Part shown: positions 1 through 64,000 of the stretch, piece by piece | Position numbering within the stretch: position 1 is the first letter of the stretch | How the letters are laid out: the number at the start of each line of letters is the position of its first letter | Assembly (NCBI RefSeq): GCF_015352955.1 | Contig: NZ_JACYOX010000023.1 | Location: 28,105-92,104 of the forward strand | Direction of reading: 5' to 3' | DNA: 64,000 nt | Source: Noviherbaspirillum soli | Lineage (GTDB): Bacteria; Pseudomonadota; Gammaproteobacteria; Burkholderiales; Burkholderiaceae_D | Made by a program: the position numbers and the translations under genes | Notes under the pieces: generated by a model | Told to the model about the DNA's origin: nothing | The model's database searches: none | The model's input: the letters and a program-made list of their open reading frames with translations, nothing else

Positions 1-250
1 GCGCGCCCTGCAGCGTGCCGTCCTCGCCGTAGCGGCCATGCAGCGCAATGAAGACGCGGTCGAACTGTTGCGCAGCCAGTTGCGCCAGGCCCTGTTCGGC
101 CGGATCGAAGCCATGCGCGTCGACGCCCCTGGCGCGCAGCGCGGCCAGCACGCCTGCGCCCGACATCAGCGAGACTTCGCGTTCGGCCGAGCGGCCGCCG
201 TACAGCACGCCGACCTTGCCCAGTTCCTGCGTCAGGTTGAAGCCAGTCAT
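1..250 (-). CDS. ddl: D-alanine--D-alanine ligase, N-terminal part (runs off left edge)
   Basis: The minus strand from 250 encodes a protein that begins [20 protein letters not shown] and continues with [11 protein letters not shown] and [16 protein letters not shown]. These are the N-terminal motifs of D-Ala-D-Ala ligase (Ddl), the ATP-grasp enzyme that makes the D-Ala-D-Ala dipeptide for peptidoglycan stem peptides in the cytoplasm. Only about 83 residues are inside the window; the ATP-grasp core lies to the left. The start codon overlaps the murC stop (ATGA at 250-247), so it is translated as the next gene of the dcw operon. The identification rests on the motifs and on the usual murC-ddl order. 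Confidence 0.93.
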
Positions 251-1644
251 GCCGCCTCCCGTGCGCGCTGCGCCAGCTGGGCCGGCACGCCGGAGATGGA
301 ACCGGCGCCCATGGTGATGACCACATCGCCGTCCTTCACGACATCGGCGATGGTGGCGGGCATGTCGGCGATGTCCTCGACGAACACCGGCTCGACCTTG
401 CCCAGCACGCGCAAGGCATGCGCCAGCGAACGGCCGTCGGCGGCGACGATGGGCTGCTCGCCGGCTGCATACACTTCGGCCAGCACCAGCGCATCAGTGG
501 AAGACAGTACCTTCACGAAGTCCTCGAACAGGTCGCGGGTGCGGGTGTAGCGATGCGGTTGAAAGGCTAATACCAGGCGCCGGCCCGGATAGGCGCCGCG
601 CGCCGCCGCCAGCGTGGCCGCGGTTTCCACCGGATGATGGCCATAGTCATCCACCAGGGTAAAGGTAGTGCCGTTGGGCAGCGCGATATCGCCATAGCGG
701 GTAAAACGACGGCCCACGCCATTGAATTCGGTCAGCGCCTTTTGCGTGGCGCTGTCCGCCACGCCCAGTTCGCGGGCGATCGCAATGGCGGCGCAGGCAT
801 TCTGGACGTTGTGCATGCCCGGCTGGTTCAGGCTGATGTCCATCGGCGCATAGCCTTCCTGGATTACCGTGAACTGCATCAGGCCATCGCTGGCGCGGGC
901 ATCGACTGCGCGCACCTGCGCTTCCGGGTGGAAGCCATAGGTCAGCACCGGCTTGGAGATGAAGGGCATGATCTCGCGCACGTTGGCATCATCCAGGCAC
1001 AGGATGGCCACGCCGTAGAACGGCAGCCGGTTGGTGAATTCGATGAAGGCCTGCTTCAGCTTGGCGAAGCTGTGGTCATAGGTCTCCATGTGGTCGGCAT
1101 CGATGTTGGTGATGACTTCGATCACCGGAGACAGGTTCAGGAAGGACGCGTCCGACTCGTCGGCCTCGGCCACGATGAAGTCGCCCGAACCCAGCTTGGC
1201 GTTGGCGCCTGCGCTGGTCAGGCGGCCGCCGATCACGAAGGTCGGGTCCAGCCCGCCCTGGGCCAGCACGCTGGCCACCAGGCTGGTGGTGGTGGTCTTG
1301 CCATGGGTGCCGGCAATGGCGATGCCATTCTTCAGGCGCATCAGTTCGGCCAGCATCATCGCGCGCGGCACGATGGGGATGCGGCGGGCGCGCGCCGCCA
1401 GCACTTCCGGGTTGTCGGCTTTCACCGCGGTCGATGTGACCACCGCGTCGGCGCCTTCGATATGGGCGGCTTCATGCCCGCGACTGACCTTCGCGCCCAA
1501 CTGGGCCAGGCGCTCGGTGGCGGCATTGCTGCCGATGTCGGAACCGGAGACGGTATAGCCCAGGTTGAGCAGCACCTCGGCGATGCCGCTCATGCCGCTG
1601 CCGCCGATGCCGACGAAATGGATGTTCTTTACTTTATGTTTCAT
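247..1644 (-). CDS. murC: UDP-N-acetylmuramate--L-alanine ligase
   Basis: This 465-residue cytoplasmic Mur ligase adds L-Ala to UDP-MurNAc, the first stem-peptide step. Near the N-terminus is the dinucleotide-like [17 protein letters not shown]. The ATP P-loop [12 protein letters not shown] is around residue 115, followed by EADESDASF and by [13 protein letters not shown] in the central domain. The C-terminal domain contains DDYGHHPVE and [13 protein letters not shown]. The length is normal for MurC. Its start overlaps the murG stop (1641-1644) and its stop overlaps the ddl start, which indicates translational coupling within the dcw operon. Confidence 0.98.
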
Positions 1645-2732
1645 GCTGTCATTGGCGTTGCCGCCAGTTTTTCCAAGATATCCGCAATCGCCTGATTGGC
1701 GTCGCGCCTGCCGTTGCGGTATGCCGCCTCGGCCATTGCCGCGCAGCGGTCGCGCGGCATTTCCGCCAGCAGCGCGGCCAGCCGCTGCGGCGTCAGTTCA
1801 TTCTGCGGCAGATAGAGCGCCGCGCCCTGCCCGTCCATCCACTGCGCGTTGTCGCGCTGGTGGCTGGTGGTGGAAGCGACGAAGGGCACCAGCACGCTGG
1901 CCACGCCGGCCGCGGTCAGTTCCGACACCGTGATCGCGCCGGCGCGGCACAGCACCAGGTCGGCTTCGGCATAGCGGGCCGGCATGTCGTCGATGAAGGC
2001 CACCACTTCGGCCTTGATGCCGGCCTCGGCATAGGCGCGGCGCAGCGCATCGATATGCTGCTTGCCGGACTGGTGCACCAGCACCGGCCGCTTTTCCTCC
2101 GGCAGCAGCGCCATCGCTGCGGGCACCGCGTCATTGAGCGCCTTTGCACCCAGGCTGCCGCCCACCACCAGGAGGCGCAGCGGACCGGTGCGGCCGGCAT
2201 AGCGCTGCGCCGGCGGCGGCAGATCGGTGATTTCGCGGCGCACCGGATTGCCGGTCACGGAAGCCTTGCCGGCGGCCGCGCCGAAGTCGGCGGGAAAGCC
2301 GAACAGCACCCGCCGCGCCACCGGCGTCAGGGTCTTGTTCGACAGCAGCAGCGCGGCGTCGGCATTGACCAGCACCAGCGGCACGCCGCGCAGGCGCGCC
2401 ATCAGGCCGCCCGGCACGGTGACATAGCCGCCCATGCCCAGCACCACGTCGGGGTTGCGCCGCGCCAGGATGCGCAGGCAGGACACGAAGCTGGCGCTCA
2501 GGCGAAAGGCGCCTGACAGCGTATGCATCAGGCCCTTGCCGCGCATGCCGGAAAAGTCGATGCTGTCCATCGCCACGCCATGCTTTGGCACCAGTTCCTG
2601 CTCCATGCCACGAGCGGTGCCGAGCCAGGACACATCCCAGCCGCGCGCCTTCATGGTCTCGGCGATCGCCAGGCCCGGGAAGATATGGCCGCCGGTGCCG
2701 GCAGCCATCACCATCAGCTTCATGCGCTTCAT
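1641..2732 (-). CDS. murG: UDP-GlcNAc transferase making lipid II
   Basis: MurG transfers GlcNAc from UDP-GlcNAc to lipid I at the inner face of the cytoplasmic membrane, giving lipid II. The N-terminal [16 protein letters not shown] loop, the central [10 protein letters not shown] and the [10 protein letters not shown] donor-binding motif are all visible. I place the start at 2732, where the ATG overlaps the ftsW stop as ATGA; a second ATG (MKLMVMAAG) lies three codons in and is also possible. The frame stays open far upstream, antisense-free, inside ftsW/murD coding sequence, but that extension is a frame artefact. The resulting 363 residues are normal for the family. Confidence 0.97.
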
Positions 2733-3931
2733 AGCCGGCCTCCGCGCATGCGGATGCGGTTCTCGTAATCGATGCGCAGCAGGATGGCCAGGCCGACGCA
2801 GTTGATCAGCACGCCCGAGCCGCCATAGCTCATCAGCGGCAGCGTCAGGCCCTTGGTCGGCAGCAGGCCCAGGTTCACGCCCATGTTGATGAAGGTTTGC
2901 ACGCCGATCCAGAGGCCTATGCCCTTTGCCGTCAGGCCGGCGAAGGTCAGGTCGATCGCGATGGCCTGGCGGCCGATCTCGAAGGCGCGCTTGATGATCC
3001 AGTAGAACATCACCACCACCACCAGCACGCCGACAAAGCCGAGTTCCTCGCCGATCACGGCCAGCAGGAAGTCGGTATGGGCTTCCGGCAGGTAATGCAG
3101 CTTTTCCACGCTGCCGCCAAGGCCGACGCCGAACAGTTCGCCGCGGCCGAAGGCGATCAGCGAATGCGACAGCTGGTAAGCCTTGCCCAGCGCGTTTTCC
3201 TCGGTCCAGGGATTGAGATAGGCGAAGATGCGCTCGCGCCGCCAGGGCGACAAGCCGATCACCAGGCCGAATACCACCACCAGGATGGAAGCGATGCCCC
3301 CGAACCAGACGCCGTTGATGCCGCCCAGGAACAGGATGCCCATGGCGATGCAGACGATCACGCCGAAGGCGCCGAGGTCGGGCTCCAGCAGCAGCAGCAG
3401 GCCGACGCAGCCAACCGCCATCGCCATTGGCAGGAAGCCCTTGGTGAACCGGTGCATGTGCTGCTGCTTGCGCACCGTGTAGTCGGCCGCGTACAGCACC
3501 ATGAACAGCTTCATCAGTTCGGAAGGCTGCAGGTTGAATACCTTGAACGACAGCCAGCGCTTGGCGCCGTTGACGCCCTTGCCCAGGCCGGGCACCAGCA
3601 CCAGCACCAGCAGCACCAGGGTAAAAACGAAGAGATACGGCGCCAGTTTCTGCCAGGTCTTCATCGGCACCCTGAAGGCAAGTGCGCCGCATATCAGCGC
3701 AACCGTGATGAAACTGGCCTGGCGCACCAGGAAATGGGTGTTCTGGTAGGACGCGTACTTGGGCGAATCGGGCAGCGCGATCGAGGCGGAATACACCATG
3801 ACCATGCCGAACAGCATCAGCAGCACGGTAACCCAGACCAGCACCTGGTCGTAGGCGGCGACCTGCTGCCGCTGGGCCAGCGCCTCGGATGCGGGCGTGC
3901 CGCGGGAAAAGAAAGGCAGCGCGAACTTCAT
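2729..3931 (-). CDS. ftsW: Lipid II polymerase / division protein (SEDS family)
   Basis: This 400-residue polytopic membrane protein is of the SEDS family. FtsW polymerises septal glycan together with FtsI (PBP3). About ten hydrophobic segments are visible, along with SEDS signatures such as SEFAR/QPSEL-type [15 protein letters not shown], the [18 protein letters not shown] loop and the C-terminal [10 protein letters not shown]. Position between murD and murG is the standard proteobacterial dcw place for ftsW rather than rodA. Both ends overlap the neighbouring genes by 4 nt (ATGA). Confidence 0.97.
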
Positions 3932-5418
3932 GCGATGACCTCGCCCCGCGCCAGGGCCAGCTCACGCACCGCATCGACAAAGACTTCGGCCCGGTGCGCA
4001 TAATTGCGGAACATGTCCATGCTGGCGCAGGCTGGCGACAGCAGGACGGCTTCACCCGGCCGCGCCAGCGCGCCAGCACGCTCCACCGCCTGTTCCAGCG
4101 TGTCGCAGCTGATCAGTTCAACGCCGGTGTCGGCCAGCGCCGCCCGGATCGCGCCGGCATCGCGGCCGATCAAGAACACCATGCGGGCATGGCGCGCCAC
4201 CGGCTCTGCCAGCGGGCTGAAATCCTGTCCCTTGCCGTCGCCGCCGGCGATCAGCAGCAGGTGCGGCACGGCGCGGCCGGCGCCCAGGCCGTTGAGCGCG
4301 GCCACGGTTGCGCCGACATTGGTGCCCTTGCTGTCGTCGTAATAATCGACGCCGGCCACATTGGCCACCAGTTCGACGCGGTGCGGCTCGCCGCGGTACT
4401 CGCGCAGGCCGTGCAGCAGCGGCGCCAGCGGCAGGCCGATGGCGCGGCACAGCGCCAGCGCGGCCAGCGCATTCATCGCGTTATGGCGGCCGCGGATCTG
4501 CAGCGCATCGGCCGGCATCAGTTGCTTGTGCAGCACCGGGAGCGCGGCATCGTCCTTCTTGCGGCGCTTGCGTTCGCCTTCCTCCGCCGCCACCGCCAGG
4601 GTCAGCCACAGCATGCCGTTTTCCTGGGTCAGGCCGAGGCAGTCCGGCTGATCGGGCTGGTCGCTGCCAAAGGTGACCAGGGGCGCATCCCTGCCTGCCA
4701 TCTTCATGCTGAGCGCATCGTCGCGATTGAGCACGCGCACCGTGCCGGCGCCGAAGATCCTTGCCTTGGCGGCGGCATAGGCCGCCATGTCGCCATGCCA
4801 GTCGAGATGGTCCTGCGTGACATTGAGCACGGTTGCCGCATCCGGCCGCAGGCTGGCGCAGCCATGCAGCTGGAAGCTCGACAGTTCCAGCACCCAGACC
4901 TGCGGCAGGTCGCCGGCGTCGAGCCGCGCGCGCAGCATGTCCAGCGCGGAAGGGCTGATATTGCCGGCCACTTGCGCCGACAGGCCGGACCGCTGCACCA
5001 GGAGGCCGGTCAGGCTGGTGACCGTGGTCTTGCCATTGGTGCCGGTGATGGCCAGTACTTTGGGCGCATAGCCCTGCTCTTCGCGCAGTGCGTCCAGCGC
5101 CTGCGCGAACAATTCCATTTCGCCCCAGACCGGGATGCCGCGTTCGGCGGCCGGCGCCAGCAGCGGCGCCAGTTCGCGGCCCGGCGCCAGGCCCGGACTG
5201 ACCGCGACGATGTCGATGCCGTCGAGCAGGTCCGGCCTGAAGGCGCCGCCAATGAAGCCGGCCGCAGGCAATGCCTGCCGCAACTGCTGCAGGCGCTCCG
5301 GCGCTTCGCGGGTGTCGGCCACGCGCACGGCGGCGCCGCAGCGTCCCAGCCAGAGCGCCATCGCCAGCCCGGATTCACCGAGCCCCAACACCAGTACCTG
5401 TTTGCCTTGATAGTTCAT
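3928..5418 (-). CDS. murD: UDP-N-acetylmuramoylalanine--D-glutamate ligase
   Basis: MurD adds D-Glu to UDP-MurNAc-L-Ala in the cytoplasm. The 496-residue protein opens with [17 protein letters not shown] (nucleotide-binding fold) and has the Mur P-loop [29 protein letters not shown] and [13 protein letters not shown] in the ATP-binding and C-terminal domains. It is somewhat longer than the roughly 440 residues of E. coli MurD. The extra length includes a charged insert with [12 protein letters not shown], a feature I regard as lineage-specific. The ATG overlaps the mraY stop by one base (TAATG). Confidence 0.97.
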
Positions 5419-6587
5419 TAGCGCAGCTTCAATGTCGACAGGCCAAACAGCACCAGCATCATCGTGATGATCCAGAAGCGCACGACGACCTGGGTTTCCT
5501 TCCAGCCCTTCTGTTCATAGTGATGATGCAGCGGCGCCATCAGCAGCACCCGGCGGCCGGTGCCGAAGCGGGCCTTGGTGTATTTGAAGTAGCCGACCTG
5601 CAGCATCACCGACAGGGTTTCCACCACGAACACGCCGCCCATGATGAACAGCACGATTTCCTGGCGCACGATGACGGCAATGGTGCCCAGCGCGCCGCCC
5701 AGAGCCAGTGCGCCGACGTCGCCCATGAACACTTGCGCCGGATGGGCGTTGAACCAGAGGAAGGCCAGGCCGGCCCCAGCCATGGCGCCGCAGAAGATGA
5801 TCAGCTCGCCGGCGCCCGGTATGTGCGGAATGAACAGGTAGCGGGAATAGGTCGCGCTGCCGGTCAGGTAGGCGAACAGGCCCAGCGCGGTGCCCACCAT
5901 CACGGTCGGCATGATGGCCAGGCCGTCCAGGCCGTCGGTCAGGTTGACCGCGTTGCTGGTGCCGACGATGACGAAATAGGTCAGCGCGATGAAGCCCCAG
6001 ACGCCCAGCGGATAGCTGATGGTCTTGAAGAAGGGCACGATGAAGTCGGCCTTGGGCGGCAGGTCCATCGAGAAGCCGGATTTCACCCAGTCCATGAACA
6101 GCTGCAGCACATTGGCGTTGGAGATGCCCGAGACCGAAAAGGCTAGATACAGCGCCGCGCCCAGGCCGATCAGGGACTGCCAGAAGTACTTCTCCTTCGA
6201 TGCCATGCCTTTCGGGTCCTTGTACACCACCTTGCGGTAGTCATCGACCCAGCCGATCGCGCCGAAGCCCAGCGTCACGACCAGCACCGGCCAGATGAAG
6301 CGGTTGCTCCAGTCGCTCCACAGCAGCGTGGAGATGCCGATGGAGATCAGGATCAGCGCGCCGCCCATGGTTGGCGTGCCGGACTTGATCAGATGGGTTT
6401 GCGGACCGTCGGTGCGCACCGCCTGACCGACCTTCATGCGGGTCAGCATGCGGATCACCGCCGGGCCGGAAAACAGGCCGATGGCGAGCGCGGTCAGCGT
6501 TGCGAACACGGCGCGGAAGGTGATGAAGTTGAATACCCGCAGCGGACCAAATTCGTCCTGGAAAAATTGAGCCAGCCAAAGCAGCAT
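5418..6587 (-). CDS. mraY: Phospho-N-acetylmuramoyl-pentapeptide transferase (lipid I synthase)
   Basis: MraY moves phospho-MurNAc-pentapeptide from UDP onto undecaprenyl phosphate in the inner membrane. I start it at 6587 ([19 protein letters not shown], 389 residues), which matches the usual MraY N-terminus; nine further codons are open upstream but would run into murF. Ten membrane segments are visible. Key motifs are [10 protein letters not shown], the Asp-rich [21 protein letters not shown] and the C-terminal [12 protein letters not shown]. One base separates it from the murF stop. Confidence 0.97.
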
Positions 6588-6588
6588 G

Positions 6589-7968
6589 CTAGTGCGCCTC
6601 CCGCACTGGTTCACCCACCAGATGCTGCACTGCCCGCTCCATGCGCATGAAACGCGAGCCCTTGACCAGCACGGTCGTGTGCGGCGTCACCAGCGCGGAA
6701 ACCGCCTCGTTGAGCGAGTCCATGCCGTCGTGGTGACGGGCGCGCGCGCCGAACGCGTTGGCGGCGCTGGCCGCCAGTTCGCCCAGGGTCAGCAGATGGT
6801 CGATGCCGCGGCCGCTGGCATAGGCGCCGATCTCTTCATGAAACTTGCGGCCTTCGCTGCCGACTTCGCCCATGTCGCCCAGCACCAGCGCACGCGGCGC
6901 CGGCGCCAGCGCCAGCACGTCGATGGCGGCTTTCACCGAATCGGGATTGGCATTGTAGGTGTCGTCGATCACGGTGGCGCCATTGCGTCCGCGCTTGTGC
7001 TGCAGCCGGCCATTCACCGGCACGAAGCTTTCCAGGCCCTGCACGATGGCGCGCCTGTGGATGCCGATGGCGAGCGCGCAGGCGATCGCCGCCAGCGCGT
7101 TGCGCACGTTGTGGGCGCCGGCCGCGGCCAGGCGCAGCGAGAACTCGCGCTGCCCGACCCGCACCGTCATCGCGCTGCCGAAAGCCTGGGGCACATAGGT
7201 GCAGCTGACATTGGCATCCAGCGACAGGCCGAAGGTGAGGATCTTGCGCTTGCCGCTGGCCTTGGCCAGGCTGCGCCACAGCGGGCTGTACGGATCGTCG
7301 GCCGGGAACACCGCGATGCCGTCCGCCGGCAGCGCGCTGATCACCGAGCCGTTTTCCTGCGCCACGGCTTCCACGCTGGCCATGAATTCCTGGTGTTCGC
7401 GCTGGGCATTATTGACCAGCGCGACCGTCGGCTGGGCAATGGCGGCCAGCTGCGCGATCTCGCCCGGATGGTTCATGCCGAGCTCGATCACGGCGGCCTT
7501 CTGCTCGGCATCCATGCGGAACAGGGTCAGCGGCACGCCAATGTCATTGTTCAGGTTGCCGCGGGTGGCAAGGTAGTTGTCGCAACCGAACTCGGCGGCG
7601 AGGATGGACGCGATCATTTCCTTGACCGTGGTCTTGCCGTTGCTGCCGGTGACGCCGATCACGGGGATGGCGAACTGGCGACGCCAGTAGGCAGCCACTT
7701 CGCCCAGGGCGACGCGGGTATCGGGCACCAGTAGCGCCGGCAGCGGATAAGCCTGCGGCACGTTCTCCGCCAGCACCGCGGCCGCGCCGCTGGCGGCGAC
7801 CTCGGCGAGGAAGTCATGCGCGTCGAACCGCTCGCCGCGCAGCGCGACGAACAGGCTGCCCGGCTTGATTTCCCGGCTGTTGGTGGAAATGTCCTGGAAG
7901 GCGGCGGCCGCTGTCAGGCGCGCAGACGTCAGGCGTGGCTGCAGTTGCGTCAGGGAAGACCGGATCAC
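6589..7968 (-). CDS. murF: UDP-MurNAc-tripeptide--D-alanyl-D-alanine ligase
   Basis: MurF adds D-Ala-D-Ala to the UDP-MurNAc-tripeptide in the cytoplasm. The 459-residue protein contains [16 protein letters not shown] (N-terminal substrate domain), the P-loop [26 protein letters not shown] and [14 protein letters not shown]. It begins with GTG at 7968, which overlaps the murE TGA as GTGA. The length and gene position are canonical. Confidence 0.97.
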
Positions 7969-9500
7969 AGCATGCCCTTCATCGTCACCCGGCCCGCCAG
8001 CGACAGCGCAGCATGGTCAGCATCCTGGAACGGCAGCTTGCGTCCCTTGATCTCCTGGTAAGTTTCATGGCCCTTGCCGGCCAGCAGCACCACGTCGGCC
8101 CGCGACGCATGCTTGACTGCGTAAAGGATGGCGGCCGCACGGTCTTCAATCACGTGCGGCGCGCTGTGCATTGCATTGGAAATCTTCATGCCCTCAATAA
8201 TCTGTTCAATGATGTCCGCAGGATTTTCGCCGCGCGGATTGTCGCTGGTGACGATCACGTGATCCGCCGCCGTGGCGGCCGCACCCATCTGGGGCCGCTT
8301 GCCGGGATCACGGTCGCCGCCGCAGCCGAATACGCACCACAGACGGCCATGCCGTTGCCGGGCGACCTCGCGCAGGGTGGCGAGGGTTTTGGTCAGCGCA
8401 TCGGGCGTATGCGCATAGTCGATGACCACCAGCGGCGCTTCGGCGCCGCCGAGCTGCTGCATGCGGCCCGGCACCGGCTGCAATCCTTCCAGCAGTTCGA
8501 CCACGGCGCGCAGCGCCAGGCCGCGCGCCATCAGCACGCCAGCGATGCCAAGCACGTTACTGACATTGAACTGGCCAACAAGTTGCGTGCGAACCTGGGT
8601 CGCGCCTTGCGGCGTGCTCATCTGAAACACGGTGCCGCCCTGGCTGGAGCGAATCTCGCTGGCGCGCAGGACCGGCACGGCGCCGGCATCGGCGCCGGTC
8701 AGGCTGTAGCCGATGACGCTGACTTCGGAGCGGCCGCGCAGATGCGCAACCAGGCGCTGGCCCATGTCGTCATCGAGGTTGATCACCGCGTGGCGCAGTC
8801 CCGGCCAGTCGAACAGGCGACGCTTGGCCGCCTCGTAAGTCTCCATGTCGCCGTGATAGTCCAGATGATCGCGGGTGAAATTGGTAAACAGCGCAATGTC
8901 GACATGCAGGCCGCCGAGCCGGCCCTGGTCCAGGCCGATGGACGACGCCTCGATCGCCAGCGCGCGCGCGCCGCTGGCGCGGGCCTGCGCCAGGCGGCGC
9001 TGCAGCAGCACCGCGTCGGGCGTGGTGTAGCCGGTGCTGCTGAAGCTGCCGGCCATGCCGTTGCGATAGACGCCGGTGCCCAGCGTGCCTACCACCAGCG
9101 TCGGCTCGCCCTGCTTCGACAGCACGCGGCCCAGCCACTGGCTGCAGGAGGTCTTGCCATTCGTGCCTGTGACCGCCACCACCCGCATCTGGCTGTCCGG
9201 CCGGCCATACCACGCGCCGGCGATCTCGCCGGCCAGCTGCTTCAGGCCGGGGACGGCGAAATGCGGCACATCGGCCGCGGCAGGCCATGCATAGGCGTCG
9301 CCATCGTCGTACAGCACCGCGGCGGCGCCGCGCTGCACGGCAGCGGCTATGTAGTTGCGGCCGTCGGCGCTGTCGCCGGGATAGGCGAAAAACACATCGC
9401 CTGCATTGAGCAGGCGCGAGTCCGAGGTCAGCTGCGCCGACGGCGCCGCCGATCGCAGCCAGGCCACGATGTCGTCGATGCGGACCGTGCCGTCCGCCAT
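7965..9500 (-). CDS. murE: UDP-MurNAc-dipeptide--meso-diaminopimelate ligase
   Basis: MurE adds the third stem residue. The protein has TSDSRLLNAGDVFFAYPGDS near its N-terminus, the P-loop VTGTNGKTSCSQWLG, NFTRDHLDYHGDMETY, and in the C-terminal domain DYAHTPDALTKTL and the tetrapeptide DNPR (SDNPRGENP). DNPR is the signature of meso-DAP-adding rather than lysine-adding MurE. I start it at 9500 (MADGTVRIDDIVAW, 511 residues), where its ATG overlaps the ftsI TAA by one base; the frame remains open upstream within ftsI only by chance. Confidence 0.97.
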   Translation of the reverse strand: MADGTVRIDDIVAWLRSAAPSAQLTSDSRLLNAGDVFFAYPGDSADGRNYIAAAVQRGAAAVLYDDGDAYAWPAAADVPHFAVPGLKQLAGEIAGAWYGRPDSQMRVVAVTGTNGKTSCSQWLGRVLSKQGEPTLVVGTLGTGVYRNGMAGSFSSTGYTTPDAVLLQRRLAQARASGARALAIEASSIGLDQGRLGGLHVDIALFTNFTRDHLDYHGDMETYEAAKRRLFDWPGLRHAVINLDDDMGQRLVAHLRGRSEVSVIGYSLTGADAGAVPVLRASEIRSSQGGTVFQMSTPQGATQVRTQLVGQFNVSNVLGIAGVLMARGLALRAVVELLEGLQPVPGRMQQLGGAEAPLVVIDYAHTPDALTKTLATLREVARQRHGRLWCVFGCGGDRDPGKRPQMGAAATAADHVIVTSDNPRGENPADIIEQIIEGMKISNAMHSAPHVIEDRAAAILYAVKHASRADVVLLAGKGHETYQEIKGRKLPFQDADHAALSLAGRVTMKGML

Positions 9501-11266
9501 TACATGCTCTCCTGGGGCGCATTGGCCGGCACGATGATGCTGGTGACGGTGGAATCGGGGCCGACATTCATTGCCCGCAGCGTGCTGCCGACGATGTTGG
9601 AAAACACCGGCGCGGCGACTTCGCCGCCGTAATGCGAGCCGGTCGGCTCGTCGATCATCACGGCGATGATCACGCGCGGATCGGACGCGGGCGCAAAGCC
9701 GACGAAGGACGATACATACTTGTTGGCATAGCGGCCGCCCACCAGCTTGTGGGCAGTGCCGGTCTTGCCGGCCACGCGGTAGCCAGGGACCTGGGCCTTG
9801 GGCGCCGTGCCTTCCGGACCGGCGGCCATTTCCAGCATTGCGCGCATGTCGCGCGCCGTTTTTTCGGTGATCACGCGCTGGCCTACCGGTGGCGCGCCGA
9901 GCTTCTGGAACGACAGCGGAATCAGGTCGCCGTCGCGAGCAAAGATGGTATAGGCATGGGCGATCTGCAGCAGCGACACCGAAATGCCGTGGCCGTAGCT
10001 CATGGTGGCCTGCTCGATCGGCCGCCAGGCCTTGTAGGGACGGACCCGCCCCGCCACCGCGCCCGGGAAGCCCAGCTTGGGCTGCTGGCCGAAGCCCACC
10101 GTGGTGAACATTTCCCACATTTCCTGCGGCTGCATCTGCAATGCGATCTTCGCAGTGCCGACGTTGGACGACTTCTGGATCACCTGCGACACCGTCAGCA
10201 GGCCATGCGCATGGGCGTCGCCGATGGTGGCCGTGCCGATGGTCAGCTTGCCGGGCGCGGTCTGCACCGTGGTATTCGGGGTGACCCGCTTGGTGTCCAT
10301 CGCCAGCGCGATAGTGAACGGTTTCAGGGTCGAGCCCGGCTCATAGGTATCGGTGATGACCCGGTTGCGCAGCATCGCGCCGGTCAGGATCGAGCGGTTG
10401 TTGGGGTTGTAGGTCGGCAGGTTGGCCAGCGCCAGCACCTCGCCGGTCTTGACGTCCACCACCACCACGCCGCCCGCCTTGGCCTTGAACTTCTCGACCG
10501 CCTCCTTCAGGTGTGTGAAGGCGATGTATTGCAGCTTGCTGTCGAGCGACAGCACCAGGTCGCGGCCGTCATGCGGCTCGCGCACGGCGGCGATGTCCTC
10601 GACGATGCGGCCCAGGCGGTCCTTGATCACGCGGCGGCTGCCTGTGACGCCGGCCAGGGTCTTCTGCATGCCCAGCTCCATGCCGTCCTGGCCAGCATCT
10701 TCCACATTGGTGAAGCCGACCACATGGGCCATGACCTCGCCCTGCGGATAGAAGCGCTTGTATTCCTTGCGGGTCTCGATGCCGGCAATGCCCAGCTTCA
10801 GCACCTTGTCCACGGTTTCCTGCTCGACCTGGCGCTTCAGATAGACGAAGTTGCGGTCCGAGTCGAGCTTCTTGCGCAGTTCGGCTTCGGGCATTTCCAG
10901 CAGGCCGGCCAGCGCGTGCAGCTTTTCCGCCGGCGCTTCCAGCACGTCATCGGGGATGGCCCATACCGCCTTGACCGGCACCGAGGAGGCGAGCACTTCG
11001 CCATTGCGGTCTGTGATCCTGCCGCGCGTTGCCGGCAGTTCCAGCGTCCGGGCGTAACGCGCCTCGCCCTGCTTCTGCAGGAATTCGGTGGACAGTCCCT
11101 GCAGCCACAGCGCGCGGCCGGCCAGCGCCAGGAATGCCGCGAACATCATGAACAGCACCAGGCGCGAACGCCACGGCGGCAGCTTCACCGCGAGCAGCGG
11201 ACTGGCAGAAAAGGGAACGCCGCGTGCAGTGGCGCGGCGCGAGTTGGGGCGGGAAGCGGCGCGCAT
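9500..11266 (-). CDS. ftsI: Septal peptidoglycan transpeptidase PBP3
   Basis: FtsI is the class B penicillin-binding protein that cross-links septal peptidoglycan. The 588 residues show a short cytoplasmic tail, one membrane anchor (LVLFMMFAAFLALAGRALW, about residues 36-54), the PBP dimerisation-type domain with RGRITDRNGEVLA, and the transpeptidase domain. Catalytic motifs are EPGSTLKPFT (SxxK), SSNVGTAK (SxN) and KTGTAHK (KTG). The region downstream of ftsL is the normal dcw position. Start and stop each overlap a neighbour by one base (TAATG). Confidence 0.97.
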   Translation of the reverse strand: MRAASRPNSRRATARGVPFSASPLLAVKLPPWRSRLVLFMMFAAFLALAGRALWLQGLSTEFLQKQGEARYARTLELPATRGRITDRNGEVLASSVPVKAVWAIPDDVLEAPAEKLHALAGLLEMPEAELRKKLDSDRNFVYLKRQVEQETVDKVLKLGIAGIETRKEYKRFYPQGEVMAHVVGFTNVEDAGQDGMELGMQKTLAGVTGSRRVIKDRLGRIVEDIAAVREPHDGRDLVLSLDSKLQYIAFTHLKEAVEKFKAKAGGVVVVDVKTGEVLALANLPTYNPNNRSILTGAMLRNRVITDTYEPGSTLKPFTIALAMDTKRVTPNTTVQTAPGKLTIGTATIGDAHAHGLLTVSQVIQKSSNVGTAKIALQMQPQEMWEMFTTVGFGQQPKLGFPGAVAGRVRPYKAWRPIEQATMSYGHGISVSLLQIAHAYTIFARDGDLIPLSFQKLGAPPVGQRVITEKTARDMRAMLEMAAGPEGTAPKAQVPGYRVAGKTGTAHKLVGGRYANKYVSSFVGFAPASDPRVIIAVMIDEPTGSHYGGEVAAPVFSNIVGSTLRAMNVGPDSTVTSIIVPANAPQESM

Positions 11267-11538
11267 TATCTGGCCTCTCCGGTAATGTATTGCGTGCGTG
11301 CGGGAGTCAGCGGCACCATATTGAGATCGCGCCGTGCATTGGCTTCAATGCGGGCATGCTTGCCCAGCGTGGATTGGTCGAGCTGCAGTTGCGACCATTC
11401 GACTTCGAGCTGGCGGGCGACGGTCTGCGCCCGCTCGATCTCGATGAACAGGCGACGCGCCTGGTATTGCGCGTTGACCAGCGACAAGGCGCTTCCGGCA
11501 AGCAGCGCGGTCAGCACGATGCACAGCCGGGCGCTCAC
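11266..11538 (-). CDS. ftsL: Cell division protein FtsL
   Basis: This 90-residue bitopic membrane protein has a single N-terminal hydrophobic segment ([19 protein letters not shown]) followed by a periplasmic helix with leucine/aliphatic heptad spacing ([20 protein letters not shown]). That is the architecture of FtsL, which joins FtsQ and FtsB in the divisome. FtsL sequences are poorly conserved, so the call depends on size, topology and position between rsmH and ftsI. It begins with GTG at 11538, overlapping the rsmH stop as GTGA. Confidence 0.93.
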
Positions 11539-12512
11539 TGGCGGCTCCCGGCGGGTTGCTGCGCAAGACGCAGGGCGACGCGCATCACTGCGGAACGGGC
11601 GCGTGGATTGTCGGCGATTTCGGTGGCGGACGGCTTCATCTTGGCAAGCAGCTTCATTTCCGGCTGCGGCAGGTCCACGGCTCGGATAGGCAGGCGACGG
11701 TCGGGTTGTGGCGCATTGGCACGGGCGGCAAGGAATTGCTTGACCATGCGGTCTTCCAGCGAATGAAAGCTGATCACAGCCATCCTTCCGTTCGGAGCCA
11801 GCCGGTCAAATGCGCCGCGCAAGCCTATTTCGAGCTCTTCAAGCTCCCGATTGATGAAAATCCGGATAGCCTGAAAGGTGCGAGTTGCCGGGTCCTTGCC
11901 TTTCTCGCGGGTCTTGACGGCGCGTGCCACGATCTCGGCAAGCTGTCGTGTGCTTGAAATTGGCGCGACTGACCGGCCAGCAACAATCGCCTTTGCAATC
12001 TGAAAAGCAAACCGTTCTTCCCCATAATCCCGTATCACCTTTTCAATCAATTGCTGATCCGCCGTTGCCAGCCACTGGGCCGCCGAGACGCCGCGGGTCG
12101 TGTCCATGCGCATGTCAAGCGGACCGTCCATCCGAAAACTGAATCCCCGCGCCGCATCGTCGACCTGCGGCGAGGAAATTCCCAAGTCCAGCAATATGCC
12201 GTCGACCTGCTCGATGCCGCGTTCCCGCAGCGCCTCGCTGATCGTGGCAAAGCTGTCATGCACCACTTCAAATCGGCTGTCGGACCGCATCAGCGCGTGG
12301 GCCACGGCAATCGCCTGCGGATCCTTGTCGAATGCAATCAGGCGGCCCTTCGCGCCCAGTCGTTCAAGTATCCGGCGGCTATGCCCGCCACGGCCAAATG
12401 TGCCGTCCACAAAGATGCCATCCGCGCGCGCGCCTTCGATCGCCAGTGCATCGACCGCCTCTTCCAACAGCACCGTACGGTGCTGCAACCCTGGCACCGT
12501 GTTCTCAGTCAT
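11535..12512 (-). CDS. rsmH: 16S rRNA (cytosine1402-N4)-methyltransferase
   Basis: RsmH (MraW) methylates N4 of C1402 in 16S rRNA using SAM. The N-terminus has [13 protein letters not shown] and [16 protein letters not shown] (the SAM-binding Gly-rich loop). Further on are [31 protein letters not shown] and the C-terminal [12 protein letters not shown]. The ATG at 12512 is preceded directly by an in-frame GTG at 12515, and either could be the start. Only about 6 nt separate it from the mraZ stop, so the two are co-transcribed. Confidence 0.97.
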
Positions 12513-12518
12513 CACGGG

Positions 12519-12947
12519 CTAGAAGGAAAAATTGTTCAATACATCAGGCATGCCGTCCGCCACCGCCTGCGCCTCGCTTTCAGCGAGTTTGGCCGCATCC
12601 CAGATCTCGAAATGACTGCCCATGCCGAGCATCATCACCTCCCGCGACAGCCCTACCGCGCTGCGCAGTTCCGGCGCAATCAATATGCGGCCGGCGGTAT
12701 CCATTTCGACATCCGACGCGTTGCCCAAAAAAATCCGTTGCCAGGCTCGTGCGGACATTGGCCATGCTGCAATCTGCTCACGGTGGATTTCCCATACCGG
12801 ACGCGGAAAGAACAGCAGGCAGCCGTGCGGATGCTTGGTCAGCGTGACCCTTCCTTCGCATTGCACTGCAAGCGCGTCACGATGCTTGGAAGGAATAGTC
12901 ATCCTGCCCTTCGCATCGAGAGTTAGTGCAGACGCGCCTTGAAACAC
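12519..12947 (-). CDS. mraZ: MraZ, transcriptional regulator of the dcw cluster
   Basis: MraZ is a 142-residue AbrB-fold DNA-binding protein that forms large rings and represses its own dcw promoter in E. coli. The sequence contains two copies of the MraZ/SpoVT-AbrB motif: [16 protein letters not shown] near residue 10 and [17 protein letters not shown] near residue 85. The start is GTG at 12947, with an AGGA 9-10 nt upstream. The promoter region upstream carries four box-like repeats that fit MraZ binding (separate entry). Confidence 0.97.
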
Positions 12948-13021
12948 CCTGGATTCCTTTGTTTTTTCGTTTTCGGCCTGCGCCGCAATGTTTCATGCCC
13001 GGGTCCTGCACATCGAAAATC

Positions 13022-13057
13022 ACCCACAAAAATACACTTTTTCACACTGCCGCCCAC
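13022..13057 (-). promoter_or_regulatory. Four MraZ-box-like repeats with exact 10-bp period
   Basis: Read on the minus strand, the hexamers GTGGGC (13057-13052), GTGTGA (13047-13042), GTGTAT (13037-13032) and GTGGGT (13027-13022) start every 10 bp. MraZ is known to bind tandem TGGG-type boxes separated by about 5 nt upstream of mraZ. The two outer boxes match that form fully and the two inner ones partly. The array overlaps the predicted -10 element and runs into the 5' leader, a good position for autorepression. Confidence 0.75.
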
Positions 13058-13084
13058 TTTAGAGGATGCTCTATTTGCGGTCAA
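13056..13084 (-). promoter_or_regulatory. Predicted sigma70 promoter of the dcw cluster
   Basis: On the minus strand there is a -35 element TTGACC (13084-13079), a 17-bp spacer and a -10 element TAAAGT (13061-13056). Transcription would begin near 13048 and give an mraZ leader of about 100 nt. The -10 box overlaps the first MraZ-box-like repeat. This is a prediction from consensus matching only. Confidence 0.6.
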
Positions 13085-13537
13085 GGAATATCCGACGACG
13101 TCGCTGCATTTTCTCCAATTAAGTCAAGGACTTAGCGGATTTCGCTCAAGAACTGCTTAAAATCAAAATAATATAAGAATCAATAGCTTATCTCATTTAA
13201 TCAAAGAATCTTCTTATGTATACACATGTGTTTTACTGTTTTCTGATTGAAACAGTTTCCATAAGTACATTTACGAAATTCAACAAAAATGCCGTTTTTT
13301 AGCACCAAATGTGTGCAGTTAGCCAAGATTTTTAAGCGGAATTGTTGCTTTTATTCAACGCTACGCTCCTACAGGACATTTTCCTGACACATGCCTTTTT
13401 AACCATTAGTCATGTGAATTGCGCATCATTGCGTCTGGGGTTTGCCTTAGGATTTTTTTAAGATTTGCTGAAGGAAGTTTTAGCAAACGATCGTTCTTTC
13501 GACGCCTACCATGGACTTCATCCGTGCATGACACGGC
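13085..13537. other. AT-rich intergenic region between mraZ and the hemerythrin-like gene
   Basis: This stretch of about 450 bases is strikingly AT-rich compared with its GC-rich surroundings, especially 13140-13480. I find no convincing coding frame. It should contain the promoter of the rightward gene at 13568. A perfect palindrome AACGATCGTT sits at 13486-13495, about 70 bp before that gene, and could be a regulator site. No other structure is supported. Confidence 0.5.
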
Positions 13538-13567
13538 TTGACAACCACCGAACCCATGGAGACCCAA

Positions 13568-14284
13568 ATGCCAACCGAATATTTCAAGATGGAAAGTAAC
13601 GTAGCCGCGCAGCGATTCAACATCTATGCGGGCATACACAAGGCGGTGCGCGCTTTTCTGTGCAACACCCTTGCCCGCGTCGCCACGCTCGATATCGAAG
13701 ACAGACAAGCAATTGCCGGTGCCATGAAGCAGCTACGGGACATGCTCGAATTCTGCAGCGACCATATTGCGCATGAAGACCGCTTTGTGCATGCAGCCAT
13801 GGAACGGCGTCAGCCCGGCTCCTCCGCCGGCACGGCAGAAGACCACCTCCACCACGCCCGCACGGTGGCTTCTATCATGGCAGCCGGCGAGGCGCTGGAA
13901 CAGGGCGCGCCGGAAGACAGGCCGGCAGTCTGGAGCAGGCTGCAGCGGGAACTGGCCATCTTCGTCGGCGAGAACCTGTTGCATATGGATACCGAGGAAA
14001 ACGCCAACAACGCGGTGCTGCAGGCCTGCTACAGCGACCAGGAACTGATGGCGCTGCACCACGATATCCTGGCCGCCCTGACGCCGCTGGAAATGGCGAC
14101 GTCTACCCGCTGGATCCTGATCGGTTCCAGTCCGGCCGAACGGGAGCGGCTGATGGCAGGCATGCGCGCCGAGGCGCCGCCTGCCGCATTCGAAGCAATG
14201 CTCGATCTCGCCCGGCACAGCCTGGCACCAGACGATTGGAACCGGCTGGCGGCGACGCTGGCCCCGGTCCCGATGGCAGCCTGA
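13568..14284 (+). CDS. Hemerythrin-like HHE domain protein
   Basis: The protein (238 residues from the chosen start) is mostly helical and rich in spaced His, Asp and Glu. IHKAVR, HIAHEDRFVHAAME, EDHLHHARTV and LLHMDTEENANN are in the order expected for a hemerythrin/HHE di-iron or cation-binding bundle. Such proteins bind O2, NO or iron; the ligand here cannot be told. I chose ATG 13568 because GGAG lies 6 nt upstream; the frame is open for 10 more codons. It stands alone, convergent with the PNPOx/GAF gene, with which it leaves only a 6-nt gap. Confidence 0.7.
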   Translation: MPTEYFKMESNVAAQRFNIYAGIHKAVRAFLCNTLARVATLDIEDRQAIAGAMKQLRDMLEFCSDHIAHEDRFVHAAMERRQPGSSAGTAEDHLHHARTVASIMAAGEALEQGAPEDRPAVWSRLQRELAIFVGENLLHMDTEENANNAVLQACYSDQELMALHHDILAALTPLEMATSTRWILIGSSPAERERLMAGMRAEAPPAAFEAMLDLARHSLAPDDWNRLAATLAPVPMAA

Positions 14285-14290
14285 GCTTAT

Positions 14291-15631
14291 TCAGGCCTGC
14301 TCCAGAAGCTGCACCGGCCGCGACACGCACAGCTGGAACTTGCCACGACCGGTTTTCTGCAATTGGACAGCCGCCTGGCGCTCCAGCAGGCGGCGCGACA
14401 GCAGCAGCAGCCGCGCCTCCAGATTGTCGGCCAGATCCGGCAGGCGGATACGGCCGTCCAGGCGCAGTTCGCGATTGGTGAAGGCAATCCGGCGGCTGGC
14501 CGTGTAGTCGCGCAATATGTTCCAGAGAATGGCGCCGGCAACGCCCTTGATCAGGTATTCCTCGTCCAGAAAAATGCTGTCGTTGCTGGCAAAATGCCGC
14601 ACCACCAGCGGCACGCCCTGGCGCGGCAGTTCGCCGGGCGGCGCGGGCGCCGGCGTATCCGCCGCATCCTCTGCAGCGCCCTGCAGCAGAAAGATCATTG
14701 CGCCCAAATGGCTGGCCAGCGAGGCCAAAGCGTCTTCGTCGTCATAGCCAAAGCGCAGGTCCTCGCCGCTTTCCACATACAGCACGCCCAGAAGGCGCTG
14801 GCAGGCAAGAATGGGCACAGCCATCTGGCTGTGCGGATCGGTCAGGCCCGGAAGGGGGATTTCGAGTTCGATTACGGCCGCGCCATCGTCTTCCCGCAGA
14901 TTTTCGCGGATCGCCCGGCTATAGGCATATTCCGATGTCATGTGACCGATGCGGATCGGCGTGCGCTCGCGCGCGGCGACGCCGATCACGCCCTGGCCGT
15001 ATGGAATTTCCGAGCCGACGCCGGAATTTTCATAGCCGTGGCTGGCCACTGTATACAAGCGTTCGCGCGCGCCGTCGGCCATCAGCACCATCGCGTGCTC
15101 TATATTGAACTGGCTGCGCAGGCAGTCCAGCATGGCCGCCAGCAGTGTTTCGAGATCGGCGCAGCAGGCCAGCGTTTCGACCGCGGCCCGGAGCCCCGGC
15201 AGGGGATTGCGGTAGGCCGGCGCCGGCAGCATCGGGCTGGGCACCTGCGTCACTTCATGCACCCGGTAGATGTCGGCGCCGAGCAGCCGGAATACATTGC
15301 TCATGCCGGTATGGGAAGCAATGCCGGCCAGCCTGGCTTTCATGTTTTCGAACAGCGGTCCTGATGTTTCGGTGCGCAGGAAGCTGAGCGCCAAGTGGTA
15401 CTGCGCGCCGGTCACCGGGCTGGTAACCTGCAATCGCGCCCAGGGACGGGCGAGGATGTTCTGCCGGGTCTTGTTGAAGAACTGGTAGGACAGTGCAATG
15501 TGATGCGCATCCACATAATGAACATGCGAAAGGTAGGCGATGTTGGGCATGGCGTCCGCGCCGGTGGTTGCCATGGTGGCCGGTATGACGCCTTCGAAGC
15601 AGTCACGGATACCCTCGAGCGGCAAGCTCAT
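14291..15631 (-). CDS. PNPOx-like FMN-binding split-barrel protein with GAF domain
   Basis: This is a 446-residue multidomain protein. The N-terminal part (about residues 1-145) resembles pyridoxamine-phosphate-oxidase-like split barrels: VIPATMATTGADAMPNIAYL, HIALSYQFFNKTRQNI and ARLQVTSP. A GAF domain follows (roughly residues 160-320; DLETLLAAMLDCL, MAVPILACQRLLGVLYVES). The C-terminal 120 residues (VRHFASNDSIFLDEEYLIKG) resemble a winged-helix/adenylate-cyclase-associated segment that I cannot name. It probably senses a small molecule or redox state in the cytoplasm. Its start overlaps the stop of the upstream gene by 4 nt, so the two are one operon. Confidence 0.65.
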   Translation of the reverse strand: MSLPLEGIRDCFEGVIPATMATTGADAMPNIAYLSHVHYVDAHHIALSYQFFNKTRQNILARPWARLQVTSPVTGAQYHLALSFLRTETSGPLFENMKARLAGIASHTGMSNVFRLLGADIYRVHEVTQVPSPMLPAPAYRNPLPGLRAAVETLACCADLETLLAAMLDCLRSQFNIEHAMVLMADGARERLYTVASHGYENSGVGSEIPYGQGVIGVAARERTPIRIGHMTSEYAYSRAIRENLREDDGAAVIELEIPLPGLTDPHSQMAVPILACQRLLGVLYVESGEDLRFGYDDEDALASLASHLGAMIFLLQGAAEDAADTPAPAPPGELPRQGVPLVVRHFASNDSIFLDEEYLIKGVAGAILWNILRDYTASRRIAFTNRELRLDGRIRLPDLADNLEARLLLLSRRLLERQAAVQLQKTGRGKFQLCVSRPVQLLEQA

Positions 15632-16134
15632 GACGCCGCCTTGAGCATATTGCCGGCGCGCGGGCCCGGCGACTGGTCGAATACGGCGACCGGGGTATAA
15701 CGGATGGCCACCATCTCGCCATCGTCGCAGGTCAGCAGCAGGCGCACCGGGGCATCGGCAAAGCCGAGCGGCACCACCTCGGCGACGAAAGCGTCGCAAT
15801 GCTGCCGCACTGCCTCCAGTTGCTGCGCGCTGGCCGGTCCGATCTGCGCTTCTTCCCCCTTGATCTGCAGCGTGCGGTGCGTCGACGGCTGGCTGAAGAC
15901 AACCGCCAGGCGACCGCTCTCGCCGACATCCCGCAGCAACGGGGCAGCCTGCGCGCGCGACACCAGCACCGTCAGCCGGCGGCGGTCGGGTGCGACCTCG
16001 CAGGCAAAAACGCGGCACAGGCTGGGAAAGCTTGACGCAGCTTGCGCGCCACTCGACGCGGCGCTGATGGAAACGCCGCCCTGCAGGAAAGCGGCCTGAG
16101 TTTCGTCTATGAGGGGATCGGGAGCGATAGCCAT
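15628..16134 (-). CDS. PNPOx-like flavin-binding family protein
   Basis: This is a protein of about 168 residues with a split-barrel-like pattern (FPSLCRVFACEVAPDRRRL, SRAQAAPLLRDV, LAVVFSQPSTHRTLQIKG). It resembles small pyridoxamine 5'-phosphate oxidase-like proteins that bind FMN, heme or F420. The start is uncertain: ATG 16134 has no strong ribosome binding site, and a GTG at 16176 would add 14 residues. It overlaps the downstream PNPOx-GAF gene (ATGA), suggesting that the products work together. The substrate is unknown. Confidence 0.55.
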   Translation of the reverse strand: MAIAPDPLIDETQAAFLQGGVSISAASSGAQAASSFPSLCRVFACEVAPDRRRLTVLVSRAQAAPLLRDVGESGRLAVVFSQPSTHRTLQIKGEEAQIGPASAQQLEAVRQHCDAFVAEVVPLGFADAPVRLLLTCDDGEMVAIRYTPVAVFDQSPGPRAGNMLKAAS

Positions 16135-16199
16135 GGCGTGCACAACCCGTACTGAAGATTGCCGGAATTGTAACACCAGGCTACGCTGGAATTGTAAAT

Positions 16200-16541
16200 G
16201 AAGCAGGCCGATAGGCCGGATTCTGTTACGGCGAACGGCGCAAACCGTTCGCTATGACAGCCATTCCTCTAGGCCGTGAATTACTCCACGGCTCAAGCTT
16301 CCTACCCGCACGCTCCGCGAGCAACATCAACGCGTGCCTATTTGGAATTGCTCCAGGTGGAGGTTACCGCGTTTCACCGTAACTTAATACGCTCGTCTCT
16401 GTGGCCCTATTCCTCGCCTTATGTCTTGCGACTTTCAGCGGACGGCCGTTAACCGTCACCCTGCTCTATGGAGTCCGGACCTTCCTCCCGTCCGCCCGAC
16501 AACCAGTGCCGTGCGAACCAGCGGCTGTCTGGCCTGCTTCG
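16200..16541 (-). ncRNA. rnpB: RNase P RNA (type A)
   Basis: Read on the minus strand, the 5' end GAAGCAGGCCAGACAGCCGC and the 3' end GGCCTATCGGCCTGCTTC can pair as helix P1. Between them are the conserved RNase P blocks: GAGGAAGGTCCGGACTCCAT (CR I), CAGGGTGACGGTTAACGGCC, the AGAGACGAGCGTATTAAG region with GGTGAAACGCGGTAACCTCC, CAAATAGGC and GACAGAATCCGGCCTATCGG. The RNA is the catalytic part of RNase P, which removes tRNA 5' leaders. Its length of about 340 nt is normal for betaproteobacteria. Ends are placed from the P1 pairing and may be off by a few bases. Open frames over it are meaningless. Confidence 0.95.
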
Positions 16542-16547
16542 GGCGCC

Positions 16548-16553
16548 ATTGTA
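16548..16553 (-). promoter_or_regulatory. rnpB: -10 element of rnpB
   Basis: The minus-strand hexamer TACAAT lies 6 nt before the predicted rnpB 5' end (G at 16541), the normal spacing for a sigma70 start. No good -35 is visible at 16-18 bp; the upstream region is GC-rich, as in many stable RNA promoters. Confidence 0.5.
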
Positions 16554-16741
16554 GCCGAATACGCCACAGGCCAGGCACCGTTCGGCGCCTGGGGTGACAA
16601 TAGACGGCCTGCACGTTCCGCAAACGTGCGATTTGAGGGAAAATTGACGACCAGAAATCCATCGCCTGCCCGACGCCACCCTGCTCTGTCCGGGGCGCCG
16701 CAAGACACCAGCAGCATCCGTTTCTTCAGGACATCACAAGC

Positions 16742-17554
16742 ATGCAGTTCCGCATCCGATCGCTGCCACTGGCCGCCGCCACCCTCGCCTTTGCAGGCGC
16801 CAGCCTGGCAACCCAGGCGATCGCGGCGCCTTCCCGTCTCGACCGTGTCCTTGACAGCAAGGAATTGCGGGTATGCATCTGGCCCGACTATTACGGCGTT
16901 ACCTACCGCAATCCGAAAACCCGCCTGCTGTCCGGCTTCGATATCGATATCGCCAATGAGCTGGGCCATGAGCTGGGCGTGGCGATCCGCTATGTCGACA
17001 GCAGCTTCATCCAGTTGATCGACAAGCTTCTTGATGACGACTGCGACATTGCCATGCACGCGGTCGGCATTACGCCGGTACGGCGGAGCCGACTGCAATT
17101 CACCAGGCCGTACATGCGCAGCGACATTTACGCGATCGCGTCCCGCTCTTCCGGCGCGATCCGGCAATGGCAGGACATCGACAAGCCCGGACGCGTGATT
17201 GCGGTGCAGGCGGGCACGTTGATGGAGCCGGTGATGCGGGAGTCGCTCAAGCATGCCAGGCTGATGCTGGTGACCCCGCCGCAAAGCCGCGAGCAGGAAG
17301 TCGAGTCCGGGCGCGCCGATGCCTTCATGACCGATTTCCCTTACAGCCGCCGCATGCTGGACCTCACCGACTGGGCAAGGCTGGTGCCGCCGCCGGCGCC
17401 ATTTCACCTCACCGACTATGCCTACGCGCTCGCGCCCGGCGACGCCAGCCTGCGCAACCGGGTCGATGCCTTCATGGAGGTCATCCGGAAGGATGGCCGC
17501 CTGCTCCGCTTCGCGCGCAAGCACAAGCTGGACCCGGTCATACTCGACCGCTGA
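16742..17554 (+). CDS. Periplasmic amino-acid-type solute-binding protein (family 3)
   Basis: The 270-residue protein has an N-terminal signal peptide (residues 1-28, ending ATQAIAAPS) and the fold of family 3 solute-binding proteins: [49 protein letters not shown] and [13 protein letters not shown]. Such proteins usually deliver amino acids to ABC permeases or act as sensors. No permease or ATPase gene is nearby. Instead a membrane hybrid kinase starts 20 nt downstream in the same direction. I infer a ligand-sensing role, with this protein presenting its ligand to the kinase. The ligand is unknown. Confidence 0.8.
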
Positions 17555-17574
17555 AACGGCAAGGTAACGCGACG

Positions 17575-20220
17575 ATGAAGCTTGCAATCCCTATCGGCCG
17601 GCATGCCCTGCGCATGCGGCATTTCCTGGTGGCGGTGGGCATCCTGTGCGGCATCGTCATTCTTGCCGGCACGCTGATCCTGCTCAGGCACGACCGCCAG
17701 AACGAACTGCGCACCGAGGACGCGCGCGGGCGGCTCCTGGCCAGCATGCTGGAAAGCCACGTCAGCCGCACCCTGTCCAGCATGGACAATAATTTCACGG
17801 CCATCAGCAAGATGCTGATGCTGCCCGCGCAGCGGCACGGCGGCAATCCGGGCGGCGTGGATGTGCAGGCCCTGCTCGACACCATCGCCTCCAGTTCCAC
17901 CCACTTGCGCTCGGTATCCGTGCTCGATGCCGGCGGGCGCGTGGTCAGCAGTTCGAACGGGGACAACATCGGCCGCCGGTTTTCGCTGCAGCAGCTGGGC
18001 TTTCGCAACGAGATCGGCGCCGGCCTCAACAGCGGGAGCCCGCTGTTCGTGCGCGACCTGTATGAGCTCGACGACAGCATCGACGCCGGCATGGAAGGCC
18101 AGTACCGGCAGCGCGGCGTGTATGTGGTTCCCTTCGCCACCCTGGTCAGGGTGGGCGGCGCCAGCCTGACCCTGCTGGCGCTGGTCAATCCAGCCTATCT
18201 GTTCCCGGACCATCGCTCCGGCCCGCGCAGCGATGCCGGTTATGAAGCGCTGTTTGACTATCAGGGCGTGGTGCTGGCGGCAACGCCGGATGCGCCCTTC
18301 GTGATCGGCAGCCGCAACGCCCGGCTGCCCATGTTCGACGCCCTCAACAATGACCAGCAGTTCGGCCGCTTCGACCTCAATCGCAAGGGCGGCGAGGAAA
18401 TGGATGACAACACGCTGGTCAACTTCCGCGCCAGCCGCAATTTTTCCGTGGTGGCGGTGGTTGGCCTGTCGGAGCAGCATGCGCTGGCTGCCTGGGAACA
18501 GTCGGCCCACAAGCTGAGGCTGATCGGCATCTTCGCCGCGGCGCTGGCCCTGCTCTATACCACCGCGCTGCACAAGACCATCCTCGATGGCGAGCGCACG
18601 CGCGAGGAACTGCGCAAGGCAAAGGAAGCGGCGGAACAGGCCAATGCCGCCAAGAGCATCTTCCTCTCCACCATGAGCCATGAGATACGCACGCCGATGA
18701 ATGGCGTGCTGGGCATGGCCGCGCTGCTGCGCGAAACCCAGCTGAGTTCACAGCAGGACGAGTTTGCCCGGACCATCGAGGATTCGGGGCATGCGCTGAT
18801 GTCCATCATCAACGACGTGCTGGACTTCTCGAAGATCGAAGCCGGCAAGATGGACATTGACCTGGTCGACTGCCCGCTGCTGACGCTGGCCGAAGGCTGC
18901 GTCGACGCCCTGATCGGCCGCGCCGCCAGCCGCGGGCTTGCGCTGATCAGCTTTGTCGATCCCGCCGTGCCTGCCGTGGTCAGGGCCGATGGCGGCCGGA
19001 TACGCCAGATCCTGCTGAACCTGATCGACAATGCGGTGAAATTCACGCAGTCGGGCGAGGTCGTGCTGCGGGTCAGCCTGCGCGAACGCACCGGGAGCAG
19101 CTGCCGGGTCATGTTCGAAGTGAGCGACACCGGCATAGGCATCGATGAGCAGGCCCTGGCGCGGCTGTTCCAGCCCTTCATCCAGGCGGATAACTCGGTG
19201 ACCCGGAAATACGGCGGCACCGGGCTTGGCCTGTCGATCTGCAAGCGGCTGCTGGGCCTGATGGGCTCGCGCATCGATGTTGAAAGCCGGCCTGGCGAAG
19301 GCACCACCTTCCGGTTCGAGCTGCATCTGGCCGAAGTGGCACAGCCGACGGCAGTGGCGCCCCTTCCGGCATCGCAAGCCCTGGTGGTCTGCGCCCTGTC
19401 GGGTCATGCCGATGCGCTGGCTTCCTATCTGGCGGCCTGGGGCATGCAGCCGCAATGTGCCGGCACGCAGGAACAGGCGCTGGCGCTGGCGGCCAGCGCG
19501 CCGCATGCGCTGGCCGTCATCGACGGCGGCATGCCGATGTCGGCAGCAATCGCCTCTGCGCTGGCGCAATCGCATCCCGGCATGCGGCTGGTGCTGCTGG
19601 CCGAGAATGCGGCAGCGACCGGCGAGAAGCCGGCTTTTCATGCGACGCTGCGCCGTCCGCTGCGTCAGGCGGCCTTCCACCAGGCGCTCGTCTTCGCGCT
19701 GGAGCACCGGCATTACCTGCAACAGACGCCATCGCTACCCCGCCCGATCGCCAATGCGCCGGACACAGCGCCGGCCGGGGAAGGCGCCGACCGCCGGGTC
19801 TTGCTGGTGGAAGACAATCTGACCAACCAGAAGGTGGCACTGCATCAGCTGGCCCGGCTGGGATACACCGTCCATGTCGCTTCCAATGGCCAGGAAGCGC
19901 TGAACGCGATGGCGCTGCATGACTATGCGCTGGTGCTGATGGATTGCCAGATGCCGCTGATGGACGGCTTTGAAGCCACGCGCCGCATCCGTGCGGCCGA
20001 ATCCGACACAGGCAGCCACCAGATCGTGGTGGCGATGACGGCCAATGCCACCGAGGGTGACCGCGAGCGCTGCCTGGCAGCCGGCATGGATGACTACCTT
20101 CCCAAGCCGATCACGCGCGACATGCTGACCGAACTGCTGCAGCGCTGGCTGCCGCCGCTGCCCGAGGCGGCAGGCTCGCCGCAGCTTCCTGGCGTGCCTC
20201 ATGCAGCTGCACCGAGGTAA
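17575..20220 (+). CDS. Membrane hybrid sensor histidine kinase (BarA-like layout)
   Basis: The 881-residue kinase has membrane segments at about residues 17-37 and 314-333 flanking a periplasmic Cache-like sensor (about 40-310). A short coiled linker ([13 protein letters not shown]) leads to the HisKA domain with phospho-acceptor His369 in [15 protein letters not shown]. The HATPase domain has [10 protein letters not shown] and [13 protein letters not shown]. Residues 600-710 form a degenerate receiver: Asp650 is present, but the acidic pair and the Lys are missing. A complete receiver follows (LLVEDN, Asp790 in LMDCQMP, YLPKPI). No Hpt domain is present, so it probably passes phosphate to a separate partner. 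Its 3' end overlaps a convergent gene by 110 nt. Confidence 0.9.
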
Positions 20221-20608
20221 TGGCCCCGGTGAAGCTGCGCGCGAATTCGGCCAGCGGCACCGTGTTCGGAACGGCGTCGCCTGGCGCAAGGATCAGCACA
20301 TTGCGCTGGTCTGCCCGCAGCAGCAGCACCGGCCGCAGCACTTCCCGCAACGCCGAAGGCACCGCCTGCCTGCCCTGCCCCCTCTGCCAGGCAATCAGCG
20401 GGAACGGCTCCCTGCACAGCCGCTCCGCCTTGCAGTTGCGTGACGCGGTATCGAAGCCGAACATGCGCGCGCTCTGCAGCAGGCTTTCAGGAGAATGGAA
20501 GGAAGCGGCCAGCCGCTGGGCTGGCGCATCGGGAACCGGTGCGCGGTAGATCGCGCAGAGACGCTGCAGTATCCAGAAATAGGCTTCCCGGCTGATGAAC
20601 TTGACCAT
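20111..20608 (-). CDS. Possible C39-peptidase-like domain protein
   Basis: This 165-residue protein begins [20 protein letters not shown]. The pattern (short helices, then [28 protein letters not shown] and [13 protein letters not shown]) resembles the degenerate C39-like domain found at the N-terminus of LapB/RTX-type ABC exporters, here without a transporter. I see no catalytic Cys-His pair in the expected place. The last 30 residues are Ala-rich and lie antisense to the end of the hybrid kinase gene, so the true C-terminus is uncertain. The identification is tentative. Confidence 0.4.
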
Positions 20609-20670
20609 ATCTTGTTGCCGTATTCTTCTTCTTTGGCCGAAGGCCCCTGGCCTCCGGAAACAGGTTGATG

Positions 20671-22266
20671 TCAGGCGGTTGCCGCCGCCGTTGCCTGATT
20701 GGTGTCGCTACGCACGGGTACCGGCGCCGCATTCGGCGGCGGATCGTTGCGATGGGAATAAACCCAGGTGAATTCGGCGCCGAGCAGGAAGATCTGCGCC
20801 GAGTAATAGACCCAGACGAGCAGCACGGCGAACGATCCGGCAGCGCCGAAGCCGGAGGCAACGCCGCTCTTGCCGATGTACAGGCTGATCAGGAATTTGC
20901 CTATGGTGAAAAGCAGCGCGGTGACGATGGCGCCCACCCAGACATTCTTCCATGCGATGGTTGCATGCGGCATGAACTTGTAGATGGCGGCGAAAATGAC
21001 GGTGACCACGCCAAAGGAAACCACGAAGTTCAGCGTCTGCAGCACGAATTCCCAGTTGCCCAGGTAACCGCCCCACCATTTGCCCAAGGCTGCAAGCCCG
21101 GCCGAGAGCACCAGCGACACGATCATCAGAAAGCCCAGGCCCAAGATCAGGCCGAACGACAGGATGCGGGTGCGGATGATGCCCCAGATGCCGCTTTCAT
21201 TGGGCGGCGCCGGCGTGCGCCAGATCCGGTCCAGCGAGCTTTGCAGCTCGGCGAATACCGCGGTGGCGCCCACCAGCAGCGTGCCAAAGCCGACGATGGT
21301 GGCGACGATGCCCTTGCCGGGATCGCTGGCCGACTTGAGCAGTTCCTCGACCGCGACCGCGCCCTGCTCGCCCATGAGGCCACGCAACTGGGTCACGATC
21401 TCGCCACGCGCGGCCTCCGCGCCAAAGATCAGGCCGGCCACGCCGATGACGATCAGGAGCATCGGCGCCAGCGAAAACACGGTGTAGTACGACAGGGCCG
21501 CGCCCATGCTGGGCGCAAAGTCATCCACCCACGACGACACGGCTGCCTTGATCAGGTGCCAGGTGCGGGTCAATAGCGAGCCCCTGGGCACGGGCTTGAA
21601 GGCGGGCTGGCTGGCCGCTGGCGCAACCACCGTGGCGGCCTGCGTGCCAGCCGCGGCCTTCGCACTGGCGTCGGCGGGCAGGCCCGTGGCTGCCAGCGTC
21701 TCGACACTGGTCGGTGGCGGCGGCATGCCGGCATGCGGCGCATCCGGCGTCGGCACCGGGTCGACGTGGTTCTGGGCAGCCTTCAATGCAGCCACCGCAT
21801 TGAACAGGGCCATCAGGGACTTGCCGGTATTGAATATCTGGCGCCATGCGCCCTGCTGCCGGATTTCCTTGTGCGCAGCCTTCGCCCTGGCATGGCGCGG
21901 CGGCTTGACGCCGCTTCCTGCCCTGGCGGCGCCAGCAGGCGCGACGGCGGCGGGCGCAGCGACCCGGGCGATGCCGGTCGGCGGCGCGGCAGGCAAACGG
22001 CCGGCGGGCATGCCGGGCGCCGGCTTGGCGGCCAGCCTGTGCGCTGCTTCCTGCGGCGTCAGCGGCCGCTTCGACTTCACGCGGCCCCTGGTCAGCAGGG
22101 CAAGGTAACCCAGTGCGGCCGCGCCCAGCATCGCGCCGGTGACGGCAGCGGGCTTCTTGACACGCTCGGCCAGGTTGGGATGCACGGGCCGGTAGCTGAG
22201 CAAGGCATTGCCATGGTCATCGACATGGACAGCGTTCCTGGAGGGAAAATCACGTAGTTGGTTCAT
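20671..22266 (-). CDS. YihY/BrkB family inner-membrane protein with long N-terminal extension
   Basis: The C-terminal 295 residues (from about 235) are a YihY/BrkB family membrane protein: SMGAALSYYTVFSLAPML, six hydrophobic segments, LVGATAVFAELQSSLDRIW and VLLVWVYYSAQIFLLGAEF. Family members were once called ribonuclease BN; their actual function is unclear. Residues 1-234 are an unusual Ala/Pro-rich extension with one hydrophobic patch (AVTGAMLGAAALGYLALL) and basic clusters (KPPRHARAKAAHK). I start it at ATG 22266; the frame is open a little further. It is transcribed alone. Confidence 0.85.
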   Translation of the reverse strand: MNQLRDFPSRNAVHVDDHGNALLSYRPVHPNLAERVKKPAAVTGAMLGAAALGYLALLTRGRVKSKRPLTPQEAAHRLAAKPAPGMPAGRLPAAPPTGIARVAAPAAVAPAGAARAGSGVKPPRHARAKAAHKEIRQQGAWRQIFNTGKSLMALFNAVAALKAAQNHVDPVPTPDAPHAGMPPPPTSVETLAATGLPADASAKAAAGTQAATVVAPAASQPAFKPVPRGSLLTRTWHLIKAAVSSWVDDFAPSMGAALSYYTVFSLAPMLLIVIGVAGLIFGAEAARGEIVTQLRGLMGEQGAVAVEELLKSASDPGKGIVATIVGFGTLLVGATAVFAELQSSLDRIWRTPAPPNESGIWGIIRTRILSFGLILGLGFLMIVSLVLSAGLAALGKWWGGYLGNWEFVLQTLNFVVSFGVVTVIFAAIYKFMPHATIAWKNVWVGAIVTALLFTIGKFLISLYIGKSGVASGFGAAGSFAVLLVWVYYSAQIFLLGAEFTWVYSHRNDPPPNAAPVPVRSDTNQATAAATA

Positions 22267-22531
22267 GGCTGGTCTTGTGGGCGTCAGTGCTGATTCATTG
22301 CCAAATGGCGCTGCAATGTGTAATCGCAATCACGATGCGCAATCGCGGGCAGTCTTGCAAAAATCATACTCCGGCTGGTTGGCCGTCATCGGTACGCAGG
22401 CGCACATAGGACATACCCTATTGACCTGGGTCTATCGTATGCATCAAGGGATGATGGACCTGCCGTCCATGCGGTTGAACCTGTGCCGGGCAAGCAGCGT
22501 CTATCCTGCTTTGCCCATTCCGAGGATCACC

Positions 22532-22744
22532 ATGCAAGTCAGGATCACCCGCCAGCTGCCGGACGGCACCAGCCAGGACTTTGGCACCCAGGAGCTGAAC
22601 CATATGCCGCCCATCGGCGAGCCCTTTTCGCCGGACCAGAGAAGCTACTACACCGCGAAGGCCTATTTCGGGCCGGATCATGGCGGCCACTATCTGCTGG
22701 TGCTGGAGGGAGAGCCGCTGAAGGATGACGGCGCGCAGGCATGA
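22532..22744 (+). CDS. Small hypothetical protein
   Basis: This 70-residue protein starts MQVRITRQLPDGTSQDFGTQ with a GAGGA ribosome binding site 6 nt before the ATG. It has no signal peptide or membrane segment and is soluble with several Tyr/Phe residues (RSYYTAKAYFG, GGHYLLVLEG). The frame is open much further upstream, but the ribosome site supports this start. I do not recognise the family. Confidence 0.5.
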   Translation: MQVRITRQLPDGTSQDFGTQELNHMPPIGEPFSPDQRSYYTAKAYFGPDHGGHYLLVLEGEPLKDDGAQA

Positions 22745-22870
22745 ACGCGTTGGCGGCAAGGCTGCTGGACCGCCAGGCCGATTCGGTGACAGCCAGCTGC
22801 GCGAGACGGCAATGGCGCATGCGCCAGTGGCTGCCATGCGAAAGTGGTTGATCTGCTGCCGAAAAGGACG

Positions 22871-23974
22871 TCATACCACGATGCTCGGCGCCCCTTCCTC
22901 GCCTGCCGCTTGCGGCGCCGTCTTTTGCCGTTCCAGTATTACGTTGTGGATGAATCCCAGTTTCTGCCTGACTAGCGCCGACAGCGTGAAGGGATAGGCA
23001 TCGGGCATGCCGACGCTGCGGTTCAGGCTGTTGAGCACGTAGGTCAGCGCAAACCAGTCGGTCATCATGTCGTTGAACGACGCGCTTTTCAGCGGCTGCT
23101 TTTCCAGCAGCAGCTGCGGCTCGTCATCGCGCCTGGGCTGCAGCGTCATGCCGCAGGCGAATGCGGTGTCCAGCGTGTCGATCATGTGCAGATAGTGCGC
23201 CCAGCTTTCGGCCCAGTCTTCCCATGGGTGGCTGCTGGCATAGCTGCTGATGTAGCGCTGGTTCCAGTCGTCCGGCGGGCCGTTCTCGTAATGCTTCTGC
23301 AGGCTTTCCCCATAGTCCGCCCGCTCGTCGCCGAACAGGTCGCGGTAGGGCTCCACCCATTGGCTGCCGGCGATCAGGCGGTCGAAGTAATAGTGGCCGC
23401 TTTCGTGCCTGAAGTGGCCGAGCAGGGTTCGGTACGGCTCATGCATCTGCTCCCTAACCTTCTCGCGAAACGCCGGGTCCGCTTCGGCGATATTGAGGGT
23501 GATCAGGCCGTTGTCGTGGCCGGTCATGACGCGTTTCATCGGCAGGTCCTGCAGGAATTCGAAGGCCAGGCCGGTCTCTGGCGACTTGTGCTTGGATACC
23601 GGCGTGAGCTTCAGCTCCATCAGCGAATACAGCAGCCGCCGCTTGGCCGACTCCAGGCGCCGCCAGTACAGGCGGTTCTGGCCGGACAGCACCGGAATGG
23701 AATGCGTCAGCTGGCAGGAAACGCACAGGTCTTCCGGGCTATCGGCAGGCAGCATCCAGTTGCAGACCTCTTCACGGGAATAGTTGAAGCACTGCTTGAA
23801 CAGCCGGCCTGTATTGGCCGGATGCAGGCTGCGCCACAGGCCATTGCCATCAGCCTCGAAGGTGGTGATCCCGCGCTGTTCGGGCAGATAGCCCAGCATT
23901 CCGCCGCAATTTTCACAAAGGACATTCTCGAAAAACACCTGCTGCCCGCATCGGTCGCAATGAAAGGTTTTCAT
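22871..23974 (-). CDS. Putative zinc-binding metallopeptidase (COG4307-like)
   Basis: This 367-residue protein has two CxxC pairs at the N-terminus (CDRCGQQ and CENCGGMLG), forming a zinc ribbon, and an HExxH-type centre HESGHYYFDRLI around residue 190. SSHPWEDWAESWAHYLHM supplies further possible metal ligands. This is the layout of the predicted zinc metallopeptidases of COG4307. The substrate is unknown. An in-frame TTG precedes the chosen ATG at 23974. It is not close enough to other genes to suggest an operon. Confidence 0.75.
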   Translation of the reverse strand: MKTFHCDRCGQQVFFENVLCENCGGMLGYLPEQRGITTFEADGNGLWRSLHPANTGRLFKQCFNYSREEVCNWMLPADSPEDLCVSCQLTHSIPVLSGQNRLYWRRLESAKRRLLYSLMELKLTPVSKHKSPETGLAFEFLQDLPMKRVMTGHDNGLITLNIAEADPAFREKVREQMHEPYRTLLGHFRHESGHYYFDRLIAGSQWVEPYRDLFGDERADYGESLQKHYENGPPDDWNQRYISSYASSHPWEDWAESWAHYLHMIDTLDTAFACGMTLQPRRDDEPQLLLEKQPLKSASFNDMMTDWFALTYVLNSLNRSVGMPDAYPFTLSALVRQKLGFIHNVILERQKTAPQAAGEEGAPSIVV

Positions 23975-24034
23975 CAATCTCGGCTGGTGAAAGGATAGGA
24001 AGGAGGTCGCCTCCCGACACTGCGGCCTGCCGTT

Positions 24035-24133
24035 TCAGATCATGTCGTAGTAGATCAGCAGCCCCACTGCAAGCGTGGCGGTGAGGACGGTGAATGCCAG
24101 CAGTACTGGACGTCTCGTAAAGAAAGCAAGCAT
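24035..24133 (-). CDS. Possible 32-residue single-span membrane protein
   Basis: A short frame reads MLAFFTRRPVLLAFTVLTAT and then a hydrophobic run ending IYYDMI before TGA at 24037-24035. It has a basic flank (TRRP) and one membrane span of about 20 residues, the look of a real small inner-membrane protein. A GAGG lies about 10 nt upstream of the ATG. It is transcribed away from the Nudix region and upstream of the metallopeptidase gene, so it could be the first cistron of that transcript. It is too short to identify. Confidence 0.35.
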   Translation of the reverse strand: MLAFFTRRPVLLAFTVLTATLAVGLLIYYDMI

Positions 24134-24413
24134 GCTGACAGCCTCATCGACAGGGAAACAACATTGCCCGCATGGCACGGCGTGCCGGAGTTGGCTCGAA
24201 AGTAAACCAGCAGTCTAGCGAATGCTGCAGGCAGCCATCGTCAGAGAAATGCCCGACCCGACGTAGGAAAAACCCTCTATCGGCATCCGGCCGATGCGCA
24301 GGCAGCCGATGTCCTACACCCGATCGGGAATTTTTCTGACTGAATTTCAACGAAGATTGCAGTATGTTGACGCTACGGTTTGTCGCCCATCCGCCTCTGC
24401 CCGGGGAGCATCA

Positions 24414-24629
24414 ATGACCTTGACTGAACTTGAAACAGCGATTGCAGTCGCATTACCGATTTTCAAGAAGTACTCGCCCAACCCCGCCGTGGTGCTCTCC
24501 TCCGGACCGGCACCGATCAGTCTGCAGGATTTCCTGTTTTCAGCCATGTCTGAAAGCGACCGCAGCGCGCTCAAGGCAGCGGGCTGGAAGACCAACGGTT
24601 TCATTGCCTGGTACTACCAGACGCAGTAG
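24414..24629 (+). CDS. Small hypothetical protein
   Basis: This 71-residue protein (MTLTELETAIAVALPIFKKY) has GGGGAG 6-7 nt before its ATG, which decides this start although the frame is open upstream. It is predicted helical with a Trp-rich end (AAGWKTNGFIAWYYQTQ). I do not recognise a family, and there is no signal or membrane segment. Confidence 0.5.
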   Translation: MTLTELETAIAVALPIFKKYSPNPAVVLSSGPAPISLQDFLFSAMSESDRSALKAAGWKTNGFIAWYYQTQ

Positions 24630-24798
24630 GCTGGCTGCAACGCGCCAGCGCCTGAGCGCCTGCATTGCCGGCGCCACCTGGACAGCACATCCGGCGGCGC
24701 CAGGCCCCTGCGGCAGACATCGTCTTCGGTTGGCCGCGTGACGCCCTTGCGCATTCCACGGTTTCCAGTTCCGACTATGCCTTTAAAAAGGTCCGTCC

Positions 24799-25239
24799 AT
24801 GGATTTCAGTACACGCAAGGATTTACCCATTTCCTGTGGCACCCTGGTCCTCAACAGCGCCGGCGAACTGCTGCTGTGCCATGTCACCGGCCATGATCTG
24901 TGGGATCTGCCCAAGGGCATGCAGGAACCCGGCGAGCCGGCCGTCAAAACCGCGCGGCGCGAACTGCATGAGGAAACCGGGCTGGAATTCGCCGCCGACC
25001 TGTTCCTGGAAATCGGCCTCTTCGATTTCCGGCCCGACAAGCGCCTGCACCTGTTCAAGGTGCAGGCGCCGAATCATGTGAACGGCATCGACCAGCTGGT
25101 ATGCATCAGCCATTTCATTCATCCGGTCACGGGCCAGCCCACACCCGAGATGGATGGCTTCAGGTGGGCCAGGCGGAATGAAATCAGCAGCCTGTGCGGC
25201 CCCAACATGCAGCGGGTGCTGTTGTCGATTCACTGGTGA
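24799..25239 (+). CDS. Nudix hydrolase
   Basis: This 146-residue protein has a Nudix box across about residues 41-63 (LPKGMQEPGEPAVKTARREL followed by HEETGLE), which fits Gx5Ex7REUxEExGU. Nudix enzymes hydrolyse nucleoside-diphosphate-linked compounds using Mg2+ or Mn2+. The start MDFSTRKDLPISCGTLVLN leads directly into the first beta strand. The fold is complete, but the substrate cannot be read from the sequence. Confidence 0.85.
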   Translation: MDFSTRKDLPISCGTLVLNSAGELLLCHVTGHDLWDLPKGMQEPGEPAVKTARRELHEETGLEFAADLFLEIGLFDFRPDKRLHLFKVQAPNHVNGIDQLVCISHFIHPVTGQPTPEMDGFRWARRNEISSLCGPNMQRVLLSIHW

Positions 25240-25520
25240 GGCCCCCGATGCGAAAGTGCCTGCCATGCCGGGATCAACGTGATGCTGTCCAATCATTCAG
25301 GCTACGATGGCATGTCGGACAAGCTGGCGGCCAGGGCAAGGCAAGCCGCGAGTAAGCGCAACCCTTTCGTCCTGGGAACGTCCATCGTCAAGGGCTCACC
25401 GACGGTGATGATGAATGCGCCCAGGCCACCCGAGACCGTTTCACCCGCTGAGCAGAAGCAGCAGAGCGACGCGGCAGGCCAGTTGGCGCCAACGCGGCTT
25501 GCCGCAGCACATGGAGAACC

Positions 25521-26495
25521 ATGGAAATCCAGTTTCTGGGCACCTCGTCCGGCACGCCCACACGCAGCCGCAACCTGTCTGCGCTGGCCTTGCGTGCGGA
25601 GGCCTCCAGGCAATGGTGCCTGATCGACTGCGGCGAGGCCACGCAGCATCGCATCCTGCGCACCAGCCTGTCGCTGATGACGCTGCGCGCCGTCTTCATT
25701 ACCCATATCCATGGCGACCACTGCTACGGGCTGCCCGGCCTGCTGGCCAGCGCCGGCATGCTCAACCGGTCCGAAACACTGTCCGTCATCGGTCCGCCTT
25801 CGATAGGCCGCTTTATCGACTGCGTGCTGGAAACCACCGGACTGCACCTGCCCTATCCGCTGCAATTCATCAGCGTGGAGGCGCTGGTGGATACGCAGCC
25901 GCTGCCCGACCTTGCCGTGCGGGCTACCGCGCTGTCGCACCGGGTGCCGTCCTATGCGTACAGCTTTTGCGAAAAGGCAGTGGAGGGCAAGCTGGACGTG
26001 GACAAGCTCAGGCGCGACGCGGTGCCGGCCGGCCCCGGCTGGGGCCGGATCCAGCAGGGCCGCGAGCTGACGCTGCCAGACGGCCGCACCATCCATGCGC
26101 GCGATTACCTGCTCGCGCCGCGCAAGCCGCGCAAGATCATCGTGGGCGGCGACAATGACAGCCCCGGGCTGCTGGCCGCCGAGGCAGCGGACGCCGACGT
26201 GCTGGTGCATGAGGCCACCTACACCCAGGCCGGCCTGGACAAGGTAGGACCCGGCCCGCAGCACAGCTCGGCCGGAGCGGTGGCGCGCTTTGCCGGCGAG
26301 GCCGGCATCCGCAATCTCGTGCTCACCCATTTCAGCCCGCGTTATCAGGAGCAGGATACGGCGCGCAATGGCGCACCCACGCTGGCCGATCTCGAAGCCG
26401 AAGCGCGCGCCGGCTATCAGGGCAGGCTGTTCCTTGCCAGCGACCTCGACCGCTATGCGCTGGACCGGCAGGGCGACCTTGCCAGGCTGCCGTAA
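25521..26495 (+). CDS. rnz: Ribonuclease Z (tRNA 3' endonuclease)
   Basis: This 324-residue metallo-beta-lactamase fold protein starts MEIQFLGTSSGTPTRSRNLS, typical of RNase Z. It has the HxHxDH zinc motif in FITHIHGDHCYGLPGLL, a C-terminal metal-binding HSSAGAVARFA and VLTHFSPRY, and the exosite region KAVEGKLDVDKL. RNase Z cuts tRNA precursors after the discriminator base. The start codon is preceded by GGAGAACC. About 280 bases upstream of it hold no supported gene. Confidence 0.92.
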   Translation: MEIQFLGTSSGTPTRSRNLSALALRAEASRQWCLIDCGEATQHRILRTSLSLMTLRAVFITHIHGDHCYGLPGLLASAGMLNRSETLSVIGPPSIGRFIDCVLETTGLHLPYPLQFISVEALVDTQPLPDLAVRATALSHRVPSYAYSFCEKAVEGKLDVDKLRRDAVPAGPGWGRIQQGRELTLPDGRTIHARDYLLAPRKPRKIIVGGDNDSPGLLAAEAADADVLVHEATYTQAGLDKVGPGPQHSSAGAVARFAGEAGIRNLVLTHFSPRYQEQDTARNGAPTLADLEAEARAGYQGRLFLASDLDRYALDRQGDLARLP

Positions 26496-26552
26496 CCGCG
26501 ACGCGGCGAACGGTGAACACCAGGCCGGCTGCCGCCTTCGCGCCGGAAGAAC

Positions 26553-27446
26553 TTATTCTTCCAGCCCCAGTTCTTCCAGCACGCGGCGCAATTGCTGCCG
26601 GTCCTCTCCCGTCAGGGCCTTCAGTGGCAAGGGCAAGCTGGGGCTGGCAACCAGGCCCAGCAACTCTGCGGCGGCGGCAATCACCCGCAGGCTGCCATGT
26701 CGCTGCAACAATGACCATAAGGGCTGCAGGCGTTCGGACAGGCGTGTCGCTTCGTCGGCATTGCCGGCTTGCGCGGCGCGCGTGATGGCCAGCAGCGGCC
26801 CGGCAAGCAGGCCGCCAATGGCCGAGTACCAGGCATCGCATCCGGCATTGAGCCCGGTGGCGCCATGTGCATCGCCGCTGACGCCTATCGTCACATGAGA
26901 TGGAATCAGCGCGCGCAGGCGCTGCACGCGTTCCCTTGCCGCCACGGCATCCACCGGCACGCCGGGAATCTTGATCGAGCCGACCCGGGGCAATTGCGCG
27001 ATGCGTGCGTGCAAGGCATCGCTGAAGCTGAAGTGGGTCGTACCGGGGTTGTCGTACACGCACAGGGGCACGGAAAGGGAGCGCGTCACTGCCTCATACA
27101 GACCGAAGACTTCATCATCGGTCAGCTTCTGGTAGGACACTGGCGCCAGCAGCACGGCATCCGCCCCAGCCTTCTGCGCATGCTCGGCCAGCGCCAGCAC
27201 ATCCCGGGTGCGCAGCGCGCCGATGCCGATCATCATCGGCACATCGGATGCCTGGTCGAGCGCCAGCTCCGCAAGCCGCTTGCGCTCGGCCATGCCGAGA
27301 TAGGCATAGTTGCCGGTCGAGCCGAGCACGCAGATCGAATCGACCCGGGCCATCACCAGGCGCTTGAGCAGCCGCGCAAAGGCAGCCTCATCAACAGCGT
27401 CTTCATTCATCGGCGTCAGGGGAAAGGCGCTCAGGCCATGGAGCAT
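26553..27446 (-). CDS. Dihydrodipicolinate synthase family aldolase
   Basis: This 297-residue TIM-barrel protein of the DapA/NanA superfamily has CVLGSTGNYAYLGMAER (substrate-carboxylate loop), PLCVYDNPGTTHF with the catalytic Tyr, and IKIPGVP with the Schiff-base Lys near residue 160. These enzymes join or split pyruvate-type substrates. The loop GSTGNYAYL differs from the GTTGE of true DapA, so I expect another substrate. It is a single gene facing leftward, convergent with rnz. ATG 27446 has GGAGG just upstream. Confidence 0.82.
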   Translation of the reverse strand: MLHGLSAFPLTPMNEDAVDEAAFARLLKRLVMARVDSICVLGSTGNYAYLGMAERKRLAELALDQASDVPMMIGIGALRTRDVLALAEHAQKAGADAVLLAPVSYQKLTDDEVFGLYEAVTRSLSVPLCVYDNPGTTHFSFSDALHARIAQLPRVGSIKIPGVPVDAVAARERVQRLRALIPSHVTIGVSGDAHGATGLNAGCDAWYSAIGGLLAGPLLAITRAAQAGNADEATRLSERLQPLWSLLQRHGSLRVIAAAAELLGLVASPSLPLPLKALTGEDRQQLRRVLEELGLEE

Positions 27447-27512
27447 GCTGGATCCTCCTTGTGGATCGGGTTGGATGCGGTCGGGCAGGTCTGCGCATCA
27501 TGACATTCATCC

Positions 27513-27806
27513 GTGATGATGCACAAGCTGGCATTGTTGCCGCCTTCGCTGCCTGCCTCGGTGCCGGCATCAACTAACCCCCGCATTTCCGGCGACAGGC
27601 TGGATAGCGACATTTCGCTGGAGAAGAACAGCTGGAGCCTGGCGCTGCAGGCCGGATTCGACGTCAGGCTCAACCGCAACCGCTCCATCAACACGAAGGT
27701 AAAAAAGGTGCAGCTACGCGGCGACGTCTCGATGGCTGGCGGGCAGACTAGCGGTGTGAAGCGCGATCCGGTACTGTTCGGAGCAGCCGTGGGCTATCGC
27801 TTCTGA
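27513..27806 (+). pseudogene. OmpW-family remnant (C-terminal part only)
   Basis: Downstream of about 27600 the frame reads SWSLALQAGFDVRLNRNRSI, KVKKVQLRGDVSMAG and VKRDPVLFGAAVGYRF. This closely fits the last two or three strands of OmpW-type 8-stranded outer-membrane barrels, including the terminal GYRF that BAM recognises. The first 25 residues (MMMHKLALLPPSLPASVPAS) are unlike OmpW, and no signal peptide or earlier strands are present. At 97 residues it is under half the usual 200-230. I read it as a decayed gene, not a working porin. Confidence 0.6.
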
Positions 27807-27899
27807 CGAAACGCGTTGCCGCGGTGGATCGGGATGCGCGCATCAGGCGCATCCCGATGCCTGGCCATGCAGTCATGGCAGGCGATGCGGGCCATGACC

Positions 27900-28664
27900 T
27901 CATGAAAAGCGGCTGAAGTCCGGCTTGCGCTTTTCAAAGAAGGCGGTGAATGCTTCCTTCGCTTCCGGCGCGGTCAGCATGCGGCGGAAATGCTCGCCTT
28001 CCTGCGCCATCTGGGCATCGATGTCCGCAGCAGCGCCCTGCTTCATCAGCAGCTTGGTGGTGCGCACCGAAGAGCCCGGCAAGGCCGCCAGCTTGGCTGC
28101 CTGGGCCTGCACGAAAGCTTCCAGTTCACTGGCCGGCAGCACCCGGTTCACCAGCCCCATCTGCTGTGCCTCGTCGGCCAGGAAAGCCTCGCCCAGCATC
28201 AGCTTCTCGGCTGCCCGCTGATAGCCGGCGACGCGCTGCAGCAGCAGGCTGGAAGCGAATTCGGGGCACAGGCCAAGCTGGCTGAATGGCATCGAGAATT
28301 TTGCATTGTCGGACGCATACACCAGGTCGCAATGCAGCAGCATCGTCGTGCCGATGCCCACCGCCGCGCCGCTGACCGCGGCCACCACAGGCTTGCTCGC
28401 ACCCTTCAATGCCGCCATGAAGCGAAACACCGAACTGTTTTCGCCCTGTGGCGGCTGCTTCAGAAAGTCTTCCAGGTCATTGCCGGCGGTGAAGATGCCC
28501 GGATGCCCCGCAAACACGACAACCCGCACCGCGTTGTCAGCCTCGGCCGCAGCCAGCGCCTCAGCCATCGCCTGGTACATCGCGCCGGTAATGGCATTCT
28601 TCTTTTCCGGGCGGTTGAAGCGGATGGTGCAGATGCCGTTAGCCTGTTCGATGCTGATATCCAT
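27900..28664 (-). CDS. Enoyl-CoA hydratase/isomerase family protein
   Basis: This 254-residue crotonase-fold protein contains TIRFNRPEKKNAITGAMY, FTAGNDLEDFL (CoA-binding/oxyanion region), PVVAAVSGAAVGIGTTML (second oxyanion loop) and GLCPEFASSLLLQR. The Glu pair typical of true enoyl-CoA hydratase is not fully clear, so it may be an isomerase or a hydratase. It probably serves beta-oxidation, as the genes at 29626-35102 do. ATG 28664 is preceded by GGAGACGAC. A repeat-filled gap separates it from the thiolase gene. Confidence 0.85.
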   Translation of the reverse strand: MDISIEQANGICTIRFNRPEKKNAITGAMYQAMAEALAAAEADNAVRVVVFAGHPGIFTAGNDLEDFLKQPPQGENSSVFRFMAALKGASKPVVAAVSGAAVGIGTTMLLHCDLVYASDNAKFSMPFSQLGLCPEFASSLLLQRVAGYQRAAEKLMLGEAFLADEAQQMGLVNRVLPASELEAFVQAQAAKLAALPGSSVRTTKLLMKQGAAADIDAQMAQEGEHFRRMLTAPEAKEAFTAFFEKRKPDFSRFS

Positions 28665-28748
28665 GTCGTCTCCTGATTGTGGATGAAGTAAGTGATGAAG
28701 CAAAAGGTTCTTTACTGACGATTGTGCCGCAATGCCTTTCGTAAGGGG

Positions 28749-29480
28749 CCGGCGCAGTTGCAGTTGACGTACGCGCAGCGACAGTTGCCGTTGCTTTTGA
28801 AGTGGCCGTTGCCGTTGCAGTTGCCGTTGCCGTTGCCGTTGCCGTTCAGTCCCGTTGAGCGCGCCGTGTCAGCGGTGCCCGGAGCGGATCAGGTGCGGCG
28901 TCTGTCTGAGCGAAACGCAGTGTAGCGAGTTTAGCCGCGCCCCGCTCCGGGCACCGCTGACACGGGAACCCCGCGCAGCGGGGCGCGATCACCGGGTCGC
29001 CTTTTTTTGGTTACTTTTTTTGGCGAAGCAAAAAAAGTGACCCGGCCGCCGGGACGGACTCCCGGCTTGTCTCCACGGCAGTGCAGCCGTCTTGCGTCAC
29101 CCGGCAACGCACGGGCAGCACTGTCGTAGTTGACGTTCAACGTGTTTTGAACAAAACCTTTAACTTCAAACGTCAAAAGCAACTGCTGCTTCGCAGTGAC
29201 GTCTTTACGGCTGGTGACCCAACATCACTGCACTGTCGTCATGACCAAGCCGGGTATTCGCCCCGGCAGGCGACCCGGTGATCGCGCCCCGCTGCCGCGG
29301 GGTTCCCGTGCCGTCGACGCCTGAAGCGGGGCGCGGCTAAACTCGCTACGCTACGCTGCGCTCAGACAGACGCCGCACCTTTTCCGCTTCAGGCATCGCC
29401 GTCGCGGCGCGCCCAACGGGGTTTAACGGCAACCGCAACGTCAAAAGCAACTGCAACTGTCGCTACGCGCACTTCAAGTA
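28749..29480. repeat. Long imperfect inverted repeat in an intergenic region
   Basis: Segments 28892-29001 and 29269-29379 are inverted copies of each other over about 110 bases. Shared blocks include GTGCGGCGTCTGTCTGAGCG, the GAGTTTAGCCGCGCCCCGCT region and GCGCGATCACCGGGTCGCC. Weaker similarity extends outward: CAGTTGCAGTTGACG and GTTGCTTTTGAAG on the left against the reverse of CTTCAAG, CAAAAGCAACTGCAACTG on the right. A separate perfect 22-nt inverted pair lies inside the left half (28866-28887 and 28942-28963), and the centre has a hairpin around TTACTTTTTTTGGCGAAGC (29012-29042). I see no coding sequence in 28665-29625. Confidence 0.7.
28805..28846 (+). repeat. Tandem GCCGTT hexamer array
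   Basis: Seven consecutive hexamers are present: six GCCGTT and one GCAGTT as the third unit. Single GCCGTT or CAGTTG units are scattered just upstream. It lies within the left flank of the long inverted repeat and is probably a slippage-prone simple repeat with no coding role. Confidence 0.8.
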
Positions 29481-29502
29481 CAAATGCAACTTAGCCGCTT
29501 CT

Positions 29503-29618
29503 GTAGGGTGCAATACCCGAAGGGCATTGCACCGCGGAGTGCAAACCGGGAGGCGACAGTAGACTGCTTTCCCGGATTGACCAATGGTGCAATGCCCCTT
29601 CGGGGTATTGCACCCTAC
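29503..29618. repeat. MITE-like inverted-repeat element, copy 1
   Basis: Two arms, 29503-29533 (starting GTAGGGTGCAATACCCGAAG) and 29586-29618 (ending CGGGGTATTGCACCCTAC), are inverted copies. Each arm is itself nearly palindromic around GGTGCAAT...ATTGCACC. About 52 bases lie between. A second copy with the same arms but a different centre occurs at 43095-43207. It ends 7 nt before the thiolase stop codon, so it could also act as that gene's transcription terminator or mRNA stabiliser. Confidence 0.75.
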
Positions 29619-29625
29619 TGCGCCA

Positions 29626-30822
29626 TTACATCCGCTCGAAGATGCCGGCCGCCCCCATCCCGGTTCCAACGCACATCGTCACCATCCCGTACTTCAAATT
29701 CTTCCGCCGCAGCGCATGCACCACCGTAGCAGACCGGATCGCACCGGTCGCCCCGAGCGGATGGCCAAGCGCGATCGCGCCGCCCATCGGGTTGACTTTG
29801 GACGGGTCCAGCCCCAGGTCCTGGATCACCGCCAGCGCCTGCGCGGCAAAGGCTTCGTTCAGCTCGAACCAGTCGATCTGGTCCTGCGTGATGTTGGCCG
29901 CGCGCAGCGCCGCGGGAATCGCTTCCTTCGGACCGATGCCCATGATCTCGGGCGGCACGCCGCGCACGGCGAACGAGGCGAAACGCGCCAGCGGCGTCAG
30001 GTTGAACTGCTTCAGGATCCTCTCGCTGACCAGGATCAGCGCACCGGCGCCGTCGGAGGTCTGCGAGCTGTTGCCGGCCGTGACCGTGCCCTTGGCAGCG
30101 AATACCGGGCGCAACCTCGCCAGCGCTTCCAGGCTGGTGTCGGCGCGCGCGCCTTCATCCACGCTCACGGTGCGCGTCTTCACATCGATTTCGCCGCTGG
30201 CCAGATTCGGGAATTTCTCGATGATGTCCACTGCGGTGGTCTCATCGGCAAACTCGCCGGCCTGCTGGGCGCGAATTGCCTTGAGATGCGACTCCAGCGC
30301 AAACTGGTCCTGCGCCTCGCGCGACACCTTCCATTGCTTGGCGACGTTCTCCGCGGTCAGGCCCATGCCGTAGGCCATGCCGACATTCTCGTCCTTGAAG
30401 ATGCCCATGTTCATCGATGGATGATGTCCCATCATAGGCACCATGGACATCGACTCGACGCCAGCCGCGATCATCACATCGGCCTGGCCGACACGGATGC
30501 GGTCGGCCGCCATCGCCACCGCGGTGATGCCGGAGGCGCAATAACGGTTGACGGTCACGCCGCCCACGGTCTTGGGCAGGCCGGCCAGCAGTACCGCCAT
30601 GCGGGCCAGGTTCAGGCCCTGCTCGGCTTCGGGGAACGAGCAGCCGACGATGGCATCCTCGATCAGCGCCGGGTCGAGCCCGGGCACCTGGGCCACGGCC
30701 GATTGCATCGCACGCACCAGCAGGTCGTCCGGGCGGGTATGGCGGAACATGCCGCGCGGCGCCTTGCCGATCGGCGTGCGGGTGGCGGCGACGATGTAGG
30801 CGTCTTGTATTTGTTGGCTCAT
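29626..30822 (-). CDS. Acetyl-CoA C-acyltransferase (thiolase)
   Basis: This 398-residue thiolase has the acylated active-site Cys in VNRYCASGITAVAMA, the GGAIALGHPLGATGA His motif and the second catalytic Cys in TMCVGTGMGAAGIFE. It cleaves 3-ketoacyl-CoA to acetyl-CoA and a shortened acyl-CoA in the cytoplasm. The N-terminus DAYIVAATRTPIGKAPRGM is typical. It follows the hydroxyacyl-CoA dehydrogenase gene by 10 nt, with GGAGAATAGAA before its ATG, so it is part of the beta-oxidation operon starting at 35102. Confidence 0.93.
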   Translation of the reverse strand: MSQQIQDAYIVAATRTPIGKAPRGMFRHTRPDDLLVRAMQSAVAQVPGLDPALIEDAIVGCSFPEAEQGLNLARMAVLLAGLPKTVGGVTVNRYCASGITAVAMAADRIRVGQADVMIAAGVESMSMVPMMGHHPSMNMGIFKDENVGMAYGMGLTAENVAKQWKVSREAQDQFALESHLKAIRAQQAGEFADETTAVDIIEKFPNLASGEIDVKTRTVSVDEGARADTSLEALARLRPVFAAKGTVTAGNSSQTSDGAGALILVSERILKQFNLTPLARFASFAVRGVPPEIMGIGPKEAIPAALRAANITQDQIDWFELNEAFAAQALAVIQDLGLDPSKVNPMGGAIALGHPLGATGAIRSATVVHALRRKNLKYGMVTMCVGTGMGAAGIFERM

Positions 30823-30832
30823 TTCTATTCTC

Positions 30833-33220
30833 CTAGTTGCGCACCGGCTTGCCGGTTTGCATCATGCCCATGATCCGCTCCTGCGTTTTCGGATGGCCGA
30901 GCAGTTCCATGAATGCCTTGCGTTCGAGGTCGAGCAGCCACTGCTCCGACACCAGGCTGTTGGGTTCGATATCGCCGCCGCTGACGATTTCGGCAATCAT
31001 CATGCCGAGCTTGTAGTCGTGGGCCGAGATGAAGCCGCCATCGCGCATGTTGACCAGCTGCGCGCCTATCGTGGCCATGCCGTAGCGGCCGGCGACCGGC
31101 ACCAGCGCGCGGTTCGGCGCGCGGTAGCCTGCATCAAACATCGCGCGCGCTTCCACCCTGGCCACGTGCAGCAGTTCATGGGCATTGAAGACCACGGTGT
31201 CGTTGGCCGACAGGTAGCCCATCTTCTTCGCTTCCAGCGCCGACTTCGATACCTGCGCCGTGGCGGCATTGGTGAAGTAGGTCTTCAGGAACTGCAGCAG
31301 GTCGTTGCCCTTGGCATCGGCGGCCGCGCGCAGCGCGGCTTCCTTCAGGCCGCCGCCGGCCGGCACCAGGCCCACGCCCACTTCCACCAGGCCCATGTAG
31401 GTTTCCAGCGCGGCCACGCGCCTGGCCGCATGCAGCGCCAGCTCGCAGCCGCCGCCCAGGGCCAGGCCGGCAACCGCGGCCACCACCGGCACATTGGCGT
31501 ACTTCATGCGCAGCAGCGCGTTCTGCAGCTTGGCCACTTCCGGTCCGATCGCCTTGACGCCGCCCGACATGAACACCGGCAGCATCGCCTGCAGGTCGGC
31601 GCCAGCCGAGAATGCGCCGCCCTGCGCCGCGTCGGCATTCCAGATCACCAGGCCCTTGTAGCTGGCCTCGGCTTCGTCGATGGCGCGGTTCAGGCCGGCG
31701 ATCACGCCCGGTCCGATCACATGCATCTTGGTCTTCAGCGACAGCACCAGCACTTCGTCGCCGCCATGCCAGGCGCGCACCGAGTCATCCTCGAACACCG
31801 TGGTGCCAGCCTTGCCGCCATCGGCCGCGCCTTCGCCCAGCAGCGGCGCGCGGAATGGCTGGCGTCCATAGACGGCAAGGCCGGAGCGCGGCACATAGGC
31901 CTTCTTCGCCGGCGACCACGAGCCTTCGGCGGCATGCACGCCGTCGCGGCCGTCGAAGACCCAGTCGGGCAGCGGCGCATTGGACAGCGCGCGGCCAGCC
32001 TCGATGTCTTCCCTGACCCAGGTCGCGACCTGCTGCCAGCCGGCGGCCTGCCAGTTCTCGAACGGGCCCTGGCTCCAGCCGAAGCCCCAGCGCAGCGCGA
32101 AGTCGACATCGCGCGCATTGTCGGCAATGCTCTCCAGGTGCACCGCGATGTAATGGAAGGCGTCGCGGAAGATGGCCCACAGGAACTGCGCCTGCGGATT
32201 GGTCGAGTCATGCAGCGCCTTCATGCGCTTGGCCGGGTCCTTTTCCTTCAGGATGCGGCCCACCAGGTCGTCGGCCTTGGCGCCGCCGGGCACATAGCCT
32301 CCGCTCGCCGGGTCGATGCGCTGGATGTCCTTGCCGACCTTCTTGTAGAAGCCGGCGCCGGCCTTCTGGCCCAGCGCGCCGGCTTCGATCAGCTTGCCCA
32401 AGAGCGCCGGGGTTTCGTACACCGGGAAGAAGGGGTCGTCCTTCAGGTTGTCCTGCATGGTCCGGATCACATGGCCCATGGTGTCCAGGCCCACCACGTC
32501 GGCGGTGCGGAAGGTGCCGGACTTGGCGCGGCCCAGGCGGGCGCCGGTCAGGTCATCGACTACATCCACCGACAGGCCGAACTTCTCGGCTTCCCGGATC
32601 GTGGCCAGCATGCCGAAGATGCCGACGCGGTTGGCGATGAAGTTGGGCGTGTCGATCGCCCGCACCACGCCCTTGCCCAGCGTGGAAGCAAGGAAGCCTT
32701 CCAGCTGGTCCAGGATTTCGGGACGGGTGGCGGCGGTCGGGATCAGTTCCACCAGATGCATGTAGCGCGGCGGATTGAAGAAGTGCACGCCGCAGAAGCG
32801 CGCCTTGAGGTCGGCATCGAAGCCTTCGGACAGCGCCGTGATCGACAGGCCGGATGTGTTGGAGGCGAAGATCGCATTCGGCGCGATGTGGGGCGCGACC
32901 TTCTTGTACAGGTCATGCTTCCAGTCCATGCGCTCGGCGATGGCTTCGATGATCAGGTCGCAGCCCTTCAGGATGTCGAGGTTGTCCTCGTAGTTGGCGA
33001 CTTCGATCAGCGCCGCCTGGTCGCGGTCGGCCAGTGGCGCCGGACTCAGCTTCTTCAGGTTTTCAATGGCGCGCAGCACGATGCCGTTCTTCGGGCCTTC
33101 CTTGGCCGGCAGGTCGAACAGCACCACGGGCACGCGGGCGTTGACGCAGTGCGCGGCAATTTGCGCGCCCATCACGCCGGCGCCCAGCACGGCGACTTTC
33201 TTGACGATGAAATTTGACAT
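30833..33220 (-). CDS. 3-hydroxyacyl-CoA dehydrogenase/enoyl-CoA hydratase fusion (FadN-type)
   Basis: This bifunctional 795-residue enzyme has the dehydrogenase first and the crotonase domain last, the FadN order rather than the E. coli FadB order. The Rossmann motif VAVLGAGVMGAQIAAHCV is at residues 8-25. FCGVHFFNPPRYMHLVELIP and ANRVGIFGM are HAD signatures. The hydratase part shows GAFSAGADLQAML and AAVAGLALGGGCELALHA. It converts enoyl-CoA through hydroxyacyl-CoA to ketoacyl-CoA. I start it at 33220 (MSNFIVKKVAVLG); 17 more upstream codons are open. Confidence 0.94.
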   Translation of the reverse strand: MSNFIVKKVAVLGAGVMGAQIAAHCVNARVPVVLFDLPAKEGPKNGIVLRAIENLKKLSPAPLADRDQAALIEVANYEDNLDILKGCDLIIEAIAERMDWKHDLYKKVAPHIAPNAIFASNTSGLSITALSEGFDADLKARFCGVHFFNPPRYMHLVELIPTAATRPEILDQLEGFLASTLGKGVVRAIDTPNFIANRVGIFGMLATIREAEKFGLSVDVVDDLTGARLGRAKSGTFRTADVVGLDTMGHVIRTMQDNLKDDPFFPVYETPALLGKLIEAGALGQKAGAGFYKKVGKDIQRIDPASGGYVPGGAKADDLVGRILKEKDPAKRMKALHDSTNPQAQFLWAIFRDAFHYIAVHLESIADNARDVDFALRWGFGWSQGPFENWQAAGWQQVATWVREDIEAGRALSNAPLPDWVFDGRDGVHAAEGSWSPAKKAYVPRSGLAVYGRQPFRAPLLGEGAADGGKAGTTVFEDDSVRAWHGGDEVLVLSLKTKMHVIGPGVIAGLNRAIDEAEASYKGLVIWNADAAQGGAFSAGADLQAMLPVFMSGGVKAIGPEVAKLQNALLRMKYANVPVVAAVAGLALGGGCELALHAARRVAALETYMGLVEVGVGLVPAGGGLKEAALRAAADAKGNDLLQFLKTYFTNAATAQVSKSALEAKKMGYLSANDTVVFNAHELLHVARVEARAMFDAGYRAPNRALVPVAGRYGMATIGAQLVNMRDGGFISAHDYKLGMMIAEIVSGGDIEPNSLVSEQWLLDLERKAFMELLGHPKTQERIMGMMQTGKPVRN

Positions 33221-33311
33221 GGTTGTAGTCCTGGAACGTTGGGTGCGGGCCGCCGCGCCGACCTGCTGCAAGCGAGCGGGTCGGCGGGATGCTGCGGCGG
33301 TTTTCCGTGGT

Positions 33312-35102
33312 TTAGATCAGGTCGGCGTCCAGCGCCATCAGGCTGGCCGAGCCCGAGCGGGCCTGGCGGATCAGCATCGCGGTTTCAGGCAAGAGGCGCG
33401 CGAAGTAGAAACGCGCGGTGCCCAGCTTGGACTGGTAGAAGCTGTCGCCGGAGTCCTGCTTTTCCAGCGCGATCTTGGCCATGCGGGCAAAGAAGTAGGC
33501 AAACACCAGGTGGCCGACCACGCGCAGGTAAGGCACGGCGGCGGCGCCGACTTCGTCTTGGTTCTGGAAGGCCTTCATGCCGATTTCCATGGTCAGCTTG
33601 GTGACCTTGTCGCCGAGGTCGGCCAGCGGCGTGATGAACTCGGACATCGCTTCATCGGTGCCATTCTCCTCGACGAAGGCCTGCACCTGGGCGCCGAACT
33701 TGCGCAGCTTGGCGCCATTGTCCATCAGCACCTTGCGGCCCAGAAGGTCGAGCGACTGGATGGTGTTGGTGCCTTCGTAGATCATGTTGATGCGCGAGTC
33801 GCGCACATACTGCTCCATGCCCCATTCGGAAATGAAGCCGTGGCCGCCATAGACCTGCATTGCCTCAGAGGTGGCGATCCAGCCATTGTCGGTCAGGAAG
33901 GCCTTGATGATGGGCGTGAGCAGCGCGACCTGGTCGGCCGCGTCCTTGCGCACTTCCTCGTCCGGGTGGTTCAGCTCGCGGTCGATCAGCAGGGCGGTGT
34001 AGTAGCTGAATGCGCGGCCGCCTTCGGCATAGGCCTTGGCGGTGAGCAGCATGCGGCGCACGTCCGGATGCACGATGATCGGGTCGGCTGGCTTTTCCGG
34101 CGCCTTCACGCCGGACAGGCTGCGCATCTGCAGGCGGTCCTTCGCATACACCAGCGCGTTCTGGAAGGCGACTTCGGTCAGGCCCAGCGACTGCATGCCC
34201 ACGCCCAGGCGGGCCGCGTTCATCATCACGAACATCGCATTCAGGCCCTTGTTGGGCTGGCCGATCAGCCAGCCGGTGGCGCCGTCCATGTTCATCTGGC
34301 AGGTGGAGTTGCCGTGGATGCCCATCTTCTCTTCGATCGCGCCGCAGAAGATGCGGTTGCGGTCGCCCAGCGAGCCGTCCGGGTTGGGGATGAACTTGGG
34401 CACCAGGAACAGCGAAATGCCCTTGGTCCCGGCCGGCGCGTCAGGCAGGCGTGCCAGCACCAGGTGAACGATGTTTTCCACCATGTCATGCTCGCCGGCG
34501 GAGATGAAGATCTTGCCGCCGGTGATGCGGTAGGAACCATCGGCCTGCGGCTCGGCCTTGGAGCGCAGCATGCCGAGGTCGGTGCCGCAGTGCGGCTCGG
34601 TCAGGCACATGGTGCCGGTCCATTCGCCCGACACCAGCTTGGACAGGTACAGCGCTTTCTGCTCCGGCGTGCCATGCGCATGCAGGCACTCATAGGCGCC
34701 ATGCGACAGGCCGGGATACATGGTCCAGGCCTGGTTGGACGAATTCAGCATTTCATAGAACGCGTTGTTCAGCACCACGGGCAGGCCCTGGCCGCCGTAT
34801 TCCGGGTCGGCCGACAAGGACGGCCAGCCGGCGTCGATGTACTGCCGGTAGGCTTCCTTGAAGCCCTTTGGCGTTGTCACTTCATGGGTTTCCTGATTCA
34901 GCCTGCAGCCTTCGCGGTCGCCGCTGTGATTGAGCGGGAACACCACCTCGGACGTGAACCTGCCGCCCTCCTCCAGCACCTGGTTGATGATGTCGGCATC
35001 GACTTCCGCATGCGGCGGAAGCTGCTTCAATTCATTTTCGACCTGCAGCAACTCGTGCAGAACGAACTGCATGTCCCGTATCGGGGCGACATATTGACCC
35101 AT
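33312..35102 (-). CDS. Acyl-CoA dehydrogenase
   Basis: This 596-residue FAD enzyme performs the first beta-oxidation step, acyl-CoA to trans-2-enoyl-CoA. The sequence has GTMCLTEPHCGTDLGMLRSK, YRITGGKIFISAGEHDMVEN, TGWLIGQPNKGL and the C-terminal VYGGHGFISEWGMEQYVRD and IYEGTNTIQSLDLLGRKV (with the catalytic Glu). The length, about 200 more than short-chain ACADs, matches the long C-terminal-extended group often annotated DmdC/FadE-like. It is the first structural gene after the TetR regulator, with GGAGAAAAAC before ATG. Confidence 0.93.
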   Translation of the reverse strand: MGQYVAPIRDMQFVLHELLQVENELKQLPPHAEVDADIINQVLEEGGRFTSEVVFPLNHSGDREGCRLNQETHEVTTPKGFKEAYRQYIDAGWPSLSADPEYGGQGLPVVLNNAFYEMLNSSNQAWTMYPGLSHGAYECLHAHGTPEQKALYLSKLVSGEWTGTMCLTEPHCGTDLGMLRSKAEPQADGSYRITGGKIFISAGEHDMVENIVHLVLARLPDAPAGTKGISLFLVPKFIPNPDGSLGDRNRIFCGAIEEKMGIHGNSTCQMNMDGATGWLIGQPNKGLNAMFVMMNAARLGVGMQSLGLTEVAFQNALVYAKDRLQMRSLSGVKAPEKPADPIIVHPDVRRMLLTAKAYAEGGRAFSYYTALLIDRELNHPDEEVRKDAADQVALLTPIIKAFLTDNGWIATSEAMQVYGGHGFISEWGMEQYVRDSRINMIYEGTNTIQSLDLLGRKVLMDNGAKLRKFGAQVQAFVEENGTDEAMSEFITPLADLGDKVTKLTMEIGMKAFQNQDEVGAAAVPYLRVVGHLVFAYFFARMAKIALEKQDSGDSFYQSKLGTARFYFARLLPETAMLIRQARSGSASLMALDADLI

Positions 35103-35179
35103 GTTTTTCTCCAGAAGAGCGATGGCTAGATTGATCAGTCGGACTGTCTTGTCGACAGCGATTCAGTTCCTGTGTCGCA

Positions 35180-35809
35180 TCAGCGGCTTGCCACTTCCAC
35201 GGCGCGGTAGCTTTCGAGCAGGCGGTCGAAGCCGACCTGCGCGCGGCCAACGCTGCCGGGGCGCTTGATGAAGCGTGCATCGTGGTGCAGCGCCAGCACC
35301 AGGCCATACATTTCATACACCATCTGCTGCGGGTCGGTATCGGGGCGCAGGTGGCCGCACTCGACCGCCTGCTCCACGCAGCGGCGCAGCGCGTCCTGCC
35401 ATGCCCTGACCATGCCGACCAGCTCCTCGCGGATCGCGCCCGGCCGGTCGTCATACTCGGCCGCGCCGCTGATGTAGATGCAGCCGGAAGCGATTTCCAT
35501 CGTCACCCGCTTGACCCAGCGCGAGAACATGCTTTGCAGGCGCGGCAGGCCGCGCGGCTCCTGCATGCTGGGATAGAACACCTCCTGCTCGAAGTGATGG
35601 TGATACAGCTTCAGCACTTCGATCTGCAGGTCTTCGCGCGATCCGAAATGCGCAAATACGCCTGATTTGCTCATGTTCATCTTGTCGGCAAGCAGGCCGA
35701 TGGTCAGGCCTTCGAGGCCGTCGCGGCTTGCCAGGCCAAGCGCTACGTCAAGGATCGCTGCGCGGGTCAGTTCGCCCTTGCGCATGAATTTCGGTGTCGT
35801 GTCAGTCAT
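35180..35809 (-). CDS. TetR family regulator of the beta-oxidation operon
   Basis: This 209-residue protein has an N-terminal HTH: TRAAILDVALGLASRDG followed by LTIGLLADKMNMSKSGVFAH and FGSREDLQIEVL. The C-terminal domain has the layout of TetR_C regulators near fatty-acid genes (SGAAEYDDRPGAIREELV). It sits 77 nt ahead of the acyl-CoA dehydrogenase gene in the same direction. I infer that it represses the operon and itself and is released by an acyl-CoA. A palindrome 55 bp upstream of its start is a candidate operator. Confidence 0.88.
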   Translation of the reverse strand: MTDTTPKFMRKGELTRAAILDVALGLASRDGLEGLTIGLLADKMNMSKSGVFAHFGSREDLQIEVLKLYHHHFEQEVFYPSMQEPRGLPRLQSMFSRWVKRVTMEIASGCIYISGAAEYDDRPGAIREELVGMVRAWQDALRRCVEQAVECGHLRPDTDPQQMVYEMYGLVLALHHDARFIKRPGSVGRAQVGFDRLLESYRAVEVASR

Positions 35810-35863
35810 GATGGAACTCAGTGAGTCCTGTAAAAAACGATGGGAACAGAAACGAACTGAATG

Positions 35864-35873
35864 CGAACGTTCG
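35864..35873. promoter_or_regulatory. Candidate TetR operator palindrome
   Basis: The perfect 10-bp palindrome CGAACGTTCG lies between the TetR gene (starts 35809) and the leftward Hsp15 gene, 55 bp upstream of the TetR start codon. The neighbouring bases (AATGCGAACGTTCGTACTATT) extend the symmetry weakly. TetR regulators bind palindromes of this kind near their own genes. No direct evidence links this one to the protein. Confidence 0.45.
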
Positions 35874-35974
35874 TACTATTATGCAGCCACTCTTAAATGT
35901 CAAACTGCAACCTAGAGTGGCTGTTCTAGAGATTTGGTTCTATGCGGCAATGCATCATGGGACCGCTGTGCGGG

Positions 35975-36349
35975 TCAGAAGCGGCTGATCAGGCGGCGGT
36001 CGCGCTTGGTTGGACGGCCCTTGATGTCGGCCCCAGGCTCCCGGAAATAGCGGCGGTCTTCGGCGGCCTTGGCGCGCCGTTCGACGCTGCCTTCGGTCTC
36101 CTCGTACAGCGCCTGCGCAAAGTTGGCGGCACGCCGCACGTCGGACAGTTCCTTCACCACCACTTCCCATTCGGTGGAACCGTTATCGACTTCCACCCGG
36201 TCGCCCGGCTTGACGCCTCGCGCCGGCTTGACGCGGTCGCCGTTGAGCCTGATCTTGCCATTGTCGACGGCATCGGTTGCCATGCTGCGGGTCTTGAAGA
36301 AACGGGCTGCCCACAGCCACTTGTCTATTCGTACACTTTCATTCGTCAT
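35975..36349 (-). CDS. hslR: Hsp15-like S4-domain RNA-binding protein
   Basis: This 124-residue protein begins RIDKWLWAARFFKTRSMATDAV with NGKIRLNGDRVKPARGVKPGD, a clean S4 domain, and has a basic C-terminal tail (GRPTKRDRRLI). This is the heat-shock protein Hsp15, which binds 50S subunits carrying stalled peptidyl-tRNA and helps recycle them. The length is the usual one. It is divergent from the ECF sigma gene at 36499. Confidence 0.9.
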   Translation of the reverse strand: MTNESVRIDKWLWAARFFKTRSMATDAVDNGKIRLNGDRVKPARGVKPGDRVEVDNGSTEWEVVVKELSDVRRAANFAQALYEETEGSVERRAKAAEDRRYFREPGADIKGRPTKRDRRLISRF

Positions 36350-36498
36350 CTCTTTGATCCATAAGCTAATCCACCCTGTATATCGCGGTTTTTACGCGAT
36401 TTTCAATCATTTGTGCGAATAGCGCTCATTGGTTTATGCGTACAATCGCTGTCTGATGCGTCCATGCAACTCTTCCACCCATTCAGGAGGCACACGCC

Positions 36499-37077
36499 TT
36501 GTCCAATACCGATCCGCAACAGCTCAGAAGCCTACTGGCCGCCGTCGCCCGCAGAGAGGCGGCGGCCTTTCGCGCGCTCTATGACGCCACATCGCCGAAA
36601 CTGTTTGGCTTTGCGCTGCGTATATTGAACAGGAAGGAACTGGCGGAAGAAGTATTGCAGGAGAGTTTCGTCAGCGTCTGGAACAATGCCGGCAGCTACC
36701 AGGCCGGCCTGGCCGCGCCGATGACATGGATGACCACCATCGTGCGCAACCGCGCCTACGACCTGCTGCGCCGCCTGGATGCGACAGTGGAAATCGATGC
36801 GGACACCTTTGACAAGGACGTGATGGAAGCCCTCGAAAGCACCGATCCCAGCCCTTTAGACGCGCTCAGCATGGATGCAGAGGCCAAGGCGCTGGCGCAT
36901 TGCTTTTCCCGGCTCGAAGGCCTGCACCGGCAAGCCATCGCGCTGGCCTTTTACCATGACCTGTCGCACAGCGAAGTGGCGCAGCAGATGAAGCTGCCGC
37001 TGGGCACGGTCAAGACCTGGGTGCGGCGCGGGCTGGAACGGCTGCGCACCTGCCTGACCCGACTGGAGGGCGCATGA
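36499..37077 (+). CDS. ECF-type RNA polymerase sigma factor
   Basis: This 192-residue sigma factor has region 2 (AAFRALYDATSPKLFGFALR, EEVLQESFVSVWNNAGSY, WMTTIVRNRAYDLLRRL) and region 4 (GLHRQAIALAFYHDLSHSEV, LPLGTVKTWVRRGLERLR). It starts with TTG at 36499, with a perfect AGGAGG 8 nt upstream, which decides this start. The next gene overlaps by 4 nt and encodes its anti-sigma factor. The layout resembles SigK-RskA pairs that answer redox or envelope stress. Confidence 0.92.
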   Translation: MSNTDPQQLRSLLAAVARREAAAFRALYDATSPKLFGFALRILNRKELAEEVLQESFVSVWNNAGSYQAGLAAPMTWMTTIVRNRAYDLLRRLDATVEIDADTFDKDVMEALESTDPSPLDALSMDAEAKALAHCFSRLEGLHRQAIALAFYHDLSHSEVAQQMKLPLGTVKTWVRRGLERLRTCLTRLEGA

Positions 37078-37778
37078 ATATCGAGCGCAATCCCGAACTG
37101 CTGGACAGGCTGGCCGCCGAGTATGTGCTGGGCACGCTGCGCAACGGCGCGCGCCGTCGCTTCGAGACCCTGCTTGCGCATCATGCGACCATGCGGCGCG
37201 TGGTGGAGCAATGGCAGGACAGGCTGTGCCCGCTGGCGCAGTTCGCGCCGGCAGAAGCGCCGCGGCCGCAGGTATGGGACAACATCGCGCGCGCCACCGG
37301 CATCGCGCCACGGCCGGCAGGCTTAATGATGCGGCTGCGCGAAAGCCTTTCCTTCTGGCGTGGCCTGGGCCTGGCGTCCAGCGCGCTGGCCATGGTACTG
37401 GCAGCCGTGCTGCTGACGCAGCAGGCGAACGTTCAGGCGCCGCCGTCCTTTGTTGCGATGCTGGCCGATGACAAGTCGCAGCCGGTGGCGGTGGTCACGG
37501 GCGACGCCCGCCGCCATCTGCTGACGGTGAAGCTGGTGGCGGCGCAGACAGTGGCGGCCGACCGCAGCCTGGAACTGTGGGCGGTGCCGAAACAGGGCAA
37601 TCCGCGCTCGCTGGGCCTCTTGGCGGCCGACGGCAGCATTACCCTGCCCTTGCCGGCGAATGCGACGCCCGACACGGTGGCCCTGCTGGCGGTGACGGTC
37701 GAACCCAAGGGCGGTTCGCCCAAGGCCGACGGACCGACCGGACCCATCGTGTTCAAGGGCGCCTGGCTGCGCATCTGA
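37074..37778 (+). CDS. Anti-sigma factor (RskA-like membrane protein)
   Basis: The 234 residues have a cytoplasmic N-terminal part that binds sigma (DRLAAEYVLGTLRNGARRRF, the zinc-less anti-sigma/asp-type motif), one membrane span (LGLASSALAMVLAAVLLTQ, about residues 98-117) and a periplasmic RskA domain (LAVTVEPKGGSPKADGPTGP, VFKGAWLRI). The ATG overlaps the sigma factor stop (37074-37077), so the pair is made together. It would hold the sigma factor at the membrane until a periplasmic signal releases it. Confidence 0.9.
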   Translation: MNIERNPELLDRLAAEYVLGTLRNGARRRFETLLAHHATMRRVVEQWQDRLCPLAQFAPAEAPRPQVWDNIARATGIAPRPAGLMMRLRESLSFWRGLGLASSALAMVLAAVLLTQQANVQAPPSFVAMLADDKSQPVAVVTGDARRHLLTVKLVAAQTVAADRSLELWAVPKQGNPRSLGLLAADGSITLPLPANATPDTVALLAVTVEPKGGSPKADGPTGPIVFKGAWLRI

Positions 37779-37793
37779 AACAGCGCCAGCCCG

Positions 37794-38957
37794 TCAGGTA
37801 TAGCGTCCCATGGTGATGAGCCGCATCAGGCCGCGATAGAGCAGGAAGGCGGTGCCGTACCAGGCCCGCCGGTGCCACGGCGTATTGCGGAATTCCTCGG
37901 CGTGCACGGGCACCGCATCCCGGACGCCATGGCGGATATGGTCTCGCAGCGCGTGCGCGAATTCCGCATCCTTGACCACGATGTTGGCTTCCTGGTTCAC
38001 GAACAGCGAAAAGCCGTCGTAGTTGCTGGAACCCACGGTGGCCCATTCATCGTCGACCACGGCCACCTTGCCGTGCAGCTGGGTCTTCTGGTATTCGAAG
38101 ATCTTCACGCCATGCTCGAGCAGCTTGGGATAGAAGGAGCGCGCCACCGCGTCCTGCATCCTGAACTGTCCCACGCCCAGCAGCAGCGTCACATCCACGC
38201 CCCGCTCGGCGGCGCGGCACAGCGCGTCGCGCATCTTGCGTCCCGGCGCAAAATACGGATTGGCCAGCCAGGCGCTTTCCCGCGCGTGGCCGAGCGCATG
38301 CATGTAGGCGCGCTGTATGGTGCGGCGGTTGCGCAGGTTGTCGCGCACCACCAGCGCCGCGAAGGCGGGCGCATTGACGTTCTCGACATGGGTGGTGCGC
38401 AGCTTGCGGATGCGCTCGATGCGTTGCTTCAGGTCCAGCTTGCCCAGCCTGGCCCACTGGGTCGTTACCTCTTCATGAATGGCGGCCACCAGCGGTCCGG
38501 TGATGCGCACGCCAAAGTCCCAGCGCGGCGCCGGCAGCGGCGCAGCCGAATCATCGTCCGAGATCAAGTCGTCATTGATGTTGAGGCCGCCAAGGAAGGC
38601 GACCTTGCGGTCGATCACGCAAATCTTGCGATGGGTGCGCGCCACGCCGCGCCGGAAGAAGGGATTGAAGCTGCGATGCTGCACGCCGCCGGCCTGCAGT
38701 CTTTCCTTGAGCTTCCTGGTATGGGTGTTGCCGGTGCCGGTCCAGTCGGTGATCACATGCACACGCACATGGCGCTTCGCAGCCCGGATCAGCGCGTCCT
38801 CGATGCGGTGCGCGGTGGGGTCGTCCGCGAAGATGTAGGTTTCCAGGTAGATCTCGGAAGCCGCGCTGTCGCATGCCGCTTCCAGCTCCGGAAAGAACTC
38901 CGCGCCGCAATGCAGCAGGGTCAGCTTGTTGTTGGCGGTGTAGGAAACCGGACGCAT
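37794..38957 (-). CDS. clsB: Cardiolipin synthase of the ClsB type
   Basis: This 387-residue phospholipase-D superfamily protein has two HKD motifs: HRKICVIDRKVAFLGGLNIN around residue 110 and HGKVAVVDDEWATVGSSNYD around residue 295. It has no N-terminal membrane spans, so it fits ClsB rather than ClsA. It makes cardiolipin from two phospholipids at the inner membrane. In E. coli clsB lies next to ybhP (EEP family), and the same pairing is seen here with the gene at 39008. Confidence 0.88.
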   Translation of the reverse strand: MRPVSYTANNKLTLLHCGAEFFPELEAACDSAASEIYLETYIFADDPTAHRIEDALIRAAKRHVRVHVITDWTGTGNTHTRKLKERLQAGGVQHRSFNPFFRRGVARTHRKICVIDRKVAFLGGLNINDDLISDDDSAAPLPAPRWDFGVRITGPLVAAIHEEVTTQWARLGKLDLKQRIERIRKLRTTHVENVNAPAFAALVVRDNLRNRRTIQRAYMHALGHARESAWLANPYFAPGRKMRDALCRAAERGVDVTLLLGVGQFRMQDAVARSFYPKLLEHGVKIFEYQKTQLHGKVAVVDDEWATVGSSNYDGFSLFVNQEANIVVKDAEFAHALRDHIRHGVRDAVPVHAEEFRNTPWHRRAWYGTAFLLYRGLMRLITMGRYT

Positions 38958-39007
38958 GGATTACCGCCTGAAATAAGTTACGTTCACCGCCAACGCCATC
39001 CCCTGCC

Positions 39008-39802
39008 TTATGCCAGCTCAAGCTCCGCGACGATGGGCGCATGGTCGGACAGGCGGCTCCACAGGATGCCGTGCATCACCTTGGCCGACGCCACCTTGAA
39101 GCCGCGCACGTAGATGCGATCGAGCTGCAGCAGCGGCATCGCCGCCGGGAAAGTGCGGGCCGGCTGGATCTTGGGGCCGCGGCCGGACAGAAGGCGCAGA
39201 TAGGTGCCGAAGCCGCGCCGCGACAGGTTCTCGTCGAACACTTCGGTCACCCCGAGGCCGGCGCGCAGGGTGTCGCTCAGCTTGTTGTTCCAGTCGTTGA
39301 AGTCGCCGGCGATGATCACCGGCGCGCCCGGCGGCGCGGAAGACGACACGGCGTCGACCAGCGCATCGGTCTGGCGCTTGCGGCTGCCGGCGAACAGGCC
39401 CAGATGCACCACGTAGCAATGCACGTCGACATCGTTGCACTGGACCACGCAATGCAGGATGCCGCGCGATTCATAGGCATGGTCGGACACATCCTGGTTG
39501 CGCGAGGACGCGATCGGAAAGCTGCTGACCAGCGCATTGCCGTGATGGCCGTGGTCATAGACGGCATTCACGCCATAGGCGCAGTGCTTGTCCTCGCCGG
39601 CGAAGAACTCATGCTGGCTCTGGCTGGGCCAGTTTGCCGCATGCTTCAGTGCCAGCAGGTCATGCCTGCCCTGCACTTCCTGCAGGAATATCACGTCGGC
39701 TTCCAGCGCCGACAGGGCTTGCTTGAGCGCATGGACACGAGGGCGGCTTCCTATCGTCGACACGCCCTTGTGGATGTTGTAAGTGGCTATGCGCAGCTTC
39801 AT
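39008..39802 (-). CDS. Endonuclease/exonuclease/phosphatase family protein (YbhP-like)
   Basis: This 264-residue EEP-fold protein contains LRIATYNIHKGV (metal/phosphate site), ADVIFLQEVQGRH with the catalytic Glu, PVIIAGDFNDWNNK (Asp-Asn) and the C-terminal LSDHAPIVAELEL (Asp-His). The fold includes DNases and phospholipid phosphatases. Next to cardiolipin synthase a lipid phosphodiesterase role is plausible, but the sequence does not show it. It lies 50 nt upstream of clsB in the same direction and 18 nt after nudB. Confidence 0.85.
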   Translation of the reverse strand: MKLRIATYNIHKGVSTIGSRPRVHALKQALSALEADVIFLQEVQGRHDLLALKHAANWPSQSQHEFFAGEDKHCAYGVNAVYDHGHHGNALVSSFPIASSRNQDVSDHAYESRGILHCVVQCNDVDVHCYVVHLGLFAGSRKRQTDALVDAVSSSAPPGAPVIIAGDFNDWNNKLSDTLRAGLGVTEVFDENLSRRGFGTYLRLLSGRGPKIQPARTFPAAMPLLQLDRIYVRGFKVASAKVMHGILWSRLSDHAPIVAELELA

Positions 39803-39820
39803 GAGGTGATCCTGTTTTCG

Positions 39821-40300
39821 TTAATGCGGTCTGCTCTCCATAGTCAACATGGCGATGCGTCGCGGCAGTTGCAATATCGCTTCCGCGTTGGACGGCGAAA
39901 AACACTTGTCCGCCGCCTCCCGGTAGGGCAGCCAGACGTAGTCGCGGTGTTCGCGCGGCGCCAGCGTCACCGGGATGTCGCGCGGCACCTGCAGGCTGAA
40001 TACATGCTCGGTGTTGCGCGTCACGCCCGGCGCATAGCGGTGCTGCCATACCGGATAGATGTCATAGACATTCGAAAGTTGCCAATCATGCAGATGATTC
40101 TGCGCAACGAGGATGCCCGTTTCCTCCATCACTTCGCGCGCGGCGGTCAGTGTCAGCGGCTCGTCGACCGTGTCCTTGCTGCCCGTCACAGACTGCCAGA
40201 AGCCGGGATTGGGCGCGCGCTCGATCAGCAGCACGTCAAGCTCGGCGGTATGGATCACGACCAGGACCGATTCGGGAATCTTGTAAGGCTTTTCTTGCAT
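39821..40300 (-). CDS. nudB: Dihydroneopterin triphosphate diphosphatase (NudB)
   Basis: This 159-residue Nudix protein has PESVLVVIHTAELDVLLIER and FWQSVTGSKDTVDEPLTLTA leading into the Nudix box AAREVMEETGI. FWQSVTGS is typical of NudB (NtpA), which removes pyrophosphate from dihydroneopterin triphosphate in folate synthesis. It is the first gene of a three-gene leftward unit with the EEP and clsB genes. I rate the substrate call as probable. Confidence 0.82.
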   Translation of the reverse strand: MQEKPYKIPESVLVVIHTAELDVLLIERAPNPGFWQSVTGSKDTVDEPLTLTAAREVMEETGILVAQNHLHDWQLSNVYDIYPVWQHRYAPGVTRNTEHVFSLQVPRDIPVTLAPREHRDYVWLPYREAADKCFSPSNAEAILQLPRRIAMLTMESRPH

Positions 40301-40414
40301 GGCGGCGGCATTGGACGGAGGGAGAAGTATAGCCGGCCTGGCAAGTTTGGGGATGCGGCGAGGGCGCGCCGCCGGGTGCGTCCGCTATTGCGAACGCGCC
40401 CGGCGTGGCCCCGG

Positions 40415-41113
40415 TCAGGCCAGGTCGAACAACAGCACCTCGGCATTGGCGCCATCGGCCAGCGTCAGCAGCGCTTCATCCGATACCTTCAGCGCATCGC
40501 CCGTCTGCAGCGGCACGCCGTTGGCCGTGACGCTGCCACGCGCCACGTGCACATAGGCGCGCCGCCCCGGCGCCAGCGTCAGTTCAGCCGACTCGTCGCC
40601 GTTGAACAGGCCGACGAACAGCCGCGCATCCTGGTGGATCGTGACCGAGCCGTCGGCGCCGTCGGGGCTGGCCACCAGGCGCAGGCGGCCGCGCTTGTCG
40701 GCGGCGTCGAAGCGCTTTTCCTCGTAGCCGGGGGCGATGCCGCGCACGTTCGGCTCGATCCAGATCTGCAGGAAATGAGTCTGCGCCTGGCTGGCATGGT
40801 TGAACTCGGAATGGCGGATGCCGCTGCCGGCGCTCATGCGCTGCACATCGCCCGGGCGGATCACGCTGCCGTTGCCGATGCTGTCCTTGTGGCCCAGTTC
40901 GCCTTCCAGCACATAGGTGATGATCTCCATGTCGCGGTGGCCATGGGTGCCGAAGCCGCTGCCGGGCGCCACCCGGTCCTCGTTGATCACGCGCAGCGCG
41001 CCGAAGCCCATGTGCTGCGGATCATAGTAGTCGGCGAACGAAAAGCTGTGCCAGGAGTCCAGCCATCCATGGTTGGCATGACCGCGTTCATTGGCTTTGC
41101 GTACTTGGTTCAT
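40415..41113 (-). CDS. Pirin family protein (YhaK/quercetinase-like bicupin)
   Basis: This 232-residue bicupin has the N-terminal pirin motif HGWLDSWHSFSFADYYDPQH and FGTHGHRDMEIITYVLEGEL, whose two His and Glu are likely metal ligands. SGIRHSEFNH completes the site. Some members are quercetin 2,3-dioxygenases; others are regulators. ATG 41113 is preceded by AGGAGCGACC. It is divergent from a LysR regulator 118 bp away, a common pairing in which the regulator controls the pirin gene. Confidence 0.88.
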   Translation of the reverse strand: MNQVRKANERGHANHGWLDSWHSFSFADYYDPQHMGFGALRVINEDRVAPGSGFGTHGHRDMEIITYVLEGELGHKDSIGNGSVIRPGDVQRMSAGSGIRHSEFNHASQAQTHFLQIWIEPNVRGIAPGYEEKRFDAADKRGRLRLVASPDGADGSVTIHQDARLFVGLFNGDESAELTLAPGRRAYVHVARGSVTANGVPLQTGDALKVSDEALLTLADGANAEVLLFDLA

Positions 41114-41230
41114 CTGGTCGCTCCTTGTCTTGATGTTGATTGGATGTGAAGCACTATATCTCTTTGAAGACATGGGAATAAGGGCATAATGCTGTACCTT
41201 TCGTTCAAATTTTCTGAACCTCTTTTCCCG

Positions 41231-42154
41231 ATGAACCTGACCCTGGAATCGCTGCGCATCCTGGACGAGATCGACCGCCGCGGCAGCTTCGCCGCCGCCG
41301 CCGCCGCGCTCGACCGGGTGCCGTCGGCACTGACCTATACCGTGCGCAAGCTGGAGGACGACCTCGACGTACTGCTGTTCGACCGGCGCGGCCACCGCGC
41401 CCAGCTGACCTCGGCCGGCGAGGAACTGCTGGCGCAGGGCCGGCATCTGCTGCAGGCGGCCGAGGCGCTGGAACAGCGCGTCAAGCGCACGGCCGCCGGC
41501 TGGGAAGCGGAGTTGCGCATCGTAATCGACAGCGTGATCCCGTTCCAGCGCCTGCTGCCGCTGCTGGATGATTTCGGCCGCGAGCAGCCGGGCACCCGGC
41601 TGCGGCTGTCGTCGGAAGTGCTGTCGGGCGTCTGGGAAGCCCTGCTGACCGACCGCGCCGACCTGGCCATCGGCGCCGCCTACGACGGCCCGGAAACCAT
41701 GCGCATGAGCAGCGACTTCCGCACCCGCCTCCTGGGCGGCATCGACTGGGTGTTCGCGGTAGCGCCGACCCATCCGCTGGCGGGCGAGCCCGACCCGCTG
41801 CCGGCCGAACTGATCCAGCGGCACCGGGCCGTGGCCGCCGGCGACACCGGGCGCATGCTGCCCGGCATCACCGCCGGCCTGCTGACCGGGCAGGACACCC
41901 TGACCGTGCCCTCGCTGGAGGCCAAGCTGGCCGCGCAACTGGCCGGCCTCGGCTGCGGCCACCTGCCGCGCATGCTGGCCGCGCCCTACCTTGCCAGCGG
42001 CGCGCTGGTGGAAAAGCGCACGGTCGAGGCCAAGCCGGCCGGCGCCGCCCACCTGGCCTGGCGCAGCGGCGCCCGCGGCAAGGCCCTGAAATGGTTCCTG
42101 GCCAAGCTGTCCGAGCCCGACATCAGACATCGCCTGCTGGAAACCGCATCATGA
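41231..42154 (+). CDS. LysR family transcriptional regulator
   Basis: This 307-residue protein begins [20 protein letters not shown] and carries a winged HTH ([20 protein letters not shown]) and [19 protein letters not shown], followed by the periplasmic-binding-like co-inducer domain. The start at 41231 gives the usual N-terminus; 14 more upstream codons are open but include no good ribosome site. It is likely the controller of the divergent pirin gene. Its stop overlaps the gluQRS start (ATGA). Confidence 0.87.
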
Positions 42155-43029
42155 ATGCAAGCTCTTATCGCGGCCGATTCGCGCCTTCGCCCACCGGCCC
42201 GCTGCATGCGGGCTCGCTGGTGGCGGCCATGGCCAGTTTCCTGGACGCCCGCGCCCACGGCGGCGCCTGGCTGCTGCGCATCGAAGACATCGACGAGGCG
42301 CGCGCCCTGCCCGAGGCGGCGCAGGCCATCATGCAATGCCTGCAGGCGCATGGCATGCAGTGGGACGGCAAGCCGCTGTGGCAGAGCCGGCGCAAGGCGC
42401 TGTACCAGGCTGCGTTCGAGCGCCTGGGCGATGCGGTCTATCCCTGTGGCTGCAGCCGGCGCGAGATTGCCGATTCGCGCCTGGGCGTGGCGTCGGACGG
42501 CGCCGCCGTTTATCCGGGCACGTGCCGCCATGGCCTGGCGCCCGGCCGCGCTCCGCGCGCCTGGCGGCTGCGGGTGCCGGACCAGGTGATCCGCTTCAAC
42601 GATCGCTGGATCGGGCCGGTCAGCCAGCACCTGTCCACCGAAGTCGGCGACTTCGTGCTGAAACGCGCCGATGGCTACTGGGCCTATCAGCTGGCGGTGG
42701 TGGTGGACGATGCCGAATGCGGCATCACGGATGTGGTGCGCGGCGCCGACCTGCTCGACTCCACCGCCCGCCAGATTTACCTGCAGCGGCTGCTGGGCTA
42801 CCCGACGCCGCGCACCATGCATGTGCCGGTGCTGCAGAACGAGCGCGGCGAGAAACTCTCCAAGCAGACCGGCGCGGCGGCGCTGGACAACAGCCGCCCG
42901 CTGGAGGGACTGATGCAGGCGGCCGGCTTTCTGGGACTGGGACTGCCACGCAGGGAAACCGTGGCGGAATTCTGGGAGGCGGCGGTGGCGTTATGGCGCG
43001 ACCGCCATGGCGCGCAGGCGAAGGGCTAA
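42151..43029 (+). CDS. gluQRS: Glutamyl-queuosine tRNA(Asp) synthetase
   Basis: This 292-residue truncated glutamyl-tRNA synthetase has [20 protein letters not shown] (HIGH-like PLHAG), four clustered Cys/His/Tyr zinc ligands ([19 protein letters not shown]), and [10 protein letters not shown] (KMSKS-like). It lacks the anticodon-binding domain, as GluQ does, and loads Glu onto queuosine of tRNA(Asp). It overlaps the LysR gene by 4 nt. Confidence 0.93.
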
Positions 43030-43094
43030 TTTCCAGTCTGACTGGCATCCACCGGCCAGGGCAGATTTCCGTTGGAAGAGCCGCATCCGGATTC

Positions 43095-43207
43095 GTAGAG
43101 TGCAATACCCTAAGGGCATTGCACCGTGCGGCGGTAGAACGGGCATATAGGAAGCTTTACCTTGATCGACGACAGGTGCAATGCCCCTGCGGGGGATTCC
43201 ACCCTAC
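43095..43207. repeat. MITE-like inverted-repeat element, copy 2
   Basis: The arms 43095-43125 (GTAGAGTGCAATACCCTAAG...) and 43175-43207 (ending CGGGGGATTCCACCCTAC) match the arms of copy 1 at 29503-29618, with a few mismatches. The centre differs. This copy lies in the gap between gluQRS and rhlE (43030-43343), which contains nothing else I can support. Confidence 0.75.
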
Positions 43208-43343
43208 GCCGCATCAGGCGCATGGCAACGAGGAAAGATGCGCCGTTCGCCACACCGGAGCCGGCGGCATGAGGACGGTCTGGCCGAATGCACTACCGCT
43301 TCGCAGCGGGGCGCAGGCACGACGCCCATGACCGGCTTCAGGC

Positions 43344-44795
43344 TCAGCGCTTGGGCAAGCCGCCCAGCAAGGCTGCGCGCTTCTGCGGCTTGGCCGCGGC
43401 TTCCTGCGACTCGTTGGCCGGCTGCGGCGCCGACGGGCTGGGCTCGTAGGGCTTCAGGAACCAGGGATCGACCTTCTCGCGGCGCGGCGCATAGCCACTG
43501 CTGCGGGGCGCGGCCGAACGGGATTCGCGTCCGCCCTGCTCGCGTGCGCCCTCGTCGCGGCGCGGCCTGCGCTCGGCGCGCTCGCCCGAACGCTCGCCGT
43601 GATGCGGACGCGGCGAAAAGCCTTCCAGCGCGGCGGGCGCCAGCTTGGCGCGGATCAGCTTTTCGATATCCTGCAAGAGGCGCGCATCCTTGTCGGAATA
43701 CAGCGAGATCGCATCGCCCGAGGCGCCGGCGCGGCCGGTGCGGCCGATACGATGCACATAATCCTCGGCGTTATAGGGCAGGTCATAGTTGATCACGCAC
43801 GGCAGGTCGGAAATGTCCAGCCCGCGCGCGGCCACGTCGGTTGCCACCAGCACGTCGACGCCGCCGTTCTTGAAGGCTTCCAGCGCGGCCATGCGCTCGT
43901 TCTGTGTCTTGTCGCCGTGGATGGCGGACGCCTTCACGCCTTCCTGCTCCAGGTGGCGGGCCAGGCGCGAGGCGCCGATCTTGGTATTGGAAAACACCAG
44001 GATCTGCTTCAGGTCGCGGCCGCGGATCAGGTGCAGCACGGCATCGCGCTTGTCATCCTCGGCTACCTTGTAGACGGTCTGGGTGACGCGCTCGGCGGTG
44101 GCATTGCTGCGCGCCACCTCGATGGTGACCGGGTCGTCCAGGAAGCTCGACGCCAGTTTCTTGATTTCCGGCGAGAAGGTGGCCGAGAACATCAGGTTCT
44201 GGCGTTCCTTGGGCAGCAGGTTGATGATGCGCTGCAGGTCCGGCAGGAAACCCATGTCCAGCATGCGGTCGGCCTCGTCCATCACCAGGATCTGGGTCTG
44301 CGACAGGCTGATGGTCTTCTGCTGCACATGGTCGAGCAGGCGGCCCGGCGTGGCGATCACGATCTCGACGCCGGCGCGCAGGGCGGCCGTCTGCGGCGTC
44401 ATGTCGACGCCGCCGAACACGACCGTCGAGCGCAGCGGCGTGAAGCGGCAATACGCCTTGACGTTTTCCGCCACCTGGTCGGCCAGTTCGCGCGTGGGCG
44501 TCAGCACCAGCGCCCGCACCGGATGGCGCGCCGGCGAGGCGCTGCTGCTGGCATGGGCCAGCAGCAGCTGGATGATGGGCAGGGAAAAGCCGGCGGTCTT
44601 GCCGGTGCCGGTCTGGGCAGCGCCCATCACGTCGCGCCCTTGCAGCACGACCGGGATTGCCGCCGCCTGGATAGGCGTCGGGTGCGCGTAGCCCTGCTCG
44701 GCGAGCGCTTTCAGTATGTCTGGCGACAGGCCGAAATCTTCAAAGCGGATGGATGCCGCGGGGGTTTGCGCGGCTGCAGACTGAATGTCGGACAT
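43344..44795 (-). CDS. rhlE: DEAD-box ATP-dependent RNA helicase RhlE-type
   Basis: This 483-residue helicase has the Q motif (FEDFGLSPDILKALAEQGY), AAQTGTGKTAGFSLPI (motif I), VMDEADRMLDMGF (DEAD), FSATFSPEIKKL (SAT), DVAARGLDISDLPCVINYDL and HRIGRTGRAG (VI). The C-terminal extension from about residue 395 is Arg/Gly/Ser-rich and basic (RPRRDEGAREQGGRESRSA), for RNA binding. RhlE-type proteins act in ribosome assembly and RNA decay. It is transcribed alone. Confidence 0.92.
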   Translation of the reverse strand: MSDIQSAAAQTPAASIRFEDFGLSPDILKALAEQGYAHPTPIQAAAIPVVLQGRDVMGAAQTGTGKTAGFSLPIIQLLLAHASSSASPARHPVRALVLTPTRELADQVAENVKAYCRFTPLRSTVVFGGVDMTPQTAALRAGVEIVIATPGRLLDHVQQKTISLSQTQILVMDEADRMLDMGFLPDLQRIINLLPKERQNLMFSATFSPEIKKLASSFLDDPVTIEVARSNATAERVTQTVYKVAEDDKRDAVLHLIRGRDLKQILVFSNTKIGASRLARHLEQEGVKASAIHGDKTQNERMAALEAFKNGGVDVLVATDVAARGLDISDLPCVINYDLPYNAEDYVHRIGRTGRAGASGDAISLYSDKDARLLQDIEKLIRAKLAPAALEGFSPRPHHGERSGERAERRPRRDEGAREQGGRESRSAAPRSSGYAPRREKVDPWFLKPYEPSPSAPQPANESQEAAAKPQKRAALLGGLPKR

Positions 44796-44977
44796 GGTGT
44801 GGGTGGGTTCCGGAGCAAGCGAACTGCACCAAAAGATGGGAAAAGTAGGGAACGTCGGATTATACCGCGATTTGATGAACGCTTAAGCCGGACGCGCCAC
44901 TGAGCCCGGCGGCGCCACCGCGGGCATTGCTTGCCCTTGCCCGCCACCTTCGCTTCCGATCCCCCCAAAGGTGCCTC

Positions 44978-45274
44978 ATGCATACAGCCTGCGAGCGTCC
45001 ATCTTTCCTTGCCGGCGCAGCGCTGCCGGCCAGCCGCGACCAGCGCCTGGCCGATTCGCCCTATTCACCGGGCTGGGATGCGCGCAGCGAAAGCGGCGTG
45101 ACCATCCTGCAGCGCAGCGGCCCGCTGCCCGCCAGCTCCTACGCCTTCCTGCAAGCCCGCGATGACGGCTGGACCTGGGCAGTGGCCTTCGACCGCATGC
45201 CCGGCCGGGCCGATATCGCCGCCGCGGTCGCCGAACTGGAAGCGGCGGTGGTCGGCGCGTCGGCGCAGCAATAG
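44978..45274 (+). CDS. Small hypothetical protein
   Basis: This 98-residue protein begins MHTACERPSFLAGAALPASR, with AAAGGTG about 5 nt ahead. It has no signal sequence or membrane span that I can defend. The end (MPGRADIAAAVAELEAAVVG) is Ala-rich and helical. I do not recognise it. It is followed by a CBS/BON gene in the same direction after about 175 nt. Confidence 0.45.
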   Translation: MHTACERPSFLAGAALPASRDQRLADSPYSPGWDARSESGVTILQRSGPLPASSYAFLQARDDGWTWAVAFDRMPGRADIAAAVAELEAAVVGASAQQ

Positions 45275-45449
45275 CGACGCAATCCACGCCGTCCCGCCGC
45301 GCCTGCCCGGAACGCGGAAGCTGGCCGGAGCACATCAAAACCGGCCGGATACGCGCTTTCTTGATCCGCCTTCGTTTTTTCAACAAGACTTTTCCTTACC
45401 ATGGGCCATGCCCGGCCGATTGGCCGGGCCGCATCCACGGAGGCAACCC

Positions 45450-46202
45450 ATGAAAGCACAGGACATCATGAGCAGGCGGGTCATCACGGTAAGGCGCGAC
45501 AGCGCGCTCAAGGAAGCCATCGCGACCATGCTGGAGCATGGCATCAGCGGCCTGCCGGTGACGGACGAGAACGGCGCGCTGGTCGGCATGCTGACCGAAG
45601 GCGACCTGCTGCGGCGCAGCGAACTGGGCACGGAGCGGCGTCGTCCGCGCTGGCTGGAATTCCTGGTCGGGCCAGGCAAGCTGGCCGCCGAATACACCCA
45701 TGCCCATGGCCGCACCGTGGCCGATGCAATGAGCGAGAGCCTGCATTACGCCACCCCCGACATGCCGCTGCAGCAGGTGGTGGAAATGATGGAGAAGCAG
45801 CGCATCAAGCGCGTGCCGGTGCTGGAAGACGGCCGGCTGGTCGGCATCATCACCCGCGCCAATCTGCTGCGCGCCCTGGCGCTGGCAGCGCCCTCGCTGC
45901 CAGCGGTATCGCCGTCCGACGAGCAGATACGCCAGCAGCTGGAAACGGAACTGGCGGCGAGCGCCTGGGCGCCGCGCTCGATGCTCAATGTGGCGGTGCA
46001 AGACGGCGAGGTGCATCTGTACGGCACCATCCTCGACGGACGGGAGCGCGAGGCCCTGTGCGTGGCGGCGCGCAACATACCGGGCGTCACCGCCGTGCAT
46101 GACCACCTGATCTGGTGCGAGCCGACCAGCGGAATGGTGGTGGAGGCGCCACCCGAACCGGATCAGCCGGACCAGCCGGCGCCGGGACAGCGCGGCGCCT
46201 GA
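45450..46202 (+). CDS. CBS-pair protein with BON domain
   Basis: This 250-residue protein contains CBS1 (AQDIMSRRVITVRRDSALKE, GISGLPVTDENGALVGMLTE), CBS2 (ATPDMPLQQVVEMMEKQRIK, VLEDGRLVGIITRANLL) and a BON domain (LNVAVQDGEVHLYGTILDGR, VTAVHDHLIW). The CBS pair senses adenosine nucleotides. The BON domain may bind a membrane or partner. Function is unknown. ATG 45450 is preceded by GGAGGCAACCC. It ends 7 nt before the convergent NTF2-like gene, whose stop is at 46210. Confidence 0.83.
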   Translation: MKAQDIMSRRVITVRRDSALKEAIATMLEHGISGLPVTDENGALVGMLTEGDLLRRSELGTERRRPRWLEFLVGPGKLAAEYTHAHGRTVADAMSESLHYATPDMPLQQVVEMMEKQRIKRVPVLEDGRLVGIITRANLLRALALAAPSLPAVSPSDEQIRQQLETELAASAWAPRSMLNVAVQDGEVHLYGTILDGREREALCVAARNIPGVTAVHDHLIWCEPTSGMVVEAPPEPDQPDQPAPGQRGA

Positions 46203-46209
46203 ACGCGGC

Positions 46210-46653
46210 TCAGGCGGCCAGCTTCCTGCTCAATGCCCGCATCAGCGGTCCCAGCACCGGCAGCTTGGCATACAGCTCTTCGGCGGCGTCCCAGTAGTCG
46301 CGATGCAGCACCACCAGGCCGGCGCCATCGAAGCGCAGATGCGAGGCGCCATGAATGCTCTGTGGCCGTTCCCGCAGGCCGAAGCGGGCGGTGAAGTGGA
46401 ACTGCCAGAGCAGTACCGCACTCCCGTCGCCGCCCTCGCCGCCGATGCGTTCCGTGACGATGAAGCGCGGCTGCCCGACCTGGCCGAACATGTGATGAAA
46501 CACCTGCCGTATCGCGGGCACGCCGCGCACGTCGTTGAACGGATCCTTGAAGCGGGCGTCGGGCGCATAGTAGTCGCCGATGCGGCCCACGCTTTCCGGC
46601 GTCATGGTCTCGAAATAGTCGGCCAGCCTGGCCAGCGCCTGCGCGGCATCCAT
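46210..46653 (-). CDS. NTF2/SnoaL-like protein, last gene of the light-regulated operon
   Basis: This 147-residue protein of the NTF2/SnoaL-like fold has YFETMTPESVGRIGDYYAPD, ARFKDPFNDVRGVPAIRQVF and SHLRFDGAGLVVLHRDYWDA. Such domains bind small hydrophobic ligands or catalyse isomer shifts. It is the eighth and last gene of the operon beginning at 53213, 11 nt after the SDR gene. Homologous SnoaL-like genes occur beside CFA/COG2907 genes in the sigmaE-ChrR regulons of other proteobacteria (recollection, not searched). Its role here is unknown. Confidence 0.65.
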   Translation of the reverse strand: MDAAQALARLADYFETMTPESVGRIGDYYAPDARFKDPFNDVRGVPAIRQVFHHMFGQVGQPRFIVTERIGGEGGDGSAVLLWQFHFTARFGLRERPQSIHGASHLRFDGAGLVVLHRDYWDAAEELYAKLPVLGPLMRALSRKLAA

Positions 46654-46664
46654 GGGTGCTTCCC

Positions 46665-47441
46665 TCACAGTCCGGTAATGCGCCGCACCAGCGGGAAATA
46701 CCAGCGGTACGGCAGGAGCGACAGCAGCTTCATCGGCAGCGTGAAGCGGCGCGGAAAATCGATTTCGAACGCGGTGCCGGCATAGCCCTTGAGTATTGCC
46801 TGCGCCGCCTGCTCCGGCGTGATCAGCGCCGGCATCGAGAAGTCGTTGCCGGCGGTGAGCGGCGTGGCGACGAAGCCCGGATTGATCACCCGTACCCCCA
46901 CGCCCTTCGGCGCCAGGTCCAGGTACAGGGTTTCGGCGAAATTGATCAGTGCTGCCTTGGTCGGTCCATAGATCAGGGACTTCGGCAGGCCGCCGTAGCC
47001 GGCCACGCTGGCGACGAAAGCCAGCTGGCCCTGCCCCTGCCGCAGCAGGCAGGGCATGAGGCAGGCGGCAAAGGCGACGGCGCCGCGCAGGTTGATGGCT
47101 ATCATGCGGCTGGCGACGCCGAGATCGAGCTCCCAGGCGCGCATCGGCTGATAGTCGGCGGCGAGATAGACCGCCACATCGACACCGCCCCAGCGATCCA
47201 TCAGGAAGGCAGAGGCCCGCGCCAGGCTGGCCGGATCGGCGGCGTCGCATGGCAGCACCAGCGCATCGGCGGCATCGGGCGCATTGCCGGCAAGCTGCTG
47301 CAGCATGCTTTCCTTGCGCGCCGACAGCGCTACCCTGGCGCCACGCGCGAGCAAGGCGCGCGCCAGCGCCGCGCCGATGCCGCTGGACGCGCCCAGCAGC
47401 CAGACCCGCTTGCCGCGCCAGTCCGTGATCGCCGCGTTCAT
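46665..47441 (-). CDS. SDR family oxidoreductase
   Basis: This 258-residue short-chain dehydrogenase has the nucleotide motif LLGASSGIGAALARALL, the catalytic Ser in FVASVAGYGGLP and the YxxxK motif in SLIYGPTKAALINF. The C-terminus has FPRRFTLPMKLLSLLPYRW, a basic-hydrophobic end often found in membrane-lipid-acting SDRs. It probably reduces or oxidises an alcohol/ketone group on a lipid-like substrate. Its start overlaps the DUF3833 gene stop by 4 nt (47438-47441). Confidence 0.85.
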   Translation of the reverse strand: MNAAITDWRGKRVWLLGASSGIGAALARALLARGARVALSARKESMLQQLAGNAPDAADALVLPCDAADPASLARASAFLMDRWGGVDVAVYLAADYQPMRAWELDLGVASRMIAINLRGAVAFAACLMPCLLRQGQGQLAFVASVAGYGGLPKSLIYGPTKAALINFAETLYLDLAPKGVGVRVINPGFVATPLTAGNDFSMPALITPEQAAQAILKGYAGTAFEIDFPRRFTLPMKLLSLLPYRWYFPLVRRITGL

Positions 47442-47983
47442 GGCGCCGGCCGCTTCATGAAGCTCAGGGTGACGTCGCCGACATGGATGCCGAACTTGCT
47501 CACCGCCGAGCGGTTCAGCATCACCTTCTCGTCCACCAGGAACATCCAGTCATCGACATCCACATTCCATACCCTGCCATCGACCGGCAACGCCAGCACA
47601 TAGCGCCATTGCAGCGCATTGCCCGCGGTCTCGCCGCGCGCCGGGCCCACCACATCGTCGGCGTGGCCGATGAAGCCGCGCTCGCCGTCGCGGCTGATGG
47701 TCCATACCCGGCGCGACGTGGTGCCGTCGGACCAGCTGAAGTGTTCATCCAGCGTGCCTACCTGCCGGCCGTCGCGCTCGGCCCAGCTGGCCTCGATCAC
47801 CACATGGAAGCGCTTGACAACCTCGCCCGAGCGCGACTGGAACATGCCCCAGCCGTCCACGGTGCCGTTGAAATAGCGGGGCAGGTCCAGCACCGGCTGG
47901 GCCGCCTGGTAATGCGACACCGGCACCCCGGCGCAGCCGCCCAGCAGAAGGCATAGCGAAGCAATGGCAAGCAGTTTTTTCAT
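47438..47983 (-). CDS. DUF3833 lipoprotein
   Basis: This 181-residue protein has a lipoprotein signal: MKKLLAIASLCLLLGGCAG, with lipobox LLGGC and Cys near residue 17. The body (YFNGTVDGWGMFQSRSGEVV, LDEHFSWSDGTTSRRVWTIS, DDWMFLVDEKVMLNRSAVSK) is that of DUF3833. Members often sit with CFA, DUF1365 and COG2907 genes. It is probably anchored in the outer or inner membrane facing the periplasm. It overlaps the upstream transporter and downstream SDR genes by 4 nt each. Confidence 0.8.
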   Translation of the reverse strand: MKKLLAIASLCLLLGGCAGVPVSHYQAAQPVLDLPRYFNGTVDGWGMFQSRSGEVVKRFHVVIEASWAERDGRQVGTLDEHFSWSDGTTSRRVWTISRDGERGFIGHADDVVGPARGETAGNALQWRYVLALPVDGRVWNVDVDDWMFLVDEKVMLNRSAVSKFGIHVGDVTLSFMKRPAP

Positions 47984-49254
47984 GTCCGGATCTCCAGTAG
48001 TGTGCGCCAGCGCCACGCAAGCGCGGCGGCCAGCAGTTTGAGCGCCAGCGGCAACAGGCAATAAGCGGTCGTCAGCGCGGCGCGGGCAGCCGGCCCGGTG
48101 CTGCCGGGCTGGTAACCCAGCCATGCCAGCGCCGGCAATGCGATGCCGGCGGCCAGCGCAAGATTGAGCTTGGCGACCAGGTTCCACCAGCCGAAATAGG
48201 CGCCGGCCCCCGCCCCAGGCGCCTGCCGCTCGCCGGCGTCAGCCTCGGCGATGTCGGCCAGCAGCGCCGCCGGCAGCGCCAGATCGGCGCCGAGCGCCAG
48301 GCCCGACAGCAGGCATACCAGCGCAAACAACTGCACATCGCCCGCGGCGATGCCCAGCGTGCCGGTGAATGTGGCCGCCGCCAGCAGCATGCCCAGGGTC
48401 CAGGCGCGCATGCGGCCCAGGCGCCGCGCCAGCTTGACCCACAGCGGCAGGCCCAGCGCGCCGGCCAGGAAATACAGGGCCAGCAGCGGCCCGCTCCATT
48501 GCGGCGCGCCCAGCACGTCGGCGACGAAGAACAGCACCAGCGTGGCCGGCAGCGCGCCGGCAATGCCATTGACGGCAAACACCGCCAGGAGGCGCGCAAA
48601 GCGCGGGTTGCGCCATGCCCGGCCCATGCCCGCGACCAGGGGTGCTTGCACCGCCACGGCGTCCCGCCGCGGCAGCGTCGGCGCACCGCGCCAGGCCAGC
48701 AGCGCGGCGCCTAGCACCAGCAGCGGATAGAGCCAGGCCAGCAGCGACAGGCCGCGCGCCAGGTCGGCCGACAGCAGCCCCGGCAGCGCCGCCGCCAGCA
48801 ATATGCCAAGCAGGCCAAAACCTTCGCGGCTGGCGGTCAGGCGGGTGCGCCCGGCGGCAGTGCCGCCGACTTCCGTGCCCCAGCTCTGATGGACGATGGT
48901 CGCCAGCGAGAAACCGAAGAAGGTCAGCAGCATGAACAGCAGCAGCCAGGCCGCGGCGCCCTGTGCCGGCGGATGCATCAGGCCGAACAGGCCGCCGGCC
49001 AGCATTGCCAGCGCCAGCGCCAGCGGCGGGCCGCGCCGCCGCATGCGGTCGGTCCAGGCGCCCAGCAGCGGGTCGACGCCGGCATCGGCCAGGCGCGCCG
49101 CCAGCAGCAGCCCGCCCAGCAGTTCCAGCGACAGTCCGGCCTGCGCATAGCGCTGCGGCAGGTGCACATACAGCGGCAGGGCCGCCATCGCCAGCGGCAG
49201 GCCAAGCGCGCCGTAGCACAGGGTCTGGCGCAGGCCGGGCGCGGCGGCGCTCAT
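47980..49254 (-). CDS. MFS transporter of the GPH/melibiose-carrier group
   Basis: This 424-residue membrane protein has about 12 hydrophobic segments. The cytoplasmic loop ADAGVDPLLGAWTDRMRRRG matches the GPH family (DPxxGxxxDR). I suspect export or flipping of a lipid-like or sugar substrate, because it sits within the lipid operon. The start at 49254 overlaps the stop of the chalcone-isomerase-like gene. The ATG gives MSAAAPGLRQTLCYGALGLP. Confidence 0.82.
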   Translation of the reverse strand: MSAAAPGLRQTLCYGALGLPLAMAALPLYVHLPQRYAQAGLSLELLGGLLLAARLADAGVDPLLGAWTDRMRRRGPPLALALAMLAGGLFGLMHPPAQGAAAWLLLFMLLTFFGFSLATIVHQSWGTEVGGTAAGRTRLTASREGFGLLGILLAAALPGLLSADLARGLSLLAWLYPLLVLGAALLAWRGAPTLPRRDAVAVQAPLVAGMGRAWRNPRFARLLAVFAVNGIAGALPATLVLFFVADVLGAPQWSGPLLALYFLAGALGLPLWVKLARRLGRMRAWTLGMLLAAATFTGTLGIAAGDVQLFALVCLLSGLALGADLALPAALLADIAEADAGERQAPGAGAGAYFGWWNLVAKLNLALAAGIALPALAWLGYQPGSTGPAARAALTTAYCLLPLALKLLAAALAWRWRTLLEIRT

Positions 49255-49841
49255 GACGGCTTGCGCGGCGGTTGCAGCAACTGGCTGCGCAAGCCGGGGC
49301 TGCGGCTGTCCGGGTGCAGCCAGATGGCGAAGAACCAGCGGCCGAATTCGGCATCGGCCAACTCGCCGCGCAGCCGGTCCTGATGGAAGAAGCGCACGCC
49401 CTGGCCGGGCATGCGCACGCCGGTGATGGTGTCTCCCTTCTGCACGTCGGGAAACAGGCGCTGCAGCTGCGCCTCCCATTCGGGCAGCCGGGCCGGGTCG
49501 GCGCCCAGCCTGCGCATTTCCTCCATGCTCGCCTGCACCAGGCGCGCGCCGGGAATGTCGCGCCGGTATTCCAGGCGCAGTGCCAGCGGCGCCTCCCCCG
49601 CATCATTGCCTGCCACAAACAGCGTGGCTTGGTACAAGGCAATGCCCAGCCAGCGCATTTCGCCGCTGCCCCAGCGGGTCCAGGCGCCGGGCGCAACGCC
49701 AGGGTTGTCACGGACGGCATCGGGCAGCGCCAGCGCCGGCGCGGCCGCGCACAGCAGCGCACAGGCCGCGACGGCAGCCGTCACCGCATGGCGCCATGGC
49801 GCGCGCCTATGCATGCCGAGCCCTGCCCGCCAGCCATTCAT
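49251..49841 (-). CDS. Secreted chalcone-isomerase-like protein
   Basis: This 196-residue protein has an N-terminal signal (RHAVTAAVAACALLCAAAPA, cleavage near ALA-LPDA) and a chalcone-isomerase-like body (GSGEMRWLGIALYQATLFVA, RDIPGARLVQASMEEMRRLG, GVRFFHQDRLRGELADAEFG). True chalcone isomerases bind flavonoids, while bacterial CHI-like proteins are usually fatty-acid-binding and non-enzymatic. In this operon fatty-acid binding in the periplasm is the more likely role. ATG 49841 overlaps the CFA gene stop (ATGA). Confidence 0.75.
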   Translation of the reverse strand: MNGWRAGLGMHRRAPWRHAVTAAVAACALLCAAAPALALPDAVRDNPGVAPGAWTRWGSGEMRWLGIALYQATLFVAGNDAGEAPLALRLEYRRDIPGARLVQASMEEMRRLGADPARLPEWEAQLQRLFPDVQKGDTITGVRMPGQGVRFFHQDRLRGELADAEFGRWFFAIWLHPDSRSPGLRSQLLQPPRKPS

Positions 49842-51067
49842 GCTGCGTGCCGCAGCTCGAACTGGATGACATCGGTGCAGCCGCTGTCGAAGCCGGCTTC
49901 GCAGTACGCCAGGTAAAAGCGCCAGATGCGGTGGAAGCGCTCGTCGAAGCCCAGCGCGGCGATCTCGGTCCAGCGCTGCTCCACGGTCTGCGCCCATGCG
50001 GCCAGCGTGCGCGCATAGTCCGGGCCGAAGGCATGGCTGTGGGTCAGTGCCAGCCCGGCGCGCCTGGCCTGCCCGGCGAAGGCCGACGGGCTGGGCAGCA
50101 TGCCGCCGGGGAAGACATGCTGCTGGATGAAGTCGGTGCCGCGCCGGTAGCGGGCAAACAGGTCGTCGCGGATGGTGATGCTCTGCACCACGGCGCGGCC
50201 GCCTGGCTTCAGCAGGCGCCGCAGCGCATTGAAATAGGACGGCCACCAGCGCTCGCCAACCGCCTCGAACATTTCGATCGACACGATATGGTCGAACTGC
50301 TCGCCGCCGAGGTCGCGGTAATCGCAGAGCAGCAGCCTGGCCTGGCCTTCCAGGCCGGCGCGCCGCATCCGGGCCTGCGCATACTCCAGCTGGGCCGGCG
50401 ACAGCGTCACGCCCACCACCTCGACACCCGCCTCGCGCGCCGCCACTTCGGCGAAGCCGCCCCAGCCACAGCCGATTTCCAGTATTCGCTGGCCGGGCGA
50501 GGCGCCGAGGCGCTGCAGGATGCGGCGGTATTTGGCCAGCTGCGCCTCGGCCAGCGGCCTGGCGGCATCGCCTTCATACAGCGCGCTGGAATAGCTCATC
50601 GTGGCATCCAGCCAGAGGCTGTAGAAGTCGTTGCCCAGGTCATAGTGGGCCATGATGTTGCGGCGCGAGCCGGCCCGGCTGTTGTCGCGGACCAGATGGC
50701 GCAGGCGCGCCGCCAGCAGGCGCCACCACTGGCCATAGACCGCTTTGGCCAGCGCTTCGCGGTTGTTCGCCAGCAGCGTCAGCAGGGCGGCCAGGTCTGG
50801 GCTGTGCCAGTCGCCGGCGATATGGGACTCGGCCAGGCCGATGTCGCCGCGCGCCAGCACCTCGTCGAACAGGCGCCAGTCGGTGATCTCGATATGCGCA
50901 TGCGGCCCGGCCTGGTCGTCGCCGAAGCAGCAGTGCCCGCCATCCGGCAGGCGCATGTCCAGCCTGCCGTGGCGGATGTTTTCCAGCATCTTCAGCAGCA
51001 CGGCAGCACTACGCGGCAACGCGCCGATGGCGGCGGGCAGGCTGAGCATTTGTTCCGGAATGGTCAT
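49838..51067 (-). CDS. CFA-type phospholipid SAM-dependent methyltransferase
   Basis: This 409-residue enzyme of the cyclopropane-fatty-acid synthase family shows YDLGNDFYSLWLDATMSYSS, the SAM motif ILEIGCGWGGFAEVAAREAG and QYDHIVSIEMFEAVGERW-type HIVSIEMFEAVGERWW, all CFA signatures. It methylates double bonds of membrane phospholipid acyl chains. The operon context suggests a function beyond plain cyclopropanes, possibly methylated or furan-type chains. The start at 51067 overlaps the DUF1365 stop. Confidence 0.88.
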   Translation of the reverse strand: MTIPEQMLSLPAAIGALPRSAAVLLKMLENIRHGRLDMRLPDGGHCCFGDDQAGPHAHIEITDWRLFDEVLARGDIGLAESHIAGDWHSPDLAALLTLLANNREALAKAVYGQWWRLLAARLRHLVRDNSRAGSRRNIMAHYDLGNDFYSLWLDATMSYSSALYEGDAARPLAEAQLAKYRRILQRLGASPGQRILEIGCGWGGFAEVAAREAGVEVVGVTLSPAQLEYAQARMRRAGLEGQARLLLCDYRDLGGEQFDHIVSIEMFEAVGERWWPSYFNALRRLLKPGGRAVVQSITIRDDLFARYRRGTDFIQQHVFPGGMLPSPSAFAGQARRAGLALTHSHAFGPDYARTLAAWAQTVEQRWTEIAALGFDERFHRIWRFYLAYCEAGFDSGCTDVIQFELRHAA

Positions 51068-51840
51068 GGTTGTTTGTCGTTGAGCGGAGAAGAAGGTTGG
51101 CGGAAAAATGGCGCGCCCTTGCGCCACAGCTTGAGTGCCTGCCAGTGGATGCGCAGCACGATCAGGAGCGTCATGAAGGGATAGCGCAGCGTCGCGCGCA
51201 GCACGCCTGCCGCGTCCAGCGCCACGGCCTGGCCGGATATGGCGGTATGGAGCAGGTCGCCGGCGTCATCGGCATGCTCGATGCGCGCGAGCCGCCAGAA
51301 CGGCGCGTGATCGACGCTGCGGGCATAGAAGCGGAAGCGATAGTGGCCCTGCAGCGCCAGAAACGGCGAGACATGGAAGGTCTTGGCCGCCTGCAGCGTC
51401 TCACCCTCGGCCAGCGCCCTGCCGGCGGCGTGCGCCAGCAGGTAGCGATGGCGCTGGCCAAAGGTGTTGCTGACCTCGGCCAGTACCGCCACCAGCGTGC
51501 CATCGGCCGCATGGCAGAACCAGAAGCTGACCGGATTGAACACGAAGCCCAGCATGCGCGGAAAGCATTGCAGCCAGATTTCGCCGTCGGCATGCAGGCC
51601 CGACTGCGCCAGCAGCGCGCGTATCCATGGCAGCGGATGGCTGCCGTCGCGCGCGCCATGGTCGGCGTAATGAAAGCTCAGCAGATTGAAGCGGTTGATG
51701 GAAAACAGACGGTTGGCGCTGGCTTCCAGCGCAGACAGCGGCAGCAGGCAGAAGCAGACCGGATAGACGAAGCGATTGGCCACCGGCCGCAGGCGGCGGT
51801 GCATCACCTGCCCCATGAACAGCCGCGCCGCCGGCTTCAT
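51064..51840 (-). CDS. DUF1365 protein
   Basis: This 258-residue protein starts MKPAARLFMGQVMHRRLRPV and contains FVYPVCFCLLPLSALEA, FNPVSFWFCHAADGTL, YLLAHAAGRALAEGE and AAKTFHVSPFLALQGHYRFR, all DUF1365 (COG3496) features. FNPVSFWFC and KTFHVSPF are its hallmarks. The biochemical function is not established; it is almost always found next to COG2907 and CFA genes. It overlaps the flavoprotein stop (51837-51840). Confidence 0.88.
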   Translation of the reverse strand: MKPAARLFMGQVMHRRLRPVANRFVYPVCFCLLPLSALEASANRLFSINRFNLLSFHYADHGARDGSHPLPWIRALLAQSGLHADGEIWLQCFPRMLGFVFNPVSFWFCHAADGTLVAVLAEVSNTFGQRHRYLLAHAAGRALAEGETLQAAKTFHVSPFLALQGHYRFRFYARSVDHAPFWRLARIEHADDAGDLLHTAISGQAVALDAAGVLRATLRYPFMTLLIVLRIHWQALKLWRKGAPFFRQPSSPLNDKQP

Positions 51841-53213
51841 GCCGCGCGCGCCCGTTCCGCCGGGGCGGATTGCATCGCCGCGCCTTCCTGCCACGGCGCA
51901 TAGCAGCCGAATGCATTGGCCACCCGCAGCGCCGACTTCAGGCCATCTTCATGGAAGCCGTAGCCATTCCAGGCGCCGCACAGCCAGATGCCATCACGCC
52001 CCTGCCGCAGCGCCAGTTCCTCCTGGGCCGCAATGGCGGCGCTGTCAAACAGCGGATGGGCATAATCGAACTCCGCCAGCACGGTGTGCGCAGCCGGCTC
52101 GCGGCGCGGATTCAGGGTCACGATGACCGGCGTGTCGAAAGGCAGCGGCTGCAGCCGGTTGATCAGATAGGACACGCCCACGGGCGCCGCGCCGGACGCG
52201 TCGCTGGCGGCCTGGTAATTCCAGGCCGACCAGAGCGCGCGGTCGCGCGGCAGCAGGCGCGGGTCGGTATGCAGCACGGCGCGATTGGGCTGGTAGCGGA
52301 TCGCGCCCAGCAGGCGGCGCTCGTCGGCGCTGGCATCTGCCCCCAGCAGCGCCAGCGCCTGATCGCTGTGGCAGGCCAGCACCACGTCGTCGAACAGCCG
52401 GCAGTCATGGTCGGTCTCGACCAGCGCGCCGAATTCCACCCGGCGCACCTGACGCACCGGCGTAGCCAGCCGGATATGCCCGATGCCAGCCGCCAGCTTG
52501 CGCACGTATTCCCTGCCGCCGCCGACGATGGAGCGCCATTGCGGTCGGCCGAACACCTGCAGCAGGCCATGATTGCGGCAGAAGCGCACGAAGGTCGCCA
52601 GCGGATAGTCCAGCATCTGTCCCGCCGGGCAGGACCAGATCGCGGCCGCCATGGGCAGCAGGTACCAGTCGGCAAAGGCCCGGGAATAGCCGCCGGCGCG
52701 CAGGAAGTCGCGCAGCGTCATGCGGCTCTCCGGATGCGCTTCCAGCCAGGCCACGCTGTGGCGATTGAAGCGCAGGATGTCGGCCAGCATGCGCCAGAAA
52801 GCCGGCCTCACCAGGTTGCGCTTCTGCCCGAACACCGTGCCCAGGCTGCTGCCGGCCCATTCCAGGTCAGGCTGGTCCAGGCTGACCGCGAAAGACATGT
52901 CGGTTGCCACGCTGTCGATCTGGAGATGGTCCAGCATCGCGGTCAGGTTGGGATAGGTGTGGTGATTAAAGACCAGAAAGCCGGTGTCGACCGGATGGCT
53001 GATGCCATCGACCTTCACATCCACCGTGTTGGTATGGCCGCCCAGGTAATTGCCTGCCTCGTACAGCGTCACCTTGTACCGCTGCGACAGCAGCCACGCG
53101 CTTGCCAGCCCCGAGATGCCGGCGCCCACCACGGCAATGCGCCTGCGGCCGCCTTTGGCTTCTACCGTCCTGTTCCCGGCGTCAGCCGCCCGGTCTGGCA
53201 TCGCGTATTCCAT
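51837..53213 (-). CDS. COG2907 FAD-dependent oxidoreductase, first gene of the lipid operon
   Basis: This 458-residue flavoprotein has the FAD Rossmann motif IAVVGAGISGLASAWLLSQR at about residues 26-45, then LYEAGNYLGGHTNTVDVKVD, DTGFLVFNHHTYPNLTAML and a C-terminal FAD-binding LCGAWNGYGFHEDGLKSAL. This is the amine-oxidase-like family COG2907, found with DUF1365 and CFA genes. A desaturase or oxidase role on acyl chains is plausible but not proved. ATG 53213 has AGGAGC just upstream. A promoter and operator precede it (separate entries). Confidence 0.87.
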   Translation of the reverse strand: MEYAMPDRAADAGNRTVEAKGGRRRIAVVGAGISGLASAWLLSQRYKVTLYEAGNYLGGHTNTVDVKVDGISHPVDTGFLVFNHHTYPNLTAMLDHLQIDSVATDMSFAVSLDQPDLEWAGSSLGTVFGQKRNLVRPAFWRMLADILRFNRHSVAWLEAHPESRMTLRDFLRAGGYSRAFADWYLLPMAAAIWSCPAGQMLDYPLATFVRFCRNHGLLQVFGRPQWRSIVGGGREYVRKLAAGIGHIRLATPVRQVRRVEFGALVETDHDCRLFDDVVLACHSDQALALLGADASADERRLLGAIRYQPNRAVLHTDPRLLPRDRALWSAWNYQAASDASGAAPVGVSYLINRLQPLPFDTPVIVTLNPRREPAAHTVLAEFDYAHPLFDSAAIAAQEELALRQGRDGIWLCGAWNGYGFHEDGLKSALRVANAFGCYAPWQEGAAMQSAPAERARAA

Positions 53214-53245
53214 GCTTGCTCCTTGTGTTTCACTTCATCGTCTTG

Positions 53246-53273
53246 TCTTTATTGCCCGATTTGTCCATGACAA
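53246..53273 (-). promoter_or_regulatory. Predicted promoter of the lipid operon
   Basis: The minus strand has TTGTCA (53273-53268) as a possible -35, a 16-bp spacer and TAAAGA (53251-53246) as a possible -10. The -35 lies inside the palindrome 53261-53273, so a regulator bound there would block RNA polymerase. Consensus matching is imperfect, and the spacer is one base short of ideal. Confidence 0.4.
53261..53273. promoter_or_regulatory. Operator-like palindrome 1 (TTGTC-N3-GACAA)
   Basis: The sequence is TTGTCCATGACAA, a perfect inverted repeat with a 3-nt centre. It overlaps the predicted -35 of the leftward operon. Identical half-sites recur at 53398-53410 and 53461-53473. I infer binding by the LitR-like regulator encoded at 53475. 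Confidence 0.65.
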
Positions 53274-53397
53274 AACAGAACGGCAGCCATTGTTCATCGC
53301 TTCCGGGCACTGGACGGCACGGAAGGCGAAGGGTGTTCGGAGTTTTATACGGCTGGAGCAAGCATTCGGATGCAAAAGCCTGTACGCCGGAATTTTT

Positions 53398-53410
53398 TTG
53401 TCATGGACAA
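53398..53410. promoter_or_regulatory. Operator-like palindrome 2 (TTGTC-N3-GACAA)
   Basis: The sequence is TTGTCATGGACAA. It covers the predicted -35 (TGGACA, 53404-53409) of the regulator gene, which is followed after 17 bp by TAATAT (53427-53432). The position fits autorepression of litR. Confidence 0.65.
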
Positions 53411-53432
53411 CAATGCTGACGCTGGCTAATAT
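53404..53432 (+). promoter_or_regulatory. Predicted promoter of the LitR-like gene
   Basis: There is a -35 TGGACA (53404-53409), a 17-bp spacer and a -10 TAATAT (53427-53432), so transcription would start near 53439, about 35 nt before the start codon at 53475. Palindrome 2 overlaps the -35, and palindrome 3 lies in the leader. Confidence 0.5.
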
Positions 53433-53460
53433 AGACACGCCCCAATTTCTTGTCAACAAT

Positions 53461-53473
53461 TTGTCCAGGACAA
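53461..53473. promoter_or_regulatory. Operator-like palindrome 3 (TTGTC-N3-GACAA)
   Basis: The sequence is TTGTCCAGGACAA, ending 1 nt before the ATG at 53475 and containing the AGGA ribosome binding site. A further half-site TTGTC lies 11 nt upstream (53450-53454). Protein bound here could block transcription elongation or translation initiation of litR. Confidence 0.6.
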
Positions 53474-53474
53474 A

Positions 53475-54416
53475 ATGAGTTCTTCACAGCAGATGCGACC
53501 GGCACTAGGCATTACGGCGACGGAGCGGGAAACCGGATTGTCCAAGGACATCCTGCGCGTCTGGGAACGGCGTTATGGCTTTCCCAGGCCGGATCGCGAC
53601 GCCCATGGCGAACGGCTCTACCCGGCCGTCCAGGTCGACCGGCTGCGGCTTTTGAAGCGCCTGATGGACCAGGGCCACCGCCCGGGGCGCCTGATGGCTG
53701 CCAGCGAGGAAGAATTGCAGGCCCTGGGCGCGGCGGCAGCCGCGCCGGTACGGCAGCCGACAGCCGCCGACCCCTTGCTGCAGCAACTGCTGGCGCTGGT
53801 GAAGGGCCACGACGTGCCGCAGCTGCGCAGCGCCCTCAACCAGGCCATGCTGCGCCAGGGCCTGCAGGACTTCGTCATCCAGACGCTGCCGGTATTGAAC
53901 CGGGCGGTGGGCGAGGCATGGATGAGCGGGGAATTCGAAATCTTTGAAGAGCACCTGTACACCGAACAGGTGCAGGCCCTGCTGCGCCAGGCGATCGCCA
54001 CCCTGCCGGCGCAGCAGGCCGGCAGTCCGCGCATCCTGCTGACCACGGTGCCCGAAGAGCAGCATGGGCTGGGCCTGTTGATGGTGGAAGCCCTGATGGC
54101 GCTGGACGGCGCTTCCTGCATCTCGCTGGGCATCCAGACGCCGCTGTTCGACATCGCGATGGCGGCGCGGGCGCAGCAGGCAGACGTGGTGGCGCTCTCG
54201 TTTTCCGGCGCCTATGCATCGCGCCAGGTGGCGCCGCAAATGGCGCAATTGCGCGCGCTGTTGCCGGACAGCGTCGAACTCTGGGCAGGCGGCGCCGGCG
54301 TCGAGCGGCTGCAGCCGCAGGCCGGCGTGCGGGTGCTGCCGTCGATACAGCATGCGCAGGAAGCGCTTGCCGCCTGGCGCGCCGCCCGCGCGGGCGATAT
54401 CACGGCTGGCGCCTGA
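53475..54416 (+). CDS. litR: LitR/CarH-type MerR regulator with adenosylcobalamin photosensor domain
   Basis: This 313-residue protein has an N-terminal MerR HTH (ITATERETGLSKDILRVWER, RLYPAVQVDRLRLLKRLMDQ), a four-helix segment and a B12-binding Rossmann domain. Trp149, then nine residues, then Glu159-His160 form the Wx9EH motif of the CarH/LitR light sensors. E195-Q-H197-G-L-G200 is the ExHxxG cobalamin motif, followed by SFSG and the WAGGAG loop. In this class the AdoCbl-bound tetramer represses DNA in the dark and light breaks the Co-C bond. It is divergent from the lipid operon and probably controls it and itself. Confidence 0.85.
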   Translation: MSSSQQMRPALGITATERETGLSKDILRVWERRYGFPRPDRDAHGERLYPAVQVDRLRLLKRLMDQGHRPGRLMAASEEELQALGAAAAAPVRQPTAADPLLQQLLALVKGHDVPQLRSALNQAMLRQGLQDFVIQTLPVLNRAVGEAWMSGEFEIFEEHLYTEQVQALLRQAIATLPAQQAGSPRILLTTVPEEQHGLGLLMVEALMALDGASCISLGIQTPLFDIAMAARAQQADVVALSFSGAYASRQVAPQMAQLRALLPDSVELWAGGAGVERLQPQAGVRVLPSIQHAQEALAAWRAARAGDITAGA

Positions 54417-54747
54417 GCAAGCCGCTCTCTTCAAACAGCGAGCGGCCGAGCCCCTTCTCCGTCAGCGTATGAGCCTCGTGCCGGCGGTCCGCGCAACAGA
54501 ATGCCGCGCCGTTCCAGATGCGCCAGGCACGCGGAATTCCCATTGCCGCACCTGGCGCTCGCCGTCCGTCCGGCTTGCAGTGCCTCGCACCCTCTCCAGA
54601 TCACTGTCACTGCCGGCGCAAGCGCTCCGGTTTGATCAAGCACGTCCGGCACCGGCTTGCCGCTGCGCTGTTTCCCCCTCTATGATGCCCTGCCGCGACG
54701 CCTAAGCCGGCGCCGCGTACGTCATAACAAACAAGGAGACATAAACG
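54417..54747. other. Gap with possible frameshifted wHTH remnant (minus strand)
   Basis: No intact gene is supported here. On the minus strand around 54427-54530, LAHLERRGILLRG in one frame and HEAHTLTEKGLGRSLFEES in another frame resemble the end of an HxlR-like wing and helix interrupted by a frameshift. This is weak. The right end contains AAGGAGACATAAACG, the ribosome binding site of the gene at 54748. Confidence 0.25.
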
Positions 54748-55854
54748 ATGAATGCCAAGGACACTTCCGCCGGAACCGAGATCCTGATCGACGCCAGCCG
54801 CCTGCATGCGCTGGTCTGCGCGCTATGGGAACAGGCCGGCAGCGAACCGACCGAAGCGCGGCTGGTGGCCGACCATCTGGTGCAGGCCAATCTGTCAGGC
54901 CATGATTCGCATGGCGTCGGCATGATTCCGCGCTACCTGCGTTCGCTGCAGGACGGCGAGCTCAAGCTCAACGCCCATGCGCAGATCGCGCGCGATGCCG
55001 GCGCGGTGCTGACGGTGGAAGGCGGACGCGGCTTCGGCCAGGTGGTGGCTTATGAAGCGATGCAGGCCGGCATTGCCCGCGCCGGCCAGCTCGGCATCTG
55101 CGCGGTGGGGCTGCGCAATGCCCATCACATCGGCCGCATCGGCCACTGGGCCGAGCAGTGCGCGCAGGCCGGCATGGTGTCCTTCCACTTCGTCAACGTG
55201 GCGGGCGACCCGCTGGTGGCGGCCTTTGGCGGCATCGATGCGCGCATCGGCACCAACCCGTTCTGCGCCGCCTTCCCGCGCGCCGGCAAGCCGCCGCTGG
55301 TGCTGGACTTCGCCACCAGCCGCATCGCCTTCGGCAAGACCCGCGTGGCCTACAACAAGGGGCATCAGGTGCCGCCCGATAGCCTGATCGACCACACCGG
55401 CCAGCCCAGCAACGAGCCGCGCGTCGTGCACGAAGACCCGCGCGGCTGCCTGCTGCCTTTCGGCGGCCACAAGGGCTATGGCATGGCCGCCATGTGCGAG
55501 ATCTTTGCCGGCGCGCTGTCCGGCGGCTTCACCACCCATGACGACACGCTGATGACCAACAGCGCCATCATCAACTGCATGATGTCCGTCATCGTCAGCC
55601 CGGCCGCCTTCGACGCGCCCGATGCCGAGGGCGAGGCCGACGCCTTCATCGCCTGGCTCAAGGCGTCGCGGCGGGCGCAAGGGGTGGACGAGGTGCTGCT
55701 GCCGGGCGAACCGGAACTGACGCGGCGGGCCGAGCGCAGCGCGCATGGCACGCCGGTGGACAAGGCAACATGGAAGCAGATCAGCGACACCGCGCGCGCG
55801 GTGGGCATGACGGATGCCCGGATCGGGGAACTGGCGGGCGTTGCGGCCGGCTGA
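54748..55854 (+). CDS. Malate/L-lactate/ureidoglycolate dehydrogenase (Ldh2 family)
   Basis: This 368-residue NAD(P)-dependent dehydrogenase belongs to the Ldh2/ComC family. The signatures are ANLSGHDSHGVGMIPRYLRS near residue 50, RNAHHIGRIGHWAEQCAQAG, IGTNPFCAAFPRAGKPPLVL and LLPFGGHKGYGMAAMCEIFA. The family oxidises 2-hydroxy acids such as malate, lactate, sulfolactate or ureidoglycolate; the substrate is unknown. A ribosome site AAGGAG is visible. It is a single gene. Confidence 0.85.
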   Translation: MNAKDTSAGTEILIDASRLHALVCALWEQAGSEPTEARLVADHLVQANLSGHDSHGVGMIPRYLRSLQDGELKLNAHAQIARDAGAVLTVEGGRGFGQVVAYEAMQAGIARAGQLGICAVGLRNAHHIGRIGHWAEQCAQAGMVSFHFVNVAGDPLVAAFGGIDARIGTNPFCAAFPRAGKPPLVLDFATSRIAFGKTRVAYNKGHQVPPDSLIDHTGQPSNEPRVVHEDPRGCLLPFGGHKGYGMAAMCEIFAGALSGGFTTHDDTLMTNSAIINCMMSVIVSPAAFDAPDAEGEADAFIAWLKASRRAQGVDEVLLPGEPELTRRAERSAHGTPVDKATWKQISDTARAVGMTDARIGELAGVAAG

Positions 55855-55916
55855 GCCGGCGCCGATGGCGCCGCGCCTGACGAGGTCGGCAGCCGGTGTC
55901 CCGGCTGCCTGAGAGA

Positions 55917-56333
55917 TCAGCGCGCCAGCCTGGTGGCCAGCTGCTCGTGGACCTTGCCTTCCCACTTGTTGGCGAAGGCATCGACCGAGAACTTGTTCTT
56001 TGCCACGACTTCCACCTTGGTCCGGTTCGGGCTGTCGGCCTTGTCGACGAAGATGGCGATATTCTCGCCCACGCCCACGCCGGGCAGCGACCTCAGCATG
56101 GGCAGCGTGCTTTGCGCCACCACATAGCCCGTTCCCTTGTGATAGCCCTCTTCCTTCAGGCCCAGATCCTTCAGCACCACGGGAATCGTGTTCCACACCT
56201 TGTCCCAGGAGGCATCGTAGACGCGCACCTCGCCCGTGCCCTGCCCGGCGCGGGCATCGGCGAGCGTGGTGCAACCGGAAGCGGAAAACAGCAGGCTGAC
56301 GGCCAGAAATCCGGTGGCTAAAGGCTTGAACAT
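55917..56333 (-). CDS. Putative lipoprotein
   Basis: This 138-residue protein has a lipoprotein signal with lipobox FSASGC (Cys at about residue 21). The mature part (GEVRVYDASWDKVWNTIPVV, EEGYHKGTGYVVAQS, NRTKVEVVAKNKFSVDAFAN) resembles small lipoproteins of unknown function found in betaproteobacteria. It has no neighbour in the same direction within 100 bp except the Crp gene 170 bp upstream. Its role is unknown. Confidence 0.65.
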   Translation of the reverse strand: MFKPLATGFLAVSLLFSASGCTTLADARAGQGTGEVRVYDASWDKVWNTIPVVLKDLGLKEEGYHKGTGYVVAQSTLPMLRSLPGVGVGENIAIFVDKADSPNRTKVEVVAKNKFSVDAFANKWEGKVHEQLATRLAR

Positions 56334-56503
56334 GGAAAGTCCTTTTCAAAACAGGTTGATCAGATGCAGACGAGGCTGATGCGGCGCGTGTTCGCTAAAC
56401 GACGATTATTATCGCAGCGCGTCAGCAAGCATGACAAATGATCAACAATGTAGTGTGTCCGGGCCGCAAGCGCATTGCTCTGAGTCAAGCACAGCCACAG
56501 TAA

Positions 56504-57229
56504 TCAGCCGTGCGGCGTTCCCAGCGCCTTGTCGAATTCCGAGCGCACGATGCCATAGCATTCGCAGGACATCCTTTCCAGCATTGTCCGGTCGATGATC
56601 TTCATCTGGCCGCGGGTGTATTCGATCACTCCCGCTTTCTGGAACTCCCCCGCCACCATGCTGACGCTGGGCCGGTGCACCCCGAGCATGGTTGCCAGGA
56701 ATTCCTGGGTCAGGGAAAACTCCTCGCCGCGCACCCGGTCGTGCATGATTAGCAGCCAGCGCGCGAAGCGCTGCACGATGGTGTGCAGGCGATTGCAGGC
56801 GACGGACTGCGACACCTGGGACAGATAACCGTGAAAATACCGTTCCGCCAGCAGCCGCAACGCGGTCGTCCCCTGCACCGCCGCCCGGAAATCCTGCGCG
56901 CTCATGCGCATGCTGGTACCCGCGACTTGGCATACGCCGGTCTCGATGGCGGTGCTGGCGCCGATCAGCAATTCCATTCCCGACAGGCCCTCATTGCCGA
57001 CCGTACCTACTTCCACTGCCGAGCCGTTTTCCAGCATGATCAGGTTGGAATGCGCCGAACTGCAGGGGAAATACACATAGGAAATCGGCCTGCCGCGTTC
57101 GTAGAGGACATCCTTCAGATTGGTTTTCACCAGTTCAAGCTGCGGCACGATTCTGGCGTAATCCTCAGCAGACAGCCTCGCCAGGATGCGGTTCTGGCAG
57201 GTATGTCCTTCGCTCATCGACTGATACAT
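56504..57229 (-). CDS. Crp/Fnr family transcriptional regulator
   Basis: This 241-residue regulator has a cNMP-binding-like beta roll (LKDVLYERGRPISYVYFPCS, NGSAVEVGTVGNEGLSGMEL) and a C-terminal winged HTH (FSLTQEFLATMLGVHRPSVS, EFQKAGVIEYTRGQMKIID). I see no FNR iron-sulfur Cys set, and the Arg of the cAMP site is not obvious, so the ligand is unknown. The chosen start gives MYQSMSEGHTCQN; MSEGHT four codons in is also possible. Confidence 0.83.
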   Translation of the reverse strand: MYQSMSEGHTCQNRILARLSAEDYARIVPQLELVKTNLKDVLYERGRPISYVYFPCSSAHSNLIMLENGSAVEVGTVGNEGLSGMELLIGASTAIETGVCQVAGTSMRMSAQDFRAAVQGTTALRLLAERYFHGYLSQVSQSVACNRLHTIVQRFARWLLIMHDRVRGEEFSLTQEFLATMLGVHRPSVSMVAGEFQKAGVIEYTRGQMKIIDRTMLERMSCECYGIVRSEFDKALGTPHG

Positions 57230-57902
57230 CGTAATTCTTGATCGTTATAAATAAGGCGTTGACGTATCAAATGACGATTAAAGATCATTGATTGACCATT
57301 GCGCAATGGACAAGATTAGTGTTTTTCATTGCGTCCTCCCCAATCGAATTCGCCATGGAATTCCGTCCGCCTCGCATTTTTGAAGTTAAGCGGCATGCTG
57401 AGGCTTGGCGCGACGAATGTCAGTATGGATGCTGACATATGCGCCGCGGGATGAAGACATTTTGAGCGGCGGTTGCATTGCCATCGCAGCGGCGAGCGCT
57501 GCGATACATGTTTTCTGCGATATCGCCGCAGCCGCGCTCATTTTGATCGATGCCCGGTTTTCTCAGGCGTGCATCGCGGATTCAGGCGCCGCATGTGGCG
57601 AGGCCGGCACCCTGCTTTGCTTCTTTTCCGAAGCATGGAAGACGGGTGAGCGATGAGCGCGACTCCTTAAAGCCGGCGAAAACGGTCGTTATCTTTAGAG
57701 CGGCAGCTATCTATGCTGCAAGGAAATTACCAGAATTCAGGCATGAAATCATGGCCAGGGCTTGGTGCGATTGTTTCAGGAATGAAGGCTTCTATTTATT
57801 GAAGCCATTTCATATTTTCGATTATACTAAAAGTAAATTTCCGACAATTTCCAGTATCTCAATTTTCAGCTCAATTCCAGAAAACCGCCTTGCAAAAAAC
57901 AA
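57230..57902. other. Intergenic region between Crp-type and LuxR-type genes
   Basis: No convincing gene is seen in this 673-base stretch; the frame at 57405-57656 lacks a ribosome site and any family resemblance. A hairpin GGCTTC-N8-GAAGCC occurs at 57787-57806. It overlaps the predicted promoter of the LuxR-type gene. Confidence 0.5.
57799..57828 (+). promoter_or_regulatory. Predicted promoter of the LuxR-type gene
   Basis: There is a -35 TTGAAG (57799-57804), an 18-bp spacer and a -10 TATACT (57823-57828), about 75 nt before the start codon at 57903. The -35 overlaps the right arm of a small hairpin. This rests on consensus matching only. Confidence 0.4.
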
Positions 57903-58895
57903 ATGGAGAGCTTCGCCAACCTTGTTCTTGATATCTACGACAGTGCGCAATATTGCACCAGCCCAGACTTCAACCATTATGCGCTCAACAAATTCAAGAA
58001 TGTGCTGCAATTCGACTCTGCGGTAATCGTCGATTTTTCCGCGATACAGCAGCAAAAATTCATCATCCAGTCGATTCATCTTCACGACGCGCCTGTCGAA
58101 AAAATGCTGGACAGGCCAAAGGCAATGGGCGCGGAAAGCCTGAACAGGGATGGCGCGCTGAGCAGCCGGGATTTCGTGCTGAAAAAAGCATTGGCCGAAC
58201 GTGGCAAGAGCGTCATTGCCAACCTGACAGAAGGCGTTTCCGATCCAAATGTACTGGATTATTGCCGCAAGTACGAAACCGCCCATTCCCTGACTTTCGT
58301 GTCAGCGCGCACGACGATTCACACGGCACCCACAATCGCGCTCTGGCGCGCGGTGAAAGGAAATGCCTACGCCGAAAAAGACGCCCATACGGCAAACCTG
58401 CTGCTGCCCCATATCATTCAGGCCAGAAGGATCAACGCACGCCTCCATGTTTCTCCGTCTTCGTCTGCGGATTCCGGTGCGACTGCCTTGGCCACGCCTG
58501 ACGGCTGTCTGCACTTTGTGGAACCGGAGGTCATTCGGCTTATTCAGCTTGAGTGGAAAGAATGGACGCCACCACTTCTGCCGCGTTTTTTGATCGACTC
58601 TCTAAGGCGGAATAATGAAAAGATGTTTGTCGGCGCAGCGATCTGTATAAAATCTACCGTGCAAGGCAATATGATCTGCATGACCATTACCGAGATGCGC
58701 AATCAGCAGATGCCGCTTTCAACGGCAGAATACCGCGCCGCCATGCTTGCCGCCGAGGGATTGACGTATAAGGAAATTGCAAAAAAACTCGATATATCTC
58801 CCGCCACCATTCGCAATCAACTGCATTCGGCCTACAGGAAATTAGGCGTGTCAAATAAGACTGCATTAAGGAACAGGCTTCCCGAATTGGCCTGA
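57903..58895 (+). CDS. LuxR-family transcriptional regulator
   Basis: This 330-residue protein ends in a LuxR/FixJ HTH (LTYKEIAKKLDISPATIRNQ, LHSAYRKLGVSNKTALRNRL). The N-terminal 250 residues (MESFANLVLDIYDSAQYCTS) look like a GAF-like or unknown sensor; I see no receiver Asp set and no AHL-binding WxxYDxxW motif. The gene is more AT-rich than those to its left. It ends in a hairpin at 58894-58924. Confidence 0.75.
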   Translation: MESFANLVLDIYDSAQYCTSPDFNHYALNKFKNVLQFDSAVIVDFSAIQQQKFIIQSIHLHDAPVEKMLDRPKAMGAESLNRDGALSSRDFVLKKALAERGKSVIANLTEGVSDPNVLDYCRKYETAHSLTFVSARTTIHTAPTIALWRAVKGNAYAEKDAHTANLLLPHIIQARRINARLHVSPSSSADSGATALATPDGCLHFVEPEVIRLIQLEWKEWTPPLLPRFLIDSLRRNNEKMFVGAAICIKSTVQGNMICMTITEMRNQQMPLSTAEYRAAMLAAEGLTYKEIAKKLDISPATIRNQLHSAYRKLGVSNKTALRNRLPELA

Positions 58896-58924
58896 TAGAA
58901 CATCCATCCTATGGATGTTCTATC
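58894..58924 (+). terminator. Hairpin after the LuxR-type gene
   Basis: GATAGAACATCCAT, loop CCT and ATGGATGTTCTATC form a perfect 14-bp stem starting within the stop codon. No run of T follows, so factor-independent termination would be weak; mRNA stabilisation is an alternative. Confidence 0.5.
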
Positions 58925-59020
58925 CGTCAAGCCCTAGGATTAACAAAAGACAATATCGTTCAGCATTGCCAGATGCTGTTCAAGCCAACAGTTTTTTGCC
59001 AATTCATTTCAGGGAAATCC

Positions 59021-60184
59021 ATGCATAAAGCAGCAGCCGTCGCCGTTCTTCCCCTTTTCCTGGCCGCCTGTGGCGGCAATGGCAGCAATGGTGATGGCGG
59101 CAATGCTTCCGGTTCCGGCGCGGCAGGCAACAATGCCATTGCGTTGAGCGGGCTGGTCAGCGATGGCCCGATCGCGGGGGCACAGGTTTGTCTTTTCTCG
59201 AATGGCGTGCAGGCACGCAATGCGGCCGGCGCCGCACTTTGCTCCACCGAGACCGACGCACAAGGCAACTACACCATCGCCATCCCGAAAGACCTCGCCC
59301 CCGGCTTCCTTACCCTGGTGGCCAGCAAGGGCAACACGATCAAGCTCGCCTCGGCCCTTGGCACGCTTGCACAGGTAACGCAGGCTGCAGGCAGTGGCAC
59401 AACAGTGACCTCGGCCGCGCTGCCTTCTGCCCGCATCACGCATTTCACTACGGCGGATTTCGTCCTCGCCGACACGAACAGCGACGGCACCGTGTCCAAG
59501 GCCGAATTCGACAGCTACGTCCCCGATTACACGAAAATTCGGCCGGCCGCCGTGGTCGTCAAGGCCGTGATCGACTTCGGCCAGGGCGATTCCCTCCTTG
59601 GCGGTCAAGCCAGCAACACGCTGCTGCTGGCAGCGGCGGCAGTCAAGGACCAGGCATTGGGCACGACCAGCAAGACAGCGCTCGAATGGGCAGGCGACGC
59701 CGCGAATGTGACTGTTGCGACCGCCGTAGACCAGGATCTGGCAAATGAAACGGCGGGCGCTTTCGCGAATTACCAGCTTTCCACGAACGTGACGTCCTAT
59801 CACATTCCTTCCACGGTCAGCGCCAATAACGCGAGCATCTCCTGCGAAATCAATACCGGCAACGAGTCTGTCATTGTGCGGATCGCCATCGATGCGTCCC
59901 GCGGCATTTTCGTTCTGGAGCATGACGGCATACAAACCGTGGGAAGCTACAACCCGAAAACCGGCGCAGTGAGCCTGACAAAATCGGATCCACTCGCAGT
60001 ATCGGCGATGACTTCCCAGGTCACCTATTACACGGAAGGCTATTTCAAGCTGAACGGCATATTTGACGCTTCGGCAGGAAAATTCACGGGCACCTATGCT
60101 GAATTGTCCGCGAATACCTGGTCATTGGACCTCAAAAGGCAGGAATGCACGGCGGCCGGAAGCGTAATGGCTATCAGGCTGTAA
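59021..60184 (+). CDS. Lipoprotein with EF-hand-like loop
   Basis: This 387-residue lipoprotein has a signal (MHKAAAVAVLPLFLAACGGN, lipobox LAAC). The N-terminal part (NAIALSGLVSDGPIAGAQVC, TDAQGNYTIAIPKDLAPGFL) resembles carboxypeptidase-regulatory-like beta domains. DTNSDGTVSKAEF is an EF-hand-like calcium loop. The rest (GTYAELSANTWSLDLKR) is unknown. I start at 59021 because AGGGAAATCC precedes the ATG; 16 more codons are open. It is likely anchored in the outer membrane. Confidence 0.6.
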   Translation: MHKAAAVAVLPLFLAACGGNGSNGDGGNASGSGAAGNNAIALSGLVSDGPIAGAQVCLFSNGVQARNAAGAALCSTETDAQGNYTIAIPKDLAPGFLTLVASKGNTIKLASALGTLAQVTQAAGSGTTVTSAALPSARITHFTTADFVLADTNSDGTVSKAEFDSYVPDYTKIRPAAVVVKAVIDFGQGDSLLGGQASNTLLLAAAAVKDQALGTTSKTALEWAGDAANVTVATAVDQDLANETAGAFANYQLSTNVTSYHIPSTVSANNASISCEINTGNESVIVRIAIDASRGIFVLEHDGIQTVGSYNPKTGAVSLTKSDPLAVSAMTSQVTYYTEGYFKLNGIFDASAGKFTGTYAELSANTWSLDLKRQECTAAGSVMAIRL

Positions 60185-60324
60185 TTGCTGCAGGATTGTC
60201 ATGGCCGGCATGCGGCGCCGGCGCGGCTGGCGGCTTTGCACGCAAAAGGATTTACGCCATTCCTTATTTTTGATGGCTGTGTTCATCAAGCTGTTTTCTC
60301 AATGCGATTCCCGGGAAAAGAAGA

Positions 60325-61125
60325 ATGAAAAAGCATGCCTGTGCATCCGTGCTGGTATTGACCCTGGCCGCCTGCGGCAGTGGCAGCGATCCAAGCGCTT
60401 ATAAAGCCACCACGGCGGGGCCCGGCTCCACGGTTGCTTCCGCAGAGGCCGCGGCAACGCAGGGAACGATCCAGTATGCGCAATATCAGGCAACGAACAC
60501 GGTCATGTCGGACAAGGGCTATGTGGTTTCCACTATCAGCGCAACGGTGAATTTCGACGCGGCCCTGAAGAAGGGATCGATTCAGTTTCCCACCTCGGCG
60601 GGAACGGAACTGGTTTCAACGTCGGATGCTTATGCGACCGTATCCTGGGCCGGGCCATTTTCGACTGGAGCATACCGGTTCAATGGAAATCTGCTGATGG
60701 GCTGTAATGCATCGGCCTCCACCAGCAATGAAGTAACCCAGGTATTCATATCCAGTTCTCTGGAGCGCGTGCAGGAAGGGGCAGTGGATGACTTATCGGG
60801 CACCACCTTTGATGTCTTTGACTGCGCGCTTCTCGCACAAGCAAAAGTCGAAACATTGAAAATCAATACGGACGGCGCGTTATACCTGTCGATAACGAAC
60901 TCGACCATACCCAGGAATCAGGCTTTTGACCTGCTCAATCCGGAAAAATATCCAGGCATCCTGATTTCCAACGCCAATGGCAGAGGAAGTGGCGCCTATT
61001 CCGGCCAGGCATTCCGTTACGGTGTGAATGGGGCAACCAAATACGCCATCGTGTTGCAGACGAATGCGGGAAATGACGGCAGCACCCCATACCGTTTTCA
61101 TTACTTCCTTGCGGTTCAACGGTAA
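60325..61125 (+). CDS. Putative lipoprotein
   Basis: This 266-residue protein begins MKKHACASVLVLTLAACGSG (lipobox LAAC). The mature part has beta-rich stretches (SATVNFDAALKKGSIQFPTS, GVNGATKYAIVLQTNAGNDG) and no family I can name. AAAAGAAG precedes the ATG closely. It lies downstream of another lipoprotein in the same direction with a similar base composition, so they may be a local accessory set. Confidence 0.55.
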   Translation: MKKHACASVLVLTLAACGSGSDPSAYKATTAGPGSTVASAEAAATQGTIQYAQYQATNTVMSDKGYVVSTISATVNFDAALKKGSIQFPTSAGTELVSTSDAYATVSWAGPFSTGAYRFNGNLLMGCNASASTSNEVTQVFISSSLERVQEGAVDDLSGTTFDVFDCALLAQAKVETLKINTDGALYLSITNSTIPRNQAFDLLNPEKYPGILISNANGRGSGAYSGQAFRYGVNGATKYAIVLQTNAGNDGSTPYRFHYFLAVQR

Positions 61126-61174
61126 GCCGGAAATTCCGTCACCGCCTGATCAATCACGTTGCGCAAGACATAGA

Positions 61175-61486
61175 ATGGCCATGACAGCAGAACATCGTCA
61201 CCCTTACCGATTTTGCACTGCCATCATGGTTTTGCTGCTCATGCTGACAGCCTGCGGCAAAGGCGAGCCGACGGAAGCAGAAATGTTCGACACCCTGAAT
61301 GATTTCGGACCGACGAAAAGGCTGCTTGGAGATCTGGCAACGATGCGGGCAGAAGCAAGAAAGACCGGATGCGAAAATACAGGAGAAAATGCTTACAAAT
61401 GCGGGGTGGCTTCGAAAGCTGGAAAAAGTTTGGTGTTGAAATATATCTTTGCCAGGGAGGGTGACAAATGGCGGGTCCTTCCCTGA
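61175..61486 (+). CDS. Small putative lipoprotein
   Basis: This protein of about 103 residues has a signal region ending in the lipobox MLTAC (TAIMVLLLMLTACGKGEP). The mature part (RAEARKTGCENTGENAYKCG) has two Cys that may form a disulfide. The start is uncertain between ATG 61175 and ATG 61181, and the ribosome site is weak. A terminator follows 48 nt after the stop. Confidence 0.5.
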   Translation: MAMTAEHRHPYRFCTAIMVLLLMLTACGKGEPTEAEMFDTLNDFGPTKRLLGDLATMRAEARKTGCENTGENAYKCGVASKAGKSLVLKYIFAREGDKWRVLP

Positions 61487-61534
61487 CCTTGGCAGCGTTC
61501 TTTAATAAAAGACTGAAGCACCCCGGCAAATGAA

Positions 61535-61568
61535 AAAGCCAACCTCTAACAGGTTGGCTTTCTTTATT
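61535..61568 (+). terminator. Rho-independent terminator
   Basis: AAAGCCAACCT, loop CTAAC and AGGTTGGCTTT form an 11-bp stem (61535-61561) followed by a T-rich tail. The A-run on the 5' side could let it work in both directions. It terminates the lipoprotein genes, and it lies just outside the tRNA fragment at 61570. Confidence 0.85.
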
Positions 61569-61569
61569 C

Positions 61570-61616
61570 TGGTGGGCCTCCCGTGAGTCGAACACGGCAC
61601 CAACGGATTATGAGTC
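61570..61616 (-). other. 3' fragment of a CAT-anticodon tRNA: att site of an integrated island
   Basis: On the minus strand, GACTCATAATCCGTTGGTGC and then CGTGTTCGACTCACGGGAGG, ending CCCACCA, give the anticodon loop CTCATAA, a T-arm CCGTG-TTCGACT-CACGG and the CCA end of a tRNA-Met or tRNA-Ile2. The 5' half is missing: the bases upstream of the anticodon (CGCAAAACCTTCC) cannot pair with the 3' side of the anticodon stem. A P4-type integrase gene lies 230 bp away. This is the usual sign of an island inserted into a tRNA 3' end, leaving a duplicated piece at the far boundary. Confidence 0.8.
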
Positions 61617-61844
61617 GGAAGGTTTTGCGAATTTAAAACCGGATCTCAGCGGAAACGACAGGAATGAAGCCACCATGTCGTTGATTTTAATACGTTTCAC
61701 CCTGACGCTTTGCGGATTTCGAAATATTTAGAAAAATTAAAACTGCTAGGAATCGTGCCCTTGGCGTGCCCTTGACGGTAGAATGTGTTCTTAACTCACC
61801 CTCGACGGGTATCGCTAGGAACCGTACAACAAAAGGCATGCCCG

Positions 61845-63203
61845 ATGGCAAGAGAACCTGAAACACGCACCATCAACCTGACGGAGCAGCGAGTACGTGA
61901 GCTAACATGCCCAGAGGGCAAGACAGACGTTTTTTATCCGGATGAGAAGGTAAAGGGCTTCACTGTACGCGTCTACGCAACTGGCGTACGCACATTCGTC
62001 TACCGTTACCGCATCCTTGGCAAGTCCGCAAAAATTGTAATTGGCAGCATCCACGATATGCACGTATCCGAGGCACGCAGGCAAGCCCAGAAGTATGGGC
62101 AGCTTGTGGCCGAGGGTAAAGACCCTCGCGAAGCCAAAGCTGACAACTTGGCCGGAGTACGAGCGCGGCAGGAAGAAGCCAAGCGCAAAGCCGTCACCTT
62201 CCGCGATGCATGGGAAACGTACTTGGAGGCTCGCAAATCTCATTGGGGCGAGCGCAATTATCTTGATCACATCCGCACATCAGCCGAACGCACTAAAAAG
62301 CAACAGGCAGGCGTGCTGGCGCGCTTCTCACCAATTCCCTTGAACAAGTTCACAAGCCAAGCTATCGCAGATATGGTGCGTGAGGAGAGTCCCAAGCGAC
62401 CAACCGCAGTTAGCCAAGCCTACCGCTACCTTCGAGCTTTCATTCGCTGGCTACAGGACGTGCCGCAGTATCAAGGTATAGTGTCTGCTGATCTTTACAA
62501 ATCCCGCCAAATCCGTGACAGTCTGCCGAAATCCAAGGCCAAGAACGGCGACTGTCTGGAGCGACCACACTTGGCAGCGTGGTTCCGAGAAGTTCAGGCA
62601 ATCCCAAATCCCATCATTTCGACTTACTTACAGGGCTTGCTCCTAACAGGCGCACGACGCGAAGAGCTTGCGAAACTGCAATGGAAAGACATCGACTTAA
62701 AGGCCGGACGCATGATTTTGGACGACAAGGTAGACAAGGACAGCGGACGCACCATCCCTATTCCGCCCTACCTTACCTCCCTCTTCGATAAGCTAAAAGC
62801 TCAAGGTGAAGGCTATGCTAAGAAGAAAGGGCGCGATCTTTCACCGTATGTCTTCGAAAGCAAATCGGCGGACCGTGGTTATATTGCGGAACCTCGTATT
62901 GCCCACAATCAGGCCTTAGAGCGTGCTGAGCTCCCACATGTCAGTTTGCACGGCCTCCGCCGCTCCTTCGCTACATTGGCAGAAGAATCTGGCGCGGCTA
63001 GTGGGTTAATTGCGCAAATTCAAGGCCATCGGCCATCAGCGATTGCGGAAAAACACTACAAACGTCGTTCACAGGAAGTCTTGCTAGGCTGGCACACGAG
63101 GATAGAAGCTTGGTTTCTTGGGCAGGCTGGCATTTCATTCGAGTATGCAGAACCGATCAAGAACTACCTTGCAGACCTACGACGTATTAGCACGAATGGA
63201 TAG
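61845..63203 (+). CDS. Tyrosine recombinase (P4-type integrase) of the island
   Basis: This 452-residue integrase has an N-terminal arm-binding domain (KVKGFTVRVYATGVRTFVYR, SIHDMHVSEARRQAQKYGQL) and a C-terminal catalytic domain with the Arg in LLTGARREELAKLQW, HGLRRSFATL (HxxR), the QGHRPSAIAEKHY His and catalytic Tyr. Integrases of this kind cut at the 3' ends of tRNA genes. ATG 61845 is chosen; 20 more upstream codons are open. GC content is visibly lower than in the chromosome to the left, in line with horizontal transfer. Confidence 0.92.
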   Translation: MAREPETRTINLTEQRVRELTCPEGKTDVFYPDEKVKGFTVRVYATGVRTFVYRYRILGKSAKIVIGSIHDMHVSEARRQAQKYGQLVAEGKDPREAKADNLAGVRARQEEAKRKAVTFRDAWETYLEARKSHWGERNYLDHIRTSAERTKKQQAGVLARFSPIPLNKFTSQAIADMVREESPKRPTAVSQAYRYLRAFIRWLQDVPQYQGIVSADLYKSRQIRDSLPKSKAKNGDCLERPHLAAWFREVQAIPNPIISTYLQGLLLTGARREELAKLQWKDIDLKAGRMILDDKVDKDSGRTIPIPPYLTSLFDKLKAQGEGYAKKKGRDLSPYVFESKSADRGYIAEPRIAHNQALERAELPHVSLHGLRRSFATLAEESGAASGLIAQIQGHRPSAIAEKHYKRRSQEVLLGWHTRIEAWFLGQAGISFEYAEPIKNYLADLRRISTNG

Positions 63204-63351
63204 AGATACTGCCTGCTCTACTCCTTCGCGTGGCATTCACTGGGGAGGGCTGCAAAGATGCACTCGGCGCTCTGCAGCGTTCAGCTTATCATCAGCCCCC
63301 TTTAAGTAACCAAGTACGGCTTTCGCTAGATTCAATGTCATAGAACCTCGC

Positions 63352-64000
63352 TCAGAGCCTGAACAACTTCTTGATCTCGCTCTCCGCCGTTACCGGCATA
63401 TCGTCCTTCTCGTACTGCCTGACCTTAGCCACAATATTCTTCGCGCGCGTAATTTCATTGTTCACCCACTGCGAGTAGGAAGAACTGGTATTTAGACTTT
63501 CAATTACGGCAAGGAAGTAGTCCTTCTGATTCGCCAGGAACCAAAAGGTCAGGCCGCAGACCCATTTCTCCATCTCGAAAGATTGGAACGGGAATCCAGC
63601 AGTTGCATTCCAGTACTTAAACAGTCGTATGGTTGGCTTGATCAGCGACTTTTGGTCTTTGTTTTTCGCTTCAAGCGTTGCGTTGAAGCCGTTAGGATTC
63701 GTGGTCATCCAACCGCCCGATCCATTGGGAATCTGAAGCTCGCCGAGCCATGTTTTCGTGGCGGGTACCAAGTCGAACTTGATGTGGTTCAGTTCAAGCA
63801 CGATGGTCGGACTGGACTGATAAATTTCCGACGAACCATAGCGCTTTTCGACGAAGGTCTTCAATCGATTTAGGGCAATGCTGAATAAGTAAACGGATTG
63901 AGGACGTAAAACGTTGTAAGGACCGATAACAACAAGCATGGCGATGAATAATGAAACAGCAGACTCTGGCGATGGCGGCAGACCAAGGTTTTGAGCGGCA
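63352..64000 (-). CDS. SMODS/CD-NTase-like nucleotidyltransferase, C-terminal part (runs off right edge)
   Basis: The visible part is at least 215 residues. SSEIYQSSPTIVLELNHIKF followed by DLVPA, QIPNGSGGWMTTNPNGFNAT, LIKPTIRLFKYWNATAGFPF and the C-terminal MPVTAESEIKKLF match SMODS-domain nucleotidyltransferases, the CD-NTase group of CBASS anti-phage systems. The Asp in KFDLVPA is the third catalytic acidic residue. The first ATG inside the window is at 63939, but the frame is open to the edge, so the true N-terminus with the GS motif is outside. The visible upstream frame shows SAVSLF where SDVDL-type catalytic Asp residues are expected, so activity is uncertain. It converges on the integrase gene. 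Confidence 0.6.
   Translation of the reverse strand, partial: AAQNLGLPPSPESAVSLFIAMLVVIGPYNVLRPQSVYLFSIALNRLKTFVEKRYGSSEIYQSSPTIVLELNHIKFDLVPATKTWLGELQIPNGSGGWMTTNPNGFNATLEAKNKDQKSLIKPTIRLFKYWNATAGFPFQSFEMEKWVCGLTFWFLANQKDYFLAVIESLNTSSSYSQWVNNEITRAKNIVAKVRQYEKDDMPVTAESEIKKLFRL

What the first reader, a model, noticed from the sequence alone, without database searches (positions are those of the whole stretch)
46210..54416. LitR/CarH-like light sensor divergent from an eight-gene membrane-lipid operon
A MerR regulator with the full Wx9EH and ExHxxG cobalamin motifs faces COG2907 flavoprotein, DUF1365, CFA-type methyltransferase, secreted CHI-like, GPH transporter, DUF3833 lipoprotein, SDR and NTF2-like genes. 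Related gene sets are known under sigmaE-ChrR (singlet-oxygen response) in other proteobacteria; here a B12 photoreceptor takes that place. No photolyase or carotenoid gene is present in this locus. The natural hypothesis is light-induced modification of phospholipid acyl chains (cyclopropane, methylated or furan type) to resist photo-oxidation.
Basis: partly seen in the sequence, partly recalled or inferred. Interest (0 to 1): 0.8.

Follow-up and report, generated by a model that had tools for sequence, protein, structure and literature searches.

The report
B12 light sensor facing furan-lipid operon
A soil bacterium carries a gene for a vitamin-B12-type light-sensor repressor back to back with an eight-gene operon, and three copies of one DNA palindrome lie at their likely shared promoters; the repressor would likely let go in light and so switch on genes predicted to build furan fatty acids that would protect the membrane from light damage.

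Summary
53475-54416 encodes a CarH/class I LitR-type regulator (MerR DNA-binding domain, both B12 domains, Wx9EH and ExHx2Gx41SxSx27GG). It diverges from an eight-gene operon at 46210-53213. The 261-nt gap holds three copies of a palindrome, consensus TTTGTCYWRGACAAA: three of the five TTGTCNNNGACAA places in the 5.6 Mb genome, the other two inside genes. Two copies bracket predicted sigma70 promoters. In relatives such pairs are mostly 62-64 or 72-75 bp apart, about six or seven helical turns. The divergent arrangement recurs in 69 of 77 named, mostly betaproteobacterial loci (best-scoring, capped list). FolE2, glutathione peroxidase and, in three, photolyase share the locus. Among 40 regulator-bearing genomes some have the palindrome before photolyase, photoactive yellow protein, BLUF or aromatic-lyase genes. 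Gene order matches the UfaD-UfaO-UfaM furan-fatty-acid pathway, and the methyltransferase lacks a bicarbonate ligand of cyclopropane synthases. The genome has no ChrR above threshold but has a B12 adenosyltransferase. Light and B12 dependence, DNA binding and lipid product are inferred, not tested. Class II LitR in Pseudomonas already controls ufaM, folE2 and phrB under light, so this is a new variant, with a palindromic operator and no His132 in any relative aligned.

The parts
53475..54416 (+). CarH/class I LitR-type MerR regulator (313 aa): HTH, four-helix B12 cap with Wx9EH, Rossmann B12 domain with ExHxxG
   Evidence: Pfam; PDB phmmer to T. thermophilus CarH E 3e-26; alignment of 28; AlphaFold model pLDDT 87 and Foldseek top hits CarH
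53461..53473 (.). Operator O3 TTGTCCAGGACAA, just before the regulator ATG and 4 bp from the predicted operon -35
53398..53410 (.). Operator O2 TTGTCATGGACAA; contains the predicted regulator -35 hexamer
53261..53273 (.). Operator O1 TTGTCCATGACAA, upstream of the first operon gene
53428..53456 (-). Predicted sigma70 promoter of the operon: TTGACA-N17-TATATT (11 of 12), between O2 and O3
   Evidence: 3 promoter-like matches in the 371-nt region, shuffles mean 0.2; same arrangement in relatives
53404..53432 (+). Predicted sigma70 promoter of the regulator: TGGACA-N17-TAATAT (9 of 12)
   Evidence: a match this good on this strand is found in only 4 of 19 sampled and 1 of 61 named pairs
51837..53213 (-). 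COG2907-type FAD-dependent oxidoreductase, predicted UfaD (acyl desaturase)
   Evidence: order and family as in PMC7380195
51064..51840 (-). DUF1365 protein (258 aa), predicted UfaO (O2-dependent furan-ring formation)
   Evidence: PMC7380195 says UfaO homologs contain DUF1365
49838..51067 (-). CMAS-family SAM methyltransferase, predicted UfaM, lacking the His bicarbonate ligand of CFA synthases
49251..49841 (-). Chalcone-isomerase-like protein (Chalcone_3), secreted by the look of its N-terminus
47980..49254 (-). MFS_2/GPH-type transporter
47438..47983 (-). DUF3833 protein, lipoprotein by its N-terminus
46665..47441 (-). SDR oxidoreductase
46210..46653 (-). SnoaL_2/NTF2-like protein, last gene of the operon

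Best explanation
The regulator is a CarH-type protein that likely binds adenosylcobalamin in the dark, would sit on the three palindromes and block the two predicted divergent promoters, and would fall off when light breaks the cobalt-carbon bond, so that the operon is predicted to be transcribed in light. Shown by sequence: the B12 and adenosyl-capping motif residues, the palindromes, their position over and around sigma70-like promoters, and the recurrence of all this in many Betaproteobacteria. Inferred: that this protein is what binds the palindromes (it is the gene they travel with), that it represses (the spacer is a normal 17 bp, not the 19-20 bp that MerR activators act on, a point from general knowledge), that the two operators are bridged on one face of the DNA (spacing near 6 or 7 helical turns), and that light is the signal. 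The operon is then predicted to methylate (UfaM), desaturate (UfaD) and oxidise (UfaO) cis-vaccenoyl chains of phospholipids into furan fatty acids that react with singlet oxygen, with the transporter, lipoprotein, SDR and two small proteins in undefined supporting roles.
For: Regulator: both signature motifs that define CarH in PMC8156234 are present and invariant in 28 of 28 aligned proteins (the best-scoring relatives). Foldseek's top hits are T. thermophilus CarH structures. A B12 adenosyltransferase is in the genome. Operator: 3 of 5 genome places lie in this 261-nt gap, the other two in ORFs. A site with <=1 mismatch lies within 700 nt upstream of the regulator in 35 of 40 sampled and 79 of 80 named loci. 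Pairs, sought at 55-80 bp, occur in 19 of 40 and 61 of 80; 18 of 19 are 62-64 apart and 60 of 61 are 62-64 or 72-75. A promoter of >=9/12 reads toward the operon in 16 of 19 and 57 of 61, toward the regulator in 4 of 19 and 1 of 61; shuffle mean 6.95 of 61. Light link: FolE2, GPx and, in three loci, photolyase share the locus in relatives. Distal operators precede photolyase, PYP, aromatic lyase and BLUF genes. Regulon-type centres: 31 distal places in 40 genomes with the regulator, 16 in 76 without; other centres equal per genome, 1.02 vs 1.05; Fisher p 2.3e-4. ufaM, folE2 and phrB are the light-induced LitR targets named for P. putida. Lipid link: order COG2907-DUF1365-CMAS equals R. palustris ufaD-ufaO-ufaM.
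Against: No binding, light or lipid experiment exists. The NCBIfam CarH equivalog cut-off is not reached (118.6 of 400 bits). The His next to Trp that becomes the light-state cobalt ligand in TtCarH is absent in 28 of 28 and 80 of 80 proteins. PMC10442372 finds H132A TtCarH mostly stays tetrameric in light, though it cites an earlier report that it comes apart; the position also varies in another cobalamin photoreceptor that loses its adenosyl group in light. The main operator element is an inverted palindrome, not the 11-bp direct repeats of CarH. The own photolyase region (7 kb) has no operator match within 4 mismatches. Sixteen of 40 sampled loci lack a COG2907 match next to the regulator, some because the stretch held is short. 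Five of 40 sampled loci have no site of <=1 mismatch. The regulon-type centres were chosen after seeing the regulator-adjacent sites, and sites from one genome or genus are not independent.
Confidence: 0.72

Rival explanations
1. The regulator binds AdoCbl but reads coenzyme supply or cobalt redox state rather than light: the operon is derepressed when AdoCbl runs short or is oxidised.
For: The same motifs would serve; the light-state His ligand of TtCarH is missing in 80 of 80 relatives, and H132A TtCarH switches poorly with light in one study.
Against: Distal operators in relatives mark photolyase, PYP, BLUF and aromatic lyase; photolyase sits in the same locus in L196, L253 and L258. Such genes make sense for light, less for B12 supply.
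Confidence: 0.12
2. The regulator works without B12, as CarA or class II LitR do, and is lifted off DNA by a partner photoreceptor (LOV, BLUF) or antirepressor.
For: Class II LitR is released by a short LOV protein in Pseudomonas. I did not search the own genome for LOV or BLUF genes.
Against: CarA lacks the Trp of Wx9EH and class II keeps only the four-helix B12 domain; here both motifs are intact and invariant in 28 of 28.
Confidence: 0.09
3. The operon makes cyclopropane or simple methyl-branched chains, not furan fatty acids.
For: The third gene is CMAS family and public sources name its homologues cyclopropane synthase.
Against: The bicarbonate ligand His266 of E. coli Cfa is Gln, Cys139 is Ser or Ala, and MFEH is MFEA, while a second CMAS gene in the genome keeps the usual residues (ligands). 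UfaD and UfaO homologues precede it in the order of R. palustris.
Confidence: 0.2
4. The palindromes belong to another regulator and their closeness to the CarH-type gene is incidental.
For: CarH operators described so far are direct repeats.
Against: Sites of <=1 mismatch lie upstream of the regulator in 35 of 40 sampled and 79 of 80 named loci, also where the operon is replaced (L041 by folE2, L056 by DUF378 and fasciclin). Regulon-type sites away from the regulator are about 3.7 times rarer per genome where it is missing.
Confidence: 0.06

Closest known systems
CarH / class I LitR (T. thermophilus, B. megaterium, M. xanthus)
   Same: MerR HTH plus B12 cap and Rossmann domains, Wx9EH and ExHx2Gx41Sx..GG, same fold
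   Different: No carotenoid gene among the nine; palindromic operators instead of tandem 11-bp direct repeats; no His after the Trp; about 28% identity to TtCarH
Class II LitR PplR/PmlR of Pseudomonas with short LOV protein (PMC9758184)
   Same: Light-regulated genes include photolyase, SDR, FAD oxidoreductase, UfaM and folE/folE2
   Different: Class II keeps only the four-helix B12 domain, PmlR2 is released by a LOV protein and binds TGTACA-N12-TGTACA; that hexamer is absent from the gap here
sigmaE-ChrR (ECF11) singlet-oxygen regulon of Rhodobacter
   Same: Core regulon holds furan-fatty-acid genes; RSP1091-1087 has UfaD, UfaO and three more genes
   Different: Own genome has no ChrR above the Pfam cut-off; promoters here look sigma70-like
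Vibrio cholerae MerR-like VCA0056 with ChrR
   Same: MerR-like regulator needed for part of the blue-light response; a Cfa-type gene (VC1122) is light-induced
   Different: There the MerR-like gene is in a predicted operon with phr and ChrR is also present; Vibrio LitR proteins are placed mainly in class IV, without B12 domain - that VCA0056 is one of them is my inference

Membership tests
CarH / class I LitR | MerR DNA-binding domain plus both B12-binding subdomains | tested here: met
   all three over Pfam cut-offs
CarH / class I LitR | Wx9EH motif | tested here: met
   W149, E159, H160 invariant in 28 of 28 and present in 80 of 80 (one search pattern selects for EEH)
CarH / class I LitR | ExHx2Gx41SxV/Tx22-27GG | tested here: met
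   E195, H197, G200, S242, G272, G273 with the stated spacings; the V/T is Ser here, and Ser in 76, Thr in 4 of 80
CarH / class I LitR | Fold of the solved CarH | tested here: met
   first 12 hits are full-length TtCarH, with large rmsd because the domains are placed differently (TMq 0.46-0.54); B12 domain alone TMt about 0.8
CarH / class I LitR | NCBIfam NF052513 CarH equivalog cut-off (400 bits) | tested here: not met
   118.6 bits; the model's name is therefore not applied, the claim rests on motifs and fold
CarH / class I LitR | His after Trp as light-state ligand (not universal) | tested here: not met
   0 of 28, 0 of 80; variable in other members
CarH / class I LitR | Operator of 11-bp direct repeats nAnnTnnACAn | tested here: inconclusive
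   Main element is a palindrome; by eye one TnnACA pair 11 bp apart (operator half plus -35) lies on the minus strand
CarH / class I LitR | AdoCbl binding, dark tetramer, photolysis | not testable with these tools
   needs protein
Class II LitR | Only the four-helix B12 domain; TGTACA-N12-TGTACA operator | tested here: not met
   Rossmann B12 domain present; TGTACA count 0 in the gap
Class II LitR | Short LOV partner protein | not tested
   no LOV search was made
Furan-fatty-acid (Ufa) pathway | UfaO = DUF1365, UfaD = FAD desaturase, UfaM = CMAS-type methylase, in that order | tested here: met
   families; order in R. palustris D-O-M; DUF1365; direct sequence comparison with the named proteins not done
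Cyclopropane fatty acid synthase | Bicarbonate ligands Glu239, His266, Tyr317 | tested here: not met
   Glu and Tyr kept, His is Gln; Gln in at least 107 of 120 listed homologues, 9 not matched by the pattern and 4 not displayed
sigmaE-ChrR regulon | ChrR anti-sigma factor in the genome | tested here: not met
   one weak Cupin_7 match, 21.7 bits, cut-off 27

The most novel reading that the evidence does not exclude
In Betaproteobacteria one B12 photoreceptor is the master switch of photobiology: with a palindrome pair clamped round the promoter at whole helical turns it holds down a furan-lipid membrane shield, pterin and peroxide defence, DNA photolyase, and in some species other photoreceptors (photoactive yellow protein with the lyase that makes its chromophore, and a BLUF protein). 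It does so with a light switch that does not use the bis-His ligation of Thermus CarH.
Probability: 0.45. Interest if true: 0.85.

Novelty: new variant of a known kind. Interest (0 to 1): 0.68.

Why it matters
CarH is described in the papers seen here as a regulator of carotenoid genes. Here the same kind of sensor is tied to a lipid shield, and the 13-bp operator gives a first map of its targets in dozens of genomes. If true, membrane furan lipids would be made when light arrives rather than only after singlet oxygen has struck, and in some species photoactive yellow protein would come under a B12 switch. The missing His132 makes this clade a natural test of whether bis-His ligation is needed for CarH-type release.

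Tried and rejected
Relaxed operator search in the own genome (up to 3 mismatches to TTTGTCYWRGACAAA, 152 places) is background: the reversed control gave 210. At 0-1 mismatch there are only O3, O1 and C37:3842 upstream of a fasciclin gene; O2 scores 2, as do about a dozen other places (13 loci looked at, C37 and O2 among them; most of the other sites lie inside ORFs). Near the own photolyase (L098) no site was found at up to 4 mismatches; L099 (second MerR gene) and L100 (second CMAS gene) gave only 4-mismatch matches. PYP was sought in the own genome and not found, only a 31% PAS match. FolE2 is absent from the own genome. Rfam on the whole window gave only RNase P at the gathering threshold, no B12 riboswitch. 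MerR-type activation through a long spacer was rejected because the spacer is 17. A cyclopropane product was considered and ranked below furan. Paper searches (listings) showed no paper joining CarH/class I LitR to furan fatty acids or to PYP; only open-licence papers are held, and most listed papers were not opened, so this is weak evidence of absence. The original papers on class III LitR and P. putida PplR were not opened; what is said of them comes from PMC9758184 and PMC8508746 (passages).
Full report
What is there. The window lies in a 5.61 Mb genome (G000, contig C18). The genus is very likely Noviherbaspirillum: same-genus genome G055 has a contig of 248,193 bases that carries the related locus, and a record of the same length with the same locus is named N. 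suwonense. Six of seven operon junctions overlap by 4 nt (read off).

The regulator. It matches MerR_1, B12-binding_2 and B12-binding over Pfam cut-offs, and T. thermophilus CarH from residue 13 to 298 (E 3e-26). A1 aligns the window protein with 27 of the 29 relatives that one search gave as loci (L014 and L027 have a stop inside; L007 is the window's own gene); the 13 weaker rows had no locus and are not in it. In these 28, W149, E159, H160, E195, H197, G200, S242, S244, G272 and G273 are invariant. This meets the motif definition of CarH given in PMC8156234 (passages), with Ser in place of V/T. An AlphaFold model (mean pLDDT 87) finds TtCarH as best fold. The curated NCBIfam CarH model is matched at only 118.6 of 400 bits, so the protein is far from the founding members. 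The residue after the Trp is never His: 0 of 28, 0 of 80 named loci. In TtCarH that His becomes the upper ligand in light; PMC10442372 (passages) finds H132A mostly stays tetrameric, against an earlier report that it comes apart. PMC11796333 (passages) reports another cobalamin photoreceptor with Arg there that loses its adenosyl group but shows no bis-His state; PMC9304148 (passages) says many, not all, CarH proteins have the His.

The operator. The 261-nt gap holds TTGTCCATGACAA, TTGTCATGGACAA and TTGTCCAGGACAA. TTGTCNNNGACAA occurs at 5 places in the genome (reversed control 3); the other two lie in ORFs that look by eye like a DNA polymerase and an ATPase. In the window at up to 2 mismatches to TTTGTCNNNGACAA there are 16 matches, shuffle mean 7.7. 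The 61 sites with at most one mismatch in window plus 40 loci give the consensus TTTGTCYWRGACAAA. Two promoter matches share the -10 region between O2 and O3: TTGACA-N17-TATATT toward the operon (11 of 12) and TGGACA-N17-TAATAT toward the regulator (9 of 12), the latter's -35 lying inside O2; a third match, also 9 of 12, reads TAGACA-N17-AACAAT (3 found, shuffle mean 0.2).

Conservation. A homologue of E <= 1e-20 is in 40 of 116 sampled genomes of the family, own included. Of 40 fetched loci (38 genomes besides the own; G017, split over two contigs, left out), 24 have COG2907 diverging from the regulator and 23 of these also DUF1365 and the CMAS gene; 16 have no COG2907 match, a few of them short stretches. 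Of the 77 with more than 2 kb upstream, 69 have COG2907 and DUF1365 and 76 have a site of at most 1 mismatch within 700 nt. In many of these GPx and FolE2 lie between regulator and operon, and photolyase is in the locus in L196, L253 and L258. Pairs were sought at 55-80 bp, first pair per locus: 19 of 40 sampled loci (59: 1, 62: 7, 63: 8, 64: 3) and 61 of 80 named loci (62-64: 21, 70: 1, 72-75: 39), so spacing peaks at 63 and 74 bp, 11 bp apart. Between the pair a promoter of at least 9 of 12 reads toward the operon in 16 of 19 and 57 of 61, toward the regulator in 4 of 19 and 1 of 61; shuffles give a mean of 6.95 of 61. With up to 2 mismatches per pair, 22 of 41 loci incl. the window show it.

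Other targets. TTTGTCNWNGACAA was sought in the 40 regulator-bearing genomes (37 of 40 have it) and in the 76 without (54 of 76). Merged, the 40 have 107 places: 35 within 1.8 kb of the regulator and 72 distal. Of the distal, 31 have a centre of the kind seen at the regulator and 41 another; in the 76 genomes the numbers are 16 and 80. Per genome that is 0.78 vs 0.21 for regulon-type centres and 1.02 vs 1.05 for the rest; Fisher p 2.3e-4. Limits: the centre set was chosen after seeing the regulator-adjacent sites; sites of one genome are not independent; 3 of the 16 come from G107, 82% complete, in a genus whose four other sampled genomes have the regulator. All 72 distal places were looked at in 70 loci with a simple ORF picker. 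It of the 31 regulon-type places intergenic, against 3 of the 41 others. Judging start codons by eye, 27 of the 31 lie within about 260 bp upstream of a likely start and 4 (L105, L160, L176, L181) do not or are unclear. The genes behind them include photolyase (L130, L174), aromatic amino acid lyase (L107, L132, L133; best PDB match of L132's is 2o78), BLUF (L106), GPx (L135), lipocalin (L102, L103), alpha/beta hydrolase (L108, L137), a radical SAM protein (L175), H-NOX (L139), GGDEF-EAL (L172), MCP (L157, L177), fasciclin (L167) (Pfam), and PYP: L169 by PDB match E 3.6e-55, L132, L133 and L159 at 76-80% identity to it, and two distant PYP-like proteins at 27-29%. Others have no evident tie to light, such as an amidase-like gene (L122, by eye) and a transporter (L166, by eye). 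The own genome has the fasciclin orthologue (89% identical) with a 1-mismatch site 250 bp upstream; it lacks PYP and FolE2, and its photolyase region has no site. So in this genome the predicted regulon is the operon, the regulator itself and perhaps fasciclin; the light-gene evidence comes from relatives.

The lipid product. PMC7380195 (passages) shows UfaM, UfaD and UfaO convert vaccenate to a furan fatty acid; UfaO has DUF1365; R. palustris RPA2571-2570-2569 are ufaD-ufaO-ufaM; R. sphaeroides RSP1089, 1088, 1087 have 402, 186 and 245 aa. The window has the same order, with GPH (424), DUF3833 (181) and SDR (258) after an inserted CMAS and Chalcone_3 gene. That RSP1089-1087 are of those three families is my recollection; their single deletions did not change the fatty acids. 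The CMAS enzyme differs from cyclopropane synthases: against E. coli Cfa, His266 is Gln, and by eye Cys139 is Ser and the His after Glu239 is Ala, while Glu239 and Tyr317 are kept. The bicarbonate ligands Glu239, His266, Tyr317 are from PMC11387697 and the CmaA1 equivalents from PMC9821293 (passages); any role of Cys139 is recalled. Of tblastn matches in the fetched loci in which both motifs could be read, 23 of 23 and 58 of 58 show Ser or Ala with MFEA. The own genome's other CMAS (37% identical) keeps YSCAYF, MFEHVG and the His. Hence a methyl-transfer product is likelier than a ring.

How it likely works. Dark: AdoCbl-bound regulator on O2 and O3 covers both predicted promoters; bridging is inferred from the spacing. 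Light: photolysis releases it; operon and regulator are transcribed together. The result would be furan lipids in place when or before singlet oxygen forms. The B12 adenosyltransferase fits; the lack of ChrR over threshold fits a swap of regulators.

What is known. Class II LitR in Pseudomonas controls photolyase, ufaM and folE/folE2 with a LOV partner (PMC9758184, part 1 of 8 and passages; PMC8508746, passages). CarH controls carotenoids. SigmaE-ChrR controls furan genes (PMC6852236, passages). A 2025 survey of pyp operons (PMC12826048, passages) has no hit for MerR, CarH or B12 and lists TAL and BLUF among pyp-operon genes. So the pieces are known; their union in a B12 photoreceptor with a palindromic operator, across Betaproteobacteria and reaching PYP, is the new part.

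Noticed in passing
L099:4832-5818 (G000 C26): A second MerR-type regulator (328 aa, 48% identical over residues 17-93, no B12 domain by Pfam) diverges from a small gene that looks by eye like fasciclin; it may be a class III-type LitR. No palindrome of the present kind lies near it.
   Followed up: partly
L085 (G000 C37:3842) and L167 (G015): Fasciclin orthologues (89% identical) with the operator about 250 bp upstream; in the own genome the site lies in the 3' part of a short ORF that by eye resembles a degenerate MerR HTH.
   Followed up: partly
L132, L133 (G053, G012): Cluster of PYP, aromatic amino acid lyase and a distant PYP-like protein with two operators: chromophore synthesis and sensor under one predicted switch.
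   Followed up: partly
L230, L242, L259: Loci with two CMAS and two lipocalin matches beside GPx and COG2907-DUF1365: an alternative, longer lipid cluster.
   Followed up: no
regulator residue 215: A Cys in the second Rossmann strand is kept in 28 of 28 and 79 of 80 relatives; no role known to me.
   Followed up: no
G058: This genome has five distal regulon-type sites (one before PYP, one before an MCP gene), the most of the 40 genomes.
   Followed up: no
window 16196-16540: RNase P RNA class A on the minus strand.
   Followed up: no
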